From positions 186,001 to 250,000 of the forward strand of contig NZ_NEGC01000004.1 of assembly GCF_002135335.1 (NCBI RefSeq): a stretch of 64,000 nucleotides of DNA. Reading direction: 5' to 3'. Shown here one piece after another: positions 1 to 64,000 of this stretch (the stretch's first letter is position 1; each line of letters begins with the position of its first letter). The translations under genes and the position numbers were made by a program. The DNA comes from Acinetobacter sp. ANC 4470 (GTDB taxonomy: Bacteria > Pseudomonadota > Gammaproteobacteria > Pseudomonadales > Moraxellaceae). The notes under the pieces were generated by a model. It ran no database searches and was not told where the DNA came from. It was given only the letters and a program-made list of their open reading frames with translations.

Positions 1-1
1 T

Positions 2-469
2 GGCGTATTCCGCGGTTTCTCTTCTAACTATTCAGGTTATGGCTTCTCACAAATGCGCTTTAAAGCTCATTCTGTAACAGAAGCACAGTTTGCCAATTGG
101 GTAGCAGCAGTTAAAGCAGGTAATGGTACTTCAGTTAATCCTGAAGCAGTTCAAAAAGGTATTTTAGACCAAACTGAATTTGCAACCTTACGTGATGGTA
201 ACCGTGGTAAGCACCAAATCGAAGCATTAGTAGCAAAAGCGACGACTCCAGAAGAAAAGGCTGCTGCTGAAGCAATGAAGCCTTATCCAACTAAGCCACA
301 CCCAGTGACTTACTATTCTTCAGTTGAGCCTAAATTGTTCGAATCCGTGATTAACAGATACATGAGCAACTACCATGGTGCTGATCACTCAGCAACTGTA
401 GGTCATGAAGCTGCGGCTTCTGAAGCTCATGCGAATGTTGAGCATGCGACTGCTTCTGTAGAGGAATAA
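2..469 (+). CDS. cyoA: Cytochrome bo3 ubiquinol oxidase subunit II, C-terminal part (5' end outside window)
   Basis: The reading frame is open from base 2 and ends at the TAA at 467-469, giving about 155 residues. It reads through a stretch typical of the end of the CyoA cupredoxin domain (FRGFSSNYSGYGFSQM) and then a COX_ARM-like segment (MRFKAHSVTEAQFANWV). The tail is rich in Ala, His and Glu and looks like an unstructured extension. In the family this subunit is a membrane-anchored lipoprotein facing the periplasm that helps bind quinol; it lacks the CuA centre of true cytochrome c oxidases. The stop lies 3 bp before cyoB, so it heads the cyoABCDE operon. The promoter and signal peptide are outside the window. 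Confidence 0.95.
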   Translation, partial: GVFRGFSSNYSGYGFSQMRFKAHSVTEAQFANWVAAVKAGNGTSVNPEAVQKGILDQTEFATLRDGNRGKHQIEALVAKATTPEEKAAAEAMKPYPTKPHPVTYYSSVEPKLFESVINRYMSNYHGADHSATVGHEAAASEAHANVEHATASVEE

Positions 470-472
470 GAC

Positions 473-2461
473 ATGAGCTTTTTAGGTAAGTTAGGACCAG
501 ATGCAATTCCATACGATCCAATCGTATTGGCAACTGTTGCAATGATGGTCCTAGGTGGCCTTGCTGTTTTTGCAGGGATCACCTACTTTAAAAAATGGAA
601 CTACTTGTGGACTGAATGGTTCACATCTGTAGACCATAAAAAGATTGGTATCATGTATATCTTGGTATCTGTAGTCATGTTACTTCGTGGCTTTGCAGAT
701 GCGATCATGATGCGTCTTCAACAATTCCTCGCACGAGGCGGTGGTGAAGGTTATTTACACCCTGAACATTACGATCAGATCTTTACTGCCCATGGCGTAA
801 TTATGATCTTCTTCGTAGCGATGGGTCTTGTTGTTGGCCTAATGAACATCTCTGTACCTTTACAGATTGGTGCTCGTGACGTTGCCTTCCCATTATTAAA
901 CTCTTTAAGCTTCTGGTTATTTTCCGGCGCTGCGGGTCTCATGATGGCTTCTCTTGCACTTGGTGAATTCGCTGCAACTGGTTGGATGGCTTATCCTCCA
1001 CTGTCAGGCATTGAATATTCTCCGGGCGTAGGTGTGGACTACTACATTTGGGCACTTCAAGTTTCAGGCTTAGGTACGCTTTTAACGGGTGTTAACTTCT
1101 TTGTTACCATCATTAAAATGCGTGCACCTGGCATGACACTTATGGATATGCCGATCTTTACCTGGACTTCACTTTGTACGTCTGTATTGATCATCGCATC
1201 TTTCCCTGTGTTAACTGCAACACTTGCAATGTTAACCCTTGACCGTTACTTCGACTTTCACTTCTTTACAAATGACTTGGGTGGTAGCCCAATGTTGTAT
1301 GTAAACTTGATTTGGACTTGGGGTCACCCAGAAGTGTACATCTTAGTATTACCAGCATTTGGTATTTACTCTGAAGTTGTATCCACTTTCTCTCGCAAAG
1401 CATTATTTGGTTATAAATCAATGGTGTATGCGACTATCGCGATCACAGTACTTGCGTTCGTGGTATGGGTTCACCACTTCTTTACAATGGGTTCAGGTGC
1501 CAACGTTAACGCATTCTTTGGTATCATGACCATGGTCATTGCGATTCCTACTGGTGTGAAAATCTTCTCTTGGTTATTCACCATGTATAAGGGTCGTATT
1601 ACCTTTACCACGCCAATGCTATGGACACTTGGTTTCCTTGTGACTTTTGGTATCGGTGGTTTAACCGGTGTATTAATGGCAGTTCCACCAGCGGACTTCT
1701 TAGTACATAACTCATTGTTCCTCATCGCTCACTTCCATAACGTAATTATTGGTGGTGTAGTGTTTGGTATGTTCGCAGGTATCATTTTCTACTGGCCAAA
1801 AATGTTTGGTTGGAAACTCAATGAAGCTTGGGGTAAAGCATCTTTCTGGTTCTGGTTCTTTGGTTTCTATTTTGCATTCATGCCACTTTATATCCTTGGT
1901 TTCATGGGTATGACGCGTCGTCTGAATACATATGACAATCCAGAATGGGATCCATACATCGCTATCGCTCTCTTTGGTGCTATCCTTATCGCGATTGGTA
2001 TTGCATGCTTCTTAATGCAAATCATTGTTGGTTTCTTACAACGCAATGACAATCTCGATTTAACTGGCGATCCATGGGATGCTCGCACATTAGAATGGGC
2101 TACTTCTTCACCTGCTCCGTTCTATAACTTTGCTCATGTACCACAAGCTGACGGTATCGATCGCTTCTGGACTGACAAAGAAAACGGTGTTGCATACGCG
2201 CGTCCTACGTCGTATGAAGATGTACACATGCCAACTAATCGTGCCGCTGGCTTCGTTATTGCAATGTTCATTACTGCTATGGGCTTTGCTTTAATCTGGC
2301 ATATCTGGTGGTTAGCTGCTGTTGGATTCATTGGTGCTATCGTTTCGTTTATCGTAAGTTCATTCACTAAAGAAGTGGATTACTATGTGCCTGCTGCTGA
2401 AGTAGAACGCATTGAAAACGAACGCTATGCGATTCTTGAAAAACACTTGAAGAAGGACTAA
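473..2461 (+). CDS. cyoB: Cytochrome bo3 ubiquinol oxidase subunit I
   Basis: This is the catalytic heme-copper subunit, 662 residues, the usual CyoB length. It oxidises quinol, reduces O2 to water and pumps protons across the inner membrane. The signature GHPEVY is present with His285 and Tyr289 (the cross-linked CuB ligand pair in the family), followed by a His-His pair at 334-335 in WVHHFFTMG, and His420/His422 in HFHNV, the positions of the heme o3 and heme b ligands. About 15 hydrophobic segments are visible. The ATG follows the cyoA stop by 3 bp and cyoC begins 4 bp after its stop, so translation is probably coupled. All expected ligands are intact. Confidence 0.98.
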
Positions 2462-2465
2462 GACA

Positions 2466-3083
2466 ATGGCTGAAGTACTTCATCACGACAACCATGGACA
2501 CGATGATCATCATCACGATGATACCGACATCACCGTCTTTGGTTTCTGGACTTACTTGATGAGTGACTTGATCCTATTCGGGACACTCTTCATTGCGTTC
2601 GCTGTATTAAGCAGTCACATTCCAATGGGTACTCCAAGTGCAAAAGAGCTTTTTGGTGATTCTTTAGGTTTCGTTTTAACGGAAACTTTCGCTCTCCTCA
2701 TCTCTTCTGTAACATTCGGTTTTGCCGTACTTGCTGCATACAAAAAAAATGTAAATCAAGTTTTAACTTGGTTAATCATTACATGGTTATTTGGTGCTGC
2801 CTTTATTGGTATGGAACTTTATGAGTTCAATCACTTAGTTCATGCTGGTCATGGTCCAAGCACAAGTGCCTTCTTATCTGCGTTCTTTACGCTAGTAGGT
2901 ACGCACGGTATTCACGTAACTTCGGGTTTGGTATGGATGATCATTTTGATGATTCAAATCAAGAAGAATGGTTTAACTCTTCCAAACACTCGTCGTCTTG
3001 CTTGCCTAAGCTTGTTCTGGCACTTCCTTGACATCGTTTGGATCTGTGTATTCAGCGTTGTTTATTTGATGGGAGTTCTCTAA
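2466..3083 (+). CDS. cyoC: Cytochrome bo3 ubiquinol oxidase subunit III
   Basis: 205 residues, the normal size for CyoC, with five hydrophobic segments after a charged N-terminus. The N-terminus is unusually His/Asp-rich ([14 protein letters not shown] within the first 20 residues), which could bind metal, although such tails are common in Acinetobacter CyoC. Family hallmarks include [12 protein letters not shown] and the [10 protein letters not shown] motif of COX subunit III. The subunit packs against CyoB in the inner membrane and stabilises it. The stop codon TAA overlaps the first base of the cyoD ATG, which implies translational coupling. Confidence 0.97.
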
Positions 3084-3409
3084 TGAGTCACGATCACAAC
3101 TCTGCTGGTGCATCGCATGGTAACGTGAAGCAATATACTGTCGGTTTCATTTTGTCAGTTGTTCTTACGCTCATTCCTTTTGGAATGGTCATGAGCGGTG
3201 GCTTTGGACGTGGTATTTTGGTTACTGTAATTGCTATTACTGCAGTTGCTCAGGTACTGGTTCAGTTAGTGTTCTTCTTACACATGAACTCATCATCTGA
3301 ACAGCGCTGGAACGTAATTGCATTTATTTATACAATTCTAACTATTGCGGTACTTTTAGTTGGTTCTGTATGGATCATGAACTACCTTCACTACAACATG
3401 ATGATCTAA
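3083..3409 (+). CDS. cyoD: Cytochrome bo3 ubiquinol oxidase subunit IV
   Basis: 108 residues with three hydrophobic segments, matching the CyoD/COX4_pro family. A longer in-frame reading from 3038 exists, but it runs inside cyoC. The ATG at 3083 (MSHDHNSAG) is the better start because it overlaps the cyoC stop by one base and gives the normal family length. The motif FFLHMNSSSEQRWN is characteristic. It is an assembly and stability subunit of the oxidase in the inner membrane. Confidence 0.96.
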   Translation: MSHDHNSAGASHGNVKQYTVGFILSVVLTLIPFGMVMSGGFGRGILVTVIAITAVAQVLVQLVFFLHMNSSSEQRWNVIAFIYTILTIAVLLVGSVWIMNYLHYNMMI

Positions 3410-3419
3410 ACTGATTGTC

Positions 3420-4298
3420 ATGCTGAAAAAGTATATATTCCTGACTAAACCAGGAATTCTCTTTGGTAACTTCGTTACCACTTTGGGTGGCTATTTTTTA
3501 GCCGCCCAAGGTTCTGTAGATTTCCTTTTATTGCTTATTACCCTCCTTGGTACAACTTTAGTTGTTGCCTCTGGTTGTGTGGTCAATAACGTTATTGACC
3601 AAGACATCGACCACAAAATGCAGCGCACACAAAACCGTGCTCTAGTTCAAAAAACCATCTCTCCTCCTATTGCTCTAGCTTATGCTTTTGTATTGGGTGT
3701 GATTGGTTTTAGCATTTTATGGTTCTGGGTAAATGCGTACGCTTTTTTATTTGCAGTGATTGGTTTTGTGGTCTATGTGGTCTTTTATAGCCTCTGGACA
3801 AAACGCACAACAATTCACCAAACTGTTATTGGAAGTATTTCTGGTGCAAGCCCACCAGTGATTGGATATACCGCCGTTAGTAATGAATTTGACTTAGCTG
3901 CCCTACTGATTTTTATTGGTTATGCACTTTGGCAAATGCCACATTCGTGGGCAATTGCAGTATATCGTTTTGATGACTACAAAAATGCAGGTGTTCCGAT
4001 TCTTCCTGTAGCACGTTCTATTTTACGTACTAAAATTGAATCACTGATTTATGTTGTTTTATTTACCATTGTAATGAATGCTTTATTTGTGTTCGGTTAT
4101 ACCAATTGGTTATACCTTATTGTCTTAAATGCGCTTTGCATTTATTGGTTTTATATTGGTGTACTTGGTTTTAAAACTGAAAATGACCAACTATGGGCAA
4201 AACGTTTTTTCCTATTTTCAGTCATTCTCATTACGATTGTAAGTTTGTGCTTTAGCTTTACCTCTACAGCACCCACAACACAAATCGTGTTTTTTTAA
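3420..4298 (+). CDS. cyoE: Protoheme IX farnesyltransferase (heme O synthase)
   Basis: 292 residues with about eight to nine membrane segments. It transfers a farnesyl group to heme b to make heme O, the cofactor that CyoB needs. The UbiA-type Asp-rich prenyl-diphosphate site is present as NNVIDQDIDHKMQRTQNR near residues 58-75, with a second conserved region around YSLWTKRTTIHQTVIGSISGA. It is the last gene of the cyo operon, 10 bp after cyoD, and is followed at once by a strong intrinsic terminator. Length and context agree with the CyoE assignment rather than the CtaB paralogue of cytochrome aa3 loci. Confidence 0.97.
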   Translation: MLKKYIFLTKPGILFGNFVTTLGGYFLAAQGSVDFLLLLITLLGTTLVVASGCVVNNVIDQDIDHKMQRTQNRALVQKTISPPIALAYAFVLGVIGFSILWFWVNAYAFLFAVIGFVVYVVFYSLWTKRTTIHQTVIGSISGASPPVIGYTAVSNEFDLAALLIFIGYALWQMPHSWAIAVYRFDDYKNAGVPILPVARSILRTKIESLIYVVLFTIVMNALFVFGYTNWLYLIVLNALCIYWFYIGVLGFKTENDQLWAKRFFLFSVILITIVSLCFSFTSTAPTTQIVFF

Positions 4299-4328
4299 AA
4301 AAGATAGAGTTTTACTCTATCTTTTTTT
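4297..4328 (+). terminator. Rho-independent terminator of the cyo operon
   Basis: The stem AGATAGAGT / ACTCTATCT (4302-4310 with 4314-4322) has a 3-nt loop and is followed by a run of seven T. The upstream A-run can extend the stem. It begins at the cyoE stop codon. Confidence 0.85.
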
Positions 4329-4682
4329 ATTCTCTTATTTTTGTTTTATTTGACTGAGTTATTGCAATTGTTAACATCGTGTTAGTAATAAATTATTTAA
4401 TATGATATTTAAACTACATCTATTCTAAAAATTTTTAGTTGTATTATTTTCCTTATGTAATAACCAAATTAAATCCTAACAAATCAAATAGTTATCATTG
4501 TTTTATTGGATGAATTCATAGTGAACAACTCTTATCAACTTCTCTTAGACCATACTTACAAATCAAATCCAAATTGCAAAAGCCATGTTGTTTTTTTATT
4601 GCGTTCCAAAGCACGTATATAAATCTAGTATTTCAGAAAGCTGCTCTTGTAATTTAAGCCTAAAACCACTAAAATCACGCTT

Positions 4683-4762
4683 CGCATTTTTATGCGGCAC
4701 AACTTTTAGTTGTGACTCCTTGCCCCTGAATTTTATTTAGCGGCTGTATAAACCGTAAGGAG
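4683..4762 (+). promoter_or_regulatory. Structured leader of rpsF, candidate S6:S18 autoregulatory element
   Basis: Two small hairpins (CGCAT-TTTT-ATGCG at 4683-4696 and CACAAC-TTTTA-GTTGTG at 4698-4714) precede a segment CTCCTTGC (4716-4723) that can pair with GTAAGGAG (4755-4762), which contains the rpsF Shine-Dalgarno. A CCG triplet (4753-4755) sits at the base of this stem. Known S6:S18 leaders sequester the ribosome site and present a CCG that the S6:S18 complex recognises. Both features are seen here, but the fold was judged by eye. The rest of 4329-4682 is AT-rich and shows no gene. Confidence 0.55.
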
Positions 4763-4768
4763 CTGACA

Positions 4769-5155
4769 ATGCGTCACTACGAAATCGTACTATTGGTACA
4801 TCCAGACCAAAGCGATCAAGTTGTGGGTATGGTAGAACGTTACCTAACTCACATCAAAGAAGCTGAAGGTCAAATTCACCGTTTAGAAGATTGGGGCCGC
4901 CGTCAATTGGCTTACCCAATTAACAAAATTCATAAAGCTCACTACATTTTAATGAATGTTGAATGTGGTCAAACTACGCTTAATGAATTAGAAGAATTGT
5001 TCCGTTATAACGATGCAATCCTTCGTAATGTTATTATTCGTCGTGAACACGCAATCACTGAAGAGTCATTGCTTGCTAAAAGTGCTGAAGAAAAACGTGC
5101 GCGTAAAGCACAACGTGAAGAAGCACAACAATCTCAAGATTCTGCTGAAGCATAA
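4769..5155 (+). CDS. rpsF: 30S ribosomal protein S6
   Basis: 128 residues beginning [18 protein letters not shown], the standard S6 N-terminus, with the RRLAYPI-type segment ([18 protein letters not shown]) near residues 43-60. It binds the central domain of 16S rRNA as a heterodimer with S18. The C-terminal 25 residues form a Lys/Glu/Gln-rich tail of variable type. The ATG has an AAGGAG Shine-Dalgarno 7 bp upstream, lying in the leader stem noted separately. It is the first gene of the operon rpsF-rpsR-rplI; rpsR follows after 11 bp. Confidence 0.98.
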
Positions 5156-5166
5156 GGAGAACATAA

Positions 5167-5394
5167 ATGGCACGTTTTTACCGTCGTCGCAAGTTCTGCC
5201 GCTTTACAGCTGAGAAAGTTGCTTACATCGACTACAAAGATATCGATACTTTAAAACAGTACATCACTGAAAACGGCAAAATTGTTCCAAGCCGTATTAC
5301 AGGTACTAAAGCTCGTTACCAACGTCAATTAGCGCTTGCTATTAAACAAGCTCGCTACTTGTCTTTGATCCCTTACACTGACAATCATAAGTGA
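5167..5394 (+). CDS. rpsR: 30S ribosomal protein S18
   Basis: 75 residues, full length for S18 ([17 protein letters not shown] at the N-terminus, [19 protein letters not shown], then the conserved [21 protein letters not shown] block). It partners S6 on the platform of the 30S subunit. A good AAGGAG site precedes the ATG. It sits between rpsF and rplI with gaps of 11 and 9 bp, as usual in gammaproteobacteria that lack a priB gene at this place. Confidence 0.98.
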
Positions 5395-5403
5395 GGTTGA
5401 GCT

Positions 5404-5850
5404 GTGGATATTATCTTACTACAACGCATTAAAAACCTTGGTAAATTAGGCGATAAAGTTTCAGTTAAAGCTGGTTACGGCCGCAACTACCTTATCCCTC
5501 AAGGTCAAGCAGTAGCAGCGACTGAGTCGAATACTGCTGCTTTTGAAGCTCGTCGTGCAGAACTTGAGAAAGCTGAAGCTGATGTTTTAGCTGCTGCTCA
5601 AGCACGTGCTGACCAATTAGACGAAGTTAACATCGTAATCACTGCTAAAGCTGGTGACGAAGGTAAACTATTCGGTTCTATCGGTACTCGTGACATCGCT
5701 GACGCGTTGACAAATGCTGGTCTTGAAGTTGACCGTGCAGAAGTTCGTTTACCGAACGGTGCACTTCGTCACACTGGCGAATTCAACATCGCAATTCAAT
5801 TGCACCATGATGTTGTTGCTGAAGTTCTCGTTACTATCGTATCTGAGTAA
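5404..5850 (+). CDS. rplI: 50S ribosomal protein L9
   Basis: 148 residues. The start is GTG ([30 protein letters not shown]), with GAGGTTGAG just upstream as ribosome site. The N-terminal globular domain carries the conserved [17 protein letters not shown] motif, followed by the long connecting helix (Ala/Glu/Arg rich, about residues 40-75) and the C-terminal domain with [14 protein letters not shown]9 binds 23S rRNA at the base of the L1 stalk. It is the last gene of the ribosomal operon and is followed by a strong terminator. Confidence 0.98.
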
Positions 5851-5862
5851 TTTTCTGCAAGA

Positions 5863-5893
5863 AAAAGAGCATGCTTTTGCATGCTCTTTTTTT
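5863..5893 (+). terminator. Rho-independent terminator after rplI
   Basis: A perfect 12-bp stem AAAAGAGCATGC / GCATGCTCTTTT (5863-5874 with 5879-5890) with a TTTT loop and a continuing T-run. It lies 12 bp after the rplI stop. Confidence 0.9.
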
Positions 5894-6102
5894 ATCTCTG
5901 AAAATAGTCAAAATAGCTTATATGGCTTTGACAACAAGCAGTTAGCACAACTTATTTTGACTGTTTTTAGATGAATGAAATTTTCGATTCGCATTTTTTT
6001 TAAGAGCGCGTATCATTTGTTTATACGAAAACATTTGAAATCTCATTCTTCGTTGAAATTTTCCAAATTACTCATTTATTGCATCTAAAATCAGGGTTTT
6101 AT

Positions 6103-7548
6103 ATGTCACAGGCGAATGCCAATGCTGCGCTTAACTCATCTAAAGTAGATAATAAAACGAATGAGCCTAGCCAATTAAAAGAGTTTCGTACGCCACCGCA
6201 TAACTTAGCGATTGAGCAAGCTGTACTTGCTGCGCTAATGACTGTGGCCGAATCTTTTGAGCAAGTTGGTGACGTACTCAGTGAAAATGATTTTTATGCG
6301 ACACGGCATAAATATATTTTTCGTGCGATTGAAAAATTAACCCAAGAGAACTCACCTTATGATGCCGTTTTAGTCAATGACTGGCTCATCAAACAAAACC
6401 TACTAGATGCTGTAGGTGGTGAAGAATATTTGATGCAACTGATGGCAGATTCCCCTTCTAGTTTTTATAACTTAGAAACCTATGCCAATAAAATTAAAGA
6501 ATTTTCAACCTTGCGCAGCATGATTAAAGTCAGCTCTGAAATTTTACAAAATGCCTATGACACCAAAGGTCGTAGTGTGAGTGAAATTTTAGATCTCGCC
6601 GAAACTAATATTTTCTCGATTGCTGAACAACATAATAATAATGCGAAAGCTCAAGGGCCAAAACCCATCAATGCTGTCGTTGCCGATGTTTTTGACAAGC
6701 TAAATGAACTTTCACAAATGGAAGGCAGCATTACAGGTTTAACTTCAGGTTTTATGGAACTTGATAATAAAACATCTGGCATGCAGTCAGGTGATTTGAT
6801 TATTGTTGCTGCGCGTCCATCTATGGGTAAAACCACGTTCGCGATGAACTTAGTGGAAAGTGTTTTATTTAACTGTAACTTACCTGCTCTAGTTTTTTCC
6901 ATGGAGATGCCTGCGGATTCAATCGCTATGCGTTTAATTTCAGCTTACGGTAAGGTTCATCAAGGACACTTACGTTCTGGTAAATTAGATGGTGATGAAT
7001 GGTCTAAAGTGACTGGCACCATTTTGCAATTACAGGAAAAAAACCTATATATTGATGATTCTTCAGCATTACCACCAACAGAGTTACGGGCGCGGGCGCG
7101 TCGTATTGCCAAAATGCATGGTGGTAAAATTGGCTGTATTATGGTCGATTACTTACAATTGATGAAAGTCCCTGGCATGGGTGATAACCGTGTCGGTGAG
7201 ATCTCAGAAATTTCACGAAGCTTAAAAGCACTAGCCAAAGAAATGATGTGTCCTGTGATTGCACTTTCACAGCTTAACCGCGCACTGGAAAACCGACCAA
7301 ATAAACGTCCCGTGATGTCCGATCTTCGTGAATCAGGTGCGATCGAGCAGGATGCCGATTTAATTATGTTTATTTACCGTGATGAAGTTTATAACAAAGA
7401 GTCCAAAGAGGCTGGTACAGCGGAAATTATTATCGGTAAACAACGTAACGGTCCAATTGGTACTGTTCGTCTGGCTTTTGAGGGGCAATACACGCGTTTT
7501 AGTAATTTGTCACCTGAGTTTTATTCTCAATATAATGATGACGAGTAG
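6103..7548 (+). CDS. dnaB: Replicative DNA helicase DnaB
   Basis: Hexameric 5'-3' helicase of the replication fork. The chosen ATG at 6103 (MSQANANAAL) gives 481 residues; the frame is open from a TTG at 6079 but that adds an unlikely prefix. The N-terminal DnaB domain starts at PPHNLAIEQAVLAALM (about residues 33-50) and the RecA-like C-terminal domain has Walker A ARPSMGKTTFAMN near residue 240, Walker B-type IMVDYLQLM, and the arginine/loop region KQRNGPIGTV near the end. All motifs are intact and the length is typical. It is monocistronic here and ends in a hairpin terminator. Confidence 0.97.
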   Translation: MSQANANAALNSSKVDNKTNEPSQLKEFRTPPHNLAIEQAVLAALMTVAESFEQVGDVLSENDFYATRHKYIFRAIEKLTQENSPYDAVLVNDWLIKQNLLDAVGGEEYLMQLMADSPSSFYNLETYANKIKEFSTLRSMIKVSSEILQNAYDTKGRSVSEILDLAETNIFSIAEQHNNNAKAQGPKPINAVVADVFDKLNELSQMEGSITGLTSGFMELDNKTSGMQSGDLIIVAARPSMGKTTFAMNLVESVLFNCNLPALVFSMEMPADSIAMRLISAYGKVHQGHLRSGKLDGDEWSKVTGTILQLQEKNLYIDDSSALPPTELRARARRIAKMHGGKIGCIMVDYLQLMKVPGMGDNRVGEISEISRSLKALAKEMMCPVIALSQLNRALENRPNKRPVMSDLRESGAIEQDADLIMFIYRDEVYNKESKEAGTAEIIIGKQRNGPIGTVRLAFEGQYTRFSNLSPEFYSQYNDDE

Positions 7549-7570
7549 TCTTTGCATTCTACAAAAATAA

Positions 7571-7598
7571 AAAATGGACATTTATCTGTCCATTTTTT
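7571..7598 (+). terminator. Rho-independent terminator after dnaB
   Basis: Stem AAAATGGACA / TGTCCATTTT (7571-7580 with 7587-7596), 6-nt loop, continuing T-run. It begins 22 bp after the dnaB stop. Confidence 0.85.
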
Positions 7599-7632
7599 AT
7601 AACCCTTTTAAATTAAGTATAGATAAAAACAT

Positions 7633-7969
7633 CTAAAGCTTAGATTGTAAAAGTTCTTTTAATTGCTCAATATTTGCTGCCCATTCGGTATATTCACCTA
7701 AATCTTGCCAAAGTTCATCTAACTCTGAGTCTTTTGTAGTCAATAAATCCAACGCCTGAAGTGCTCTTGGAATAAGAAGGTTATTCGGTTTAATCATCAG
7801 TTTTGTTAACATTGACATTTGTTGTTCAAAAAATATCGTGTCCGTAAAACCCCCTTGCCAAAGCAAATTTACGACTCATTAGACTAAAATGAAATGCTGA
7901 AAAATTGTCGCCCCCCAAAATTATATGTAAAGTCTTAGTTTGATCTAAATTAACTTTTAATAAAATTGT
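7633..7969 (-). pseudogene. Remnant of an unrecognised minus-strand gene, frameshifted
   Basis: The distal part is an open frame ending at 7633 (FFEQQMSMLTKLMIKPNNLL, then IPRALQALDLLTTKDSELDE and further). Upstream, a different frame reads HIILGGDNFSAFHFSLMSRK and FALARGFYGHDIF before a TGA at 7826-7828. Removing one T from the six-T run next to that stop would join them smoothly as GHDIFEQQMSML. A stop at 7970-7972 closes the upstream frame, which lacks a good start. Still further upstream (8037-8135, minus) another frame reads TNITLREGNTQTLNEFLRDL then NEEFQWD and stop. I do not recognise the family. The pattern fits gene decay, or a sequencing error in the T-run plus older decay. Confidence 0.5.
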
Positions 7970-8140
7970 TTAAATTTATGTCCATTTCCAACTGATAAGA
8001 CTACAATAATTCAATATTTTCATGATAAATATTTTATCAATCCCACTGAAATTCTTCATTTAAATCTCTCAAAAATTCGTTCAACGTCTGGGTATTACCC
8101 TCTCGTAATGTAATATTTGTAATCCCAAGGAGTAACTAGG

Positions 8141-9208
8141 GTGCGCCAAGCAACAATTTATATTGACAGAGCAGCACTGCAATATAATTTAAACCGTGTT
8201 AAACAACTTGCACCAACCGCTCAAATTGTAAGTATGGTTAAAGCCAATGCTTACGGACATGGGGTCAAAGACTGTTTAGCAGCCTTAAGTGAAACGGATG
8301 CTTTTGGTGTCGCCTGCCTTGAAGAAGCACTCGATATTCGAGAGCTCGGCTATCAACAACCCATTACGCTCATTGAGGGTGTTTTCTCTGAAGATGAAAT
8401 GCAGGTTGTGGTTGACAATAATATTGAGTGTATCGTACATCATCATCAACAATTAGATTGGCTGCGGGAACATAAAGATGCTTACATTGCTAAAAACTTA
8501 AAAGTTTGGGTCAAACTCAATAGTGGTATGAACCGCTTAGGTTTTAAAGTACCTGAAATTATTGAAGTTATTAATGCACTTAAAGCAGAAGGTTTTACCT
8601 GTGTTCTTGCAATGCACTTTGCTAATGCAGATGCTGAAAACCACCCTTTAAATGAACAACAAAAAAATCAATTTTTACATGTTAAAGAAGCTTGTGCCCC
8701 AATTATGGCTTCGTGCTGTAACTCAGCCGCAATTTTCAAATGGCCTGAATTGAATTTTGATTTTGTTCGCCCCGGTATTATGCTGTATGGTGCCTCTCCA
8801 TTTTCCAATAAAACGGCTAATGATTTAGATCTTCAACCCGTCATGACGTTCACCGCAGCAATTATTGCATTGAATACCATTCAAGCAGGTGAATCTGTAG
8901 GTTATGGTTCGCACTTTGTTGCAACAGAAGAAATGCAGCTTGCCATTGTTTCAATTGGCTATGGCGATGGCTATCCACGTGTATTTCAAAAACAAAACTA
9001 TGTTTCCATTCAAGGTCAAACTATACCAGTCGTTGGTCGTGTCGCTATGGATATGATTGCAATTGATGTCACTGGGTTAAATGTACCCTTAGGTACAGAA
9101 GTTGAACTTTGGGGTAAAGACTGCTTGGTCGATGATGTTGCATGCGCCAATGGCACCATTGGCTATGAACTCTTGTGCCGCTTAAGTGCTCGCCCAATTA
9201 GAAAGTAA
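8141..9208 (+). CDS. alr: Alanine racemase
   Basis: 355 residues, a PLP enzyme interconverting L- and D-alanine for peptidoglycan synthesis. The start is GTG at 8141, set by the AAGGAG at 8127-8132. The PLP lysine is Lys34 in VKANAYGHG, and the opposing catalytic tyrosine is Tyr255 in SVGYGSHF; the SIGYGDGYPR and FVRPGIMLYGASP motifs are also present. The length is that of the shorter Alr/DadX forms. No dadA neighbour is seen, so a biosynthetic Alr is more likely than a catabolic DadX, but this is inference. A strong terminator follows. Confidence 0.95.
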   Translation: MRQATIYIDRAALQYNLNRVKQLAPTAQIVSMVKANAYGHGVKDCLAALSETDAFGVACLEEALDIRELGYQQPITLIEGVFSEDEMQVVVDNNIECIVHHHQQLDWLREHKDAYIAKNLKVWVKLNSGMNRLGFKVPEIIEVINALKAEGFTCVLAMHFANADAENHPLNEQQKNQFLHVKEACAPIMASCCNSAAIFKWPELNFDFVRPGIMLYGASPFSNKTANDLDLQPVMTFTAAIIALNTIQAGESVGYGSHFVATEEMQLAIVSIGYGDGYPRVFQKQNYVSIQGQTIPVVGRVAMDMIAIDVTGLNVPLGTEVELWGKDCLVDDVACANGTIGYELLCRLSARPIRK

Positions 9209-9220
9209 AAGTTGAAGTTA

Positions 9221-9249
9221 AAAAAACCCAAGTTTAACTTGGGTTTTTT
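9221..9249 (+). terminator. Rho-independent terminator after alr
   Basis: Stem AAACCCAAGT / ACTTGGGTTT (9224-9233 with 9237-9246) with a TTA loop, an A-run before it and a T-run after it. Confidence 0.85.
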
Positions 9250-9342
9250 ATTAAGCTCAGTCGCTAAGCATTCATTGCAGTACAATACACAAAAAGTTTA
9301 AACAAGCATCTAAGTTCAATTTTTACCGTATATAGCAAAATA

Positions 9343-10077
9343 TTATTCTAAATAATCGTTGGCTGGGATTGGCAATTTTTGTAAACCACGGCGTAAAGTA
9401 TCTGACCATTGCTTACTCAGATGCCTAAAATATGGATCGTCTTCATAGATACGTTTGCCATTTGGAATATGCAATGAGTCTTTTTTATAAACAATGGTAT
9501 CTAATGGCATTCCAACTGAGACATTAGAACGTAAAGTAGAATCAAAAGAAATTAAACAACACCGTACTGCCTCATCTAAAGGCATTTCATAAACCAAAGC
9601 TCGATCTAATATGGGTTTGCCATATTTACTTTCTCCAATTTGAAAATACGGTGTATCTTCAGTTGCATTAATAAAATTCCCCTGAGAATAAATATTATAA
9701 AGTTGCATATCTGCACCTTTAATTTGCCCACCAAGCAGTAGATTACCAGAATAACTACTATGCTCGTCAGTATCTTCCGTGATATCTAAAATCACTTTTC
9801 TCAATGTTTGACCAACCAATTCCGCAACTTCAAACATCGTATTAACACTATATAAATTAGGCTCTTGCTTGAGTTCTAACTGAATGTTTAGATGACTAAT
9901 GACGGCTTGAGTTGTTGCTAAATTACCAGATGCTTGTATGCTGATAAATCGCTCGCCTTCTACACCAAAAATATAGAGTTTACGAAATACAGAAATATGG
10001 TCTACTCCTGCATTCGTACGCGTATCACTCACAAAAATCAATCCATCTTTCAAACGTAGCGCACAACAATAAGTCAT
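9343..10077 (-). CDS. Anbu-type proteasome-like peptidase
   Basis: 244 residues of the NTN-hydrolase fold, related to 20S proteasome beta subunits (COG3484, Anbu). The protein starts MTYCCALRLKDGLIFVSDTR, so removing Met would expose Thr as the N-terminal nucleophile; DTRTNAG and FRKLYIFG match the family. It is the last gene of a four-gene minus-strand operon with a transglutaminase-like protein, an alpha-E protein and a circularly permuted ATP-grasp protein. This is the neighbourhood known for Anbu. Published Anbu structures are open rings; the natural substrate and role remain unsettled, and a peptide-ligation/tagging link with the ATP-grasp partner has been proposed from genome context. 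Confidence 0.9.
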   Translation of the reverse strand: MTYCCALRLKDGLIFVSDTRTNAGVDHISVFRKLYIFGVEGERFISIQASGNLATTQAVISHLNIQLELKQEPNLYSVNTMFEVAELVGQTLRKVILDITEDTDEHSSYSGNLLLGGQIKGADMQLYNIYSQGNFINATEDTPYFQIGESKYGKPILDRALVYEMPLDEAVRCCLISFDSTLRSNVSVGMPLDTIVYKKDSLHIPNGKRIYEDDPYFRHLSKQWSDTLRRGLQKLPIPANDYLE

Positions 10078-10103
10078 GAATAGCTCCTATGACCTTCAAA
10101 TTT

Positions 10104-10883
10104 TCAACAAGCGAGCACTTGAACAATAGAATTCATAGACTCAATACCACCGCGCTCTCTTATACCTCGAACAGGTGCAACATCCCAATAATCACGACCT
10201 ATTGCCACATAAATATGTGAATTTAGAGAAAATAATTGATTGCTTGTATCAAAACAATACCACGTATTTTCAAAAAAAACTTCTGCCCAAGCATGACTTG
10301 CAAGGTGAGATGTATTGGGTACAAATAAATACCCTGAGACATAACGTGCGGGTAAACCCAAATACTTACACATAGCAATAAAGACATGACTATGATCTTG
10401 ACATACACCCTTTCGGTGTTGGAAGGCATCAATAGCAGATGTTTGCACTGAGGTCTGATCGGGTACGTAAGGAATATGCTGTAACACTGCTGCAGATAAA
10501 GTAATTAAATGTTCTCGTGTTAAATATGGCACGTGATGCTTTGCGAAATCTTTCATTTCAGCATTACACAAAGTACTTGCTGTAGGTTGCAAAAATAAAT
10601 TCGGATTAATTGGTGTATCAATCCCAAATTGGGTATAAGGATCCATCTCGATGATACCCTGCGCCATAATCGTCATTTGCTGATAAGGCTGTCGCTGCGA
10701 GCTGGTAATCCAAATATTATTAAACGCATCCGCTTTAATTTTTTTCTGACCCGGCACACTCACATCCCAACAATGAACCTGCTGATGGGCATTGCTCATC
10801 GGGGTCATTTTAATATATTGAATGCTGTTACATGCCTGATCGCTATAAGTATAGTGAGTTTGGTGGTTAATCATCAACTTCAT
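10104..10883 (-). CDS. Transglutaminase-like cysteine peptidase family protein
   Basis: 259 residues with an N-terminal beta-rich Bact_transglu_N region (YTYSDQACNSIQYIKMTP) and a transglutaminase core. The catalytic triad is visible: Cys161 in HRKGVCQDHSH, His197 in ASHAWAEVFF and Asp212 in CFDTSNQ. In the family this core is a cysteine peptidase or transferase. It overlaps the upstream alpha-E gene by 4 bp and precedes the Anbu gene by 26 bp, so the products are probably made together. The specific substrate cannot be read from the sequence. Confidence 0.9.
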   Translation of the reverse strand: MKLMINHQTHYTYSDQACNSIQYIKMTPMSNAHQQVHCWDVSVPGQKKIKADAFNNIWITSSQRQPYQQMTIMAQGIIEMDPYTQFGIDTPINPNLFLQPTASTLCNAEMKDFAKHHVPYLTREHLITLSAAVLQHIPYVPDQTSVQTSAIDAFQHRKGVCQDHSHVFIAMCKYLGLPARYVSGYLFVPNTSHLASHAWAEVFFENTWYCFDTSNQLFSLNSHIYVAIGRDYWDVAPVRGIRERGGIESMNSIVQVLAC

Positions 10884-11482
10884 ACATCCACCTCAAATAA
10901 ATTTTGAATATGATCACTAAATTGATAAAAACTCATACTATCTGGGGCTAATTTGAGTTGCTGCCATGCATGCTCCAGTCCATCCCAGCCAATCTGACGC
11001 AAAAAACAGACTATTTGATCAATATTTTCAAGTGTGTTCATCTGATTTTGTTTCAAACGAATTTGTCGATCTAACTGTTCTATATTTTGTCCTAAACTAA
11101 AAAATAAAAAAACATCTTCAGGTTCTGCTTCTACAACCTCATGACATTCTCCAGCAACATCACAGATATACGCTGCATTTTCATTGGCATTTTTAATGAG
11201 CTGATGCAGTTCAGCATAAGCTTTTGCGGAAAGTATCCCACGTAAATCTTGTACATTATCTTTTGCACATTGGAATTGTTGGCAAAAAGATGACGGTTGC
11301 TCTGAATCAAGTAATAACGTATTTAGTGAGCTAGCATCAAAAGCGGGCAAGCAAAAAGCATGTGCATATTCCAATGCATCTTGGTTATCATGAAATGGAA
11401 ATTGACTACATAAATATTGAATTCGGGTTAAATATCGACCCAACCAAAAAATATGCTGAGCATTGCTATTTAATAAAATCAT
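10880..11482 (-). CDS. Alpha-E domain protein (COG2307), short form
   Basis: 200 residues. The N-terminal ILLNSNAQHIFWLGRYLTRI resembles the alpha-E start (a helical domain beginning with a WxGRYxER-like motif). Typical alpha-E proteins are near 310 residues, so this one is about a third shorter and diverged, lacking much of the usual repeated helical core. It is kept in the expected position between the ATP-grasp and transglutaminase genes with a 4-bp overlap to the latter, which argues it is functional rather than broken. No stop or frameshift is seen. The biochemical role of the domain is unknown. Confidence 0.75.
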   Translation of the reverse strand: MILLNSNAQHIFWLGRYLTRIQYLCSQFPFHDNQDALEYAHAFCLPAFDASSLNTLLLDSEQPSSFCQQFQCAKDNVQDLRGILSAKAYAELHQLIKNANENAAYICDVAGECHEVVEAEPEDVFLFFSLGQNIEQLDRQIRLKQNQMNTLENIDQIVCFLRQIGWDGLEHAWQQLKLAPDSMSFYQFSDHIQNLFEVDV

Positions 11483-11520
11483 AATTTCATCCCCATAGTT
11501 AAGTGTTTACGAACGAAAAT

Positions 11521-13077
11521 TTATGAATGAAGATTATCAACCACCCATGTGTCTTTAACGCCACCACCCTGTGAAGAGTTCACGACTAAAGAACCCGCTT
11601 GCATTGCCACACGTGTTAAGCCCCCCGGAACGATTTCAGTACGATAGGGTGAACTTAAAACGAATGGACGTAAATCAATATGACGCTCTGCCACACCATA
11701 ATCTGTCAGCGTTGGACAAACCGATAACTCCAAAGTCGGCTGCGCAATATACAAATGCGGTGCAGCAATAATTTTGTCTCGAAATAGTTCAATTTGATTT
11801 TTCGAGGATTGTGGGCCAATCAACATGCCATATCCGCCCGAACCTTGAGCTTCCTTCACCACCAACTCAGCTAAGTTAGATAAGACATAATCTAAATCTT
11901 GAGCTTCACGGCATTGATAGGTTGGTACATTCTTTAAAATTGCGTCCTCGCCCAAATAGAAATGAATCATTTTATCCACATAAGGATAGATTGATTTATC
12001 ATCAGCCACGCCAGTACCAGGTGCATTTGCAATCACGACATTGTGATTTAAATAGGCTGACATTAAGCCAGCGACACCTAAAGAGCTATCGGGCTGAAAG
12101 CATAAAGGGTCTAAATATGCGTCATCCACTCGACGATAAATTACATCAACCTGCTGTCTTCCACGAATGGTTTTGACATAAACCTTATCGTTCTCTACAA
12201 AAAGATCACGTGATGTCACTAAAGGCACATCCATTTCTCTTGCCAAAAAGGAATGTTCATAATATGCACTGTTATAACGTCCGGGCGTAAGGACAACCAT
12301 AAAAGGTTGATCTCTATACGCATTTTCAGCTAAAATTTCTTTGAGTAATTGCGGATATTGCTCAATGCCTAAAATATTATTTTGCTGACATAATTCAGGC
12401 ATGAGTTTTTGACTTATTTTGCGACTTTCCAGCATATAAGATACGCCTGATGGCGTTCTTAAATTATCTTCTAAAACATAGAACTCACCATGTCGGTCAC
12501 GAATAATATCAATGCCGCTAATTTGACTATAAATTTTACCTTTCAAGTCGTGTGCATACATATGTGGTTGATAGGCTTCATGCGTCAATACTTGTAATTC
12601 AGGTACAATATTGGCTTTTAAAATATCTTGTTGATGGTAAATATCGTGTAAAAATAAATTGAGCGCGCGAACCCGTTGCGCACAGCCAAGTGCAACTTTA
12701 TTCCACTGCTTTTTCTCAATCACGCGTGGGATTAAATCATACGGAATGGTTCGCTCAATCCCTTCAGACTCACCATATACGGTAAAAGTAATACCCTCAT
12801 ATAAAAAGTGATCTTTAGCGGTTTGATTTAATAATTTTAATTCTTCAATACTATGTTGTGATAACCACTGCTCTATTTTGTTACAGGTTTCACCTGACAT
12901 GCTGTGATCATCAAGCAATTCATTGAAAAAATGCGATTTAAATTTCTGAAATATGCCATTGTCTTTTGATGATGTTGTAAATTGAGTTACTTCCGACGTA
13001 TTCACATTTAACCCAGCATCACTAGGAAACTGTTCTAGCGTCGAAATCGAATTTGTATATTGATTTTCTTTAAGCAT
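11521..13077 (-). CDS. Circularly permuted ATP-grasp type 2 family protein (COG2308)
   Basis: 518 residues. Family segments include GITFTVYGESEGIERTIPYDLIPR-like sequence, IDIIRDRHGEFYVLEDNLRTP (split over residues about 187-210), VDVIYRRVDDAYLDPL, and VVKEAQGSGGYGMLIGP, which supply the ATP and metal contacts. About 50 extra residues precede the core. ATP-grasp enzymes make amide or thioester bonds through acyl-phosphates, so this protein is a candidate peptide ligase in the Anbu operon. It is the first gene of that operon; a 239-bp divergent region separates it from the WYL regulator, where the promoters of both must lie. Confidence 0.9.
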   Translation of the reverse strand: MLKENQYTNSISTLEQFPSDAGLNVNTSEVTQFTTSSKDNGIFQKFKSHFFNELLDDHSMSGETCNKIEQWLSQHSIEELKLLNQTAKDHFLYEGITFTVYGESEGIERTIPYDLIPRVIEKKQWNKVALGCAQRVRALNLFLHDIYHQQDILKANIVPELQVLTHEAYQPHMYAHDLKGKIYSQISGIDIIRDRHGEFYVLEDNLRTPSGVSYMLESRKISQKLMPELCQQNNILGIEQYPQLLKEILAENAYRDQPFMVVLTPGRYNSAYYEHSFLAREMDVPLVTSRDLFVENDKVYVKTIRGRQQVDVIYRRVDDAYLDPLCFQPDSSLGVAGLMSAYLNHNVVIANAPGTGVADDKSIYPYVDKMIHFYLGEDAILKNVPTYQCREAQDLDYVLSNLAELVVKEAQGSGGYGMLIGPQSSKNQIELFRDKIIAAPHLYIAQPTLELSVCPTLTDYGVAERHIDLRPFVLSSPYRTEIVPGGLTRVAMQAGSLVVNSSQGGGVKDTWVVDNLHS

Positions 13078-13316
13078 ACAAACCTCATCATTATTATCTA
13101 TTGTTAGTAAAATGAAGCAATAAGCATGCCGTCATCCACAAATAATTTTGTTTATTTATTCATCAAAAGCATATAGATTCAAGGATAATTTTGAATGTAC
13201 ATGTATCAAAATGTAGATAGCCCCATTGGGAAAAGCTTGAAAAAATATTCAGTTTTTTTATTGTGTTCAGCACTCAATGGATATATAAACAAGCTACTCG
13301 ATTTTTAATTTTAGTT

Positions 13317-14315
13317 ATGTCTTCACAAGAAAAAGAAACCTCCAACAGCCTGTACCGACAATGGCAAATTTTATCTCGTCTTTCTACTGGAAAGTGGATG
13401 GGTACCCGAGAATTACAAGAAATTTTGCAACGTGAAGGTATTGATATCAGCTTGCGTACCATTCAGCGCGATTTAAATCAAATCTCGCTCCGCTTCCCTA
13501 TTGAAAGTAATAAAACTGTTCCTCAAGGTTGGCGTTGGCGTTCAGATGCACCGATTCAAAGTTTACCGCATATGACCAGCTCTCAAGCGGTAACGTTCAT
13601 GATGGTCGAAGACCATTTAAAACACTTACTGCCACCAAGTCTAATTGAAGAGATGAATCCATGGTTTGATTTGGCACGTCGCAGCTTATCTACCCAAAAC
13701 AATGTACGACAATGGATTAATCGCGTTCGCATTGTTCCAGCAAATCAACCTCTTATTCCGCCTTTGGTCGACAAATTAGCCCAACAAGCCATCTATGAAG
13801 GCTTACTACAAGACAAACAATTAGAATGTGTTTATCAAGGACGTAGTCATTTAGGCGAAGAAAAAATCTATACTTTAAATCCTTTAGCACTGGTACAAAA
13901 AGGTGCGATTATTTATTTAATTTGTACCCGACATGATAAAACCGATATTCAGACCTTTGCCTTGCACCGTTTTAAATCAGCGATTGTTTTGAACTCACGC
14001 GCAATGCATCCGATTCACTTTGATATTGATGCTTATATTGACTCTGGTGCATTAGGTTTTAGAGTAGATTATAACAAGACAACCGAAAATATTGCTTTAA
14101 AATTAACCATGTCTGAAGAAGATGCACATTATTTTGATGAAAGCCAACTGAGCAAAGACCAAACCATACAAAAATTGGAAAATGGTTTAGCGCAAGTTAC
14201 GGCTACAGTGCCCTTCACTTCACAACTAGTTTGGTGGTTAAGAAGTTTTGGCAATAAAATTCAACATATTGAGCCAATTGACCTTTCTAATGCAGTACGT
14301 CAAATTACAGATTAA
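13317..14315 (+). CDS. WYL-domain transcriptional regulator
   Basis: 332 residues from the ATG at 13317 (MSSQEKETSNSLYRQWQILS); the frame is open from a GTG at 13263, and no clear ribosome site distinguishes them. An N-terminal helix-turn-helix is visible (TGKWMGTRELQEILQREGID then SLRTIQRDLNQI, residues about 22-60). The middle holds the WYL domain (LECVYQGRSHLGEEKIYTLN, then PLALVQKGAIIYLICTR) and the end a WCX-like domain. Such proteins sense ligands, often nucleotides or oligonucleotides. It is divergent from the Anbu operon and is a plausible regulator of it, which is inferred only from position. Confidence 0.85.
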   Translation: MSSQEKETSNSLYRQWQILSRLSTGKWMGTRELQEILQREGIDISLRTIQRDLNQISLRFPIESNKTVPQGWRWRSDAPIQSLPHMTSSQAVTFMMVEDHLKHLLPPSLIEEMNPWFDLARRSLSTQNNVRQWINRVRIVPANQPLIPPLVDKLAQQAIYEGLLQDKQLECVYQGRSHLGEEKIYTLNPLALVQKGAIIYLICTRHDKTDIQTFALHRFKSAIVLNSRAMHPIHFDIDAYIDSGALGFRVDYNKTTENIALKLTMSEEDAHYFDESQLSKDQTIQKLENGLAQVTATVPFTSQLVWWLRSFGNKIQHIEPIDLSNAVRQITD

Positions 14316-14889
14316 CCAAGTTATTGAAATAAAAAAAGTCCCAATTGTTGGGACTCTAGAAGCATTATGGTTGTATGTTTAATTTATTATCGTTGCGTTG
14401 TGCTAAGGAAACAGCAAACTTTATTTTTTCACCCCGATATAAAGCTTGATGATTGCTGATTTTATTGGTGCAGTAGAATATGTTGAGCTTTAGCAAGCTA
14501 AGTCTCCACTGTTATACCGAATTGATTTCATTGTCATATTAACGACCTCTTGTGACTAAAGTAAAACCAATGTAATGCATCATGGAAATTTTGAGAAATC
14601 ATAAGATCTGCAACTTAAAGCTGAATTTTTATTAAGCATTTATTGTGAATTTCTATTACGTTCTATTGATATTTAAAATCCGATAAGGGATATCCTATTT
14701 AAATTTCACCCCAAATTAATGCTTTAAATTTATTTAAATGCCCTTTTTCCATCCATAAACATAAATCAGTATTGTCATTCAGTTTTCTAGCTATTCAGCA
14801 TGTGGTGGTTGGCTTTACAAATCAAAACTTGTACATCATTTATAAACTAGGCACATTTAACTTATTCATAATTCTATGGAAAAAAATTA
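14316..14889 (+). other. 574-bp intergenic region, no gene seen
   Basis: AT-rich. The only clear structure is an inverted repeat AGTCCCAA...TTGGGACT just after the regulator gene (about 14337-14355), preceded by an A-run, which may act as a weak terminator. Short open stretches are present but none has a ribosome site or protein-like composition that I trust. A promoter for the downstream gene is expected near 14820-14880. Confidence 0.5.
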
Positions 14890-16560
14890 ATGCCCGGCCC
14901 AGTTCAATCTGTCAGACATAAACTTTTAAATACTTTTTTCTCTCGTAATTCAGTTTGGTTTACTTTCATTTTTATTACGTTAACTATTACTTGGTTTCGC
15001 TTCAATTATGCTCCGCAGTACATTTATTATTTTATTTCAGATACGCTACTTAATTCTTTATGGCTGATTTCAGGCGTACTGAGTTTAGTCGGCTTATATG
15101 ATGTCTTACAAAATAAGCATTCTATTTTAAAAAATTATCCAATTATGGGGCATTTTCGTTTTATTTTTGAATATTTTCGTCCAGAAATTCGTCAATACTT
15201 TATTGAAGCAGATCAAGATGCTCTGCCATTTTCACGTATGCAACGTAGCTTAGTCTATCAACGTGCAAAAAATGAAAATGCAGATAAACCCTTTGGTTCA
15301 ATTATTGATGTTTATCAACAAGACTATCGCTTTATTACCCATTCAATTACACCCTGCAAACCTGCGAATCCTGAAAGTTTCCGTATTCAAATTGGGAATC
15401 ATCAATGTAAGCAACCTTATAGTGCTTCTATTATGAATATTTCTGCCATGAGTTTTGGTAGTTTAAGTGCCAATGCGATTCGTGCATTAAATTTAGGTGC
15501 GTATATGGGAGGGTTCTACCATGACACAGGTGAAGGCAGTATCAGTCCATATCACCTAGAAGATGGTGGTGATATTGTTTGGGAGCTTGGAAGTGGTTAT
15601 TTCGGTTGTCGCACGCTGGATGGGCACTTCGATCCAGAAAAATTTACCCAACAAGCACTACTACCACAAATCAAAATGATTGAGATTAAATTATCACAAG
15701 GTGCAAAACCTGGACATGGCGGTATCTTACCTAAAGATAAAATCTCAGAAGAAATTTCTCAAATTCGGGGCGTTAGCCGTGAGCATGATTGTGTCTCTCC
15801 TTCACAACACTCAGCATTTAGCACACCAATTGAAATGATGCATTTCATTCAGCAGCTACGTGAATTATCGGGTGGAAAACCGGTTGGTTTTAAACTGTGT
15901 ATTGGTCAACCTTGGCAATTTATGAGCATTGTTAAAGCGATACTCAAAACCCAAATTGTCCCTGATTTTATAGTGGTGGATGGCTCTGAAGGTGGAACAG
16001 GTGCGGCTCCTATTGAATTGATTGATCACATGGGTACACCTTTACGCGAAGGTTTACTCTTTGTGCACAATACTTTAGTCGGTGCAGGTTTACGCAACCA
16101 AATTAAAGTCGGTGCAAGTGGTAAAATTATTAGTGCTTTTGATATTGCAAGTACTATGGCAATAGGCGCAGATTGGATTAATTCCGCACGTGGCTTTATG
16201 TTTGCAGTAGGCTGTATACAAGCTCAAAGTTGCCACACCAACCAATGCCCTGTGGGTATTGCCACTCAAGATAAAGACCGTCAAAAAGCCCTACATGTGC
16301 CAACCAAAGCAGAACGGGTTTTAAATTTTCATAAAAACACCATGCATGCATTATCTGAAATGATTGCCTCAGCAGGTTTAAAGCATCCCTCAAATATTAA
16401 GGCGCATCATTTGGCACAACGCATTAATGACCGTGAAATTAAAAACTATGCACAATTACACTTCTGGTTAAAAGAAGGTGAATTACTCAGTTGTGAAAAC
16501 AAAGATGAGGAAAACTTTTATTTTCGGATGTGGAATTTAGCACATGCAGAACAGTTTTAA
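14890..16560 (+). CDS. FMN-binding glutamate synthase family protein, membrane-anchored
   Basis: 556 residues. Two hydrophobic segments (about residues 20-45 and 50-70) precede a domain like the FMN half of the glutamate synthase large subunit. Conserved features are MNISAMSFGSLSANAIRALN, KPGHGGILPKDKIS, VDGSEGGTGAAP, KVGASGKIISAFD and a cysteine cluster CHTNQCPVGIATQ that in GltB helps hold an Fe-S centre. There is no glutaminase domain and no small subunit nearby, so it cannot be a complete glutamate synthase. Such stand-alone proteins are common in Acinetobacter and their true reaction is not established. Followed by a terminator. Confidence 0.88.
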   Translation: MPGPVQSVRHKLLNTFFSRNSVWFTFIFITLTITWFRFNYAPQYIYYFISDTLLNSLWLISGVLSLVGLYDVLQNKHSILKNYPIMGHFRFIFEYFRPEIRQYFIEADQDALPFSRMQRSLVYQRAKNENADKPFGSIIDVYQQDYRFITHSITPCKPANPESFRIQIGNHQCKQPYSASIMNISAMSFGSLSANAIRALNLGAYMGGFYHDTGEGSISPYHLEDGGDIVWELGSGYFGCRTLDGHFDPEKFTQQALLPQIKMIEIKLSQGAKPGHGGILPKDKISEEISQIRGVSREHDCVSPSQHSAFSTPIEMMHFIQQLRELSGGKPVGFKLCIGQPWQFMSIVKAILKTQIVPDFIVVDGSEGGTGAAPIELIDHMGTPLREGLLFVHNTLVGAGLRNQIKVGASGKIISAFDIASTMAIGADWINSARGFMFAVGCIQAQSCHTNQCPVGIATQDKDRQKALHVPTKAERVLNFHKNTMHALSEMIASAGLKHPSNIKAHHLAQRINDREIKNYAQLHFWLKEGELLSCENKDEENFYFRMWNLAHAEQF

Positions 16561-16634
16561 ATTAAAAGAACTGCCTTCTGCTAAGTACAGAAATCAGTCC
16601 TTAAAAGTTATTTAAACAACCGTCCAATTTTCGG

Positions 16635-16660
16635 AGGTCAGATCAATCTGACCTTTTTTA
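16635..16660 (+). terminator. Rho-independent terminator
   Basis: Stem AGGTCAGA / TCTGACCT with a 4-nt TCAA loop and a T-run, 75 bp after the preceding stop codon. Confidence 0.8.
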
Positions 16661-16682
16661 TATAAAGACTACAATAAAAATT

Positions 16683-17726
16683 TTAATAATAACCATCTGA
16701 ACTTTGTGCATGTAAAAAAGCAGGAATTAAGCCAGTCAATGCTGCACGAATATCGGCACGTTCATTAATCAATTGATGAGAGCCTTCTTCCAACATTAAT
16801 AAAGTTTGAAGTCGAAACTTACGACGAATAAATTCGATATTGTAGCGCCAGTCTACTGTTTCATCTAACGCACCTTGAGCCAGCCACACAGGAATACGGC
16901 ACGCTGGACGCTCTTCCATCTCTTGCATCCATTTAGACATCGCTAAAATCCAATCCATACCCATCATACGCGGCTGTAAAGGATCTTTTAAACGTACAAA
17001 GCGTAGAAACTCAGGATTATGGTTATTACGTCTAAAATGACGTGGTACTTGACGTTTAATGCGTCGAATTATGCCTAAGCCAACCGAATTATGCCACCAA
17101 GCAGATTTCGCAGGTCGAATCAGCGGAGAAAGTAATAAAACACGTTCTACATAGGGGTTTTCACGGCGCTGTGCAAAATCTAATAAATGATGCAGCCAAA
17201 TTGCCCCACCTGTGCTTTGTCCAATACCTAACCACGGTTTGGGTAATTGACTGGCATTTTTCACATATTGGTAGACTGCATGTAAAACATGTTGGTAATG
17301 ATCAAAGTTTTTAATATTTGCAGGTGAACCATCACTCAAGCCATGACCGGGTAAATCATAAGTGATCACACTAAAACCCTGTTCAAGCAATTCACGAATA
17401 ATTGGCTGATAAATACCACTATGTTCTAAATAGCCATGCAGTAAGAATACCGTTCCACGTATTTGATCAAAAGGCAGGTTTTCTAAATTCGGTTGAAACA
17501 CTTGTACATGCAATTTAAATAACGGCATTTGCACATAGCCTTGCCACTGCTCACACTTTAATAAATTTAAACCATACAACTTACGATAAGCTTGAATTTC
17601 AACCGAAGGTTGATAAGGTCTATTTAGATTTAATGCTTCAAGTAAGTGTGGTGTAGTTTCTCGACTCGGAACAGGTAAATCTAACTGTTTTAAAATCGTT
17701 GGATTTAAAAATGGGATATCCGACAT
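16683..17726 (-). CDS. Alpha/beta hydrolase, lysophospholipase-like
   Basis: 347 residues of the serine aminopeptidase S33 / PldB-like group. The oxyanion region is FLLHGYLEHSGIYQP, followed by DLPGHGLSDG, the nucleophile elbow GQSTGG and, near the end, SHQLINERAD supplying the probable catalytic His. An Asp in AQGALDETVDW is the likely acid. No signal peptide is seen. The ATG begins directly after the stop of the upstream DUF218 gene (TAAATG), so the two are co-transcribed and probably coupled. Substrate is unknown; a monoacylglycerol or lysophospholipid esterase is the usual family role. Confidence 0.85.
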   Translation of the reverse strand: MSDIPFLNPTILKQLDLPVPSRETTPHLLEALNLNRPYQPSVEIQAYRKLYGLNLLKCEQWQGYVQMPLFKLHVQVFQPNLENLPFDQIRGTVFLLHGYLEHSGIYQPIIRELLEQGFSVITYDLPGHGLSDGSPANIKNFDHYQHVLHAVYQYVKNASQLPKPWLGIGQSTGGAIWLHHLLDFAQRRENPYVERVLLLSPLIRPAKSAWWHNSVGLGIIRRIKRQVPRHFRRNNHNPEFLRFVRLKDPLQPRMMGMDWILAMSKWMQEMEERPACRIPVWLAQGALDETVDWRYNIEFIRRKFRLQTLLMLEEGSHQLINERADIRAALTGLIPAFLHAQSSDGYY

Positions 17727-18881
17727 TTAAGGCACCTCCCGACAGTCACTTGAACCAAACCAAACATCACGAATCGTGGCTAACATTTCATAATTCGCAC
17801 GACGACTATGATCATAATTTTGTTTACTTGGACGCCATCTGGTCAGATGTGTTGGCATCGGTGCTTCAACAGGCACTGTCTCAATACCATTTAATGCAAA
17901 TAAACGGCGTGTACGCGGCATATGATAACGATCTGTGATTAAGATCACTCTCGGTGCTCCACCCTTTTTTTGTAATAATAACGAGCTAAAACGCGAGTTT
18001 TCACAAGTATTCATGCTTCGATCTTCCAATAATTTTGCATCCACATCATATTTTTTTAACCATCGCTGCATATAAGGTGCTTCTACACCACTTAAAACAA
18101 TCGGTAATTGATATTCTTTTTCTATCGCCAAAGTCTTTTCTAAGCGTAACCGTGTGTAATCATTAACGATAATATCTTTACCATTTTTATCTAAAGTGAG
18201 TCCACCACCTAACACCACAATGGCATACGGTTTAGAACTTTGTGGTTGAGGTTGTTCATTTTGTTCGTGAATCAATGCAATATCTTGATTGATGATTTCA
18301 TCTACAGGTTCTTGAGAGACATCTTCCTGTTCAATTTTATGCGTACGAAGAAATTCTACATATTTCTCCATCAAAGCTTTATTTTCAGTACTGTTTAAAT
18401 TCAATAAATCTTTAACGGCTTGCGCTGGATCTTCCTGTGCTACTGACGCCTCATCTTCCTGCTCTGCTGAATTTTGATCTTCTTCTTTTACCAATAACGG
18501 AATACGTGGCTTTTCCTCTTGCTCATTTTCCTGTTGTTGTGCTTCCTCAATCATCTGTTGCAAGGCTTTATAACGCGCTTGAATTACCGTCAAATTTTGA
18601 GAATTATGGCTTTGTATTGCTTCTTCCATCAACTTTAAATACGCTTGGCGTGCAATCCATAGTTTAGAACCTGGCTCTAAACTTTCATGTTCACTCAAAG
18701 CCGCCTTTTGCTGACTTTTTGCAGCCACTTCATTGACTTCAACAGGAACAAAACTATTCAGGGCTTTCACCACCCACCCTGAATAAAATGGCGAATAAAT
18801 CAAAACCATAAAACAGCCGAACAGCACAAATAACACAGAAGCTATTTGTACTAGTCGAACCATCCAATGTGCTTTCGCCAT
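17727..18881 (-). CDS. YdcF/ElyC-like DUF218 membrane protein with acidic insert
   Basis: 384 residues. One N-terminal membrane segment (about 8-28) is followed by a long Gln/Glu-rich region (about residues 45-215) and then a DUF218 domain (AIVVLGGGLTLDKNGKDI, PIVLSGVEAPYMQRWL, ITDRYHMPRTRRLFALNG). DUF218 proteins such as SanA, ElyC and YdcF are linked to envelope integrity and lipid-carrier recycling. The low-complexity acidic insert makes this protein much longer than those relatives. It lies between murB upstream and a hydrolase gene downstream, all on one strand, which fits an envelope role. Confidence 0.8.
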   Translation of the reverse strand: MAKAHWMVRLVQIASVLFVLFGCFMVLIYSPFYSGWVVKALNSFVPVEVNEVAAKSQQKAALSEHESLEPGSKLWIARQAYLKLMEEAIQSHNSQNLTVIQARYKALQQMIEEAQQQENEQEEKPRIPLLVKEEDQNSAEQEDEASVAQEDPAQAVKDLLNLNSTENKALMEKYVEFLRTHKIEQEDVSQEPVDEIINQDIALIHEQNEQPQPQSSKPYAIVVLGGGLTLDKNGKDIIVNDYTRLRLEKTLAIEKEYQLPIVLSGVEAPYMQRWLKKYDVDAKLLEDRSMNTCENSRFSSLLLQKKGGAPRVILITDRYHMPRTRRLFALNGIETVPVEAPMPTHLTRWRPSKQNYDHSRRANYEMLATIRDVWFGSSDCREVP

Positions 18882-18887
18882 AGTCTC

Positions 18888-19922
18888 TTATTCCAAATGT
18901 GAACGAATTAAACCTGATTCATCAAACAATACAGGCTCAGGCTCTAATAAAATGTTAAATTTTTGATAAACATCGTGTTGTACGGCATGATAAGTTGCTT
19001 GTACATCTGCCAATGTTGCCTTGTCATAATTGACCAAAACCAAGGCTTGTTTATGAAACATACCCACCATACCCAGCTGTTTACCTTTCCAACCAGACTG
19101 ATCAATCAACCATCCTGCCGCTATTTTAACGCCACCTGCCGCTTGAGGATAATGGGGCAAATTTGAAAATGTTAGCGCTAAATGGTCATAAAGCTGTGCT
19201 GTAATAATCGGATTTTTAAAAAAACTTCCTACATTCGGATATTCTTTTGGATCGGGTAACTTGCTTTGACGGATTTCAATCACTTGTTTTTGCAGATTTT
19301 CAGCAGTTTGTTCATCACCCACCGCTTGCTTCAAATCACCATAATTCAACATTAAATGCGCATGTTTCAGCAATTTAAAAATCACATGCGTAATCACAAA
19401 ACGATTTGGATCATCTTTGAAAATACTATGTCGATAGGAAAAATCACAATCTTTTGCAAAGATGGTGCTAAATTTTTCCAATTGGCGGTCGTAAACTTGA
19501 ACGGATTCAATAAATTCACCGACTTCAACACCATAAGCACCAATATTTTGCACTGGAGATGCACCGACCAAACCGGGAATTAAAGCCAGATTTTGCAAAC
19601 CACATAAATGTTGCGCAGTCGTCCACAATACAAAGTCATGCCATATTTGTCCTGCACCCACTCGAATGGTTTTACTGTGCTCATCTTCAGCAAGATATTC
19701 AATGCTTTGAATATCCATATGAATCACAAGTGCATGAATATGTTCAGGCAACAACATATTGCTACCGCCTGATAGAATTAAAACATTAAGTTTATGCTGT
19801 TTAGCGTAATTTAAGCCATCCACCAATTCTTGTGTAGATTGAACTTTAACGTAATGTGAAGTGGTCGCATTAAGACTTAAGGTATTAAAAGGCTTGAGCT
19901 GAATTTGGGTTTGAATATTCAC
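18888..19922 (-). CDS. murB: UDP-N-acetylenolpyruvoylglucosamine reductase
   Basis: 344 residues, the E. coli-like type I MurB. It reduces enolpyruvyl-UDP-GlcNAc to UDP-MurNAc with NADPH and FAD in the cytoplasm. FAD-binding motifs are [13 protein letters not shown] near residue 50 and [20 protein letters not shown] near 115-135. The proton-donating serine lies in [10 protein letters not shown], and the C-terminal block includes [13 protein letters not shown]. It is 13 bp downstream of the phosphatase gene and 6 bp upstream of the DUF218 gene, so it is within a minus-strand operon. Confidence 0.95.
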
Positions 19923-19935
19923 TGTGCTTAAACCT

Positions 19936-20448
19936 TTATTTCGTATTGATTTCTTTTTTAAAAATAGTCACCCAAGCTAAACTGCTTGATTCACACTGAT
20001 CTAATACACGTTCAAATCCATCTTCGCCACCATAATAGGGATCTGGCAAGGATTGTTTGAGATAAGTTTGATCATATTCGCTCATCAATGCAATTTTTGC
20101 CCGAATTTGACTGGCACTATATTCTGTCTGAACTTGCTTTAAAAGTGCTTGAATATTCAATAAATTTTCATGATCCATCGCTAAGATTAGATCAAAATCA
20201 ATAAAATCTTGAGTCTTTAATTGGCGCGCACGTAATGCAGATAAGTCATAGCCACGTTTTAAAGCATGTTGTTGACTACGCCCATTGGGTGCTTTGTTTG
20301 GATGATAATTACTGGTTCCAGCAGAATCAATCACAATATTCAGTTGTTGTTTATCACAAAAATGTCTAAGCACAACTTCTGCCGTTGGAGAGCGGCAAAT
20401 ATTTCCTAAACATACACATAACACCTTATATGGCGTTTGGGATGACAT
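19936..20448 (-). CDS. Low-molecular-weight protein tyrosine phosphatase family protein
   Basis: 170 residues from the ATG at 20448, chosen over a TTG six bases upstream because GAGG lies at the right distance. The active-site loop is [12 protein letters not shown] (a CX5R motif, Cys about residue 11), and the general acid is in [13 protein letters not shown]. Members dephosphorylate tyrosines, in some species regulating capsule kinases, but no polysaccharide genes are near. It heads the minus-strand run phosphatase-murB-DUF218-hydrolase. Confidence 0.9.
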
Positions 20449-20514
20449 AAACAACCTCGATAACAGCTTTATTTTCAGGTGTCTTATGTTAAGTTATTTA
20501 CAGGATGAATCCTA

Positions 20515-20575
20515 GGGTCTGTTGACATTTCAAAGTGGTTGCGACAACGCGTTTTTTTGAAATATCAATAGACCC
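20515..20575. mobile_element. MITE-like 61-bp palindromic element flanked by TA
   Basis: Near-perfect terminal inverted repeats: GGGTCTGTTGACATTTCAAA at the left and TTTGAAATATCAATAGACCC at the right (18 of 20 positions match). Both ends are followed by TA (TAGGGTCT...AGACCCTA), consistent with a TA target duplication. The GGGTCTGTTGACA end resembles IS5-group insertion sequence ends. There is no room for a transposase, so it is either a miniature element or an end-to-end deletion product. It sits between the divergent phosphatase and alcohol dehydrogenase genes. Confidence 0.55.
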
Positions 20576-20628
20576 TATAGAACGCTAAAACAATAATCTT
20601 GAATTTGATATAAAAAAGGAAGCAATAG

Positions 20629-21789
20629 ATGAGCCATTTTCAATTCCAGACAGTCTCGAATATTATTTCAGGGCTCGGCTCGATCTATGAACTCAAGCAA
20701 TTGCTGCAACAGCAACCCTATAAAAAGCTGTTGTTAATCACTGATGCAGGAATGATTCAACAGCAATTACATTTACCCATTATTGAAATTCTAGAAAACA
20801 TTCAGTTTGATTATGTGATTTATTCTAGCGTTCAGGCAGACCCACCCGAATATATAGTCTTAGATGCTGTTCAATTCGCAAAAAGTGAAAACGTAGATAT
20901 TATCTTAGGTTTTGGCGGAGGAAGCTCGTTAGATGTAGCCAAAGTCATTGCCATACTTGCACACCCACAACAACAGCAAACTTTGTCAGACTTATATGGT
21001 GTCAATAATGCCAAACAACCTCGACTACCATTATTTTTAGTTCCCACTACAGCAGGTACAGGATCTGAAGTCACGCCCATTTCTATTGTAACCACGGGTG
21101 AAACCACTAAAACAGGAATTGTCTCTCCTGTTTTATTTGCTGATGTGGCAATCTTAGATGCCACATTTACTCAAAACTTGCCTGCTCATATTACCGCAGC
21201 AACAGGAATTGATGCGATGGTACATGCCATTGAAGCGTATACCTCTAAAATCAAAAAAAATCCTTATTCAGATATGTTAGCAAAACAAGCATTAAAGTTA
21301 CTGAACAATAATTTAAGTCTAGTCTTGGCAGATGGTCAAAATTTAGCAGCACGTCAAAATATGTTGGTCGGTTCAATGCTTGCAGGTCAAGCCTTTGCTA
21401 ATGCTCCAGTCGCTGCAGTGCATGCACTGGCATATCCATTAGGGGGACATTTCCATATTTCGCATGGTCATAGCAATGCTTTGGTCTTAGCTGAAGTTTT
21501 AAAGTTTAATGCACCGAATGCAAAACAATACTATGCTGAGCTGATGTGCTGGTTAGACCCGAAAAGTACCGGCTGTATTGATGGTTTATGTGACTTATTT
21601 ATTGACCATATGCAAAATTACTTAAATAAAAGTGGTTTGATCTTAAAGTTAAAAGATTTGAATGTTGCTGAAAATATGCTTGAACAACTCGCCAGTGATG
21701 CCATGTTGCAAACTCGGCTTTTACAAAACAATCCACGAGAACTTACCCATCAAGATGCCTTACAGATTTATCAAGCAATTTACTCATAA
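20629..21789 (+). CDS. Iron-containing alcohol dehydrogenase
   Basis: 386 residues of the group III metal-dependent alcohol dehydrogenases. The NAD-binding region is GFGGGSSLDVAKVIA (about residues 93-107), with LVPTTAGTGSEVTPISIV following. The metal ligands lie in ATGIDAMVHAIEAY and in HALAYPLGGHFHISHGHSNA. The family oxidises or reduces short and medium alcohols and aldehydes; the specific substrate cannot be told. A ribosome site (AAAGGAAG) precedes the ATG. It is a single gene closed by a strong terminator. Confidence 0.92.
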   Translation: MSHFQFQTVSNIISGLGSIYELKQLLQQQPYKKLLLITDAGMIQQQLHLPIIEILENIQFDYVIYSSVQADPPEYIVLDAVQFAKSENVDIILGFGGGSSLDVAKVIAILAHPQQQQTLSDLYGVNNAKQPRLPLFLVPTTAGTGSEVTPISIVTTGETTKTGIVSPVLFADVAILDATFTQNLPAHITAATGIDAMVHAIEAYTSKIKKNPYSDMLAKQALKLLNNNLSLVLADGQNLAARQNMLVGSMLAGQAFANAPVAAVHALAYPLGGHFHISHGHSNALVLAEVLKFNAPNAKQYYAELMCWLDPKSTGCIDGLCDLFIDHMQNYLNKSGLILKLKDLNVAENMLEQLASDAMLQTRLLQNNPRELTHQDALQIYQAIYS

Positions 21790-21806
21790 TCTATAACCTT
21801 CAGCTG

Positions 21807-21842
21807 AAGGTCATTTACCGAACGATAAATGACCTTGCTTTT
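21807..21842 (+). terminator. Rho-independent terminator after the alcohol dehydrogenase gene
   Basis: Stem AAGGTCATTTA / TAAATGACCTT (21807-21817 with 21826-21836), 8-nt loop, then GCTTTTT. Confidence 0.85.
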
Positions 21843-21911
21843 TCGCCTCTTGCATTCCTTTATTTTTAACAGTACAACTGAATATCAACGGCCAGTTAAA
21901 ATACAATTACA

Positions 21912-22349
21912 ATGAAGCAAACACCCAAACAACGCGCTGATTTTTCATACTTTCTACCGATACAAACAAGGTGGTCAGATAATGATATCTACGGTCATGT
22001 CAACAATGTCACTTATTACAGTTACTTTGACACTGCCGCCAATGCTTTGCTGATTGAAAAGGCAAACTTTGATATTCGACATTCACCCATTATTGGATTG
22101 GTGGTGGATTCTGCTTGTAGCTTTTTTCAAGAGCTTTCTTATCCCGAAATTATTGAGGTCGGTGTGGTTATTTCCAGACTGGGGAATTCATCGGTACAAT
22201 ATGATTTAGCTATTTTTAAACAATTTCATGATGTTGCCTCTGCACAAGGTCATTTTATCCATGTATTTGTGGATCGACAAACACGAAAAAGCACCTCGAT
22301 TCCAATTGAAATGCGAGATGCTTTATTTCAATATAGTCTAAACAAATGA
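21912..22349 (+). CDS. Acyl-CoA thioesterase, 4-hydroxybenzoyl-CoA thioesterase fold
   Basis: 145 residues with the hot-dog signature RWSDNDIYGHVNNVTYYSYF (about residues 19-38), where the Asp followed by GHVNN is the family active site. These enzymes hydrolyse acyl-CoA thioesters in the cytoplasm. The gene converges on dnaX, with only two bases between the stop codons and no obvious terminator, so the transcripts probably overlap. The exact acyl substrate is unknown. Confidence 0.88.
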   Translation: MKQTPKQRADFSYFLPIQTRWSDNDIYGHVNNVTYYSYFDTAANALLIEKANFDIRHSPIIGLVVDSACSFFQELSYPEIIEVGVVISRLGNSSVQYDLAIFKQFHDVASAQGHFIHVFVDRQTRKSTSIPIEMRDALFQYSLNK

Positions 22350-22351
22350 AC

Positions 22352-24463
22352 TTATTTCAGTTGAATATTCTGTAGTTCACCATCAAAGTTTTGCACAATA
22401 TCCTTCACCGCAGATTCTGCATGCAGTAACTCTGAAGCCCGCGCATAAGCTTTTTCCTTACGCTCATTTTGCATACTATAGGGTGTTGTGGCTTCAACTT
22501 CTGCATATTTCACCTGAAAATGAGTATTGGGCCATTCATTTTTTAAGGCTTGCTCTAAAGTATGTTGTAACTGATTTAGCAACTGCTCATATTTTGGTGG
22601 AATCTGAAATAACGACTCACCATCAATTTGACCCGTCATCACACCTTGTTGTGCCAACTCCTGCACAGCAGGCGTTAATGCACTATTTCTAAACCAGTAT
22701 TCCCACTTCTCTATCGTCCACTCACCTTCAAGCTGTTGCGGTGTGAGCCTTAAAATATCTTGTGGCATCAGGTTTGAATTTTGATTCGATACAACTTCAA
22801 CGGCTGCCTTATGCTGTTGAATGTTTGATTGTTCTAATGCAGGAACAGGCTCATCAATCAGCTCAGCTTTAGAGTTTATACTGGGTTGTACAGATTCAAT
22901 TGGCATCTGTTCTTGGCTAAGGAATAAATCATCTTCAACCACAGCAGAATCATTTTCTATAAGCTGTTCTGTGATTGTTGTTTCCACATCAAGATTTAAA
23001 GGGGCAATCTCATCAAACAGGAAATCATCACTATTCGGTTCATCATCCGCCACAATATTGACATCATCATTCGACTCATCTAAATCGAACAAAGCATCTT
23101 CAGAAGCTGGATCAAAGATAATCTGATCTGAATTTTCGGTTAAAGTTACATCTGTAACATTTGTTTCTATAACATCCAGTATAGGTTCATCCAAGAAATC
23201 ATCTGAAGATGGCTCTATATTCTGCTGAGTCACTGCTACTGGAGTTTCTAAAAGACTTTCTTCTGCTGAATATTCATCAATAACGTGTTGTTGTACATTG
23301 TGTACAACTGCTTGAACATTAACCTGTGGGGCTTGTTGCTGAACCTGTTGTGTTGCAGAAACTAAAATTTCATTCGCTTGTAATGGACGGAACGCCAATA
23401 AGCGCAGCACACACATTTCAAAACCTTGTTCTTGTGTGACAGCCAATTGTAAATCTGCACGACCTTTACATGACACTTGATAATACAACTGTAAATCTTG
23501 TGCCGAAATCATCTGCGATAACTGCATGATTTTTTTATTAATTTCAGCACTATATTTTAAGCTTAAATCGGGTAAATATTGCAACAATGCCAACTCATGC
23601 AAGGTCGAAATCAACTGATCTAAAACCAGTGAAACATCTAAAGCCTGATGTCTAAATTGCATGAGCAATTCGCTGACACGCTGTTTTTGGTTTTGATGAA
23701 TCGCTGCAATCAAATCATAAATAATCGTGTGGTCAATCAAACCCAACATGTCTTTGACATCTTGATGCTGAATTGCACCCTGACCATAAGCAATGGCTTG
23801 ATCGGTTAAAGACAAGGCATCACGGAGTGATCCCTGTGCAGATTCAGCGATTTGCCAAATCGCATCTTGTTCGGCTTGAATCTGTTCTTTTTGTAGAACA
23901 TCCGTTAAATGTACTGTAATTTCATCTACAGCCAGTGGGCGCAAAGTAAATTGTAGACAACGCGAAATCACCGTAATTGGGAGCTTTTGTGGATCGGTCG
24001 TTGCAAAAAGGAATTTAACGTGCTCTGGCGGCTCTTCCAATGTTTTCAATAACGCATTAAAAGAATGCGTCGAAAGCATATGCACTTCATCGATTAAGTA
24101 AACCTTAAAACGACCTTGCGTTGGCGCATAAGGAACGTTATCAAGCAGTTCACGAGTATCTTCAACTTTGGTTCGTGATGCAGCATCAATTTCAATTAAA
24201 TCGATAAATCGACCTTCATTGACCGCTTTACAGGTTGGACATACTTCACATGGCGTTGATGTCACACCCGTTTCACAGTTCAAGCACTTCGCTAAAATAC
24301 GTGCAATGGTGGTTTTACCTACCCCACGTGTGCCAGTAAATAAATACGCATGGTGTAAACGACCACGTTCTAAGGCACTGGTTAGTGCTCGTGACACATG
24401 GTTTTGCCCAACCAATTCATTAAAATTACGTGGACGATATTTACGCGCAAGTACCTGATACAT
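22352..24463 (-). CDS. dnaX: DNA polymerase III subunits gamma and tau
   Basis: 703 residues. This is the clamp-loader ATPase. Walker A is TGTRGVGKTTIAR (about residues 43-55), followed by a four-cysteine zinc site (CLNCETGVTSTPCEVCPTC), Walker B DEVHMLS and sensor 1 ATTDPQKLPITVISRC. Domain III follows to about residue 370. Residues about 400-545 are a strongly acidic, low-complexity linker, and the C-terminal 120 residues form the tau domain that contacts the polymerase and DnaB. I could not identify a convincing programmed-frameshift site for a separate gamma product. The recR/ybaB genes that follow dnaX in E. coli are not here. Confidence 0.95.
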   Translation of the reverse strand: MYQVLARKYRPRNFNELVGQNHVSRALTSALERGRLHHAYLFTGTRGVGKTTIARILAKCLNCETGVTSTPCEVCPTCKAVNEGRFIDLIEIDAASRTKVEDTRELLDNVPYAPTQGRFKVYLIDEVHMLSTHSFNALLKTLEEPPEHVKFLFATTDPQKLPITVISRCLQFTLRPLAVDEITVHLTDVLQKEQIQAEQDAIWQIAESAQGSLRDALSLTDQAIAYGQGAIQHQDVKDMLGLIDHTIIYDLIAAIHQNQKQRVSELLMQFRHQALDVSLVLDQLISTLHELALLQYLPDLSLKYSAEINKKIMQLSQMISAQDLQLYYQVSCKGRADLQLAVTQEQGFEMCVLRLLAFRPLQANEILVSATQQVQQQAPQVNVQAVVHNVQQHVIDEYSAEESLLETPVAVTQQNIEPSSDDFLDEPILDVIETNVTDVTLTENSDQIIFDPASEDALFDLDESNDDVNIVADDEPNSDDFLFDEIAPLNLDVETTITEQLIENDSAVVEDDLFLSQEQMPIESVQPSINSKAELIDEPVPALEQSNIQQHKAAVEVVSNQNSNLMPQDILRLTPQQLEGEWTIEKWEYWFRNSALTPAVQELAQQGVMTGQIDGESLFQIPPKYEQLLNQLQHTLEQALKNEWPNTHFQVKYAEVEATTPYSMQNERKEKAYARASELLHAESAVKDIVQNFDGELQNIQLK

Positions 24464-24597
24464 GTATGCTCCTTTTTACAGGTCTAAGCATACTGTTTTT
24501 TTGCCTAAGAGTGAATGAACAATCTGCAAAAGCTTTGCATCAACCACAAGATAAGTGGATCTATTTTTTAGATTTTTACAATCACTTAAAAAATGAA

Positions 24598-25062
24598 CTA
24601 AACTTTCTTTTCTAAAAGAAAATCATCTTCTGAATGATATATACGCCCCGTCTGATCTTCTAAAATTTCAAGTAGTTGCTGCTCTAAATCAACATAAATT
24701 AAATTTCGAGTCTTTACTTGTATTAATTCAAGTTTACTCTGATCGCTATTATTAAACCGAAACCGTCCTGTATAAATTTCTAGCTTGTCATTTCCACTTA
24801 AACTCTCACGTTTTAAAGTATAAGTTTGGTCTTGATTGAGCACTAAATCTACAGCCATACCAGAACACTCCTCACAACGCGAAATACAACTCATACACGG
24901 CGTGGTTCCATGATACTCACCAACCCACTTGGCAACCATGATTTTATGCTGCAAAACAGAATCAGTTTGGGTCTTATTTCCACGATCAGGTTGCTTAGAA
25001 TCCTGACAACCCAATAAAACAGACGATGCAAGTAAGGGAATAAGAAGCGGATTTTTCATCAA
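24598..25062 (-). CDS. NlpE-like lipoprotein
   Basis: 154 residues. The N-terminus MMKNPLLIPLLASSVLLGC is a lipoprotein signal with the lipobox LLGC (Cys19). The mature part begins with a short polar linker, then WVGEYHGTTPCMSCISRCEE, resembling the NlpE N-terminal domain with its CxxC pair, here with two further cysteines (CEEC). NlpE senses surface attachment and copper stress via the Cpx system in E. coli; whether this short homologue does so is unknown. It lacks the second, OB-fold-like domain of E. coli NlpE. Upstream of dnaX on the same strand, separated by 134 bp. Confidence 0.75.
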   Translation of the reverse strand: MMKNPLLIPLLASSVLLGCQDSKQPDRGNKTQTDSVLQHKIMVAKWVGEYHGTTPCMSCISRCEECSGMAVDLVLNQDQTYTLKRESLSGNDKLEIYTGRFRFNNSDQSKLELIQVKTRNLIYVDLEQQLLEILEDQTGRIYHSEDDFLLEKKV

Positions 25063-25164
25063 AAAAACTTAAGCTAACAATTTTAATGCAAGGAAAATAT
25101 CATACTTTTCACAAAATACATCACTGCAAAGTGTACCATCCCATTACACAGCAATCTTGAAAAC

Positions 25165-26415
25165 CTAGAACCAGCCCTTTCGTCCTTTTAATATCGCATC
25201 TGCACAGCGTAACGTTTCTTGACTTAAAGCCCAAAGACGATAGTCACCCGCAATTGAAGTTGTTGGAAAATTATGCGTATAAGCAAAACTTAAATGTCGT
25301 TCAGCATCACACCAAGCAGCAGAACCATTAAAACCAATATGCCCAAAACCGTTTGATGGTTTACCCAACGTTAATACACGGTGATAACCCAAACGCCAAT
25401 GCATTGCTAAAGGCATAATGCGGTCACGTTTTTTATATTGTATTGCACTTAGCGCTTTAAATATTTCAGGTCGAATCAACTGTTGATCCCCCACTTTTCC
25501 CTCATTAGCGAGCATGGCATAAATTTTAGCTAAACTATTAGCAGTAAAAACACCATTAGCAGCAGGGATGACCGCTTTTAAACCTTCATCACTCAAAAAA
25601 CTAAAATTTTTCATGCCCTTTGGAATCATCGCATCTTGAAAGTCTTTTGGGTTTTGTCCTGACCATTCAATCAATTTATCTAAGGGCGAGGCTTTTTTGG
25701 GTTTCGGTTTTACTGGCGATGATTGATTTTGTGCTGTTTTTAATTTAGGTAAGGGTCGAGCAACACGCGCTAATTCAACGTCTGCAACCCCAAAGTATGC
25801 CCCATCTAATTGTAGAGGTTGCACAAGATACTGTTGCATCAAATCTGATAAAGATTTTCCAGTGGCTTTTTCAAGTACACCACCCACTTGCCAACCGAAA
25901 GTTAGTGGTTGATAGGCTGCATCTATAGCGGCCTCAAAGCGTGGTTTAGCTTGCGCTAATACACCAAGCATATGATTCCAGTCCGTCATTTCAGATGCAT
26001 CAGCAATCAGATTACGAATATCATATAATCCACTTTGATGGCTAAGCATATGCCTTAACGTGATTTGCTCTTTACCATTCTGCGCAAACTCAGGCCAATA
26101 TTGCGCAACAGGTGTATCGTAAGCTAAAAAACCTTCACTAACTAAAATATGCGCCAGCGTGGAAAGTACACCTTTCCCCGTGGAATAACACATAGATAAA
26201 GTATCGGACTGCCAGTTTTCAGTTGCAGATTTTTTCCCTGTGTAAATATCAACAACTTTTTTGCCTTGAAAATACACCACCAAAGCTGCCCCACCTTGTT
26301 CAGCTCGCGCATCCTGCATACGGCTAAATTGTTTGGCTAGGTCTATAAATCGCTCATCCACCTGACCTTGATAATGTTCTGTATTGGCAAAGAGATATTC
26401 TTTAATGTTATTCAT
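25165..26415 (-). CDS. Beta-lactamase-fold serine hydrolase (EstB/class C-like)
   Basis: 416 residues from the ATG at 26415, which has AAGGAAAG upstream; an in-frame GTG 21 bp earlier is less likely. The SxxK nucleophile motif is Ser-Thr-Gly-Lys in LSMCYSTGKGVLSTLA, a YxN-like motif falls in YQPLTFGWQVGGVLE, and GHIGFNGSAAWCD near the end is the HxG-like box. There is no signal peptide, so it is a cytoplasmic esterase or peptidase rather than a secreted AmpC lactamase. A Lys/Pro-rich stretch near residue 235 is unusual. It follows the MaoC gene on the same strand and may share a transcript with it. Confidence 0.85.
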   Translation of the reverse strand: MNNIKEYLFANTEHYQGQVDERFIDLAKQFSRMQDARAEQGGAALVVYFQGKKVVDIYTGKKSATENWQSDTLSMCYSTGKGVLSTLAHILVSEGFLAYDTPVAQYWPEFAQNGKEQITLRHMLSHQSGLYDIRNLIADASEMTDWNHMLGVLAQAKPRFEAAIDAAYQPLTFGWQVGGVLEKATGKSLSDLMQQYLVQPLQLDGAYFGVADVELARVARPLPKLKTAQNQSSPVKPKPKKASPLDKLIEWSGQNPKDFQDAMIPKGMKNFSFLSDEGLKAVIPAANGVFTANSLAKIYAMLANEGKVGDQQLIRPEIFKALSAIQYKKRDRIMPLAMHWRLGYHRVLTLGKPSNGFGHIGFNGSAAWCDAERHLSFAYTHNFPTTSIAGDYRLWALSQETLRCADAILKGRKGWF

Positions 26416-26499
26416 TTTAAGTTCTTTCCTTAGCACTTATTTTTATTCAAATTTAGCGCATAAAAAAGCCTAAATCAAAAAGACTTAGGCTCCTTAGTT

Positions 26500-27354
26500 T
26501 TAAAGTGCTTTAACACTTCCTGCCACATGTGGCTTTTGATTTTTACTATTTCTAATTAAAAATTCTGTATTTTTACCTGCTTGAGCGGTTAAAAACTCAA
26601 CTGTTGAAGGTAGATACATTGGCAACTTAAACCAAACATCGGCTTCATAGCGATCTGGCAAAGTTAAACTGGCCAATGCTTTGGCTTTACTCCACATCCC
26701 ATGCGCAATCGCTTGTTTAAAACCAAAAGCTTTGGCTGTAATGGCATGAATGTGAATTAAATTAAAATCACCTGAGGTTAGTGCATAACGACGACCAATA
26801 TTTTCAGACACATTCCATTCTGCATTTAACTCATAAGCAGGTGTTTTTGTTTCGACTGCTTTAGTTGCAACTGTCCCATCGGTTTTTTGACGCGCAAGAT
26901 AAGTCGTTGTACCTTCCATTACCACTTCACCACCCACTTTAGCCGTGGTGATAAAGTCGAACTGCACACCTTTATCATGTGGCTGTAACGCACCAAACTG
27001 ACAAGACAAACTCAGTTGCTCATTTACACCGACTTTACGTGTTTGCTTAATTTGATTCCGAATATGCACCAAACCTAAAATAGCAAAAGGAAATGCTTCA
27101 GTGGTCATCATGTGCATTTGCAAACTTTGTGATAACACCGCCAAATAAATCGCTGGAATATAACCATTATTTTTAAAGCCACATACTACGTTGTAGGCTT
27201 TTAAGTGTTTTTGATCGACCTTAAATGAATCCACCACATATTCAACTTGCGGCAGCACTTTTTCACCTTTCGGTTTTTTAAAAATTAAACCTTGAATCAC
27301 TTTTGGATAAGCTAAATAAGGCTTTGGAAGTTGACTAAAATGGCGAGTATTCAT
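26500..27354 (-). CDS. MaoC-like dehydratase (HtdX-type)
   Basis: 284 residues from the ATG at 27354, which has AAAGG 6 bp upstream. The frame continues further upstream, but through repeat DNA. The C-terminal half holds the hydratase motif YALTSGDFNLIHIHAITAKA, then FGFKQAIAHGMWSKAKALAS, the hot-dog active-site segment with the Asp/His pair. The N-terminal half is a degenerate second hot-dog. It probably hydrates enoyl thioesters or dehydrates 3-hydroxyacyl thioesters. The gene lies downstream of the long FabG and beside a divergent thiolase, an arrangement known from mycobacterial htdX-fabG4-fadA2. Confidence 0.88.
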   Translation of the reverse strand: MNTRHFSQLPKPYLAYPKVIQGLIFKKPKGEKVLPQVEYVVDSFKVDQKHLKAYNVVCGFKNNGYIPAIYLAVLSQSLQMHMMTTEAFPFAILGLVHIRNQIKQTRKVGVNEQLSLSCQFGALQPHDKGVQFDFITTAKVGGEVVMEGTTTYLARQKTDGTVATKAVETKTPAYELNAEWNVSENIGRRYALTSGDFNLIHIHAITAKAFGFKQAIAHGMWSKAKALASLTLPDRYEADVWFKLPMYLPSTVEFLTAQAGKNTEFLIRNSKNQKPHVAGSVKAL

Positions 27355-27397
27355 ACTGAACCTTTGAGAAGTTTTTATTTCAATATTTTTTGAAAGC

Positions 27398-27499
27398 ACC
27401 TTCTCCCTCAGGGAGAAGGTTGGGATGAGGGGAAAATTCCATCCCATTTATATTACAAATAATTTTACCTCTCCCTAACCCTCTCCTTTAAGGAGAGGG
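27398..27499. repeat. Pair of inverted REP-like palindromes between fabG-like and maoC-like genes
   Basis: Two related palindromic units face each other. The left (27398-27432) reads CCTTCTCCCTCAGGGAGAAGG then TTGGGATGAGGGG. The right (27468-27499), read on the other strand, is CCCTCTCCTTAAAGGAGAGG followed by GTTAGGGAGAGG. Each unit is a hairpin with a G-rich tail, and the tails point towards each other. This GGAGAGGG-TTAGGGAGAGG pattern recurs in many bacterial genomes as an interspersed intergenic repeat. It lies immediately upstream of the MaoC gene and could end or stabilise the fabG-like transcript. Confidence 0.7.
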
Positions 27500-27518
27500 A
27501 AAATTCAAGGATTTTAAA

Positions 27519-28910
27519 TTAAGCACCCAACAAACTTTGACCGCATACGCGAACAACGTTACCGTTTAAGCCTGTAGAAGCAGAAGATGTAAATAGCGCA
27601 ATAGTTTCAGCCACATCAACAGCTAAACCACCTTGACTCATCGAATTCATACGACGACCGGCTTCACGAATTGCGAAAGGAATAGCAGCTGTCATTTGCG
27701 TTTCAATAAAACCAGGAGCAACGGCGTTAATGGTTACACCATTTTTCAAAATTGGCGCTGTGAATTTAACCACACCAACAACACCTGCTTTTGATGCTGC
27801 ATAATTGGTTTGACCTAAGTTACCCGCAATCCCTGAAATTGAAGATACACAAACAATGCGACCATTGCTATTTAGACCATCATTTTCGAGTAAATAATCA
27901 TTTACACGTTCAATTGCAGACAAGTTAATGTTAATTACCAAGTCCCAAAGCTCAGGCTTCATATTTGCCAAAGTTTTGTCACGAGTAATCCCTGCATTAT
28001 GCACGATGATATCTAAACCACCTTGTGCAGCCGCTGCAGCTTTAATTTTTTCGCCTGCATCCGCAGCAGTAATATCAATGGCTAAAGTTGAACCACCAAT
28101 CTCGCTTGCTACACGGTCAAGATCTGCCTGTTGTTGTGGCACATCTAAACAGATCACATGCGCACCATCACGTGCCAAGACATGCGCAATTGCTTCACCA
28201 ATACCACGGCTCGCACCTGTAACTACTGCTGTTTTACCTGCAAGCGGTTTAGCCCAATCTACATCAACAACATTCGCTTTAGACACACGAATCACTTGAC
28301 CAGATACATAAGCTGAACGTGGTGACAAAGCAAAACGAATCGTAGATTCAAGATTTGCTTCTGCTCCTGCATCTACATAGATCAGGTTTGCAGCAATACC
28401 TTTTTTGAATTCTTTACCCACTGATTTTACAAAACCTTCAAGCGCACGTTGTGCAATGGCTTGTTTTACTGTTTTTGCAGTTTCAGGCGTAATACCCACC
28501 ACAATCACACGGCCAGATGCTTGGATTTGACGCGCAATTGGATTGAAAAAATTATACAGCTCATTTAACTGTTCAGAATTTTGAATACCTGAAGCATCAA
28601 AAATGACTGCTTTAAACTTCGACTCTTTATCACCTGCATTAAATGCACTTAGGTTTAAACCTGTTTTAGCCGCTGTTTGTTGCAATTCAGCATTGTTACC
28701 TGCATAGCTATTGGCATGAATATTTGCCAAAACTTGTGCAATCGCACCAGCTAATGTACTTGCAGGTGCAGCACCCAATAAAACAGCCCCTTTTACCACA
28801 GGAGTAGCCGACTCAAAACGCTCTAAAAAAGTAGGTGCTGGTAAACCTAAATTTTTAATGACAAATTTACCAATAGGAGATTTTGCAAATGTTTGGTATT
28901 GGTCAGTCAT
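27519..28910 (-). CDS. High-molecular-weight 3-oxoacyl-(ACP/CoA) reductase, FabG4-type
   Basis: 463 residues, roughly twice the size of ordinary FabG. An N-terminal flavodoxin-like, degenerate Rossmann part (to about residue 205) precedes a complete SDR domain: cofactor loop GKTAVVTGASRGIGEAIAHV, HNAGITRDKTLANM, and catalytic Ser/Tyr/Lys in SSISGIAGNLGQTNYAASKA. This two-domain design matches HMwFabG (FabG4), an NADH-dependent reductase acting on CoA esters. It is divergent from the thiolase gene, with 241 bp between, and co-directional with the MaoC gene. Confidence 0.92.
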   Translation of the reverse strand: MTDQYQTFAKSPIGKFVIKNLGLPAPTFLERFESATPVVKGAVLLGAAPASTLAGAIAQVLANIHANSYAGNNAELQQTAAKTGLNLSAFNAGDKESKFKAVIFDASGIQNSEQLNELYNFFNPIARQIQASGRVIVVGITPETAKTVKQAIAQRALEGFVKSVGKEFKKGIAANLIYVDAGAEANLESTIRFALSPRSAYVSGQVIRVSKANVVDVDWAKPLAGKTAVVTGASRGIGEAIAHVLARDGAHVICLDVPQQQADLDRVASEIGGSTLAIDITAADAGEKIKAAAAAQGGLDIIVHNAGITRDKTLANMKPELWDLVININLSAIERVNDYLLENDGLNSNGRIVCVSSISGIAGNLGQTNYAASKAGVVGVVKFTAPILKNGVTINAVAPGFIETQMTAAIPFAIREAGRRMNSMSQGGLAVDVAETIALFTSSASTGLNGNVVRVCGQSLLGA

Positions 28911-29151
28911 GGTTATTATCTCTCATACGAATTAATTTTTGATGAATTTAAAGATATCCTTTTAACTTCAATATGATGTCAGATACTCTTATTTCAATAG
29001 ATCCATCAGTTTCCATAGAATCATACTTGAGTTAAACCGTGGATGTCTTGACCTGAATGCTTTGTGCAATGTCATTTTAGTCAATTCAGGGTATTCTGTA
29101 TTGTGTTAATGTAAGCGCCAAGAATACTGTAAGCATGCTTGGAAAAGCCTT

Positions 29152-30669
29152 ATGAGCAAGACAACTCAAGAAAATCCAGCAGTCGAAAATTCTGCTGCGG
29201 AAATAGTGTCAAATACATCAAAAAGAACTTCACGCACAGCTAAAAGTTCAGACACTGCAACACCATCAGCAACGAATACGACCAAAACGTCTCGTACTCG
29301 TTCTGCATCACCTCGTAGTCAAAGTACCGCTTCAACTACAAAAAAATCTGAATCTACAACTCAAACGTCTGTTCAACAGGATAAAACCATGAGTCAAAAC
29401 ACAGTTCGCCGCGTTGCTATTATTGGTGGTAACCGTATCCCATTCGCTCGTTCAAACGGTGCTTATTTCACTGCATCAAACTCAGATATGTTTACAGCTG
29501 CGTTAAATGGTCTTGTTGAGCGTTTTAATCTACAAGATCAACGTTTAGGCGAAGTCGTTGCTGGTGCTGTATTAAAACACAGTCGTGACTTTAACATGAC
29601 TCGCGAATGTGTGCTGAATACTAAATTGGCTCCAGAAACACCTGCTTACGATATTCAACAAGCCTGTGGTACTGGCTTACAAGCTGCATTCCTTGTGGCG
29701 AATAAAATTGCACTGGGTCAAATTGAAGTAGGTGTTGCTGGTGGTGTAGATACCACTTCTGATGCACCTATCGCTTTTGGTGATGGTTTACGTAAAGCTT
29801 TACTTGAATTGAACATCGCAAAAACAGCGAAAGACCGTTTAAAAGCATTAACTAAAATTAACCTGAAAGATTTAATGGATGCACCTAAAAACGGTGAGCC
29901 ACGTACAGGTCTTTCTATGGGTGACCATCAAGCGATTACTGCACTTGAATGGGGTATTGCACGTGAAGCGCAAGATGAACTTGCGGCATCTTCACACCAG
30001 AAAATGGCAGCGGCGTATGAAGACGGTTTCTTCGATGACCTAATTACGCCATTCTTAGGTTTAGAACGTGACAATAACTTACGTGCAGATTCATCTGTAG
30101 AAAAGTTAGCGAAATTAAAGCCTGCTTTTGGTAAAGGCGATGCGCGTACCATGACTGCGGGTAACTCGACTCCATTAACTGACGGTGCATCTTGTGTACT
30201 TTTAGCTTCAGAAGAATGGGCTAAAGCCAATGGTCACGAAGTATTAGCTTACTTAACCTTTACTGAAACTGCTGCGGTAGATTTTGTCGGTAAAAAAGAA
30301 GGCTTATTGATGGCACCTGCTTATGCAGTTCCGCGTATGCTTGAACGTGCAGGTATTACCTTACAAGATTTCGACTATTACGAAATTCATGAAGCATTTG
30401 CATCTCAAGTGCTTTCTACTTTAAAAGCATGGGAAGATCCAACATTCTGTAAAGAGCGTTTAGGTTTAGATGCGCCACTCGGTTCAATCGACCGATCTAA
30501 ACTCAATGTTAAAGGTTCATCACTTGCGGCAGGTCATCCATTTGCAGCAACTGGCGGACGTATTATTGCCACTGCGGCAAAACTGATTAACCAAAAAGGT
30601 TCAGGTCGCATCTTAGTGTCGATCTGTGCTGCTGGTGGTCAAGGTGTAACAGCAATTATTGAGAAATAA
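29152..30669 (+). CDS. Acetyl-CoA C-acyltransferase (thiolase) with a Ser/Thr-rich N-terminal extension
   Basis: 505 residues from 29152. Residues 80-505 are a full thiolase: the acyl-accepting Cys is in DIQQACGTGLQAA, the catalytic His in EIHEAFASQV and the second Cys in SICAAGGQGVTAI. Residues 1-79 are low complexity, rich in Ser, Thr, Lys and Ala, and absent from usual thiolases. An internal ATG at 29389 (MSQNTVRRVAIIGG) has AGGA seven bases upstream and would give a normal 426-residue enzyme. Both starts are possible. The enzyme condenses or cleaves 3-ketoacyl-CoA, and with its divergent MaoC and FabG neighbours it could form a short chain-elongation or beta-oxidation module. Confidence 0.9.
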   Translation: MSKTTQENPAVENSAAEIVSNTSKRTSRTAKSSDTATPSATNTTKTSRTRSASPRSQSTASTTKKSESTTQTSVQQDKTMSQNTVRRVAIIGGNRIPFARSNGAYFTASNSDMFTAALNGLVERFNLQDQRLGEVVAGAVLKHSRDFNMTRECVLNTKLAPETPAYDIQQACGTGLQAAFLVANKIALGQIEVGVAGGVDTTSDAPIAFGDGLRKALLELNIAKTAKDRLKALTKINLKDLMDAPKNGEPRTGLSMGDHQAITALEWGIAREAQDELAASSHQKMAAAYEDGFFDDLITPFLGLERDNNLRADSSVEKLAKLKPAFGKGDARTMTAGNSTPLTDGASCVLLASEEWAKANGHEVLAYLTFTETAAVDFVGKKEGLLMAPAYAVPRMLERAGITLQDFDYYEIHEAFASQVLSTLKAWEDPTFCKERLGLDAPLGSIDRSKLNVKGSSLAAGHPFAATGGRIIATAAKLINQKGSGRILVSICAAGGQGVTAIIEK

Positions 30670-30692
30670 AGAGCTGCTTTTACTTTCTGAAC

Positions 30693-30731
30693 AAAAGACC
30701 CTCGGAAGTTCAACTTCCGAGGGTCTTTTAA
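30693..30731 (+). terminator. Rho-independent terminator after the thiolase gene
   Basis: A long stem AAAAGACCCTCGGAAGTT / AACTTCCGAGGGTCTTTT (30693-30710 with 30712-30729). It is symmetrical enough to work in both directions and so may also end the convergent ompW-like transcript. Confidence 0.88.
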
Positions 30732-30748
30732 TTTCTATAACTTATAAA

Positions 30749-31912
30749 CTAAAAACGATAACCTACACCTAAGTAAGTAATAATAGGATCAATATCTATT
30801 TTAGTCGTAGCATGAATAAGTTCAGCGCCAGTGGTTTGATTCACAACATTAATCGTCGCTTTATTACTCAATTTTGCATAAGAAACTGAAGCAACCCCAT
30901 ACCAGTTTTCATTTAAGTCATAGGTAAAACCTGCGGTAACAACTGGTGCAATCGCATCATCGGCATCTACTTTCACACGCATCTCACCACTCGATATTTT
31001 TCCATCCAATGCCGCACCGGCTTTATTATCCAATACATTTTGAATCATATGACCAGCAACTATTAAATCTGATTCAATCTGCCCATTTAATTTAATGTCA
31101 TTGAAATAAGCATACATTAAACCTGCACCAACATAAGGTCTGAATTTATTAACACCAGATTTACCAAACTGATACTGTGCTTCTAATACAGGTGTCCATG
31201 CACGTGCTGTTGCAGCCTTAGACTGAGCACCTAAATTGGTAATTGGAATATCCTTTAATAAACTAAGCATATCACCAGTGATCGGTTTAACTGCATCCCC
31301 AGGAACAGCAAATCCAGATAATGGTGCTGTAATTTCCCCTACACCCTTTATATCTACTTTGGGAGGAAATCCTCCAATTAACTGTAGTGAAACATTATCA
31401 TTAATATAATAATTGAGCGTCAAGCCTAGTGTATCAACATCCTCTGCTTCCAAGCCAGTTCCATTCTGTGTCCATTGATCAAGACCATCAATTGTTGCAA
31501 CACCAGTAATCTCACTTGAAACAATATTATTTGCATCCGCAAAACCTAACATTTGTCCTATTGATGGCACAGGCTTTCCAGTGTCAGGATCAATAATATA
31601 CTCTCCCGTGTCAGAATCTCTTGGATTATCAAAGATCATATTCAGAACCTCCTTAGCATTTTCCCCAGTCGTTAATTTTGCATCTGGATTAATTGCATTA
31701 AGAAATGACCCTGCTGAAATCGCGCCAACTGTAGATTTTGTTCCCTTTGCTACAGCAGTATTAATATTAAATGGATTGGCTTTTCCTTGCGGCATCACAT
31801 GTAACCAACCGGCAGAAACCGAGAACCGTTTAAAACCACCCTCTGTAGCAGTAAAACCTGATTGCGTAGCACCCAATAAAGCTATAGATACAACCAAAGT
31901 ACCTAATTTCAT
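30749..31912 (-). CDS. OmpW/AlkL family outer-membrane protein, enlarged
   Basis: 387 residues with a signal peptide (MKLGTLVVSIALLGATQSGF, cleavage probably near TATEG) and a C-terminal phenylalanine strand YLGVGYRF typical of outer-membrane barrels. OmpW hallmarks are VSAGWLHVMPQGKANPF at the start, DTLGLTLNYYINDNVSLQLI, FRPYVGAGLMYAYF and YGVASVSYAKL. Ordinary OmpW is about 210 residues. Here an extra stretch of about 110 residues (roughly 50-155) separates the first strand from the next, with smaller inserts later. AlkL/OmpW barrels let hydrophobic compounds across the outer membrane; the insert is expected to form a large loop. Confidence 0.85.
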   Translation of the reverse strand: MKLGTLVVSIALLGATQSGFTATEGGFKRFSVSAGWLHVMPQGKANPFNINTAVAKGTKSTVGAISAGSFLNAINPDAKLTTGENAKEVLNMIFDNPRDSDTGEYIIDPDTGKPVPSIGQMLGFADANNIVSSEITGVATIDGLDQWTQNGTGLEAEDVDTLGLTLNYYINDNVSLQLIGGFPPKVDIKGVGEITAPLSGFAVPGDAVKPITGDMLSLLKDIPITNLGAQSKAATARAWTPVLEAQYQFGKSGVNKFRPYVGAGLMYAYFNDIKLNGQIESDLIVAGHMIQNVLDNKAGAALDGKISSGEMRVKVDADDAIAPVVTAGFTYDLNENWYGVASVSYAKLSNKATINVVNQTTGAELIHATTKIDIDPIITYLGVGYRF

Positions 31913-32066
31913 CGCCTAACTCCTTGTACGATATATTTTTTATTTAGTTTTATAAAAACACTCAATTGTTTTTATGTTTAGAAGTTATGTAATTAATAGA
32001 TCTTTTTATATACTACTTTTGTATCTATATTTTACCTTTTGTTAAAATTAAAGGTCTTTAATATCA

Positions 32067-32108
32067 ATAAAGGCCTTACATTATCAGTTAAGGCCTTATT
32101 TGTTTTTT
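32067..32108. repeat. Inverted repeats after aceI, possible terminator
   Basis: Two copies of the near-palindrome AAGGCCTTA (in AATAAAGGCCTTA and TTAAGGCCTTATT) can pair over a short loop, and a third partial copy (AAAGGTCTTT) lies just before. The T-run follows on the plus strand, so as a terminator it is oriented poorly for aceI. Confidence 0.35.
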
Positions 32109-32117
32109 AGTGGATTT

Positions 32118-32543
32118 TTAATTGTATTTTGGCTTGTAACCTAATTGCTCTTCTAGAGCGTCATAACACCATTGGAAAATAAAGGTATAAACCAAAATAC
32201 ACATAGTTAAACTAAAATCTAATACAATCGCTTGCCAAATAGACATTTGCAAAGCGTAAGCTACCATCGGAATCGTGGCGATCATTAAGCCACCCTCAAA
32301 ACCAATCGCATGTAAAATACGAATTTTCACCGTTCTTTTCAGTTGGTGCTTGGCTTCAAATTTTTCAAAATAATGATTAAACACCATGTTCCAGATCACC
32401 GATGTCACAGCCATCGCAATACCCAAAAGCCCTGTCACTTCTAACGGCATTTTAAAAATCATACTTAATGCAATTGCGATGATGACCAACAGGATGATCT
32501 CATAGCTAAGAGCATGAATAATCCGTCTCTTGGAAATCAACAT
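32118..32543 (-). CDS. aceI: PACE-family efflux protein AceI (chlorhexidine exporter)
   Basis: 141 residues with four hydrophobic segments arranged as two BTP (bacterial transmembrane pair) repeats. The essential membrane glutamate of AceI is present as Glu15 in IIHALSYEI. The second repeat begins ILHAIGFEGGLM, with the matching Glu. AceI of A. baumannii exports chlorhexidine and short diamines with protons. It is divergent from a LysR gene, the arrangement of aceI-aceR, with 105 bp between. Assignment to AceI rather than another PACE member rests on this context and length. Confidence 0.87.
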   Translation of the reverse strand: MLISKRRIIHALSYEIILLVIIAIALSMIFKMPLEVTGLLGIAMAVTSVIWNMVFNHYFEKFEAKHQLKRTVKIRILHAIGFEGGLMIATIPMVAYALQMSIWQAIVLDFSLTMCILVYTFIFQWCYDALEEQLGYKPKYN

Positions 32544-32648
32544 TTTTAAATACTCTTTAATTTAACTTGATGTTCGCTATTTTATGTTTGTATTATTGAT
32601 TAATCGAGTCAGATTCTTTCAAAATAATTGATAGGTTAAAATAGACAG

Positions 32649-33539
32649 ATGAATATCAACCAAGAACAACTAACCATTTTTAAAACTGTCATTGAAACAG
32701 GGTCTTTTTCTGCTGCTGCCAGACAACTAGGAAAAGTTCCTTCAGCGGTCAGTATGTCCATCGCCAATTTAGAAATTGACCTGAATTTAACCCTATTTCA
32801 GCGTGTTGGACGTGAACCTATTCCAACACCGCAAGCCATGATTTTGTATGAAAAAACCGAACAATTACTCATCGAAATTAACCAATGGAAACAACATGCT
32901 TTTGCCTTAAGCGAAGGATTAGAATCATCTTTAAATATTGTGGTGGTATCAGAACTGCTGCATATTCAGTGGACTGACTACATTTCACTGATCGAAAAGC
33001 AATTTCCAGAGCTGCAAATCAATGTTTTTTCAGCACCACAAGAAGACGCACAAAAAATGCTACTCAATCAGTCTGCTCAACTGGCATTGATGTTTGAACG
33101 CGAACAATTGGAAAGTAGCGAACAGTTTGTCGAACTTAAGCGTGAAGCTTTAGTCCCTGTCGCGGCAATTCACGCCCCTCTAGCTACATTTGAACAAGTC
33201 AGCTATGAGCAAATATTACAAAGTCGTCAAATTATCGTTGCCAGTCGTGACCGTACCCTTAAACCTGAATTACTCTTTTCAAAGAAATATTGGCGTACTG
33301 ATAACAATCACTCTGCCTGCGCGATGATTATGCAAGGCTTAGGTTGGGGGGTTTTACCTTTAGAAATGCTAAATCAGAATCCGCATATTAAACAGCAGCT
33401 TAAAATTCTCAACTTTTTAGATTTCAGCCCTAAATTTGAATATTATGTCGATTTAGTCTGGAGTCGTGAAAGTCAACTGGGCTCAGCTGCTCGTTTTTTG
33501 ATTAATCACATTCGAAATTCAAGAAAAAATACAAAATAG
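32649..33539 (+). CDS. aceR: LysR-family regulator, AceR-like
   Basis: 296 residues. The N-terminal winged helix-turn-helix is MNINQEQLTIFKTVIETGSF then SAAARQLGKVPSAVSMSIAN (about residues 1-60), followed by a substrate-binding domain. It is divergent from aceI. In A. baumannii AceR activates aceI when chlorhexidine or diamines are present, so it likely has that role here. The name is inferred from position rather than from a sequence signature. The shared 105-bp intergenic region must hold its operator. Confidence 0.72.
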   Translation: MNINQEQLTIFKTVIETGSFSAAARQLGKVPSAVSMSIANLEIDLNLTLFQRVGREPIPTPQAMILYEKTEQLLIEINQWKQHAFALSEGLESSLNIVVVSELLHIQWTDYISLIEKQFPELQINVFSAPQEDAQKMLLNQSAQLALMFEREQLESSEQFVELKREALVPVAAIHAPLATFEQVSYEQILQSRQIIVASRDRTLKPELLFSKKYWRTDNNHSACAMIMQGLGWGVLPLEMLNQNPHIKQQLKILNFLDFSPKFEYYVDLVWSRESQLGSAARFLINHIRNSRKNTK

Positions 33540-33626
33540 GCATGCGTTATACCGCTTTTTACTTCTGATAAAAGGAGATTGTGATATAACAAATATACGG
33601 GAAATAACTTTAAGAACTAGACACCA

Positions 33627-34616
33627 ATGACTCAATCAGCCTTAAACCAATTAAAAAACTTAACCACCATTGTTGCCGATAGTAGCGACCTTTCAGCTAT
33701 TGAAAAATTCCGTCCATTGGATGCAACAACCAATCCTTCACTCATTACTGCTGCTGCAAGTCAACCTGAAAATAAAGAGCTGATTGAGGCTGCATTTGAG
33801 CAAGCCAAATCTGAAGGTTATCGTGATGATTTGTTGGTTGAGCGTACAATTGATATTCTGACGGTCAAGTTTGGTGTTGAAATTTTAAAACTGATTAAAG
33901 GCCGTGTGTCGACTGAAGTTGATGCTGCACTTTCTTATAATACTGAAGCCACGATTAGCAAAGCTAAAGAACTCCTTGCCTTGTACCAGACCTATGGGAT
34001 TGAACAAAATCGTATTTTAATTAAAATTGCTTCTACTTGGGAAGGTATTCAAGCTGCTAAAATATTAGAAGCCGAAGGCATACATTGTAATCTAACCTTG
34101 CTTTTTGGTTTACATCAAGCTCAAGCCTGTGCTGAAGCCAATATTACACTTATTTCACCTTTTGTTGGTCGTATTCTAGATTGGTACAAAAAAGCAGAAA
34201 ATGTAGATCACTATCCGATTGATAAAGATCCGGGTGTATTATCTGTGAAGCAAATTTACCATTTTTATAAGCAACACTGTATTAAAACGGAAATTATGGG
34301 TGCAAGCTTTCGCAGTATAGACCAAGTTTTAGGATTAGCTGGCTGTGACCTACTCACTGTTGCTCCAAACCTGCTCGCAGAACTTGCACAAGATCACCGC
34401 GAAGTAGTGTCTCAACTTTCAGCCAATCATGCACAAGCGCATTGTCAACGTATGGTTACACCATTAAGCAAAGAAACGTTTAAAGCACAACTTGAACATG
34501 ACTTAATGTCTTTTCAACTTTTACAAAGTGGCATTGATGGCTTTATTAAAGCCCGTGAACAACTCAGTATACTACTGCGCCAATCTTTTGGTTTAGATGC
34601 TGAAATCCAACCTTAA
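33627..34616 (+). CDS. tal: Transaldolase
   Basis: 329 residues of the TalB type. It moves a dihydroxyacetone unit between sugar phosphates in the non-oxidative pentose phosphate pathway. The Schiff-base lysine is in NRILIKIASTWEGI (about residue 132). Other motifs are DATTNPSLITAAA near residue 35, GRVSTEVDAALS and MGASFRSIDQV. The length is slightly above E. coli TalB (317). The neighbours share no sugar-phosphate genes, so it is probably a single transcription unit, ended by a hairpin terminator. Confidence 0.95.
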   Translation: MTQSALNQLKNLTTIVADSSDLSAIEKFRPLDATTNPSLITAAASQPENKELIEAAFEQAKSEGYRDDLLVERTIDILTVKFGVEILKLIKGRVSTEVDAALSYNTEATISKAKELLALYQTYGIEQNRILIKIASTWEGIQAAKILEAEGIHCNLTLLFGLHQAQACAEANITLISPFVGRILDWYKKAENVDHYPIDKDPGVLSVKQIYHFYKQHCIKTEIMGASFRSIDQVLGLAGCDLLTVAPNLLAELAQDHREVVSQLSANHAQAHCQRMVTPLSKETFKAQLEHDLMSFQLLQSGIDGFIKAREQLSILLRQSFGLDAEIQP

Positions 34617-34639
34617 AAATGTGATTTTTACAGTTAAAT

Positions 34640-34675
34640 AAAGCCGATTTTGCTATCATACAACATCGGCTTTTT
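34640..34675 (+). terminator. Rho-independent terminator after tal
   Basis: Stem AAAGCCGAT / ATCGGCTTT (34640-34648 with 34665-34673), 16-nt loop, T-run. Confidence 0.75.
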
Positions 34676-34692
34676 ATACTTTGGAGCATCGT

Positions 34693-35343
34693 GTGTTTGG
34701 CATTACTGATGTGACTACCTACATTATTGGTACCATTTTAATTGTCATTTTACCTGGCCCAAATTCTCTCTATGTGATGTCCATCGCATCTCGCTTTGGA
34801 ATTAAAGCCGGTTATCAAGGTGCTTGGGGCGTTTTTACTGGTGATTTAATTCTCATTCTTTGCACAGTACTCGGTGCGGCATCCCTACTGCATGCTTTCC
34901 CTTGGTTATTTATTTTACTTAAAGCTGTTGGCTCACTTTATCTCTCCTATTTAGGCATTAAATTGCTGATTGCCAGTATAAATACATGGCAAAACCGGCC
35001 ACAAAAAATAACTGCCAGCACAGAAACTGCGACCATTGAACACGTTCATCCTTATCGCACTGCCTTAACCATTAGCCTTTTAAATCCAAAGGCGATTTTG
35101 TTTTATCTCTCCTTCTTTGTACAGTTTGTCGATCCTGCTTATCCATATCCAGCAATCAGCTTTGCTGTTTTGTCGGTCATACTACAAATCATTAGTATGA
35201 GCTATTTAACTATTTTGATTTTTTCAGGTATTAAACTGGCATCATTTTTTAATTATCGTTATAAAGTGGCTGCAACATGTGTGGCTGCTGTCGGTATTTT
35301 ATTTTGTACATTTGGTCTTAAGCTGGCAACTTCAACCTTATAG
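34693..35343 (+). CDS. LysE/RhtB-family amino-acid exporter, LeuE-like
   Basis: 216 residues from a GTG at 34693, chosen because GGAG lies 6 bp upstream and the resulting MFGITDVTTYIIGT matches LeuE-type N-termini; an in-frame TTG at 34681 is the alternative. Six hydrophobic segments are visible and the family signature LPGPNSLYVMS is at about residues 20-30, with LNPKAILFYLSFF in the middle. The family exports amino acids from the cytoplasm; the substrate is not determinable. Adjacent to tal on the same strand but separated by its terminator. Confidence 0.85.
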   Translation: MFGITDVTTYIIGTILIVILPGPNSLYVMSIASRFGIKAGYQGAWGVFTGDLILILCTVLGAASLLHAFPWLFILLKAVGSLYLSYLGIKLLIASINTWQNRPQKITASTETATIEHVHPYRTALTISLLNPKAILFYLSFFVQFVDPAYPYPAISFAVLSVILQIISMSYLTILIFSGIKLASFFNYRYKVAATCVAAVGILFCTFGLKLATSTL

Positions 35344-35504
35344 TTTTACTACCCTAGTTATCTAAATTTCAGTATAAAAAAAGATGAAATATCTTTAAAT
35401 ATTCATGTTATTTTTAAACAGAAAACCTTTTAATCATAATGAAAAGGCGTATGATTAAACGACATTTATATTCCATTCGGTCAAAATAAGATAAGCAAGG
35501 GATC

Positions 35505-36689
35505 ATGCAAAAACTTCTTCAAGACTTCTCTATACCCGCAGTATTTGCCGGTTTTATTACGTTCCTGATTGGTATTAGTGTATCTGCTGTTTTGGTCATT
35601 CAAGCCGCACAATTATTAGGCGCAACTCCAGAACAAATTACCTCTTGGTTTTGGGCCTTAGGTTTAGGTATTGGACTTTCTGGTTTTATTTTATCGTGGA
35701 AGTTTAAATACCCTGTTGCGACTTCTTGGTCAACCGCGGGTCTAGCGCTCATTCTTGCAACTGGCAGTGGTTATAACTTATATGAAGCGATTGGTGCATT
35801 TTTCATTTGTGGCTTATTAACCGCAATTTTAGGTTTTTTAGGTATTTTTCAGAGAGTTTTATCCTATATTCCACAAAGCTTAACCAGTGCCATGCTTGCT
35901 GGTGTATTACTAAAGTTTGGGATTGCACTTTTTGCAAGCATGCAAAATGATTGGGGCTTCATCCTTTCACTTTTAGCTGTATATATTCTATCAAAACGAC
36001 TGTCTCCACGTTATTGTATTGTGATTACCGTGATTGCAGGGCTTGTACTTTGCCCAATGTTTATGGAGTTTCATATTCCAGCTTTACAATGGAGTCTCGC
36101 CAAGCCAGTATGGATTACACCTGAATTTACATGGTCAGCCATTTTTGGCTTAGCATTACCTTTATTTGTGATTAATATGGCATCACAATATTTACCTGGG
36201 ATTGCCATGATCAAAAGTTATGGCTACCAACCCCATATCAATCATCTCATCGGGTGGACTGGGGTTGCACAAACCTTACTCTCTCCTTTTGGCTGCTATA
36301 CCGTTAATATTGCTGCAATTAGTGCCGCAGTCAGTTTGGATGATCAAGTTCATCCTGACCCTAAAAAACGCTATATCGCAGGTATGAGCTGTGGCTTTTT
36401 CTATATTGTCATGGGTATTTTTGCTGCGACTTTAACCAGCTTATTAATGTCATTTCCGCATATTTTTATTGTGGCTTTAGCAGGAATTGCCTTATTTGGC
36501 ACCATTAGTCACAACATTGCGATTGCCTTTCATGACGTGAATGAACGAGAGGCCGCTTTAATGACCTTCTTATTTAGTGCATCTGGCATACAATTCTTTG
36601 GGATTGGTTCTGCATTTTGGGGACTATTATTCGGTTTTGCCGTGTCTTTTATTTTCAAATTCAAAAGCAAATCCAAAATTAAAACATGA
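35505..36689 (+). CDS. BenE-family benzoate/proton symporter-like protein
   Basis: 394 residues with about 12 hydrophobic segments. It matches BenE/YdcO proteins: FITFLIGISVSAVLVIQAA at the N-terminus, SWSTAGLALILATG, SMLAGVLLKFG-like (SAMLAGVLLKFGI) and FGCYTVNIAAISAAVSL. Characterised members import benzoate in Acinetobacter, but no benzoate catabolism genes are nearby, so the substrate is open. Ribosome site AAGGG precedes the ATG. A hairpin terminator follows. Confidence 0.85.
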   Translation: MQKLLQDFSIPAVFAGFITFLIGISVSAVLVIQAAQLLGATPEQITSWFWALGLGIGLSGFILSWKFKYPVATSWSTAGLALILATGSGYNLYEAIGAFFICGLLTAILGFLGIFQRVLSYIPQSLTSAMLAGVLLKFGIALFASMQNDWGFILSLLAVYILSKRLSPRYCIVITVIAGLVLCPMFMEFHIPALQWSLAKPVWITPEFTWSAIFGLALPLFVINMASQYLPGIAMIKSYGYQPHINHLIGWTGVAQTLLSPFGCYTVNIAAISAAVSLDDQVHPDPKKRYIAGMSCGFFYIVMGIFAATLTSLLMSFPHIFIVALAGIALFGTISHNIAIAFHDVNEREAALMTFLFSASGIQFFGIGSAFWGLLFGFAVSFIFKFKSKSKIKT

Positions 36690-36704
36690 TCTCTTTGAGT
36701 TAGA

Positions 36705-36733
36705 AAAAGCATCCTTTATTGGGTGCTTTTTAT
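36705..36733 (+). terminator. Rho-independent terminator after the BenE-like gene
   Basis: Stem AAAAGCATCC / GGGTGCTTTT (36705-36714 with 36721-36730, one G-U pair) with a 6-nt loop and T-rich tail. Confidence 0.75.
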
Positions 36734-36797
36734 TAGGCTTATATCATAAATCATTTTGGTAAATATAAGTTCTTCATTAGAAAATATTGGATTCATG

Positions 36798-36915
36798 AGT
36801 GTGGCATGGATGCCACACTTTTCCCATCACGACAAGGACGTCGTGTATGGGAAATAAAAGGTTTTTGTCTACTTTTGACCTTTCAAAAGTAGAGATAATG
36901 CCTACGCAAAGGCAT
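36798..36915. repeat. Cassette of four consecutive palindromes
   Basis: Four hairpins lie almost end to end in 118 bp: AGTGTGGCAT-GG-ATGCCACACT (36798-36819); TTCCCAT-CACGAC-AAGGAC-GTCGTG-T-ATGGGAA (36821-36853); CTACTTTTGA-CCTT-TCAAAAGTAG (36869-36892); and ATGCCT-ACGCAA-AGGCAT (36898-36915). The third and first are perfect. No coding frame spans them. It looks like an interspersed structured repeat or the core of a small degenerate mobile sequence. The rest of 36734-37015 is AT-rich with no gene. Confidence 0.7.
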
Positions 36916-37015
36916 AAAAATTCAATCAATTAAATGAGGCAATGCTGATTTTAAAGAATCAAATACTAGACATTTATTTATGCACATTATCTATTAAATA
37001 ATAATTAAAGCACCG

Positions 37016-37570
37016 CTATGGATAACTACGGCGAATCAATTCCTGTTTCATTTCTAGCGTCTCATCAGGATTTTCAACTTCGGTAAATGCTGTCAACCAA
37101 ACACCATCAGCTGCAAAACGTAAAACTTTTAACTCTAAATCAGCATCTGTTGCATGATGTCGTTCTAAACGTGTATTTAACCACTGAATCCAAAGCTCAT
37201 TGAATGTTCGGTCTGTAAGCATGATCATGGATATTGCTGACCAAGAGTGTTCCATGCCCACGATATTTTTCTGTAATGTAACTTCTATATAAGCACGGGT
37301 AAAACAGCCATATTCACAATCATCAGCTTGAATGAGTTGATCAATAATACTATCCAAATGCTCTAAAAGTGTAATGACCATCGCTTCAAGTAGTCTTTGC
37401 TTACTTGGAAAATGATGAAAAACGCCACCTTTAGAAACGCCAACTAAATCGGCGACCGCTTGAATTGAAACCCCTGTCACGCCTTTCTCGGCAGATAATT
37501 GAATCGCATGCGCTAAAATTTTTTGCCGAATCAGTTCAGGTTCCTTTTTACGCTGATACATATTTTCCAT
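37016..37570 (-). CDS. TetR-family repressor
   Basis: 184 residues. The N-terminal TetR helix-turn-helix is clear (LSAEKGVTGVSIQAVADLVG, then VSKGGVFHHFPSKQRLLEAM, about residues 27-68). The rest is a helical ligand-binding domain with no close family hints. It begins 7 bp after the SMR gene on the same strand, so the exporter and repressor form an operon. It probably represses that operon through the palindrome at 37944-37961 and is released by the exported compounds, which is inferred from arrangement. Confidence 0.88.
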   Translation of the reverse strand: MENMYQRKKEPELIRQKILAHAIQLSAEKGVTGVSIQAVADLVGVSKGGVFHHFPSKQRLLEAMVITLLEHLDSIIDQLIQADDCEYGCFTRAYIEVTLQKNIVGMEHSWSAISMIMLTDRTFNELWIQWLNTRLERHHATDADLELKVLRFAADGVWLTAFTEVENPDETLEMKQELIRRSYP

Positions 37571-37577
37571 ACTTATA

Positions 37578-37922
37578 CTAGTGCCCAGTAGAATTTGAAA
37601 ATAAATTAATCACGACCACGCCTGATACAATCAAGCCAATACCAAGCATAGCTGGTAAATCAAGACTTTGACGGAAAACAAAATAGCCAATAATTGCAGT
37701 TAAAATAATGCCAACCCCTGCCCATATGGCATAAGCAATCCCTAAGGGAATGACTTTAATCACTTGCGATAATAAATAAAAAGCAATACTGAATAAAACG
37801 ATTACTGCCACAGATGGACCGAGCTTAGTAAAACCTTCTGACTTCACCAAAAATGTTGACCCTGTCACCTCAGAAACAATTGCCAATGCAAGCAATCCAT
37901 ACGCCATCATTATAGGGCTCAT
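37578..37922 (-). CDS. Small multidrug resistance (SMR) efflux protein
   Basis: 114 residues with four hydrophobic helices. The essential glutamate is Glu18 in LALAIVSEVTGSTFL, and IPLGIAYAIWAGVGIILTA is the SMR signature in helix 3. It resembles EmrE/QacE-type exporters of quaternary ammonium and dye compounds; it is not clearly AbeS, the known Acinetobacter SMR protein, judging from the differing N-terminus. Ribosome site AAAGGT precedes the ATG. Co-transcribed with a TetR gene 7 bp downstream. Confidence 0.88.
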   Translation of the reverse strand: MSPIMMAYGLLALAIVSEVTGSTFLVKSEGFTKLGPSVAVIVLFSIAFYLLSQVIKVIPLGIAYAIWAGVGIILTAIIGYFVFRQSLDLPAMLGIGLIVSGVVVINLFSNSTGH

Positions 37923-37943
37923 AATCTTACCTTTAAAACAAAC

Positions 37944-37961
37944 ATACCATTCGGTTGGTAT
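37944..37961. promoter_or_regulatory. Palindromic operator upstream of the SMR-TetR operon
   Basis: ATACCATTCGGTTGGTAT is an 18-bp imperfect palindrome (7 of 9 half-site positions match), 22 bp upstream of the SMR start. Spacing and TACC...GGTA form are common for TetR-family sites, so it is the likely binding site of the repressor encoded in the same operon. Confidence 0.6.
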
Positions 37962-38001
37962 CTTAAATAAAAACTCATATTTTGCAAGTGATGAAATGTA
38001 A

Positions 38002-39009
38002 TTATTCCTTAGATGACGGACTATAATAACTTATAAAATCAATGGTTTTCTTAAAGGTTTCTTGACTAGCAGCTTTACTCATCATGAATTGATATTCATG
38101 CACTAAAGATTCTTTAGAGTCTGGATAAAATACTTCAGTCACGGGTATTTTCTGGCTGACCAATGCTTGGACAAAAGGCTCAGATTGAGTTTTGGTCAAA
38201 AAGTCTTTATTTCCACCACTGATAAAAACTGGCGGATAATTTGCTGTTAAGTATTGAATTGGGGAAATCGTTTTTAAAAATGCTACATCGTCTTTTTTAT
38301 TACCTGTGTAAGATTGAACTAAGCTAAACACGCCCCATTCAATGAGTTTAAGTTTATCTGGTGCAGTATTAACAAAAGCATTCATATCATAAATACCACA
38401 ATGTAAAATCAAGCCTTTAATTTGCGCACGTTGAATTAACGGTGTAAATTTTGACTGCTGCGCAAAAGTAGGGTTACTGATAAGTGCCGCATAATGACTG
38501 ACTAAATTCGCACCTGCGGAATCGCCCGCCAAATAAATTTGATTGGCATTAATATGATATTGCTGCGCATGTTCAGTAATAAACTTTAATGCCTGATTAA
38601 TCTGTAATAGCTGATTCGGATATATTGCTTCAGGGGCAAATTGATATTGCACTGAAACGACGTTATAGCCTTGATCTGCCAAGAGCTTAAAATAGCCACC
38701 TGCATGTTCTTTAGAACCTGAAACCCATCCACCACCATGAATCCAAACTACGGTTGGACGAGCCTCGAGTTGCGTCACATTTTTTGGTTGATAAACATCT
38801 AAGGTCAACTTGGGTTCTTGCATATACGTAATATTTTTCTGCACTAGAATTTCTTCTGGCGCATATTTATCAATCATCTTTTTTTGAACATTGGTAGAAG
38901 CATTAAATATGCTGGCAATCACCTTAGTACTCATTTGTATATTCTGACAACCACTACTTTGTATTGTTGCAATGGCACACAAAGTTAAAGCTAAATATTT
39001 TAAATACAT
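38002..39009 (-). CDS. Alpha/beta hydrolase lipoprotein (BD-FAE/esterase-like)
   Basis: 335 residues from the ATG at 39009. Choosing that start exposes a lipoprotein signal, MYLKYLALTLCAIATIQSSG followed by Cys21; the frame is open 27 codons further up but that would bury the signal. The hormone-sensitive-lipase-type oxyanion motif is WIHGGGWVSG and the nucleophile elbow is GDSAGAN, with ISGGNKDFLT and VHEYQF carrying the likely Asp and His. It is thus a membrane-attached carboxylesterase. The natural ester is unknown. The 3' end is 80 bp upstream of the SMR gene. Confidence 0.85.
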   Translation of the reverse strand: MYLKYLALTLCAIATIQSSGCQNIQMSTKVIASIFNASTNVQKKMIDKYAPEEILVQKNITYMQEPKLTLDVYQPKNVTQLEARPTVVWIHGGGWVSGSKEHAGGYFKLLADQGYNVVSVQYQFAPEAIYPNQLLQINQALKFITEHAQQYHINANQIYLAGDSAGANLVSHYAALISNPTFAQQSKFTPLIQRAQIKGLILHCGIYDMNAFVNTAPDKLKLIEWGVFSLVQSYTGNKKDDVAFLKTISPIQYLTANYPPVFISGGNKDFLTKTQSEPFVQALVSQKIPVTEVFYPDSKESLVHEYQFMMSKAASQETFKKTIDFISYYSPSSKE

Positions 39010-39278
39010 GGCATTATCCCAACTGTTATTTGTCCTGTTATTTTTCGCAGAGAATATTATTTTCTTGCATTTTAAGCTTTGTCCAAACATTTAGAAACAC
39101 TTACAGTAAAGTTGAGTTTTTAACTCAGATTTAAATGTAAAATAGAACACAACTATATGTATGATATTCATACAATTCAATGGATTTTAAAACATTTTCA
39201 GAGACTAAATTGATCATTTTAGAACAATGTGCTATCTATAAATAATAGCAATACAATAAACTCAAAAGGAACATTTTT

Positions 39279-39719
39279 ATGTCTTATCAAAATATTTTAG
39301 TCCCTGTTGACGGTTCCGAGATTTCTTTGTCCGCAGTTAAAAAAGCTGCTCAGATTGCTCAGGCTTTTGGCAGTCAATTAACCCTCATTAGTTTAGTCAC
39401 TGAAGATCCGTTTACAGATGTAGACTTCTACCCATCCCCAATTATGAAAGAATATTTCATACAAGCTTATGGCAATGCCGAAAAAGCGTTACAACAGGCT
39501 CAAGCTATTGCCAGCGAAAATGGTGTAACGACTAATACTCAAATTATTAAAGGCAGTGTCTCTGAAGAAGGCATTATTGATACCGCAGAAAAATTAAAAA
39601 TTGATCTAATTGTCATGGGCTCACATGGTCGAAAAGGTTTTCAAAAGTTTTTACTGGGTAGCTTTGCACAAGATGTTTTAAGTGGGACAAAAATTCCTGT
39701 ATTGGTGGTTAAAGAATAG
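39279..39719 (+). CDS. Universal stress protein UspA family, copy 1
   Basis: 146 residues, one Usp domain. It starts MSYQNILVPVDGSEISLSAV and ends with the ATP-binding motif VMGSHGRKGFQKFLLGSFAQ (G2xG9xGS pattern), so it is of the nucleotide-binding kind. A close paralogue follows 138 bp downstream. Ribosome site AAAGGA precedes the ATG. A weak hairpin (GAACCC / GGGTTC at 39737-39761) lies between the two genes. Confidence 0.92.
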   Translation: MSYQNILVPVDGSEISLSAVKKAAQIAQAFGSQLTLISLVTEDPFTDVDFYPSPIMKEYFIQAYGNAEKALQQAQAIASENGVTTNTQIIKGSVSEEGIIDTAEKLKIDLIVMGSHGRKGFQKFLLGSFAQDVLSGTKIPVLVVKE

Positions 39720-39857
39720 AATAAAGATTAAATAATGAACCCTTCAATTAATGTTGGGTTCTTTAGCCGCTTTCAAGACTCCTTTGATTTATTATAATGA
39801 CTGACGATCACAATTAAAAAAGCTTTCCCATTCAACTATACCCATAAGGATAATTTC

Positions 39858-40301
39858 ATGACTTATAAACATATTTTAGTTCCAGTAGATGAATCCCCTA
39901 TTTCTTATGCAGCTGTTGAACAAGCTTTAGCCTTAGCTAAAACACTAGATTGCCAAGTTACCGTTACAAGTGTGATTGCTGTAGACCCATTTGTGGGCGT
40001 AGATTTTTATAAAATTGCACCTGCAATAACCGATTACTTTATGCAGGCTGAAAAAAATGCGCAGTTGCGTTTGGCTGATATCAAACAATCATTCCTTCGT
40101 GACGGTATAGATGTAGATAGCAAAGTCATTCGTGGTGTATCACCTGCCGAAGGTATTATGCATGTTGCTGATGAAGTTGGTGCTGATTTAATTATGATGG
40201 GTTCACATGGTCGCACTGGGTTTAAAAAATTAATGTTAGGTAGTGTGGCACAAGCCGTATTAACCCAATCACCTATTCCTGTGCTCATTATTAAAGTTTA
40301 A
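39858..40301 (+). CDS. Universal stress protein UspA family, copy 2
   Basis: 147 residues and clearly related to the preceding gene in order and motifs (MTYKHILVPVDESPISYAAV; MMGSHGRTGFKKLMLGSVAQ). The two look like an old tandem duplication: the proteins align end to end and share the motif EDPF/VDPF...VDFY, but differ at many positions. ATP-binding residues are kept. It has its own AAGGA ribosome site, so it may be separately expressed. Confidence 0.92.
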   Translation: MTYKHILVPVDESPISYAAVEQALALAKTLDCQVTVTSVIAVDPFVGVDFYKIAPAITDYFMQAEKNAQLRLADIKQSFLRDGIDVDSKVIRGVSPAEGIMHVADEVGADLIMMGSHGRTGFKKLMLGSVAQAVLTQSPIPVLIIKV

Positions 40302-40682
40302 TAAACAAACCATTTAAATTGATCTCCCCCCAAAATTGGAGGGTTGATTAAGAAAATTTTAAGCGCAGATTTCCGTACGCTACAGAAATCTGCGCTCAAT
40401 CACCACGATCTAAACGGTATTTGATTATTTTAATAAAATGCAATTAATCCTAGCCCAAATAATGGATACAGCTTCACTCTAAAGGGCTTTATTGCCCAAA
40501 CATGGAGAAGTTGAGTTTTCCTCAAACTATCCAAATTTAAGATACAGCTTAGAATTATATGGTTGAATAAGCCTTTAATCGCAGGTTGTGCCAAAGCCTT
40601 ATTAATTCCTAAAAGCGCTACCCCCTTATAAGTTTGGGGAATAGCGCATATTAGTGAATAAATCTTAAATATTTAAATAAAA
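40302..40682. other. 381-bp convergent intergenic region with two palindromes
   Basis: Holds a perfect 11-bp inverted repeat GCGCAGATTTC / GAAATCTGCGC (40363-40373 with 40385-40395) and, near the pepN end, the terminator-like hairpin listed separately. No open frame of interest is present. Confidence 0.6.
40615..40647 (-). terminator. Probable terminator of pepN
   Basis: On the minus strand the stem GCGCTA...CCCC / GGGGG...TAGCGC is followed by TTTT. It lies 36 bp beyond the pepN stop. The arms contain a two-base bulge, and the T-tract is short. Confidence 0.45.
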
Positions 40683-43292
40683 CTAAATACTTAACATACT
40701 ATTTAACGTTTCTGCCACATTTTTCGATTTCACTTGTGGTTTAAGCGCTTCAAGTGCTTGTTTAACTTCACGGCGTTGTGGTTCAGCCAATGTATACCAG
40801 CGTGTTAAAGCTTGCAGTAAACGAGATCCCATAATTGGATTTTTCTCATCTAAATATTTTGCTAAATCGACAAAATGCTGCACACCAAAACCCCATGTAT
40901 TAACAGGATTAGCATTTAAACCACCACTGACTGAACGAATACGATTTGGCGTACCCAAATCATAGTCTGGGTGCGAAGTTAAATACTGAATACTTTCCAC
41001 AGTAGCTTTGGGGTGCGCTGCCTGTACCATAAACCATTGATCAAGCGATAATGCTTCATCTTTAAAACGATTATAGAAATCAGCTAAAGTATCTTTCGCT
41101 TGTGGTGCATCATTCCAAACCAAGACTTTGAGTGCACCTAAGCGCTCCGACATATTCCCCGTGTTTAAATATTGCGCATGTGCCAAATCAAAAGCTTCGC
41201 TATCCCCTTGACGTGCCAGCAGACTCAGCATGATATTTTTCAGTGCTCGCACACCCATGGCTTGTGAAAACTCTTTTTGTAGATCTGGGTCTAAAGCCAA
41301 ATAAGTCTCTTTACAGAATTCACCCAACGCAACTGCCAAAGTATCTAACAGCGCATTACGTTTTTCTTGAATTGCTGCTGGTTGATAGTCAACATCAATA
41401 CGACTGCCCAAATAGCCTTCAGAAGGGACATCAAATAAACGTGAAGCTAACAATGGATCTTTTTCAACAAGTTCTGGAATCGTATTTTTAATCGCTTGAA
41501 TATAAATTGCAGCGTCATGACCATTTAACAAAATACGTTCAAGTAAAGTTTGCGTCGCTTGCCATTGGTTAAAACCATTGGTTTCATATTGCACTAAAAA
41601 TGCAAGTTCTTCATCGGAATAGTTAAATTCGAGATTCACGGGTGCAGAGAAATTACGCAGCAAAGACACTACAGGTTTTGCTGTGACCCCAGTAAACTCA
41701 ATGGTTGCCGTATCTTGATCAAATAAATACACACCATCTTTCACGCCATTTTCAAATAATGCCTCAGAATTCAGTGTGTATTGCTCACCCGTTTCTGCAT
41801 TAAACAACGCCAATGCCACTGGAATTGGCACTGCTTTTAAATTTGGATATTTCGCATGTGCTTTTAAGCTTTGTTTAAAGCTTAAAGTATAAGTTTGCGC
41901 GGCTGCATCGTACTCACCTTTGGCTTCCAATTTTGGTGTGCCTGGTTGGTTGTACCAAATCAGGAAAGCAGATAAATCCACACCTGAACCCGCAGTGAGT
42001 GCAGTAACCCAATCTTCAACTGTGACCGCTTGACCATCATGGCGTTTGAAATATTCGTCCGTGCCTTGACGGAACTTTTCTTTGCCCAATAACGTCGACA
42101 TCATGCGGTTAATTTCCGCACCTTTTTCATACACGGTTGCGGTATAGAAGTTATTAATTTCGACAAAATGGTCTGGACGTGGTGGATGTGACAATGGACC
42201 TGAATCTTCAGGGAATTGATGTGCTTTTAATACAGCCACATCATCAATCCGTTGTACCGCAGCCGATTGTAAATCTTCCGAGAAAGACTGATCACGGAAA
42301 ACCGTTAGACCTTCTTTTAAGCACAACTGAAACCAATCACGACAAGTAATACGGTTACCTGTCCAGTTGTGGAAGTATTCATGTGCAATCACCGATTGCA
42401 CCCGCATAATTGCCGCATCCGTGGTAAATTCTTCATCGGCAAGGACACATGAGGTATTAAAGATATTTAAGCCTTTATTTTCCATTGCACCCATATTAAA
42501 TGCACTGGTGGCTACAATCATATAGTTGTCTAAATCATATGGACGACCATAGTGTTCTTCATCCCATTGCATAGAATGTTTCAGTGCTTCCATGGCAATG
42601 CGACATTTTGGAATATCTTTTTCTACGGCGTAAATTTCTAAAGCAACATCACGACCTTCTGAAGTGGTATAGCGATCTTTGAGTACTGCCAAATCACCAA
42701 CGACACAAGCGAATAAATAGGCAGGTTTTTGGGTTGGATCTTCCCAAATGGTATAGTGACGACCTTCGCCTGTTTCACCTGCTTCCATCAAGTTCCCATT
42801 GGCTAAAAGTACTGGGAATTTTTTATCCGCTTCTACACGTGTGGTAAAGATAGAAAGCACATCTGGACGATCAGGATAGAAAGTAATTTTGCGGAAACCT
42901 TCAGGTTCATTTTGAGTAACAAATAAATCGCTACCTGCTTGGTATAAGCCTTCAAGTTGTGTATTGCTTTCTGGATGAATAATTACTTCTGTTTTCAGAA
43001 TAACTTCATCTGGTGCATTGGCAATAACCAACTGCTCTGCATCTAATGAATAATCGTTGGCGGTGAGTGGCGTACCATTCAAAGTAATCGATTTTAATTC
43101 TAGATCACGCCCAAGCAGCACTAAATCCCCCGCTGTCTGACGCTTCATGACCAATGTTGCGTTAACATTGGTATGGTCTGTATATACTTGAATATCCAAG
43201 TTGATTGAATTAACCGCAAAAGATGGTTTTTCATAGTCTTTTAAGTAAACAGTTTGGTCTGCTTCAACCACTGGGTTTGCTGCGATATTCAT
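40683..43292 (-). CDS. pepN: Aminopeptidase N (M1 family)
   Basis: 869 residues from the ATG at 43292 (MNIAANPVVEADQTVYLKDY), selected for its AGGA ribosome site 6-7 bp upstream; an in-frame start 69 bp earlier is weaker. It is a cytoplasmic zinc aminopeptidase that clips N-terminal residues from peptides. The exopeptidase motif GAMEN and the zinc motif HEYFH (residues 304-308, in VIAHEYFHNWTGNRIT) are intact, with the third zinc ligand Glu in LKEGLTVFRDQSF. The C-terminal helical domain is complete, so the length matches E. coli PepN (870). Confidence 0.96.
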   Translation of the reverse strand: MNIAANPVVEADQTVYLKDYEKPSFAVNSINLDIQVYTDHTNVNATLVMKRQTAGDLVLLGRDLELKSITLNGTPLTANDYSLDAEQLVIANAPDEVILKTEVIIHPESNTQLEGLYQAGSDLFVTQNEPEGFRKITFYPDRPDVLSIFTTRVEADKKFPVLLANGNLMEAGETGEGRHYTIWEDPTQKPAYLFACVVGDLAVLKDRYTTSEGRDVALEIYAVEKDIPKCRIAMEALKHSMQWDEEHYGRPYDLDNYMIVATSAFNMGAMENKGLNIFNTSCVLADEEFTTDAAIMRVQSVIAHEYFHNWTGNRITCRDWFQLCLKEGLTVFRDQSFSEDLQSAAVQRIDDVAVLKAHQFPEDSGPLSHPPRPDHFVEINNFYTATVYEKGAEINRMMSTLLGKEKFRQGTDEYFKRHDGQAVTVEDWVTALTAGSGVDLSAFLIWYNQPGTPKLEAKGEYDAAAQTYTLSFKQSLKAHAKYPNLKAVPIPVALALFNAETGEQYTLNSEALFENGVKDGVYLFDQDTATIEFTGVTAKPVVSLLRNFSAPVNLEFNYSDEELAFLVQYETNGFNQWQATQTLLERILLNGHDAAIYIQAIKNTIPELVEKDPLLASRLFDVPSEGYLGSRIDVDYQPAAIQEKRNALLDTLAVALGEFCKETYLALDPDLQKEFSQAMGVRALKNIMLSLLARQGDSEAFDLAHAQYLNTGNMSERLGALKVLVWNDAPQAKDTLADFYNRFKDEALSLDQWFMVQAAHPKATVESIQYLTSHPDYDLGTPNRIRSVSGGLNANPVNTWGFGVQHFVDLAKYLDEKNPIMGSRLLQALTRWYTLAEPQRREVKQALEALKPQVKSKNVAETLNSMLSI

Positions 43293-43701
43293 ATAATGTC
43301 CTAATCCTGTAGTTTTAAGCCAAGACTTTGTTTTTTGTGAGCTGCTTCGATCATACGACAACTTTCACAATCTGTCTGTGCTATTGATTTGAGTTATATA
43401 TGGGCACATTGTTGTTCATTTTCAATTCATCACCTCAACATCAGTGCAATTATTATTTCAGTTGCTTACTTAACGTGCATAGCTCGAAAAAATGTCGCTG
43501 ATGCGTCATGACTGAAACAATATTCAACATAAAAATAACACCCCACGCGATTTAAGATCCGTTGTTACCGTGCGTCTAAACTCATTCAACTCAAATTGAC
43601 ACTTATTTTCAAGATGACTACATTTTGAGCATATTTCTTGCTTGTAATCATGTGTGCAAAGCGCACTATAAAATTAAGTTATAACGAAAAGAGGTGTTTC
43701 C
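43293..43701. other. 409-bp divergent intergenic region, no gene seen
   Basis: It lies between pepN and the 87-residue hypothetical gene and must contain both promoters. I see no convincing palindrome, repeat or coding frame. Confidence 0.5.
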
Positions 43702-43965
43702 ATGTATCTAAAAGAACATATTGTCCGTGTGGAAAATATCAAAACCATGCAGACACTTAATGCAGTAGGAATTGATCATAAAGTCATTGCAATGTTTATG
43801 AGTTGCGAAGGTATTCCTATGCAAGCGCCCGATATCAGTGCAATTTTGAATAATTACCATACATTAGGCAGTAAAAGACTGCCATCCAAAAAAGTGAAAG
43901 CCTTAATTGATGCAAAGCAATTAGGAGAAGAAGATGAGTCATTGCCTTGCCCTGCTTCTTATTAG
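43702..43965 (+). CDS. Hypothetical protein, 87 residues
   Basis: A small frame starting MYLKEHIVRVENIKTMQTLN with a good ribosome site (AGAGGTG) upstream. It is mixed hydrophilic and probably helical, with a Lys-rich middle (GSKRLPSKKVKALIDAK) and a short acidic, Cys/Pro-containing tail (GEEDESLPCPASY). No signal peptide or membrane segment. I do not recognise a domain. It is flanked by a perfect hairpin downstream (44004-44040) that could terminate it. Confidence 0.6.
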   Translation: MYLKEHIVRVENIKTMQTLNAVGIDHKVIAMFMSCEGIPMQAPDISAILNNYHTLGSKRLPSKKVKALIDAKQLGEEDESLPCPASY

Positions 43966-44003
43966 TTAACGGATTCAAAAACACAGATTTCACCATACTT
44001 CGG

Positions 44004-44040
44004 ATGTAGAAATGAAAAGATTTGTTTTTCATTTCTACAT
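44004..44040. repeat. Perfect 15-bp inverted repeat
   Basis: ATGTAGAAATGAAAA pairs with TTTTCATTTCTACAT over a 7-nt spacer. It is 38 bp after the stop of the 87-residue gene. It is AT-rich, with a T-containing tail only further on, so terminator function is possible but not assured. Confidence 0.6.
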
Positions 44041-44199
44041 TAATGTTTTTAAAACACTTAGGCCATTTAGATGAATAATATTGAACAGCATTTCTCGATA
44101 CTGATTTATTGTTCATACAGCACGAATCCAGCACGTCATCACAAAAGACCTGTGTATAATCGATATTATAATTAACCAGACTTGTGATTGACTCTTTCC

Positions 44200-45363
44200 A
44201 TGCTTCTTCAGATTCTGCAAAAACAGTTAGATGAAAGTACATCATGCCCTTTATGTCAGGCATCTATGTTCTGGATTGAAGCAGAACAATACGAACAAGC
44301 CATTAATTTTCATGAATGTAGTCACTGCCATCATCGTGTTTTTCAAGACCCACGACATAACTGTCATTGTGACAAATGCTTAGCCAATCGAAAAAGAATG
44401 CTCACAGAAACACGACTGCAAGAGCAACGTAAAATTAAATCCAAAGATAAAGATCAGATTGAATATAGTCTGGATCAAATCAGTTTTCTGAATAAATTAT
44501 TTTTACTGAGTATTTTGGATAATCAAGTTCAAGAACATACGACACATCATGAATATATTGATTGGGAAAATATTAAATACCATTCCATTACACCCAATTA
44601 TTTATTTCAAAATTATTTGGTCAAGCAATTGGTTAAAGAACAAATCTTAATTGCTAAAGATTTTGCTGCTGAAGCACATCATTATTATGTCAATGTACGT
44701 TTAGATGGCTATTCTGAACCCAGCCTATTTAGTGTCACCCAACAACTGCGAAATTGGTTTTATGAAAAGTTAACCATGGGTGTGCCATTTAAAAATGCAG
44801 ATGAAGTTAAAAATGTCCTCTACTTAGTGCTCTATCAAGAAATTATTCAGTTTGCTCAATTTTATTGCCGAACTTGGGGCGTACAAATTGCAGGAAATAA
44901 TGCTTTTCAAACCTTTTGTTATCGCTTGATGGATTCCTTGGCTGTCGGGCAGATTTATTATTTGGTGCAAACAGCATTGGAATATTTAAACCAACAAAAA
45001 GCGCTCAAAGCACGGAATGAAAACTTTATTAATACCAACTTATTAAAGAAAACCTTACAACAATATCGTGAACGTGCTGTGGCAGAAAAATGGGAAACAT
45101 CTACCCTTCCACGACCACATAATATTCCTTTTAGTAAAATGAGCGAAATCCTGTTTTTTCGCTTTCTAGGCTACGATGAAAATATCTTTTTTCAACCGAT
45201 TCGACATTCATGGAAAAAAATTGAACCACGTTTAAGTTTTTATTCACAAAAACGTTGTATGTATTGTGGTTCAAATGAACTTAATGTGGATTACGATGCG
45301 GAAAATTATGTGACCTTATTCTGTCGCACCTGTAAGCATCAAGACCATTATTTCACCCAATAG
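44200..45363 (+). CDS. Hypothetical protein with two zinc-ribbon-like cysteine clusters
   Basis: 387 residues from the ATG at 44200; a TTG at 44188 is an alternative and neither has a clear ribosome site. The N-terminus has CPLC, CSHCHHR and a HNCHCDKC cluster (about residues 18-65), and the C-terminus has CMYCGSNELN and FCRTCKHQ (about 358-382). These look like two separate zinc ribbons around a long, mainly helical, Tyr/Gln-rich middle with no domain I recognise. The stop is followed immediately by an ATG in the next frame, so it is probably co-expressed with thiM. Confidence 0.7.
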   Translation: MLLQILQKQLDESTSCPLCQASMFWIEAEQYEQAINFHECSHCHHRVFQDPRHNCHCDKCLANRKRMLTETRLQEQRKIKSKDKDQIEYSLDQISFLNKLFLLSILDNQVQEHTTHHEYIDWENIKYHSITPNYLFQNYLVKQLVKEQILIAKDFAAEAHHYYVNVRLDGYSEPSLFSVTQQLRNWFYEKLTMGVPFKNADEVKNVLYLVLYQEIIQFAQFYCRTWGVQIAGNNAFQTFCYRLMDSLAVGQIYYLVQTALEYLNQQKALKARNENFINTNLLKKTLQQYRERAVAEKWETSTLPRPHNIPFSKMSEILFFRFLGYDENIFFQPIRHSWKKIEPRLSFYSQKRCMYCGSNELNVDYDAENYVTLFCRTCKHQDHYFTQ

Positions 45364-45423
45364 ATGGTGATGAATATGTCTAGTTTTTCTAATCATGCCC
45401 TGTATAACTTAAGGAACAATCCC

Positions 45424-46245
45424 ATGGATCAAACTTCAACACTAATCGAGCATATTGTTGAAGCATGGACACAGCTGCAAACTCAGCAGCCGCTCGTGCA
45501 ATGTATTACCAATAGTGTTGCAGCCAATTATGCAGCCAATGTTTTACTCGCTGCTGGTGCTTCTCCCGCCATGATTGATAATCCATTTGAAGCTGAAAGC
45601 TTTACCACTATTTCTGCAGCACTGAGCATTAATTTGGGTACACCGACCAGTGAACAAATGCAGGCTATGCTGATTTCTGCACAAACGGCGCAACGTACTC
45701 ATACGCCTTGGGTACTCGACCCTGTCGGTTATGGGACTATTTTAAAATGGCGCTCAGATATGGTGGATGAGTTACTGCAATATAATCCCACTGTTATTCG
45801 TGGTAATGCTTCGGAAATCAGCACCCTTTCTGGCAACCAAGTGCAATCCAAAGGCGTTGATAGTACTTTAGATAGTGCCGATGTCTATAACCAATCCAAA
45901 GTACTATTAGAACATGCCGAATGTATTGCTATTTCAGGTGAATCTGATTTTATTTTAACCAAAGAATTTGATGCAATCATTCAAGTCAATGGTGGAAGTG
46001 ATTTACAACCTAAAGTTACTGCAACAGGTTGCGCACTGGGTGCTTTAATTGCGGCTTATTGCGCTGTAGCAACACCGACTATCGCGACTCTAGCTGCACA
46101 CACTCATTTTGCAATTGCAGGAAAATTAGCCTTTGAACAGACAAAAATGCTAGGGCATTTTAATGTGGCATTTATAGATTATATTCACAGCTTGAATTCT
46201 GATTTAATTCAACAATATGCGGATATTAAAATCCTCAAAATCTAA
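45424..46245 (+). CDS. thiM: Hydroxyethylthiazole kinase
   Basis: 273 residues from the ATG at 45424, which has AAGGA 8 bp upstream. An earlier in-frame ATG at 45364 would add 20 unlikely residues. The enzyme phosphorylates 4-methyl-5-(2-hydroxyethyl)thiazole in thiamine salvage. Motifs are VQCITNSVAANYAANVLLA, WVLDPVGYG, IRGNASEIS and, for ATP binding and catalysis, TATGCALGALIAAY. thiD and thiE, usual partners, are not next to it, and no thiamine riboswitch is apparent upstream. Confidence 0.92.
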   Translation: MDQTSTLIEHIVEAWTQLQTQQPLVQCITNSVAANYAANVLLAAGASPAMIDNPFEAESFTTISAALSINLGTPTSEQMQAMLISAQTAQRTHTPWVLDPVGYGTILKWRSDMVDELLQYNPTVIRGNASEISTLSGNQVQSKGVDSTLDSADVYNQSKVLLEHAECIAISGESDFILTKEFDAIIQVNGGSDLQPKVTATGCALGALIAAYCAVATPTIATLAAHTHFAIAGKLAFEQTKMLGHFNVAFIDYIHSLNSDLIQQYADIKILKI

Positions 46246-46292
46246 CCATTACTTTGATCTAAACATATATACCGATTGAAAGATCAATTAAA

Positions 46293-46325
46293 AACCCAAC
46301 AGCACGCGGCCATTGGGTTCTTTTA
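46293..46325 (+). terminator. Rho-independent terminator after thiM
   Basis: Stem AACCCAA / TTGGGTT (46293-46299 with 46313-46319) with an inner GC/GCC pairing in the loop, then CTTTTAA. Confidence 0.7.
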
Positions 46326-46389
46326 ATCAATTCAAAAATTTATGACTGAGAAAATGTCAAATACCATTACAGGTATGCTGTATATTCTT

Positions 46390-47916
46390 CTAGCGATATG
46401 TAATTAAAACAGATTTAATTCGGTTTTCATCTAATTCAGTCACCTCAAAGTGAACCCCGTGATACTCCAATTGAGTACCCAACACGACTTCACCATGGGC
46501 TTTATCTAAAATTAAACCCGCAACACTAATATAACCAGCATCTTCGTCAACCAAATCAATCATACCCAACTCTAATTCAAGCTGATACACATCCAACATT
46601 CCAGATGCTTTCCAAGTATGGTTATCAATTTTGACTAAATCAAGTTGTTCATCTGCATCAGGAAACTCCCCTGCAATCGCTTCAAAAACATCCAGCGGAG
46701 AAATTAAACCTTGTACATTACCAAATTCATCACTGACCAAAACCAATGAACCTTTTGATGCACGCAAGGTATTAATTGCATCTATCACTTTCATTTTTTC
46801 AAAAATATAAATCGGGCGATGATGCTTAATCAGTGCTTTGAGTTGTTCCTCATCATCCAGAACATCAAGTAACTCTTTTGCACGCACAACACTCAAAACT
46901 TTATCTAGACTGCCGCGGCAAACTGGAAATATGCTATGCGGTACGGATAAAACCTGTTCACGAATCCGCTCAGGTGCATCTTCAATATTCACCCAAGAAA
47001 TTTGACTGCGCGGTGTCATAATAGAAGCCACTGATCTTTCAGCAAGGGTTAATACCCCACCAATCATATAGCGTTCTTCATCCGCAAATGCTTCTTGCGC
47101 TTCAAAATGTTGAGCACTATTTGCAACTGTTTCCATTTTTCCACCCATCAATTTTAAGATGGAATCTGCGGTACGATGACGCAATGGAATCTTTGATTCA
47201 TGTTTTGTAGTGTTACGCTGAGTAAACTGATTGAAAGCTTCAATCAAAATCGCAACACCAATACCTGAATAAATATAGCCTTTTGGAATATGGAAACCAC
47301 AACCTTCGGCAATCAAACTAATACCAATTAAGAGTAAGAAGCTTAGACACAGAATAATAACGGTCGGATGACGATTTACAAAATCGGTTAATGGTTTAGA
47401 AGCAAGTAACATCAATGCCATAGCTACAACCATTGCAGCCATCATCACATAGATATTGTCAACCATACCAATTGCAGTAATCACAGAATCTAAAGAAAAT
47501 ACGGCGTCCAATACTACAATCTGTGCTACAACTGCTGTAAAGCTTGCATACACAACATTCGTTGTAACTTTAACCTCAGACTTGCCTTCCATTCTTTCGT
47601 GTAATTCACTTACTGCTTTATAAAGCAAGAACAAACCACCAAATAAGAGAATCAGATCTCGACCTGAGAAAGTCCAGTCAAAGACGGTAATGAGTGGTTT
47701 AGTCAAGGTGACTAACCAAGAGATGGCAAACAATAAGCCCAAGCGCATGATTAATGCGAGCGAAAGACCAATAACACGTGCTTTATCACGTTGTTCAGGA
47801 GGAAGTTTTTCAGCCAAAATGGCAATAAAGACTAGGTTATCAATACCTAAAACAATTTCTAAAACAATAAGGGTAAGTAATCCAACCCAAATTCCCGGAT
47901 CTAATAAAAACTCCAT
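46390..47916 (-). CDS. TerC-type membrane protein fused to CBS and CorC/HlyC domains
   Basis: 508 residues. The N-terminal half (to about residue 225) is a TerC domain with seven hydrophobic segments and the motif [20 protein letters not shown], then [20 protein letters not shown] (Asp residues typical of metal-ion transporters). It is followed by a CBS pair (about residues 290-410) and a CorC/HlyC transporter-associated domain at the end. The architecture matches E. coli YoaE/YegH. TerC proteins are linked to manganese and other metal handling. The gene is monocistronic; I looked for the manganese riboswitch found before some relatives and did not find a convincing one. Confidence 0.9.
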
Positions 47917-48410
47917 TAGTTTATATCTCCGATTTTATGAATTTGGTAAAAACTAAATGTAGACCTGCACGGCGACGGATCCATATATGTAACCTGTTCA
48001 ACAATAGATAAATTTATTATGCACAATCTATAAAGTTTGTAATTAGATTTTTGTACTTTTAACCACTAAATATTAAACTTGTACAAATTTTCTACCCTTT
48101 TTCATAATTCACACTATCTATTCATCTAATTTTTTATTTAAAAAAATAGACTGCATGGTCATATTTAAAGAAAAATAATGAAAAACAGAGATTAATCTAA
48201 GTCATTGTTTATTAAAAAGTTATTTTATAGTTGTATTAACTTATTCAACCTATAACACAAATGTCAGAAACTTTTTGTTAAAAAGATCAATTCCCAAGTC
48301 TATTTTTTTCACTAGGATGAAACATAGCAAAGATTGTGTCATGAAATAATCTATCGTTAAACTTAAGTAAGTTTCTAATCCAATCAAAAAAATTTACAGG
48401 TTTATTTGCC
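47917..48410. other. 494-bp intergenic region upstream of the TerC gene
   Basis: AT-rich, holding the promoter of the TerC gene on the minus strand. About 40-85 bp upstream of its start there is a GC-richer patch (the only one here) that could fold locally. No other feature is seen. Confidence 0.5.
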
Positions 48411-48714
48411 ATGACGAATGAAAAGCATTGACCTTCAAAAAAACATCGAAAACTATTGCGAATACTAGCTATGAAGGTGCATATCTTAATCTGGAGTCAT
48501 CATTTGATCAGCAGCAAGTGAAGATCGTGGTCATGCATAATAACCAAAAGTTTGAAATGCTCGTCCCTGTCGTTTTACAATACGACACTATTTTCAGATC
48601 TCTATCAAAACTCTGAAGTTCAAGAAAGAAGTGCTGAAGTTTGCCCAAAGTATTGTAGTATTTCATCAAGATAAAGACAGCTATACCATGTCCCTTATCA
48701 ACGATCACACTTAA
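48411..48714 (+). pseudogene. Small gene broken by two frameshifts, family unknown
   Basis: The protein can be followed across three frames. It starts MTNEKH at 48411 after TTACAGG, moves to the frame LTFKKTSKTIANTSYEGAYL (48428 on, ending in SKL and stop at 48614-48616), and continues in the third frame as IKTLKFKKEVLKFAQSIVVF then HQDKDSYTMSLINDHT to the stop at 48712-48714. Each shift is of the same sense. The combined product would be about 100 residues. Either it is a decaying gene or the assembly has two indels near short homopolymers. No function can be assigned. Confidence 0.55.
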
Positions 48715-48791
48715 TTTTTAATTCTTTGTAATAAGGAAACTTACTTTAATATAAGTTTCCTTATTACATTATAAAAAACTTAATATATAGA

Positions 48792-48821
48792 TTGATTCAT
48801 TCTAAAAAAATTTAGTATATT
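48792..48821 (+). promoter_or_regulatory. Possible promoter of the MarR gene
   Basis: TTGATT (48792-48797) and TATATT (48816-48821) are separated by 18 bp, a sigma-70-like arrangement, 80 bp before the MarR ATG. Confidence 0.4.
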
Positions 48822-48900
48822 CTGCGCAGCAAATTAACTTTATAATAAAATGCGTGCGTTAACGAATTACAATTACAAAATCTTACAGGGAAGCCCATCC

Positions 48901-49365
48901 ATGACTAAAAAATACAGTAAATTTTTACCTTCATCGGAAGATTTTAGCTTAGACAGTTTTCCATATTACTGGGTTACTCAAGTACATGCTCAATATGTAC
49001 AGAACGTAGACCATGTCTTGAAAAAATATGGTTTAGATAATTCACGACGTCGTATCTTGCTTTCCTTAAAGTTAAAACCGCATGCCAGTGTTTCAGATTT
49101 ATCTGAAATGGTTGTATCCAAGATGTCCACAACGACAAAAATTGTTTATCGCTTAAAAGACGAAGGCTTAGCCGAAACATATTCATGTGAAGACGATGCT
49201 CGAATTACCCGTGTTGTTTTAACGGATAAAGGGCAACAAATGACCCAGAAGATTAACGATCTGACCAATATTGTTTTGGAACAATCTTTTGAAGGTTTAA
49301 CACCCTTGCAAATTGAAAAGATGATGGAAAGCCTTAAACAGATTTTCAAAAATCTAGCACATTAA
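48901..49365 (+). CDS. MarR-family transcriptional regulator
   Basis: 154 residues from the ATG at 48901 (MTKKYSKFLPSSEDFSLDSF), with AGGGAAG upstream. A longer in-frame reading from 48850 is possible but lacks a ribosome site. The winged helix is SVSDLSEMVVSKMSTTTKIV, then YRLKDEGLAETYSCEDDARI (about residues 63-105), with the usual wing Arg/Asp pair. MarR proteins respond to small aromatic or fatty ligands. The nearest targets are the frameshifted gene upstream and the convergent prpC, so its regulon is not obvious. Confidence 0.88.
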   Translation: MTKKYSKFLPSSEDFSLDSFPYYWVTQVHAQYVQNVDHVLKKYGLDNSRRRILLSLKLKPHASVSDLSEMVVSKMSTTTKIVYRLKDEGLAETYSCEDDARITRVVLTDKGQQMTQKINDLTNIVLEQSFEGLTPLQIEKMMESLKQIFKNLAH

Positions 49366-49762
49366 ACGAAACATCATTCAATCGAAAGAATTCAGTTAAG
49401 GATGAGTTCTTTTAATTTTCACTTGGGCCGATGTAAATATTCAAATCCCACTTCTGGGAATATTTACATGAATCATTGAATATATAGAGATTTATAACTT
49501 AACCAGCGTTATCTAAACACTCATAAAGAAAAACAATTAGTGGGCGCACATGAGCAGAATCATGAATTTTTTTCATTAGGCATGATCAATTTCCCCATCG
49601 TGATCATGCTCACTGATCGGAAAACTTCACTTATATTTTAAAAAATTCATATAAGGTAGCACTGTAAAATGCTCGACCATCTTTTTTAGGTATGGCTTCT
49701 TATTCTTAACACACAGCAATAAATAAAGCCTCCGAAGAGGCTTTATTACAACTTTTATCAAT
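49366..49762. other. 397-bp convergent intergenic region with several hairpins
   Basis: Contains a strong AT-rich hairpin at 49431-49469 (ATGTAAATAT / ATATTTACAT enclosing TCCCA / TGGGA), a second inverted repeat GCATGATCA / TGATCATGC (49580-49609) and the prpC terminator. No reading frame with protein-like composition. The acnD/prpF or prpD genes often next to prpC are absent here. Confidence 0.6.
49722..49747 (-). terminator. Terminator of prpBC
   Basis: A perfect 11-bp stem AATAAAGCCTC / GAGGCTTTATT with CGAA loop, 15 bp beyond the prpC stop on the minus strand. The T-run is short (TTTATT). Confidence 0.7.
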
Positions 49763-50899
49763 TTACGCGGCAGAACGCTCTGTAATTGGTACAACTTTAC
49801 GCAGTTCAGGCCCCGTATAATCCGCACTTGGACGAATAATACGATTATCGGCACGTTGCTCCATCACATGTGCCGCCCAACCTGTGACACGGCTCATCAC
49901 GAAGATTGGCGTGAACAGCTTCGTTGCAATATCCATGAAGTGATACGCTGAAGCATGAAAGAAGTCGGCATTACAGAATAATTTTTTCTCACGCCACATC
50001 ACTTCTTCACAACGTACTGACACTGGATAAAGTACCGTATCACCTACATCTTTCGCCAAGCGTTCTGCCCAGATTTTGATGATGCCATTACGTGGGTCAT
50101 TGTCTTTATAGATCGCATGACCAAAGCCCATGATCTTTTCTTTACGTTCCAGTTTACCGAGCATTTCACGTTCGGCTTCGTCGGCAGACGTCCAGTTTTC
50201 AATCATTTCCATTGCAGCTTCGTTTGCACCACCATGTAATGGTCCACGCAGTGAACCAATGGCACCGGTAATACATGAATGCATATCCGACAATGTGGAT
50301 GCACAAACACGCGCAGTAAATGTAGATGCGTTAAATTCATGCTCTGCATAAAGAATCAGTGATACATTCATCACTTGTTCATGCAATTCATTTGGTTTTT
50401 CACCACGAAGTAAATGCAGGAATTGCGCACCGATTGAATCATCATCGGTATTTTCTTCAATGCGCACACCGTCATGGCTAAATCTGTACCAATAACAAAT
50501 AATGGCCGGCAAAGTTGCCAAAATACGATCTGCAACATCTTGCTGTTCAGTAAATGATTTTTCTGTTTCCAAATTACCCAGCATCGAAACACCAGTACGC
50601 ATTACATCCATTGGATGCGAGTCCGCAGGAATACGCTCTAATACTTCTTTTAAGGCTTGTGGTAATTGGCGCAGCGATTTTAATTTCGCTTTATAGCTTG
50701 CAAGCTGCTCAGCAGTGGGCAATTCACCAAAGAAAATAAGATACGCAACTTCTTCAAATTGGCAATTTTCAGCCAAATCTTGCACATCATATCCACGATA
50801 GGTTAAGCCTGCACCACTTTTGCCTACAGTTGACAATGCTGTTTTACCTGCCACTTGTCCACGCAATCCTGCGCCTGTGAGTACTTTTCCTTCAGCCAT
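49763..50899 (-). CDS. prpC: 2-methylcitrate synthase
   Basis: 378 residues from the ATG at 50899 (MAEGKVLTGAGLRGQVAGKT), for which GGAG lies within the short upstream in-frame codons; the frame also opens at 50914. The enzyme condenses propionyl-CoA with oxaloacetate in the methylcitrate cycle. Citrate-synthase motifs are present: LHGGANEAAMEMIENW, GFGHAIYKDNDPRNG and RVTGWAAHVMEQRADNRIIR. It is 25 bp after prpB and ends in a hairpin terminator. Confidence 0.93.
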   Translation of the reverse strand: MAEGKVLTGAGLRGQVAGKTALSTVGKSGAGLTYRGYDVQDLAENCQFEEVAYLIFFGELPTAEQLASYKAKLKSLRQLPQALKEVLERIPADSHPMDVMRTGVSMLGNLETEKSFTEQQDVADRILATLPAIICYWYRFSHDGVRIEENTDDDSIGAQFLHLLRGEKPNELHEQVMNVSLILYAEHEFNASTFTARVCASTLSDMHSCITGAIGSLRGPLHGGANEAAMEMIENWTSADEAEREMLGKLERKEKIMGFGHAIYKDNDPRNGIIKIWAERLAKDVGDTVLYPVSVRCEEVMWREKKLFCNADFFHASAYHFMDIATKLFTPIFVMSRVTGWAAHVMEQRADNRIIRPSADYTGPELRKVVPITERSAA

Positions 50900-50924
50900 T
50901 TTTTTATTCTCCATGTTGAATTTT

Positions 50925-51800
50925 TTATTTAAACAATTTATCTAAGGTGTTTTCAAAGGCGTGATAATCAAGGAATTGGTACAGTTCTTTACGCGGTTGC
51001 ATGTTATCCAATACATTGACTTGTGTACCCGTTTCACGAATAGAGCGCATCACTTCGAGCGCCGCTTTTTGCATTGCACGCGTTGCTGACAGTGGATACA
51101 GCACCATTGCAATACCCTGTTCAGCCAGTTCTTCCGTGGTGTAATACGGGGTATCACCAAATTCAGTAATATTGGCCAATACAGGTACACCGACTGCATC
51201 ACAGACGGTTTTGTACATCGTAATGTCCGTCATGGCTTCAGCAAAGATCGCATCAGCACCTGCTTCAACACAGGCACAAGCGCGATCAATTACTGCCTGC
51301 AAACCTTCTTTTTGTAAGGCATCGGTACGTGCCATGACCACAAAATTTGAATCTGTTTTTGCATCCACAGCTGCTTTAATACGATCAACCATTTCTTGTT
51401 GTGTCACAATTTCTTTATTTGGACGATGACCACAACGTTTTTGTGCAACCTGATCTTCAATATGAACCGCAGCAGCACCTGCAGCAATCATTTGTTTTAC
51501 AGTACGTGCAATATTAAAAGCACCGCCCCATCCTGTATCAATATCGACCAAGAGCGGTGTATCAACACGTTCAGTAATACGACGAACATCTTCAAGAACA
51601 TTGTCTAAACTGGTCATTCCCAAATCAGGTAAGCCATAAGAATAGTTGGCAACACCTGCACCCGATAGATAAATGGCTTTATAACCCACTTCTTTTGCCA
51701 TCATGGCCGCATAGGCATTCACTGTGCCAATAATTTGTAATGGTTTTTCTACTTCCAGTGCTTGTCTGAATCTTAAGCCTGCAGACTTTTGTTCTGTCAT
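50925..51800 (-). CDS. prpB: 2-methylisocitrate lyase
   Basis: 291 residues. It splits 2-methylisocitrate into pyruvate and succinate. The isocitrate-lyase-superfamily active-site motif [10 protein letters not shown] is at about residues 120-130, with [20 protein letters not shown] supplying Mg-binding Asp residues. It lies upstream of prpC on the same strand and downstream of an acyl-CoA ligase gene by 43 bp. A GntR-type regulator normally found before prpB is not present; the gene before it encodes a ligase instead. Confidence 0.94.
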
Positions 51801-51843
51801 TTCCCTTTCCTTAATTATTTAATGTTAAAAATATTAATCGTGA

Positions 51844-53472
51844 TTAACCTTCTAACAAAACTGAACCATACTCTTCACGTAAAACTTTTTTAAGTATCTT
51901 TCCAGTACCACCTACAGGAATGGAATCCACAAAAATAACCTTATCTGGAATTTGCCATTTCGCAATTTTATCGGTGTAGTAATCCAAAATATCTTCTGCT
52001 GTAATTTGACTTTCAGCTGATTTTTTTGCAATTAATATCGGTCGTTCATCCCATCTTGGATGTACAGCAGCAATTACAGCAACCATATCAATTGCCGGAT
52101 GTGCACTCGCAATATTTTCCAACTCAACTGAGGAAATCCATTCGCCACCTGATTTAATTAAATCTTTAGAACGATCACAAATATTCATATAGCCATCTTG
52201 ATCTAAGGTCGCAATATCACCTGTATCAAACCAACCATCTAAAGTAAGAGCGGATTTATTTTCCCCAAAATATGAATCTACAATCCAGTGTCCCTTTATT
52301 TGTAAATTTCCTGAGGTTTGACCATCCCGTTGAATTTCCGTCACCCCATTTTCTTCATCACTCACACGTAGTTGCACCCCAAATGGTGGACGACCTTGTG
52401 AAAAACGAACATTAAACTGTTCTGTTTCAGCTAATTCCAAATGTTTGGCTTTAAGCTGATTAACTGAACCGACTGGGCTTGTTTCCGTCATCCCCCAAGC
52501 ATGAATCGTTTCACATTGGTATACATCTTTAAATGTCTTCACCATTGATGGTGGACAAGCTGCCCCACCCACCACATTGCGCGTCAAACTTACAAGTTTG
52601 CTACCCGACTGATGCGCTGCGTTTAATAGTCCTTGCCAAATCGTTGGTACACCTAATGCATTGGTCACTTTATATTGATCAATTAAATGAACCAAACTCG
52701 CCCCATCCAACATTGGGCCAGGCAGTACCATACTGCATCCAACCATAGCCGCGGCATAAGGCGTTCCCCAAGCATTAACATGAAACATGGGTACAACAGG
52801 TAATATTCTATCTTTTGCCGATAAATTTAATGAATCAGGTAAACAACTTGCATAACTATGCAATATCGTCGAACGATGGCTATATAAAACACCTTTAGGA
52901 TTCCCTGTCGTACCCGATGTATAACAAAGTGAGCTTGCCGTTGTTTCTTCTAATTTTGGCCATTCATAATGCTCAGACTGAGCCTCAATAAGCACATCAT
53001 AAAACTGTACTTCAGGGAGTGCTTTCTTAATGTTTTCATCATAAGCATCAAGACAAATAAAATGCTCTACATTTGGAAGAGAAGCCTGAATTGAAATGAC
53101 TAAATTTAAAAATGTTTTATCGAAAATAATAACTTTATCATTTGCATCATTAATAATATAAGTCAATTGTTCAGGAAAAAGACGAGGATTAATAGTGTGA
53201 CAAATCAAGCCACTTCCAGATATTCCATACCAAGTTTCTAAATGACGATGATTATTCCATGCAATAGTTGCAACTCGATCACTTGCAGACAAACCGAGTG
53301 ATTGTAAGACATTCGCAAAACGTTTTGAATTTTTAGCAATCTGTGCCCAGTTGCTTTGCGTCATAGAGCCATCAGTATTTTTTGAAATAATAGCTGTATC
53401 TGCGTGATAAATTTCAGCATGTTCGATTAAGCTACTAATCAAAAGTGGTTGAAACATCATATTTCCATGCAT
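51844..53472 (-). CDS. Fatty-acyl-CoA ligase, AlkK/DmdB-like
   Basis: 542 residues of the AMP-forming acyl-CoA synthetases. The P-loop is YTSGTTGNPKGVLYSHRS (about residues 184-201), the A5 motif is WGMTETSPVG, and A7 and A8 appear as GWFDTGDIATLDQDGYMNI and DRSKDLIKSGGEWISSVELE; the A10 Lys is in GGTGKILKKVL. The similarity is to medium-chain and methylthiopropionate-type ligases, so the substrate is probably a short to medium acid. It sits just before prpB, so it could feed propionyl-CoA-producing acids into the methylcitrate pathway. It is 244 bp from the AraC regulator gene. Confidence 0.9.
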   Translation of the reverse strand: MHGNMMFQPLLISSLIEHAEIYHADTAIISKNTDGSMTQSNWAQIAKNSKRFANVLQSLGLSASDRVATIAWNNHRHLETWYGISGSGLICHTINPRLFPEQLTYIINDANDKVIIFDKTFLNLVISIQASLPNVEHFICLDAYDENIKKALPEVQFYDVLIEAQSEHYEWPKLEETTASSLCYTSGTTGNPKGVLYSHRSTILHSYASCLPDSLNLSAKDRILPVVPMFHVNAWGTPYAAAMVGCSMVLPGPMLDGASLVHLIDQYKVTNALGVPTIWQGLLNAAHQSGSKLVSLTRNVVGGAACPPSMVKTFKDVYQCETIHAWGMTETSPVGSVNQLKAKHLELAETEQFNVRFSQGRPPFGVQLRVSDEENGVTEIQRDGQTSGNLQIKGHWIVDSYFGENKSALTLDGWFDTGDIATLDQDGYMNICDRSKDLIKSGGEWISSVELENIASAHPAIDMVAVIAAVHPRWDERPILIAKKSAESQITAEDILDYYTDKIAKWQIPDKVIFVDSIPVGGTGKILKKVLREEYGSVLLEG

Positions 53473-53577
53473 TGAAAAATATCCTTATTTCCGATGTTTG
53501 TAAGTCTATTGTTTTAATATCAGTAAATGATTACTTCTATAATTGGTCTTTAAATTACAATAATTTTCTCTTTTAAT

Positions 53578-53617
53578 TTTGTCATTTCGTCTCAAATATT
53601 TGTCATTTCGGCACAAA
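53578..53617. promoter_or_regulatory. Tandem direct repeats, candidate AraC-type operator
   Basis: TTTGTCATTTCGTCTCAAA (53578-53596) and TTTGTCATTTCGGCACAAA (53599-53617) match at 17 of 19 positions and are spaced exactly 21 bp, two helical turns. Such repeats are the usual binding sites of AraC-family activators. They lie about 106 bp upstream of the ligase start and close to the 3' end of the AraC gene. Confidence 0.65.
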
Positions 53618-53716
53618 GATCCACAAAAGACTTAACGATTTAAGAAAATACAATGTACTTTTTCAAAAAATACTCATTTCAAATTTTATTCATTTAATCT
53701 TGTTTATTGCATTCAT

Positions 53717-54742
53717 TCAGATAGGAAGACTCGTTCGTCTCCAACGAGCAGGTGTGATGTTGTACCAACGTTTAAATGCTCGGGTAAAATTTGCTTGATC
53801 ATCATAACCAAGCTGATTCGCGACTTCGATGATCATTAATTGTTTATTTTTTAGCAGTTTAACTGCAATTTCCTTCCGGGTTTTTTCTAATAATGATTCA
53901 AAAGTTGTGTCGTATTGATTTAAATAACGGTACAACGTAAAACGATGGATAGAAAAATATTCGGCAACCCGCTCAATATTACAAAGCCGATGTGGTAATA
54001 ATTCTTCAATTATTTTACATACTTGTGTGATGATGTCCACGCGATTATTCGTTCGTAATTCGGATAAATGCTGACGTAAAAAATGGTCTAATTGATGATC
54101 ATGCCCTGTCCGCTTTTGATCTAATTGCTCCTGAGGAAATAAAATTTCATGTTGAGTTTGGCCAAACCATACTGGACAACCGAAAAATTTTTCATAGAGA
54201 TGTGCAGACTTCGGTTTTGGGTATGAAATACGGACTAACGTGGGTCGCCAAGACTTACCTAAAACCAATTCTATAATAGAAACCATCGCAACTAAATAAG
54301 CAGTTTGATATTGTTCTTTTCCAGAAATTTCACCCTCAATCTGCATACATATACGTGCATACCCCTGATCTTCCTGTAGATCCAGCTTTTGCCCTCGGTA
54401 CCACATACTCCCATAATAAAACAGACTTGCCATTGCATCGCGCATCGTCGCGGCATTTAGCACTAAAAAGCGTAATGGCCCAATATTCGAAAGTTGTGCA
54501 TTTTTTCCAATGAGTAATCCTAAATGATCACAACACGTTAATTCTTCTACAGCTTTAAAAATACCACCTTGGGTCTGCAACGATACAGGGGTCAAATTAT
54601 TTTTTAAATCTTCCAGTTTTATTGCAAATTGATCAAATACACTTTGGGCATCAAATCCTTGTTCTTCTAGAAAGTTCGCAATTAAAGCGAGGATGCCAAT
54701 AGGATTAGATTTTTCTTGTATTTTTGAATCGATATATTGCAT
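53717..54742 (-). CDS. AraC-family regulator, OruR/ArgR-like
   Basis: 341 residues. The N-terminal two thirds match the Arabinose_bd-type sensing domain (PF12625-like) that is common in Acinetobacter catabolic regulators. The C-terminal DNA-binding part has two helix-turn-helix units (RVAEYFSIHRFTLYRYLNQY, then VANQLGYDDQANFTRAFKRW followed by NITPARWRR). It is co-directional with the ligase and DUF1302 genes. Given the 21-bp-spaced direct repeats beside the ligase promoter it is the best candidate activator of that gene. Confidence 0.88.
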   Translation of the reverse strand: MQYIDSKIQEKSNPIGILALIANFLEEQGFDAQSVFDQFAIKLEDLKNNLTPVSLQTQGGIFKAVEELTCCDHLGLLIGKNAQLSNIGPLRFLVLNAATMRDAMASLFYYGSMWYRGQKLDLQEDQGYARICMQIEGEISGKEQYQTAYLVAMVSIIELVLGKSWRPTLVRISYPKPKSAHLYEKFFGCPVWFGQTQHEILFPQEQLDQKRTGHDHQLDHFLRQHLSELRTNNRVDIITQVCKIIEELLPHRLCNIERVAEYFSIHRFTLYRYLNQYDTTFESLLEKTRKEIAVKLLKNKQLMIIEVANQLGYDDQANFTRAFKRWYNITPARWRRTSLPI

Positions 54743-54890
54743 TTAAACCTCTAGATTTATTAAAAAAACGGTGGTAGCCCATTCACCTCTTTCAATAATT
54801 TAAAACCAGTAAATCACGGTCACTGCTTGACCATGATTTACTTTGATTGGATGTAAAAATAATATTTAAAAACAAGAAATAATATTCAGA

Positions 54891-56726
54891 TTAAAAGTTG
54901 ACTTTTAAGGCCAATGAAGCAAAGTCTCGGTCATCTATAGTGCTAAATTCGTTCGAACCAAAAAAGTTATAGTAGGCGATTTCAGTGGTATATTTTTTCT
55001 GATAAGTCGCCGATACCGCCGCACCTATGCTCATTTGTCCTTCTTGAAAATTTTGGCTAAAACCATGTACATCATGACGGAAGCTAAGACTAGGTGTAAT
55101 AACTGTTGATGGCAAAATATCTTGATAACTTAATGCGCCACGTAGTCGATAACCCAATGACCATTCACTAAAAAAACCTTCTTTATTACAAAAACGTTCA
55201 TTCATGCTGTCAATGACGTCATTTGGAAGATGTGCAGTACCATATGGCGTACATTTAAACTCACCTGTTTCAGGATTATACGCACCTGTAGAGAGTTCAC
55301 TGCGACCAAAAACACCCACTCGACCAATACGATGATTGCCTATATCAGCAATGTGATTTGCTGCAAACTCAGCAGACCAAGTCAATGCATTTGCCCCTAG
55401 AACATTAGAAATACTATCGCTTGCACCTATTGAAAATTGGGTTACAGGCAAACGTACATATCCATTGATATATTTGCCTAACTCAGGAGCAACACCAGGA
55501 GGTGTAAATGGCGTTTCACTAGACAGAACTTGAGCATAAACAATATCTGTACCATTTAATTGCAATGGTTGATCTGGCTTATGCGTTAATTCACTGAAAA
55601 CAGTTGTCATTCCTACTTTCCCAGTCAAACTTAAGCCATACATCTTAATATCTTCAGGATAGATAGAAAAAAAACTCGCTGTTTTAAAGTTTTGTGGCCC
55701 CGCTGCAGTCACGGTAAAGCCATCAAAATTTGCATTTCGACTATGGTAATTCGCATAGTACATACCGAGTTCAGCATTATTTAAACTGGGTAAAATTTGC
55801 TTTAAGGCAATACCATATTGTCCACTATCTTTGGCATATCTACTTTCTGTACGTGGAATAAAAGTTTGAGCATCTAAAGCGCTTTCTGACAGCTTATCTC
55901 CGGGCGTAACCGTTAGAACAATTGGTCCACAATTCTCTGGAACGAAATCAGAGATTGCAAAAAAAGTCCCACAGCCATCAACGACAGTTGGTCTGAACTT
56001 GAACTGATAGAAGCCTTCAACCTTAAGATTTTGATTAATCCCTGCTGTAAAAGAGAACATTTCAACAGGAATAATTCTTTCTTTTGCCTCACCACCAGGT
56101 CGATTCATTGCGGCAAAATCCAATGCACTGACCGAATTTAAACCATTCTGGAAAAACTGTGATTTCCCCCAGCTTAAAGCGTGTTTACCTAATTTAAAAT
56201 TGAAAGACTGACCATTATCAAATGTAAAGTTCTTCCAAATATATGCATCCCAAAGATCTATTCCCTTGAATTTTGCCAGCCTTGGCCATGCTGAATCATC
56301 AAATGGCTTTAAATCGCCATGTCCTGTTTCGTACGCATGGTCATACCAGTATTTCGTACTGATCACAGCACCCTGCTGTTTACCATTCAAACGAAACTCG
56401 GTTAAGCCTTTGATAATTTGGGATATTGCATCATGTTTACTAAAGTTTGCACGACCATCATCACCATTGACATCCACGCTAAGTCCCTCTTTACCAATGC
56501 TGAGCGCATCTGGTTTATAAAGCATTGAAGCTGAAGGATCCTGTGTGCTCCAACTGCCACCTAAACTTAGGCTCGTGTTAGTTTCAAACTTCCAATCGTC
56601 ATTGATATCAAAACTAGCAGCTGTCGCTTTTGAAATAAATAGGATTAAGCCCAAAGAGAAACCAACCCTTTGAATGAATAAAATATGACTTCTTTTCTCA
56701 TTTAAATATAAAAACTTATTCACCAT
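54891..56726 (-). CDS. DUF1302-family outer-membrane protein
   Basis: 611 residues from the ATG at 56726 (MVNKFLYLNEKRSHILFIQR), chosen for TGGAG 5-6 bp upstream over the in-frame ATG at 56771. A signal peptide is likely after a basic N-terminal region (VGFSLGLILFISKATAASFD). The rest is beta-strand-rich with aromatic ends (LALKVNF at the C-terminus), like outer-membrane barrels. DUF1302 proteins occur with DUF1329 partners and enzymes for hydrophobic ester or steroid breakdown. The DUF1329 partner is missing here. It lies next to the ligase and AraC genes. Confidence 0.85.
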   Translation of the reverse strand: MVNKFLYLNEKRSHILFIQRVGFSLGLILFISKATAASFDINDDWKFETNTSLSLGGSWSTQDPSASMLYKPDALSIGKEGLSVDVNGDDGRANFSKHDAISQIIKGLTEFRLNGKQQGAVISTKYWYDHAYETGHGDLKPFDDSAWPRLAKFKGIDLWDAYIWKNFTFDNGQSFNFKLGKHALSWGKSQFFQNGLNSVSALDFAAMNRPGGEAKERIIPVEMFSFTAGINQNLKVEGFYQFKFRPTVVDGCGTFFAISDFVPENCGPIVLTVTPGDKLSESALDAQTFIPRTESRYAKDSGQYGIALKQILPSLNNAELGMYYANYHSRNANFDGFTVTAAGPQNFKTASFFSIYPEDIKMYGLSLTGKVGMTTVFSELTHKPDQPLQLNGTDIVYAQVLSSETPFTPPGVAPELGKYINGYVRLPVTQFSIGASDSISNVLGANALTWSAEFAANHIADIGNHRIGRVGVFGRSELSTGAYNPETGEFKCTPYGTAHLPNDVIDSMNERFCNKEGFFSEWSLGYRLRGALSYQDILPSTVITPSLSFRHDVHGFSQNFQEGQMSIGAAVSATYQKKYTTEIAYYNFFGSNEFSTIDDRDFASLALKVNF

Positions 56727-56783
56727 ATCATCTCCATATAGATATGATTTATTTTGATTAACTTGCTGCATCCAATATTTACA

Positions 56784-56857
56784 GAATGAGCAAAAGCGTA
56801 AATTATTGTTTTATAAAATCCATTTACAGCTGATCTCGCTAACGAATGAGCAAAAGC
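56784..56857. promoter_or_regulatory. 14-bp direct repeats upstream of the DUF1302 gene
   Basis: GAATGAGCAAAAGC occurs exactly twice (56784-56797 and 56844-56857), 60 bp apart, in the region upstream of the DUF1302 start. On the minus strand each reads GCTTTTGCTCATTC, loosely like the TTTGTCATTTCG of the ligase repeats, so they may be sites for the same kind of AraC regulator. Confidence 0.45.
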
Positions 56858-56951
56858 TGTGAAACAAACTAAGAAATTGTAAAATTAAGGCTTAAACTGA
56901 TGTCATGCTTGACATGACAAGCTTTTAAAAAACTAAAAAATCATTCACGAA

Positions 56952-57545
56952 CTATGCAGACATGACACAGTCATCAATCATGTCAAGCTGTTGAATAAAC
57001 TGTTCAGCCTGTGGCCAAGGGCCAAAACCAGCAGCAGGATTAACATGACCAACAGCGCCTAAGTTAACCAATTGACTGCCCCATGTTTTCGCCATATCTG
57101 CAACAGCAGCAAAACTGGCTAAAGGGTCATTGGTACTGGCAGCAAGAATGCTTGGAAAAGGCAGTACTTGACTTGGTAAGGGACTCCATCCCTCGAGTCG
57201 AAGTGTGTCAGAACTTGGATAATTTTCTGGCCAACTTTGTTTCAAATCAGGAGGCGCTACAAGCAATGCGCCTTTAATGGCATGATGCTGATGCTTGGCT
57301 GCCCAATGTACGGCCATCAATACACCAGCACTGTGCGCAACCAAAAGCACAGGCCCATCTATGTTTTCCAGTTCTGCCTGAATTGCCTCAACGCGTTTTG
57401 CACAATTCAGCTTGTCCGTTTGCACAGGGGGTACAGAACGTACCTTAATCAAACGTGCTTCCAATATCGTTTGCCAATGTTCAGCAACGTGATCACGTAA
57501 GCCAGGGATGATTAGAACTGTAGCCTTGGTCAGTATTTTTTCCAT
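56952..57545 (-). CDS. RBBP9/YdeN-type alpha/beta hydrolase
   Basis: 197 residues, a compact serine-hydrolase family. Motifs are VLIIPGLRDHVAEHWQTILE at the N-terminus, the nucleophile AHSAG (a variant of GxSxG) at about residue 70, and the catalytic Asp and His in STNDPLASF and GAVGHVNPAAGFGPW. These enzymes hydrolyse small esters. It stands alone between the DUF1302 gene and the second AraC regulator, from which it is divergent, so it may be under that regulator. Confidence 0.85.
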   Translation of the reverse strand: MEKILTKATVLIIPGLRDHVAEHWQTILEARLIKVRSVPPVQTDKLNCAKRVEAIQAELENIDGPVLLVAHSAGVLMAVHWAAKHQHHAIKGALLVAPPDLKQSWPENYPSSDTLRLEGWSPLPSQVLPFPSILAASTNDPLASFAAVADMAKTWGSQLVNLGAVGHVNPAAGFGPWPQAEQFIQQLDMIDDCVMSA

Positions 57546-57849
57546 CTCTACACCTTTGAACTTAATGCTCGCTGAGGATAATAAGTGATATAAATTTCAT
57601 CTCCACAATACGATGTAGATTTTTCAAATAATGCTCTTTAAGTGACATGCTCTTTTCATTTGATGACAAATCGTTTAAAACTATCTCCTATGCAGAAAAG
57701 CTTTTTAAACACTTAAAAAAAGCTAAAAACGAACGAACAAAAATACATTATTACTTTACGATGAAAGTAGGTGCTTTCGAGACTGAGCATTTTGGTTATA
57801 AATAAAGACTGACTAGGAATAGGTTAGTTTAAAAATAGGGAGATAAAAA
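57546..57849. other. 304-bp divergent region between the hydrolase and the second AraC gene
   Basis: Contains promoters for both. A segment CGAACGAACAAA (about 57728-57740) loosely resembles the complement of the TTTGTCATTTCG repeats near the ligase. Two related TTT/AAA-rich motifs are close by. Nothing else is seen. Confidence 0.4.
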
Positions 57850-58860
57850 ATGGTTCCTCTTGCGCATACTGCCGTTCTGAAAAATTATGTGGACGTGACG
57901 CAACAATTAGACGTCAATCCTTACCATTTATTGTCAAATGTCGGAATTTGCCCAACTCAGTTAAATAATACGAAACAACGTATTTCTGTAGACAAGGCAG
58001 TTGCCTTACTGGAACAGTCAGCTCAAATCAGTGGTTGTGAGGTATTCGGTTTGCGCATGGCAGAACAGAGACAACTATCTGATTTTGGTGAAATTAGTCT
58101 ACTACTGAGTTATCAACATACCTTACGTGATGCTTTACAGACAATTGTCCGCTACCGTAATTTACTCAATGATTCACTTGAAATTTATATTGAGGAGGTT
58201 GGCAATACCGTCATCATTCGAGAGGAAGTGGTGACAACTGCATCCGTATACAGCCGTCAGGCAACTGAACTTGCACTTGGAATTATGCACCGTTTCTGCG
58301 CTGCGCTGTTGTCTCAGAAATGGCGGCCTTTAAGTATACATTTCACCCACAGTGCACCACATGACCTCTCTACACATCGACGCATCTTTGGATGCTCGTT
58401 GGAGTTCGGCAGCGAATTCAACGGTATCGTCTGTACAGCGATAGAACTTGATACAGCAAATCCACAAGCCAATACAGCGATGGCCGATCATGCACAACGT
58501 TATCTAGATACCTTACAAAATGACAATGAGCCTTCTATTATTTTTGATATCCGTAAAAGCATCTATCTACTTTTACCTATGGGCCGCGCTACTATTGATC
58601 AAGTTGCACAAATGCATGGTATTAACGTGCGAACACTACAGCGTCGTTTAGAAGCATCTCAAACCAGTTTTAGTGATTTAATCAATGATGTACGTCGAAA
58701 CCTCGTGTTCCGTTACCTGAAAAACATCAATTACTCACTAGGGCAAGTTTCTGACATTTTGGGGTACTCAACACCAAGTTCCTTTACTCGTTGGTTTATC
58801 AGTCAGTTTGGAATGGCACCTATGAATTGGCGTAATCTCAATAAAACCATGCTCGATTAA
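57850..58860 (+). CDS. AraC-family regulator, second copy
   Basis: 336 residues with the same architecture as the regulator at 53717-54742: an Arabinose_bd-type N-terminal domain and C-terminal helix-turn-helix pair (VAQMHGINVRTLQRRLEASQ; LGYSTPSSFTRWFISQFGMA, then PMNWRNL). It is a different protein, not a recent duplicate. Ribosome site AGGGAG precedes the ATG. It is divergent from the RBBP9 gene and precedes the convergent YeiH gene, so it is the natural candidate regulator for the catabolic cluster to its right. Confidence 0.88.
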   Translation: MVPLAHTAVLKNYVDVTQQLDVNPYHLLSNVGICPTQLNNTKQRISVDKAVALLEQSAQISGCEVFGLRMAEQRQLSDFGEISLLLSYQHTLRDALQTIVRYRNLLNDSLEIYIEEVGNTVIIREEVVTTASVYSRQATELALGIMHRFCAALLSQKWRPLSIHFTHSAPHDLSTHRRIFGCSLEFGSEFNGIVCTAIELDTANPQANTAMADHAQRYLDTLQNDNEPSIIFDIRKSIYLLLPMGRATIDQVAQMHGINVRTLQRRLEASQTSFSDLINDVRRNLVFRYLKNINYSLGQVSDILGYSTPSSFTRWFISQFGMAPMNWRNLNKTMLD

Positions 58861-58994
58861 TGCGCTATATAATAAAGATCATCATGTTTCATGAAATAGA
58901 TAAAAAATCCAGATAGACATTTTCTTAATACTGATCTGGACTTATCATTTTAAGCTGATAAAAAATCAATATTGCATGAATTAAAATACTGAAT

Positions 58995-59036
58995 AAAAAA
59001 GGGACTTGCATCTGTACGAATGACAGAACAGTCCCT
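58995..59036 (-). terminator. Terminator of the YeiH cluster
   Basis: On the minus strand AGGGACT-GT-TCTGT-CATTCGT-ACAGA-TGCA-AGTCCCT folds into a long stem with an internal loop and is followed by TTTTTT. It starts 18 bp beyond the YeiH stop. Confidence 0.8.
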
Positions 59037-59054
59037 ATTGAGAAGATATTAGTA

Positions 59055-60065
59055 CTAAAACCACCAGTGCATCAGCGTCAAGACCAATATCACCAGAAAA
59101 ACACTTTCACCGACCATCAGAAGAATCGGCTTGATCCCCACAGAGGCAAGCTCTTTCAGTTGAGTTTTCATGCCCAAAGCGCTGATCGCAATAACCAAGC
59201 ACCAACGTGATAACTCATTCAGTCCGCCCTGCACAACAACGGGCACCCATCCTGTACTGTTGATACAAGCGAGAACTAAAAAGCCCACTGCAAACCAAGG
59301 CAGTAATGGTGGACGCTGCCCCGTTGAATCTGCACCTTGCATACGTGTAATCATCGCTGCGCAGACAATCACTGGAAGTAGCATCGCAACCCGCATTAAC
59401 TTCACGACTGTTGCAGTATCACCTGTTTCTGTCGACATGCTATAACCCGCACCCACCACCTGCGCCACATCATGAATCGTGGCACCCAAAAACACGCCAG
59501 CAGCCTGCGGTGATAACTCAAGCCAATTCGCGATCATTGGATACACAATCATGGCTAAGGTAGAAAGCGCGGAGACACCAATCACAGTAAATAAAGTGGC
59601 TTTTTCTTTTTGTGGATGATTAGGCAATGCTGCCGATAATGCCAATGCTGCTGAAGCACCACAAATTGCGGTAGCACCACCAGTCAACATGCCAAAGAGC
59701 TTCTGAAAACCAAGCACTTTAGCGGCTATGACTGAAACCGATATCGTCACCACGACAAGTGTTATCACTAAAGCAACAGGTTGCCAACCCAAAGCCGTAA
59801 TTTGCCCCAAAGTAATACGCATACCTAACAAAGCAATGCCTACACGTAATACTGTACGCGCGGTGAACTCAATACCCGCCTTACACTTACTGTCTGTAGC
59901 TAAGAAATTCAGTCCCATTCCTAGCAGCAGTGCAAATAACATCACTGGAGCACCATAGTGCTCCGATAAAAAACAGGCCGCGGCAGCAACAACCACACTG
60001 ACAATAAAACCTGGCATCAACTCACGTGATCGCTGGTTTAAATCCACTAGCATAGAGCTATTCAT
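59055..60065 (-). CDS. YeiH-type UPF0324 membrane protein (putative sulfur-compound exporter)
   Basis: 336 residues from the ATG at 60065, one base after the stop of the Rieske gene (TAGCATG), with GGGGAG overlapping that stop; the frame open from 60107 is inside the Rieske gene. About ten hydrophobic segments and the conserved TGGATAICGASAALALSAALP and GVFLGATIHDVAQVVGAG are family features. UPF0324/YeiH proteins are annotated as putative sulfate exporters, but few are characterised. It is the last gene of the dioxygenase cluster. This supports export of sulfite or sulfate from a sulfonate-degrading pathway, as inference. Confidence 0.88.
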   Translation of the reverse strand: MNSSMLVDLNQRSRELMPGFIVSVVVAAAACFLSEHYGAPVMLFALLLGMGLNFLATDSKCKAGIEFTARTVLRVGIALLGMRITLGQITALGWQPVALVITLVVVTISVSVIAAKVLGFQKLFGMLTGGATAICGASAALALSAALPNHPQKEKATLFTVIGVSALSTLAMIVYPMIANWLELSPQAAGVFLGATIHDVAQVVGAGYSMSTETGDTATVVKLMRVAMLLPVIVCAAMITRMQGADSTGQRPPLLPWFAVGFLVLACINSTGWVPVVVQGGLNELSRWCLVIAISALGMKTQLKELASVGIKPILLMVGESVFLVILVLTLMHWWF

Positions 60066-60066
60066 G

Positions 60067-60384
60067 CTACTCCCCAGAATCCATAATAATAAATACTTGG
60101 TCGCCAATCACCTCTACAGGATACGAAGCAACTTTAAGCTGAGTAGAATTCAATAAGTAACCGCTAGCTAAATCAAAACGCAAACCATGCGCACAACACT
60201 GGATCACCTGTCCTTCCAGTTTCCCACCAAATAACGAAGCACCCTGATGTGGGCAGCTGTCATCAATCGCGTAGAATTGAGCAGCAATATTAAACAATGC
60301 AAGTGATTTGTCTCCAATCATAAGGAATACTCGCGCACCTGGAGCTGGTACTTTTTCTAGCGGTACTTGAAAACGAGCTGTCAT
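60067..60384 (-). CDS. Rieske [2Fe-2S] ferredoxin-like protein
   Basis: 105 residues with one Rieske domain. The ligands are Cys44 and His46 in DDSCPHQGAS and Cys63 and His66 in IQCCAHGLRF, giving the CxH...CxxH pattern. It resembles NirD or biphenyl-type ferredoxins, which pass electrons to oxygenases. No reductase or Rieske oxygenase alpha subunit is in the cluster, and TauD-type enzymes do not need such a donor, so the partner may lie beyond the window. It overlaps the DsbA gene by 4 bp. Confidence 0.88.
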   Translation of the reverse strand: MTARFQVPLEKVPAPGARVFLMIGDKSLALFNIAAQFYAIDDSCPHQGASLFGGKLEGQVIQCCAHGLRFDLASGYLLNSTQLKVASYPVEVIGDQVFIIMDSGE

Positions 60385-61025
60385 GTCACCAATCCTTGTG
60401 TTGCAATTTCTTCAAGCATCGCCTTATAAAGTACATCTGCTGGATGTGCACCAGCTAATGCTGAGCGACCCTCAAAAATAAAGTAAGGCACGCCATTACC
60501 GCCTGTGTCAGCAGAGATGAAAGGTTCATCCAAACGAGTGCCTAGAGTGTCAGCTGAAAAGCCACAAAGCTCTGCAATTTTCAGTAGAACCGCTGTATCG
60601 CCAATGTCTTCAGAATGATGGAAATACGCTGAAAATAGCCGTTCTAGCAGCATGTCGCATTGTTCTGGATTCCCAATTTTTAAAGCATTTCCCAACAAAT
60701 GGTGTGCTTGAGCAGTATTGGGCATACGTTTAATGCGATCAAAATCAATATCAACGCCTACGACATTCGCTGCCTGACGAACTTGAGCCTGTCGCATACG
60801 AACTGAGGTAACACTGCCTAATCTTTTTAAATAAAACGCCTGAAAAGGCACCCCTTCAACGGGGATGTGAGGTAATAATTGCACCCCACGCCAGTGTAAG
60901 ATCACATCAATATCAGGATCAGTTCGATGCAGCTGCTTTATGGCAGTCTGTAACTGACGTTTCCCGATCAAACACCAAGGGCAAATAAAGTCAAAAAATA
61001 CATCTATATGCAATTGGCGACTCAT
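60381..61025 (-). CDS. FrnE-like DsbA-family protein
   Basis: 214 residues of the thioredoxin-fold DsbA/FrnE group with the active-site motif CPWC (Cys15 and Cys18, in DFICPWCLIGK), and no signal peptide. It is therefore cytoplasmic. Relatives include FrnE and 2-hydroxychromene-2-carboxylate isomerase, which use glutathione or thiol chemistry in catabolic pathways. It overlaps both the MFS gene (4 bp) and the Rieske gene (4 bp), so the three are translated together. The role in the pathway is unknown. Confidence 0.88.
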   Translation of the reverse strand: MSRQLHIDVFFDFICPWCLIGKRQLQTAIKQLHRTDPDIDVILHWRGVQLLPHIPVEGVPFQAFYLKRLGSVTSVRMRQAQVRQAANVVGVDIDFDRIKRMPNTAQAHHLLGNALKIGNPEQCDMLLERLFSAYFHHSEDIGDTAVLLKIAELCGFSADTLGTRLDEPFISADTGGNGVPYFIFEGRSALAGAHPADVLYKAMLEEIATQGLVT

Positions 61026-62353
61026 AATTTATCATCCATGCTAAGTTCATTGGACTGCACTGCTGACTGAGCATTTGATCGTGCAAGATCTTTGAGATAA
61101 TGGCATTTGGCATAAAAGAACACAGCTGCTGCGGCTATACTGACCAATGGCATTAATTGAAATGCACTCTGTAGACCAATCACATCAGATACTTTTCCAA
61201 CAACCAACGGTCCAAGTGCCAGTCCCAGCAAGTTATTGGCTAAGGTTAAAGTTGCAAATGCTGAACTATGCACTGAGTTATGGGTTAGATTGGCAACCAT
61301 CGCCATAGATGGGCCATTAGTACCGATTACAATGAATACCCCAAGGCAAATCACTGCTAATTGGGCAGGACCAGCTGACATGGCAAATGCTATCGATAAC
61401 AGCAGACAGCTCCCTAAACAGTAAGTAATCGCCAAACTTACTTTACGCTCTGGACGATTACGCCCTAAACGATCGCAGAGCATGCCGCATAAAATAGTAC
61501 CCACTGCACCGCTCAATACAATAATCGCTGCCATGATTCCTGCGGAATCGGTGCTCATCGCATAATATCGATTTAGATAGCTGGGCATCCAAACAATCAC
61601 CGAGCCACCAACAAACAATTGCAATCCACTGCCAATGTAAGTTGCAATGACTGAAGGACTGGAATATAAGGTTTTCAGCGGATTTTTAATTTTTATTAGT
61701 TTCTGTCCAACTGCATCTGTGAGAGCTGATGGGGTAATTCTTTTTTCTTTCACAATAATCGGATACAAAGAAGCCAAGATCAAACCAAATACAGCCATAC
61801 CAGCAAATGCCCAACGCCAACCAAAATGCTCAGCCAGCACACCGCCTAAGGCCATACCTAAAAATGAGCCACACATACCACCAGCCATAAAAGCACTTGC
61901 CAGCGTTGCGCGCATTTCTCGTGGAAATACAGCCATTACAACAGCAATACCCACACTGCCATACGCGGCTTCCCCCACACCCACCATAAAGCGAGCAATA
62001 AACATCTGCTGATAATTTTCTGCGAGTGCACAGCCTAAGGTTGCTACACTCCACAACACTGCCATTAAGGTTAAGCTTTTGACTCGACCAAAACGGTCTG
62101 CCAACAATGACAAGGGTAAGGTCAACAAACCTACCATTAATGCCACAATGCCACTCAATAAGCCCAACTGACTATCACTAAGTGCCCATTCACTTTTGAG
62201 TAAAGGAAAAACCGCATTTAACACTTGTCGCGACATGTAATCTGAAATGAGCAAACCAAATGTTAAGGCAAAAACTAGCCATGCATAGCGGCGGGGAATA
62301 CTGATAGAAGTATCCATACTGCTCGTATGTACTGTATGTTGATGAATACCCAT
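61022..62353 (-). CDS. Major facilitator superfamily transporter
   Basis: 443 residues with twelve hydrophobic segments. The ATG at 62353 has a very strong AAGGAGG site 4 bp upstream. The cytoplasmic-loop motif is LADRFGRVKSL, repeated in the second half as MLCDRLGRNRPE. It resembles aromatic-acid and metabolite proton symporters rather than drug pumps. Its place in the middle of the catabolic cluster implies it imports the pathway substrate. Confidence 0.9.
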   Translation of the reverse strand: MGIHQHTVHTSSMDTSISIPRRYAWLVFALTFGLLISDYMSRQVLNAVFPLLKSEWALSDSQLGLLSGIVALMVGLLTLPLSLLADRFGRVKSLTLMAVLWSVATLGCALAENYQQMFIARFMVGVGEAAYGSVGIAVVMAVFPREMRATLASAFMAGGMCGSFLGMALGGVLAEHFGWRWAFAGMAVFGLILASLYPIIVKEKRITPSALTDAVGQKLIKIKNPLKTLYSSPSVIATYIGSGLQLFVGGSVIVWMPSYLNRYYAMSTDSAGIMAAIIVLSGAVGTILCGMLCDRLGRNRPERKVSLAITYCLGSCLLLSIAFAMSAGPAQLAVICLGVFIVIGTNGPSMAMVANLTHNSVHSSAFATLTLANNLLGLALGPLVVGKVSDVIGLQSAFQLMPLVSIAAAAVFFYAKCHYLKDLARSNAQSAVQSNELSMDDKL

Positions 62354-62360
62354 ACGACCT

Positions 62361-62495
62361 CCTTGTATGTTTTTATAATTTCTATATCTAGCTAGTGCAG
62401 GATCACGTTACTACTCGTATGAGCTGTATACTTATGGGCATCCACGGCCCCTTGTATTTTTATAATTTCAATCTTGCTAGCTCAGGATCACGTTT
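62361..62495. repeat. Imperfect 89-bp-period direct duplication upstream of the MFS gene
   Basis: Segment 62361-62410 (CCTTGTATGTTTTTATAATT then TCTATATCTAGCTAGTGCAG, ending GATCACGTTA) recurs at 62450-62495 (CCTTGTATTTTTATAATTTC, ending CTCAGGATCACGTTT). Similarity extends a little upstream of each copy. The first copy covers the MFS Shine-Dalgarno region. After the second copy a hairpin GATCACGTTTC / GAAACGTGATC (62486-62513) follows, but it has no T-tract. Confidence 0.7.
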
Positions 62496-62529
62496 CCACC
62501 TAGAAACGTGATCATTACTCTTACACGAC

Positions 62530-63624
62530 TTATGCTGAATACTTAAGTTTAGATTCCTTTGTACTCACGCCATCAGTACGTAGAGGAATTCCCCTTTGTC
62601 CAGGTTGACGATTCGGTGACATACCATTTGCAATTAATGTTTCTTCAATACTATCGTACTGCACCCCAATACGATAAATTTCACGCGCTTCTTGACCTGA
62701 CGCAATTTCACGCCCTAACTCATGTGCAACACGTACGGTTTGCTCAATTTGCTGTACTGATGTAAAGCGCTTACCATGCTGATCAATAATGGTGTCTTCA
62801 GTCCCTACACGTGGATGCATCCCCATAGCCAGAGCCATGGTATTAAAAGGCAATACGTTCTTGAACAACGACTCAGCAGTCAAGCTACAGCCATCTGGTG
62901 CACGATGGATAAAGTTGAAGAAGTTAAACGGATTTGGACCATCGAAACCACCCGCAATCCCAATCCAAGTCAGGTTCAATGGGCCAGTATAAATACCCTT
63001 ACGAACTAGACGCTCAAGGGTTTCTAAAGCATGAATACCTGTTAGTTGAAAATGCGGCTGAATGCCAGAAGCCTGTAAGCGACGCAGATGTTCTTCAACC
63101 CAACCCGGTCCTGCTGGTACAGTCATTTCACGATAGGCAGCGAAGGTTGCTGGCTCACCCAACGTCGTTCCAGCAATATATTCTGGTGGAATTACCTCGG
63201 TGATATTCATTTGTGTCGTATTGATTGCTATAGTGACTTGATCTGGTTTTGGGGTCAGATCAGCCAGCATATGTCGAGCTTCATCACTTAACCACAGTGC
63301 AGCTTCACCTTCGCTTTCCGGTGCAAAGGAAATCGAACCGCCCACTTGAATAATCATATCAGGCACTGCTTCACGCACACCAGCAATCAGTTCGTTAAAC
63401 TTTGACAGTCGTTTAGAACCTTTACCATCCAACTCCCGTACATGCAAATGCAATACCGTCGCACCAGCTTCGTAGCAATCCACAGCTTTTTGTATTTGCT
63501 CTTCCATCGTTACAGGAATGTCTTCTGGAAAATCTTCTGGCATCCACTCAGGCCCATAAGGCGCAACAGTAATTACCACTTTTTCCATATTTTCTGGGTG
63601 CAAGGAATCATCAAAGAATTGCAT
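62530..63624 (-). CDS. BKACE-family beta-keto acid cleavage enzyme (DUF849)
   Basis: 364 residues from the ATG at 63624, which has AGGAG at the right distance; the ATG six bases upstream touches that ribosome site. BKACE enzymes use acetyl-CoA to cut beta-keto acids into acetoacetate and a CoA ester. The zinc-binding histidines are in LHLHVRE (residues about 59-65), and the C-terminal GMHPRVGTEDTI is the family motif. Known members cleave 3-keto-5-aminohexanoate or dehydrocarnitine. Here it is adjacent to a TauD-type dioxygenase and a transporter, so the substrate is probably novel. Confidence 0.92.
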   Translation of the reverse strand: MQFFDDSLHPENMEKVVITVAPYGPEWMPEDFPEDIPVTMEEQIQKAVDCYEAGATVLHLHVRELDGKGSKRLSKFNELIAGVREAVPDMIIQVGGSISFAPESEGEAALWLSDEARHMLADLTPKPDQVTIAINTTQMNITEVIPPEYIAGTTLGEPATFAAYREMTVPAGPGWVEEHLRRLQASGIQPHFQLTGIHALETLERLVRKGIYTGPLNLTWIGIAGGFDGPNPFNFFNFIHRAPDGCSLTAESLFKNVLPFNTMALAMGMHPRVGTEDTIIDQHGKRFTSVQQIEQTVRVAHELGREIASGQEAREIYRIGVQYDSIEETLIANGMSPNRQPGQRGIPLRTDGVSTKESKLKYSA

Positions 63625-63684
63625 ACGCATCTCCTATTATATTTTAAAAATTATCAATCAGATAGAGTTATTCAAACCATAAGG

Positions 63685-64000
63685 TTAGTAGGTTCGATCA
63701 CCAATAATGGCTGCTCGTTCCATTTTTCGATGGCAAGCAGGATAATCCATCACGGCATAATGTTGCGTGCTGCGATTATCCCAAATTGCAATGCTGTTAG
63801 GTTTCCAACGCCAACGTACTTGATATTCCGGAATAGATGCTTGGGATATTAAGTAGCGCAATAGATCCGCTGCACCAGGGTTTGCATCTTGTCCGAATCT
63901 CACGCGTTCAGGTGTATGATAATTACTGATATGCGTCGTATAACTGTTGACGAACAGTACTTTTTCACCTGTTTCAGGATGAGTACGTACCACAGGGTGC
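63685..64000 (-). CDS. TauD/TfdA-family dioxygenase, C-terminal part (5' end beyond window)
   Basis: 105 residues are visible and the frame runs off the window end. The motifs are those of TauD/TfdA dioxygenases: HPVVRTHPETGEKVLFVNSY near the left, and WDNRSTQHYAVMDYP with the third iron-ligand His and RKMERAAIIGD with the 2-oxoglutarate Arg towards the end. The enzyme hydroxylates its substrate with Fe(II), O2 and 2-oxoglutarate; relatives act on taurine, alkyl sulfates, 2,4-D or gamma-butyrobetaine. It is 54 bp upstream of the BKACE gene and probably in the same operon. Confidence 0.92.
   Translation of the reverse strand, partial: HPVVRTHPETGEKVLFVNSYTTHISNYHTPERVRFGQDANPGAADLLRYLISQASIPEYQVRWRWKPNSIAIWDNRSTQHYAVMDYPACHRKMERAAIIGDRTY

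Follow-up and report, generated by a model that had tools for sequence, protein, structure and literature searches.

A conserved dioxygenase, BKACE and YeiH gene set in Acinetobacter sp. ANC 4470 with a possible role in sulfonate degradation

Gene content and organization of the locus

The window, a 64,000-nt stretch of DNA from Acinetobacter sp. ANC 4470, ends inside a run of genes in the order QOR-TauD-BKACE-MFS-FrnE-Rieske-YeiH, all on the minus strand. Family identity was assigned with Pfam for the operon genes and with NCBIfam for part of them.

Window-equivalent 64558-65589 (L002:7558-8589), outside the window, minus strand: QOR, quinone-oxidoreductase-type protein, 343 aa
63685-64000 visible, minus strand: C-terminal part of TauD-family Fe(II)/2-oxoglutarate (2OG) dioxygenase (PF02668, 223.1 bits); full 282-aa gene to window-equivalent 64533
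62530-63630, minus strand: 366-aa BKACE/DUF849-family enzyme carrying a long insertion (PF05853, 211.3 bits)
61022-62353, minus strand: MFS transporter, probable importer (PF07690, 173.5 bits)
60381-61025, minus strand: FrnE-like DsbA-family protein with a CPWC motif (PF01323; PDB FrnE, E=3.5e-18)
60067-60384, minus strand: stand-alone Rieske ferredoxin (PF00355)
59055-60065, minus strand: YeiH-type membrane protein, probable sulfite exporter (PF03601, 244.7 bits; cut-off 24.5)
57850-58860, plus strand: divergent AraC-family regulator, probable activator (PF12625 and PF12833)
56952-57545, minus strand: RBBP9-type serine hydrolase (PF06821)
54891-56771, minus strand: DUF1302 outer-membrane porin-like protein (PF06980, 458.6 bits)
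51844-53472, minus strand: acyl-CoA ligase, associated with less regular linkage (NF004837, 545.6 bits, above the cut-off of 476; NF005426, 757.7 bits, below the cut-off of 822)

The initial annotation had described six genes running in one direction. Their direction was confirmed, as were the 4-bp overlaps (MFS/FrnE and FrnE/Rieske) and the 1-bp Rieske/YeiH spacing, the last provided that YeiH begins at the ATG at 60065, an alternative start to that of the mechanical ORF, which reaches 60107. Reading past position 64000, as had been proposed, placed QOR directly upstream of the dioxygenase, 24 bp away, making the run one of seven genes. Upstream of QOR lies a 920-bp gap and then a divergent gene, which we take to be a glycerol kinase gene. 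BKACE probably starts at its second Met (62530-63624), where most orthologue matches begin. The 176 bp between BKACE and MFS contain a hairpin, so the predicted single transcript across the seven genes is likely rather than assured. The AraC, serine hydrolase and DUF1302 porin genes belong to a wider gene set.

Conservation and co-occurrence

Eighty named loci, picked by BKACE similarity, were compared. The complete seven-gene order was kept in 55, a YeiH-type gene was present in 57, and the AraC-type gene, the serine hydrolase, DUF1302 and a homologue of the acyl-CoA ligase occurred in 75, 70, 58 and 13, respectively. The cluster is carried by Acinetobacter and Pseudomonas and by certain other bacteria of soil, and the core recurs in two phyla. 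Within a sample of 119 genomes of the genus, BKACE, TauD and YeiH stood side by side in the same 22 genomes, and BKACE was found in none of the remaining 97. PF03601 was present in all 22 cluster genomes, each time about 4 kb or less from BKACE by listed coordinates, and in one of the 97 others (Fisher p ~4e-23, only indicative because the genomes were treated as independent and are not). Counted by its TauD orthologue, the core occurred in 14 of 398 genomes of a phylum sample, including the genome studied here, and in one of 369 of a class sample, that same genome. Fetched stretches of 11-20 kb held YeiH in 6 of the 13 other phylum-sample carriers.

BKACE was also matched in 151 plasmid records, and the neighbourhoods of 12 of these were inspected. 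On the Rhodococcus and Novosphingobium plasmids YeiH lay within the same run, and in Azoarcus it was about 13 kb off. QOR directly adjoined TauD in most copies. In Rhodococcus, Tsukamurella and Streptomyces the copies retain TauD, BKACE, QOR and the hydrolase, but neither FrnE nor Rieske was found there; the first two of these also have a CMD gene nearby. Linked genes encode MFS or TTT-type binding proteins and ligases, and the neighbours coding for a porin, a CoA ligase and an acyl-CoA dehydrogenase have a catabolic look. Two counter-examples were seen: an Ensifer plasmid match (46%) has BKACE with no TauD, QOR or YeiH nearby, and in a stretch from Cupriavidus EM10 BKACE stands without TauD or QOR alongside, TauD being about 14 kb away.

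The linkage is strong and more than chance, and the genes, being conserved and co-occurring as one set, very likely serve one catabolic function. The annotation's suggestion of a single set is borne out by the loci in order and the distribution of YeiH within the genus sample, and the search it proposed for the same order in other genomes found the genes travelling together rather than scattered. No description of this gene set was found in the open-access literature, in line with the annotation, which did not recognise the combination as a described pathway.

The operon has a G+C content of 0.43-0.44, against 0.33-0.41 for most of the window (0.43 at its very start); occurrence in the genus is sporadic, and the nearest relative of the BKACE, at 88%, is from Pseudomonas. 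Despite these features horizontal gain is not claimed for this genome, because a quickly computed tree with 111 BKACE rows is compatible with a single Acinetobacter clade, which was not rejected (p-AU 0.70).

Family scores and conserved residues

The HxD...H triad and 2OG arginine of the dioxygenase have equivalents in all 112 homologue rows (at least 65% identity), and equivalents of His70 and Arg270 of E. coli TauD are likewise kept in all 112; we assume the roles that these residues have in the E. coli enzyme, whose fold family is the same. The protein differs from E. coli TauD at position 73, where Ala, Val, Leu or Thr stands, and at position 95, which is Arg in 104 of the 112 rows, and by score it is not a taurine dioxygenase (NF007104, 255.6 bits, below the equivalog cut-off of 313). 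Score and positions both disfavour taurine as the substrate, and no taurine ABC transporter genes were recognised beside this gene. The same His and Arg are found in PlaO1, which we take not to be a desulfonase, so they are not diagnostic of desulfonation.

The BKACE residues H61, H63, E278, R274 and D279 are kept in 118 of 118 rows; we take His, His and Glu to be Zn ligands and the Arg/Asp pair to be equivalent to Arg226/Asp231. The catalytic Tyr (Tyr145 of Kce) is replaced by Thr197. Thr occupies this position in 88 of the 89 rows of at least 75% identity; of the 29 rows more distant than this, 12 have Tyr. In a study of the flavophos cluster, the Tyr is said to be common to all BKACEs, while BsfD has Phe, an insertion after strand 3 and a phosphonate substrate (PMC12871164).

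Among the remaining proteins, both Cys of the CPWC motif were kept in 72 of 72 rows of the FrnE-like protein, for which no NCBIfam match was obtained, and the Rieske ligand positions 44, 46, 63 and 66 in 83, 84, 84 and 84 of 84 rows. His71, Ser72, Gly74 and His167 of the serine hydrolase were invariant (92/92 rows). The score of QOR (358.8 bits, above 348) is that of an NADPH:quinone reductase and not of an alcohol dehydrogenase. MFS reached no curated NCBIfam cut-off among the 25 of 56 families listed.

A proposed pathway and its alternatives

Gene order, conservation, co-occurrence and kept catalytic residues are observed; every reaction, transport direction and substrate given below is what we infer from there. 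The reading that we tentatively favour, at somewhat short of an even chance, is that an organosulfonate or sulfate ester is imported and serves as a carbon source by way of an inducible pathway. The porin and MFS would import the compound, and TauD would hydroxylate the sulfur-bearing carbon, upon which sulfite (or sulfate) would leave and a carbonyl stay. QOR and the serine hydrolase would convert the skeleton to a beta-keto acid, whose two terminal carbons BKACE would move onto acetyl-CoA, giving acetoacetate and an acyl-CoA; a CoA-transferase or ligase would activate the acetoacetate. YeiH would export the sulfite, and FrnE and Rieske would be accessory redox proteins, perhaps protecting thiols against it. 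An amphiphilic alkyl- or alkenyl-sulfonate would fit as the substrate class: an enal left after desulfonation would provide work for QOR, and a 3-hydroxy acid a route to BKACE. P. putida required DUF1302/DUF1329 proteins to grow on Tween 20 (PMC10866462).

YeiH is the factor on which sulfite resistance in Salmonella mainly depends; that study demonstrated resistance and not transport (PMC12880088). Both proteins are of the YeiH type, although the one studied here falls below the TIGR00698 cut-off (173 bits; cut-off 232.6) and stands in a catabolic run with AraC rather than with a YeiE-type regulator as in the Salmonella system described there. One plasmid whose TauD homologue is at 65% has a soxC sulfite dehydrogenase gene (588.9 bits, above 420) 10-12 kb off, along with cytochrome c and sulfurtransferase genes; soxC occurred in none of the 80 named loci within their flanks. 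Neither a sulfite oxidase nor an aldehyde dehydrogenase was recognised in the operon itself.

Several distributions argue against the sulfonate reading. YeiH was not seen in 23 of the 80 named loci, a few of which are cut by contig ends; these 23 include all 14 from Burkholderiales and seven from Pseudomonas with AraC directly after Rieske. PF03601 was found elsewhere in the genome in all 19 of the 23 that were tested, a count that, lacking a YeiH-bearing control set, carries little weight. TauE/SafE as a stand-in for YeiH was uninformative, the family being present in 19 of 19 of these genomes and 14 of 14 controls. TauD homologues lacked BKACE nearby in four regions (L127, L128, L129, L169), in three of which (L128, L129, L169) YeiH was not seen either. 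A paralogous Acinetobacter cluster (L123, L124, L126) of BKACE, SDR, CMD, MFS and porin genes has YeiH and no TauD, so YeiH may be linked to BKACE rather than to TauD; the three genomes with this cluster have TauD elsewhere. The Thr that stands for the catalytic Tyr of BKACEs also counts against this reading.

For the last steps a comparison is offered by deoxyribonate catabolism in Pseudomonas simiae, a known route with SDR and BKACE. Like the pathway proposed here, it has import by MFS, an oxidation that yields a free beta-keto acid and a BKACE proposed to give acetoacetate and an acyl-CoA, followed by acetoacetate activation; it differs in that the keto acid comes from an SDR dehydrogenase, where here there is the TauD/QOR pair, and YeiH, FrnE and Rieske would take part here (PMC6365646). 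Unlike that route as described there, no lactonase or glycerate kinase was recognised in the present run (PMC6365646). 3-Oxoacid CoA-transferase homologues, of which one A and one B subunit were confirmed by HMM, occurred in seven of the 80 named loci and in one sample region (L152) and were missing from the flanks of the other 73. Acetoacetate-CoA ligase was found in none of the 80 within their flanks; the Streptomyces copy, on a plasmid, has an annotated one alongside.

TauD-family enzymes include C3 hydroxylases, which would suit a sulfur-free route like that of butyrobetaine or carnitine: TauD would hydroxylate C3 of a free acid, QOR oxidise the alcohol and BKACE cleave, with YeiH exporting a small anion such as acetoacetate. 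The place of QOR directly beside TauD in most copies agrees with this, as do the TauD-less paralogous cluster with SDR and YeiH and the SDR and BKACE precedent of deoxyribonate catabolism (PMC6365646). We nevertheless consider it unlikely, as QOR is by score a quinone reductase, a sulfite dehydrogenase lies near one TauD relative and the experimental study of YeiH cited here concerns sulfite (PMC12880088). The annotation had remarked that no dehydrogenase for making the beta-keto acid is visible; there are candidates: QOR adjoins TauD in most copies, and an SDR accompanies the paralogous BKACE. Between the two substrates put forward there, a sulfonate or a betaine, the sulfonate is favoured and gains support from YeiH. 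A betaine is disfavoured: it leaves YeiH unexplained, and no carnitine-dehydrogenase-like gene was recognised, by a scan without a dedicated model, among 15 of the genome's own genes or in the annotated plasmid neighbourhoods. Propionyl-CoA as a product, from the adjoining prpB and prpC, was weakened. Homologues of either lie in 2 of the 80 named loci (flanks of at most 10 kb), and with the prpC of the window the genome's only full high-identity match and acnD about 37 kb away, the prp neighbourhood may be coincidence. One Caballeronia copy continues into prpB-prpC-acnD-prpF.

It is improbable that the DUF849 protein acts like BsfD, joining acetyl-CoA to a keto compound without cleavage in an operon for synthesis or detoxification rather than growth. 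Both lack the catalytic Tyr and have an insertion after strand 3, of about 20 residues in BsfD and, by alignment, about 40 more than Kce here; BsfD is biosynthetic, acts on a phosphonate and has Phe where this protein has Thr (PMC12871164). Against such a role stand the Tyr in some of the more distant rows, acetoacetate-activating genes near some copies and the catabolic look of the neighbouring genes for porin, CoA ligase and acyl-CoA dehydrogenase. Detoxifying and thiol-redox proteins occur in the QOR, FrnE and CMD families, and CMD stands near two of the copies, those of Rhodococcus and Tsukamurella. It is nevertheless also improbable that the operon detoxifies a reactive or xenobiotic compound, FrnE, Rieske and QOR being the main actors and BKACE handling a by-product: those two copies and that of Streptomyces keep TauD, BKACE, QOR and the hydrolase although neither FrnE nor Rieske was found in them, and there is linkage to ligases and to MFS or TTT-type binding proteins.

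Implications

Returning to the sulfonate reading, a more specific and rather doubtful version is a new aerobic route in some soil bacteria, in which a TauD-type enzyme that is no taurine dioxygenase would desulfonate an aliphatic sulfonate serving as a carbon source, YeiH would export the sulfite and a divergent BKACE without the Tyr would shorten the free acid outside CoA-bound beta-oxidation. If true, this would connect YeiH with a metabolic partner and place DUF849 in a sulfonate pathway. Since the core is sparse at phylum and class level, its substrate is probably one that a restricted group of soil bacteria encounters. Identifying it could extend the organic sulfur cycle by a sulfonate pathway, and could define a metabolic role for YeiH-type proteins and a function for the long, tyrosine-less DUF849 enzymes.

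Layout and conservation of the gene set

The sequence of the window, which is bases 186001-250000 of one contig in a 3.0 Mb genome, bore out the six genes of the initial annotation, which lie on the minus strand, together with the overlaps described for them. Their order stood but their extent did not, as extension past the window revealed a seventh gene. This first gene of the run encodes a quinone-oxidoreductase-type protein (QOR; 358.8 bits against NF008024, cut-off 348) and lies 24 bp upstream of the TauD-type dioxygenase gene. Beyond QOR, the run ends at a 920-bp gap followed by a divergent gene, and downstream of the run come a divergently oriented AraC regulator gene and the genes for a serine hydrolase of RBBP9 type and a DUF1302 porin.

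Features in the window.
59055 to past the window edge, minus strand: QOR-TauD-BKACE-MFS-FrnE-Rieske-YeiH.
62354-62529 (L002:5354-5529 in the extended region): BKACE-MFS gap, with an 11-bp hairpin and what appears to be a degenerate repeat of the ribosome-binding region of MFS.
49763-50914: prpC.

By eye, a hairpin of different sequence occupies the same place in 5/7 other Acinetobacter BKACE-MFS gaps. The C-terminal 109 residues encoded by prpC are repeated with 100% identity on another contig of the same genome (G000:C16:124830-125156), either by duplication or as an assembly effect.

A scan of named genomes with BKACE confirmed 394 relatives. Among the best 80 of these 394, the seven-gene order is unbroken in 55.

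Genes present at the 80 named loci (loci cut by a contig end are scored as misses).
QOR 77; TauD 78; MFS 79
FrnE 65; Rieske 76; YeiH 57
AraC 75; hydrolase 70; DUF1302 58

The 14 Burkholderiales loci among them mostly have a different order (AraC, BKACE, MFS, QOR, TauD, hydrolase, Rieske), with YeiH in 0/14 and FrnE in 2/14. BKACE also matched 151 plasmid records, 12 of which were examined. QOR, TauD, BKACE and hydrolase are retained in copies from Rhodococcus, Tsukamurella, Novosphingobium, Azoarcus, Caballeronia (two), Diaphorobacter and Streptomyces, most of which also have MFS and AraC; the Ensifer match did not retain the gene set around BKACE. Outside the genera of the named and plasmid copies the cluster is rare: counting our own genome in both samples, a TauD orthologue (E <= 1e-90) was found in 14/398 genomes of the phylum sample and 1/369 of the class sample.

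Among 119 genomes of the genus, BKACE (E <= 1e-100) and TauD (>= 79% identity) occur in the same 22, to which PF05853 is confined; one additional genome has a truncated TauD. Positions in two genomes of this sample agree with named records of Acinetobacter nosocomialis and A. seifertii, which points to Acinetobacter as the genus.

Active sites of the dioxygenase and BKACE

We tentatively propose a route, possible though far from assured, in which a sulfur oxyanion would be released and a beta-keto acid then cleaved. Equivalents of the TauD Fe ligands, 2OG arginine, His70 and Arg270 are present in 112/112 aligned homologues; positions 73 and 95 are changed, the latter at an alignment gap. We take His70 and Arg270 to contact the sulfonate and positions 73 and 95 to face the amine end of taurine. 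Since PlaO1 has the same His and Arg, their retention is permissive rather than diagnostic for a sulfonate. A hydroxylation route free of sulfur is an alternative that we consider less likely. The closest solved structure, 5vn6, is labelled taurine dioxygenase; judged by the curated score, our protein is not that enzyme (255.6 against a cut-off of 313).

In BKACE, the Zn-ligand equivalents and Arg/Asp pair are present in 118/118 homologues, and an Arg-His pair in the long insertion in 117/118. A preprint describes a Tyr as present in all BKACEs (PMC12871164); our BKACE and 88/89 close homologues have Thr there, and 12/29 more distant ones have Tyr. Acetoacetate as the predicted product is supported by neighbouring genes, namely 3-oxoacid CoA-transferase homologues at 7/80 loci (an HMM check was made for one subunit each of types A and B) and an annotated acetoacetate-CoA ligase adjoining the Streptomyces plasmid copy.

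Sulfite context and accessory genes

Release of a sulfur oxyanion draws support from YeiH, reported as the main factor in Salmonella sulfite resistance, where resistance rather than transport was shown (PMC12880088). In the genus sample (n=119), the YeiH family (PF03601) occurs in all 22 cluster genomes, within ~4 kb of BKACE in 22/22 by listed coordinates, and in one other genome (Fisher p ~4e-23, treating as independent genomes that are not). From the phylum sample, 18 stretches were fetched, which took in all 20 TauD matches of the 13 genomes other than our own; YeiH lay within them in 6/13 genomes. On a Pseudomonas aeruginosa plasmid (L127:2141-7901), soxC (sulfite dehydrogenase), cytochrome c and sulfurtransferase genes lie 10-12 kb from a TauD relative. 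Against the sulfur route, however, soxC was found at 0/80 named loci, YeiH was not found at 23/80, and in three stretches (L123, L124, L126) YeiH accompanies a paralogous BKACE-SDR-CMD cluster that lacks TauD, although the genomes of all three hold the TauD cluster as well.

That second conserved Acinetobacter cluster (L122, L123, L124, L126) comprises a BKACE paralogue (62-63%), SDR, CMD, MFS, DUF1302 and AraC; YeiH paralogues occur in 3/4 stretches, L122 being the exception, and of these the L123 protein was tested and scored above the TIGR00698 cut-off. The P. aeruginosa plasmid has two more TauD-family genes, which like its soxC, cytochrome c and sulfurtransferase genes lie near a set of TauD, ligase and cupin. 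A 20-kb stretch of a related genome (L121) has two TauD genes, a second copy (94%) and one of 56%, together with a cupin, YeiH and a Rieske copy that has lost one ligand cysteine, but no BKACE.

Both cysteines of the FrnE CPWC motif are kept in 72/72 homologues and the Rieske ligand positions in 83-84 of 84, and therefore both proteins are probably redox-active, judging from sequence. Because neither turned up in the plasmid copies from Rhodococcus, Tsukamurella or Streptomyces, both are classed as accessory. The Rhodococcus and Tsukamurella copies each have a CMD gene nearby. That FrnE and Rieske protect thiols against sulfite is only a guess. A study of Pseudomonas putida describes DUF1302/DUF1329 proteins as needed for growth on Tween 20 (PMC10866462), which by analogy hints that the substrate may be amphiphilic. 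The gene set is a real, conserved operon, and very probably a catabolic one.
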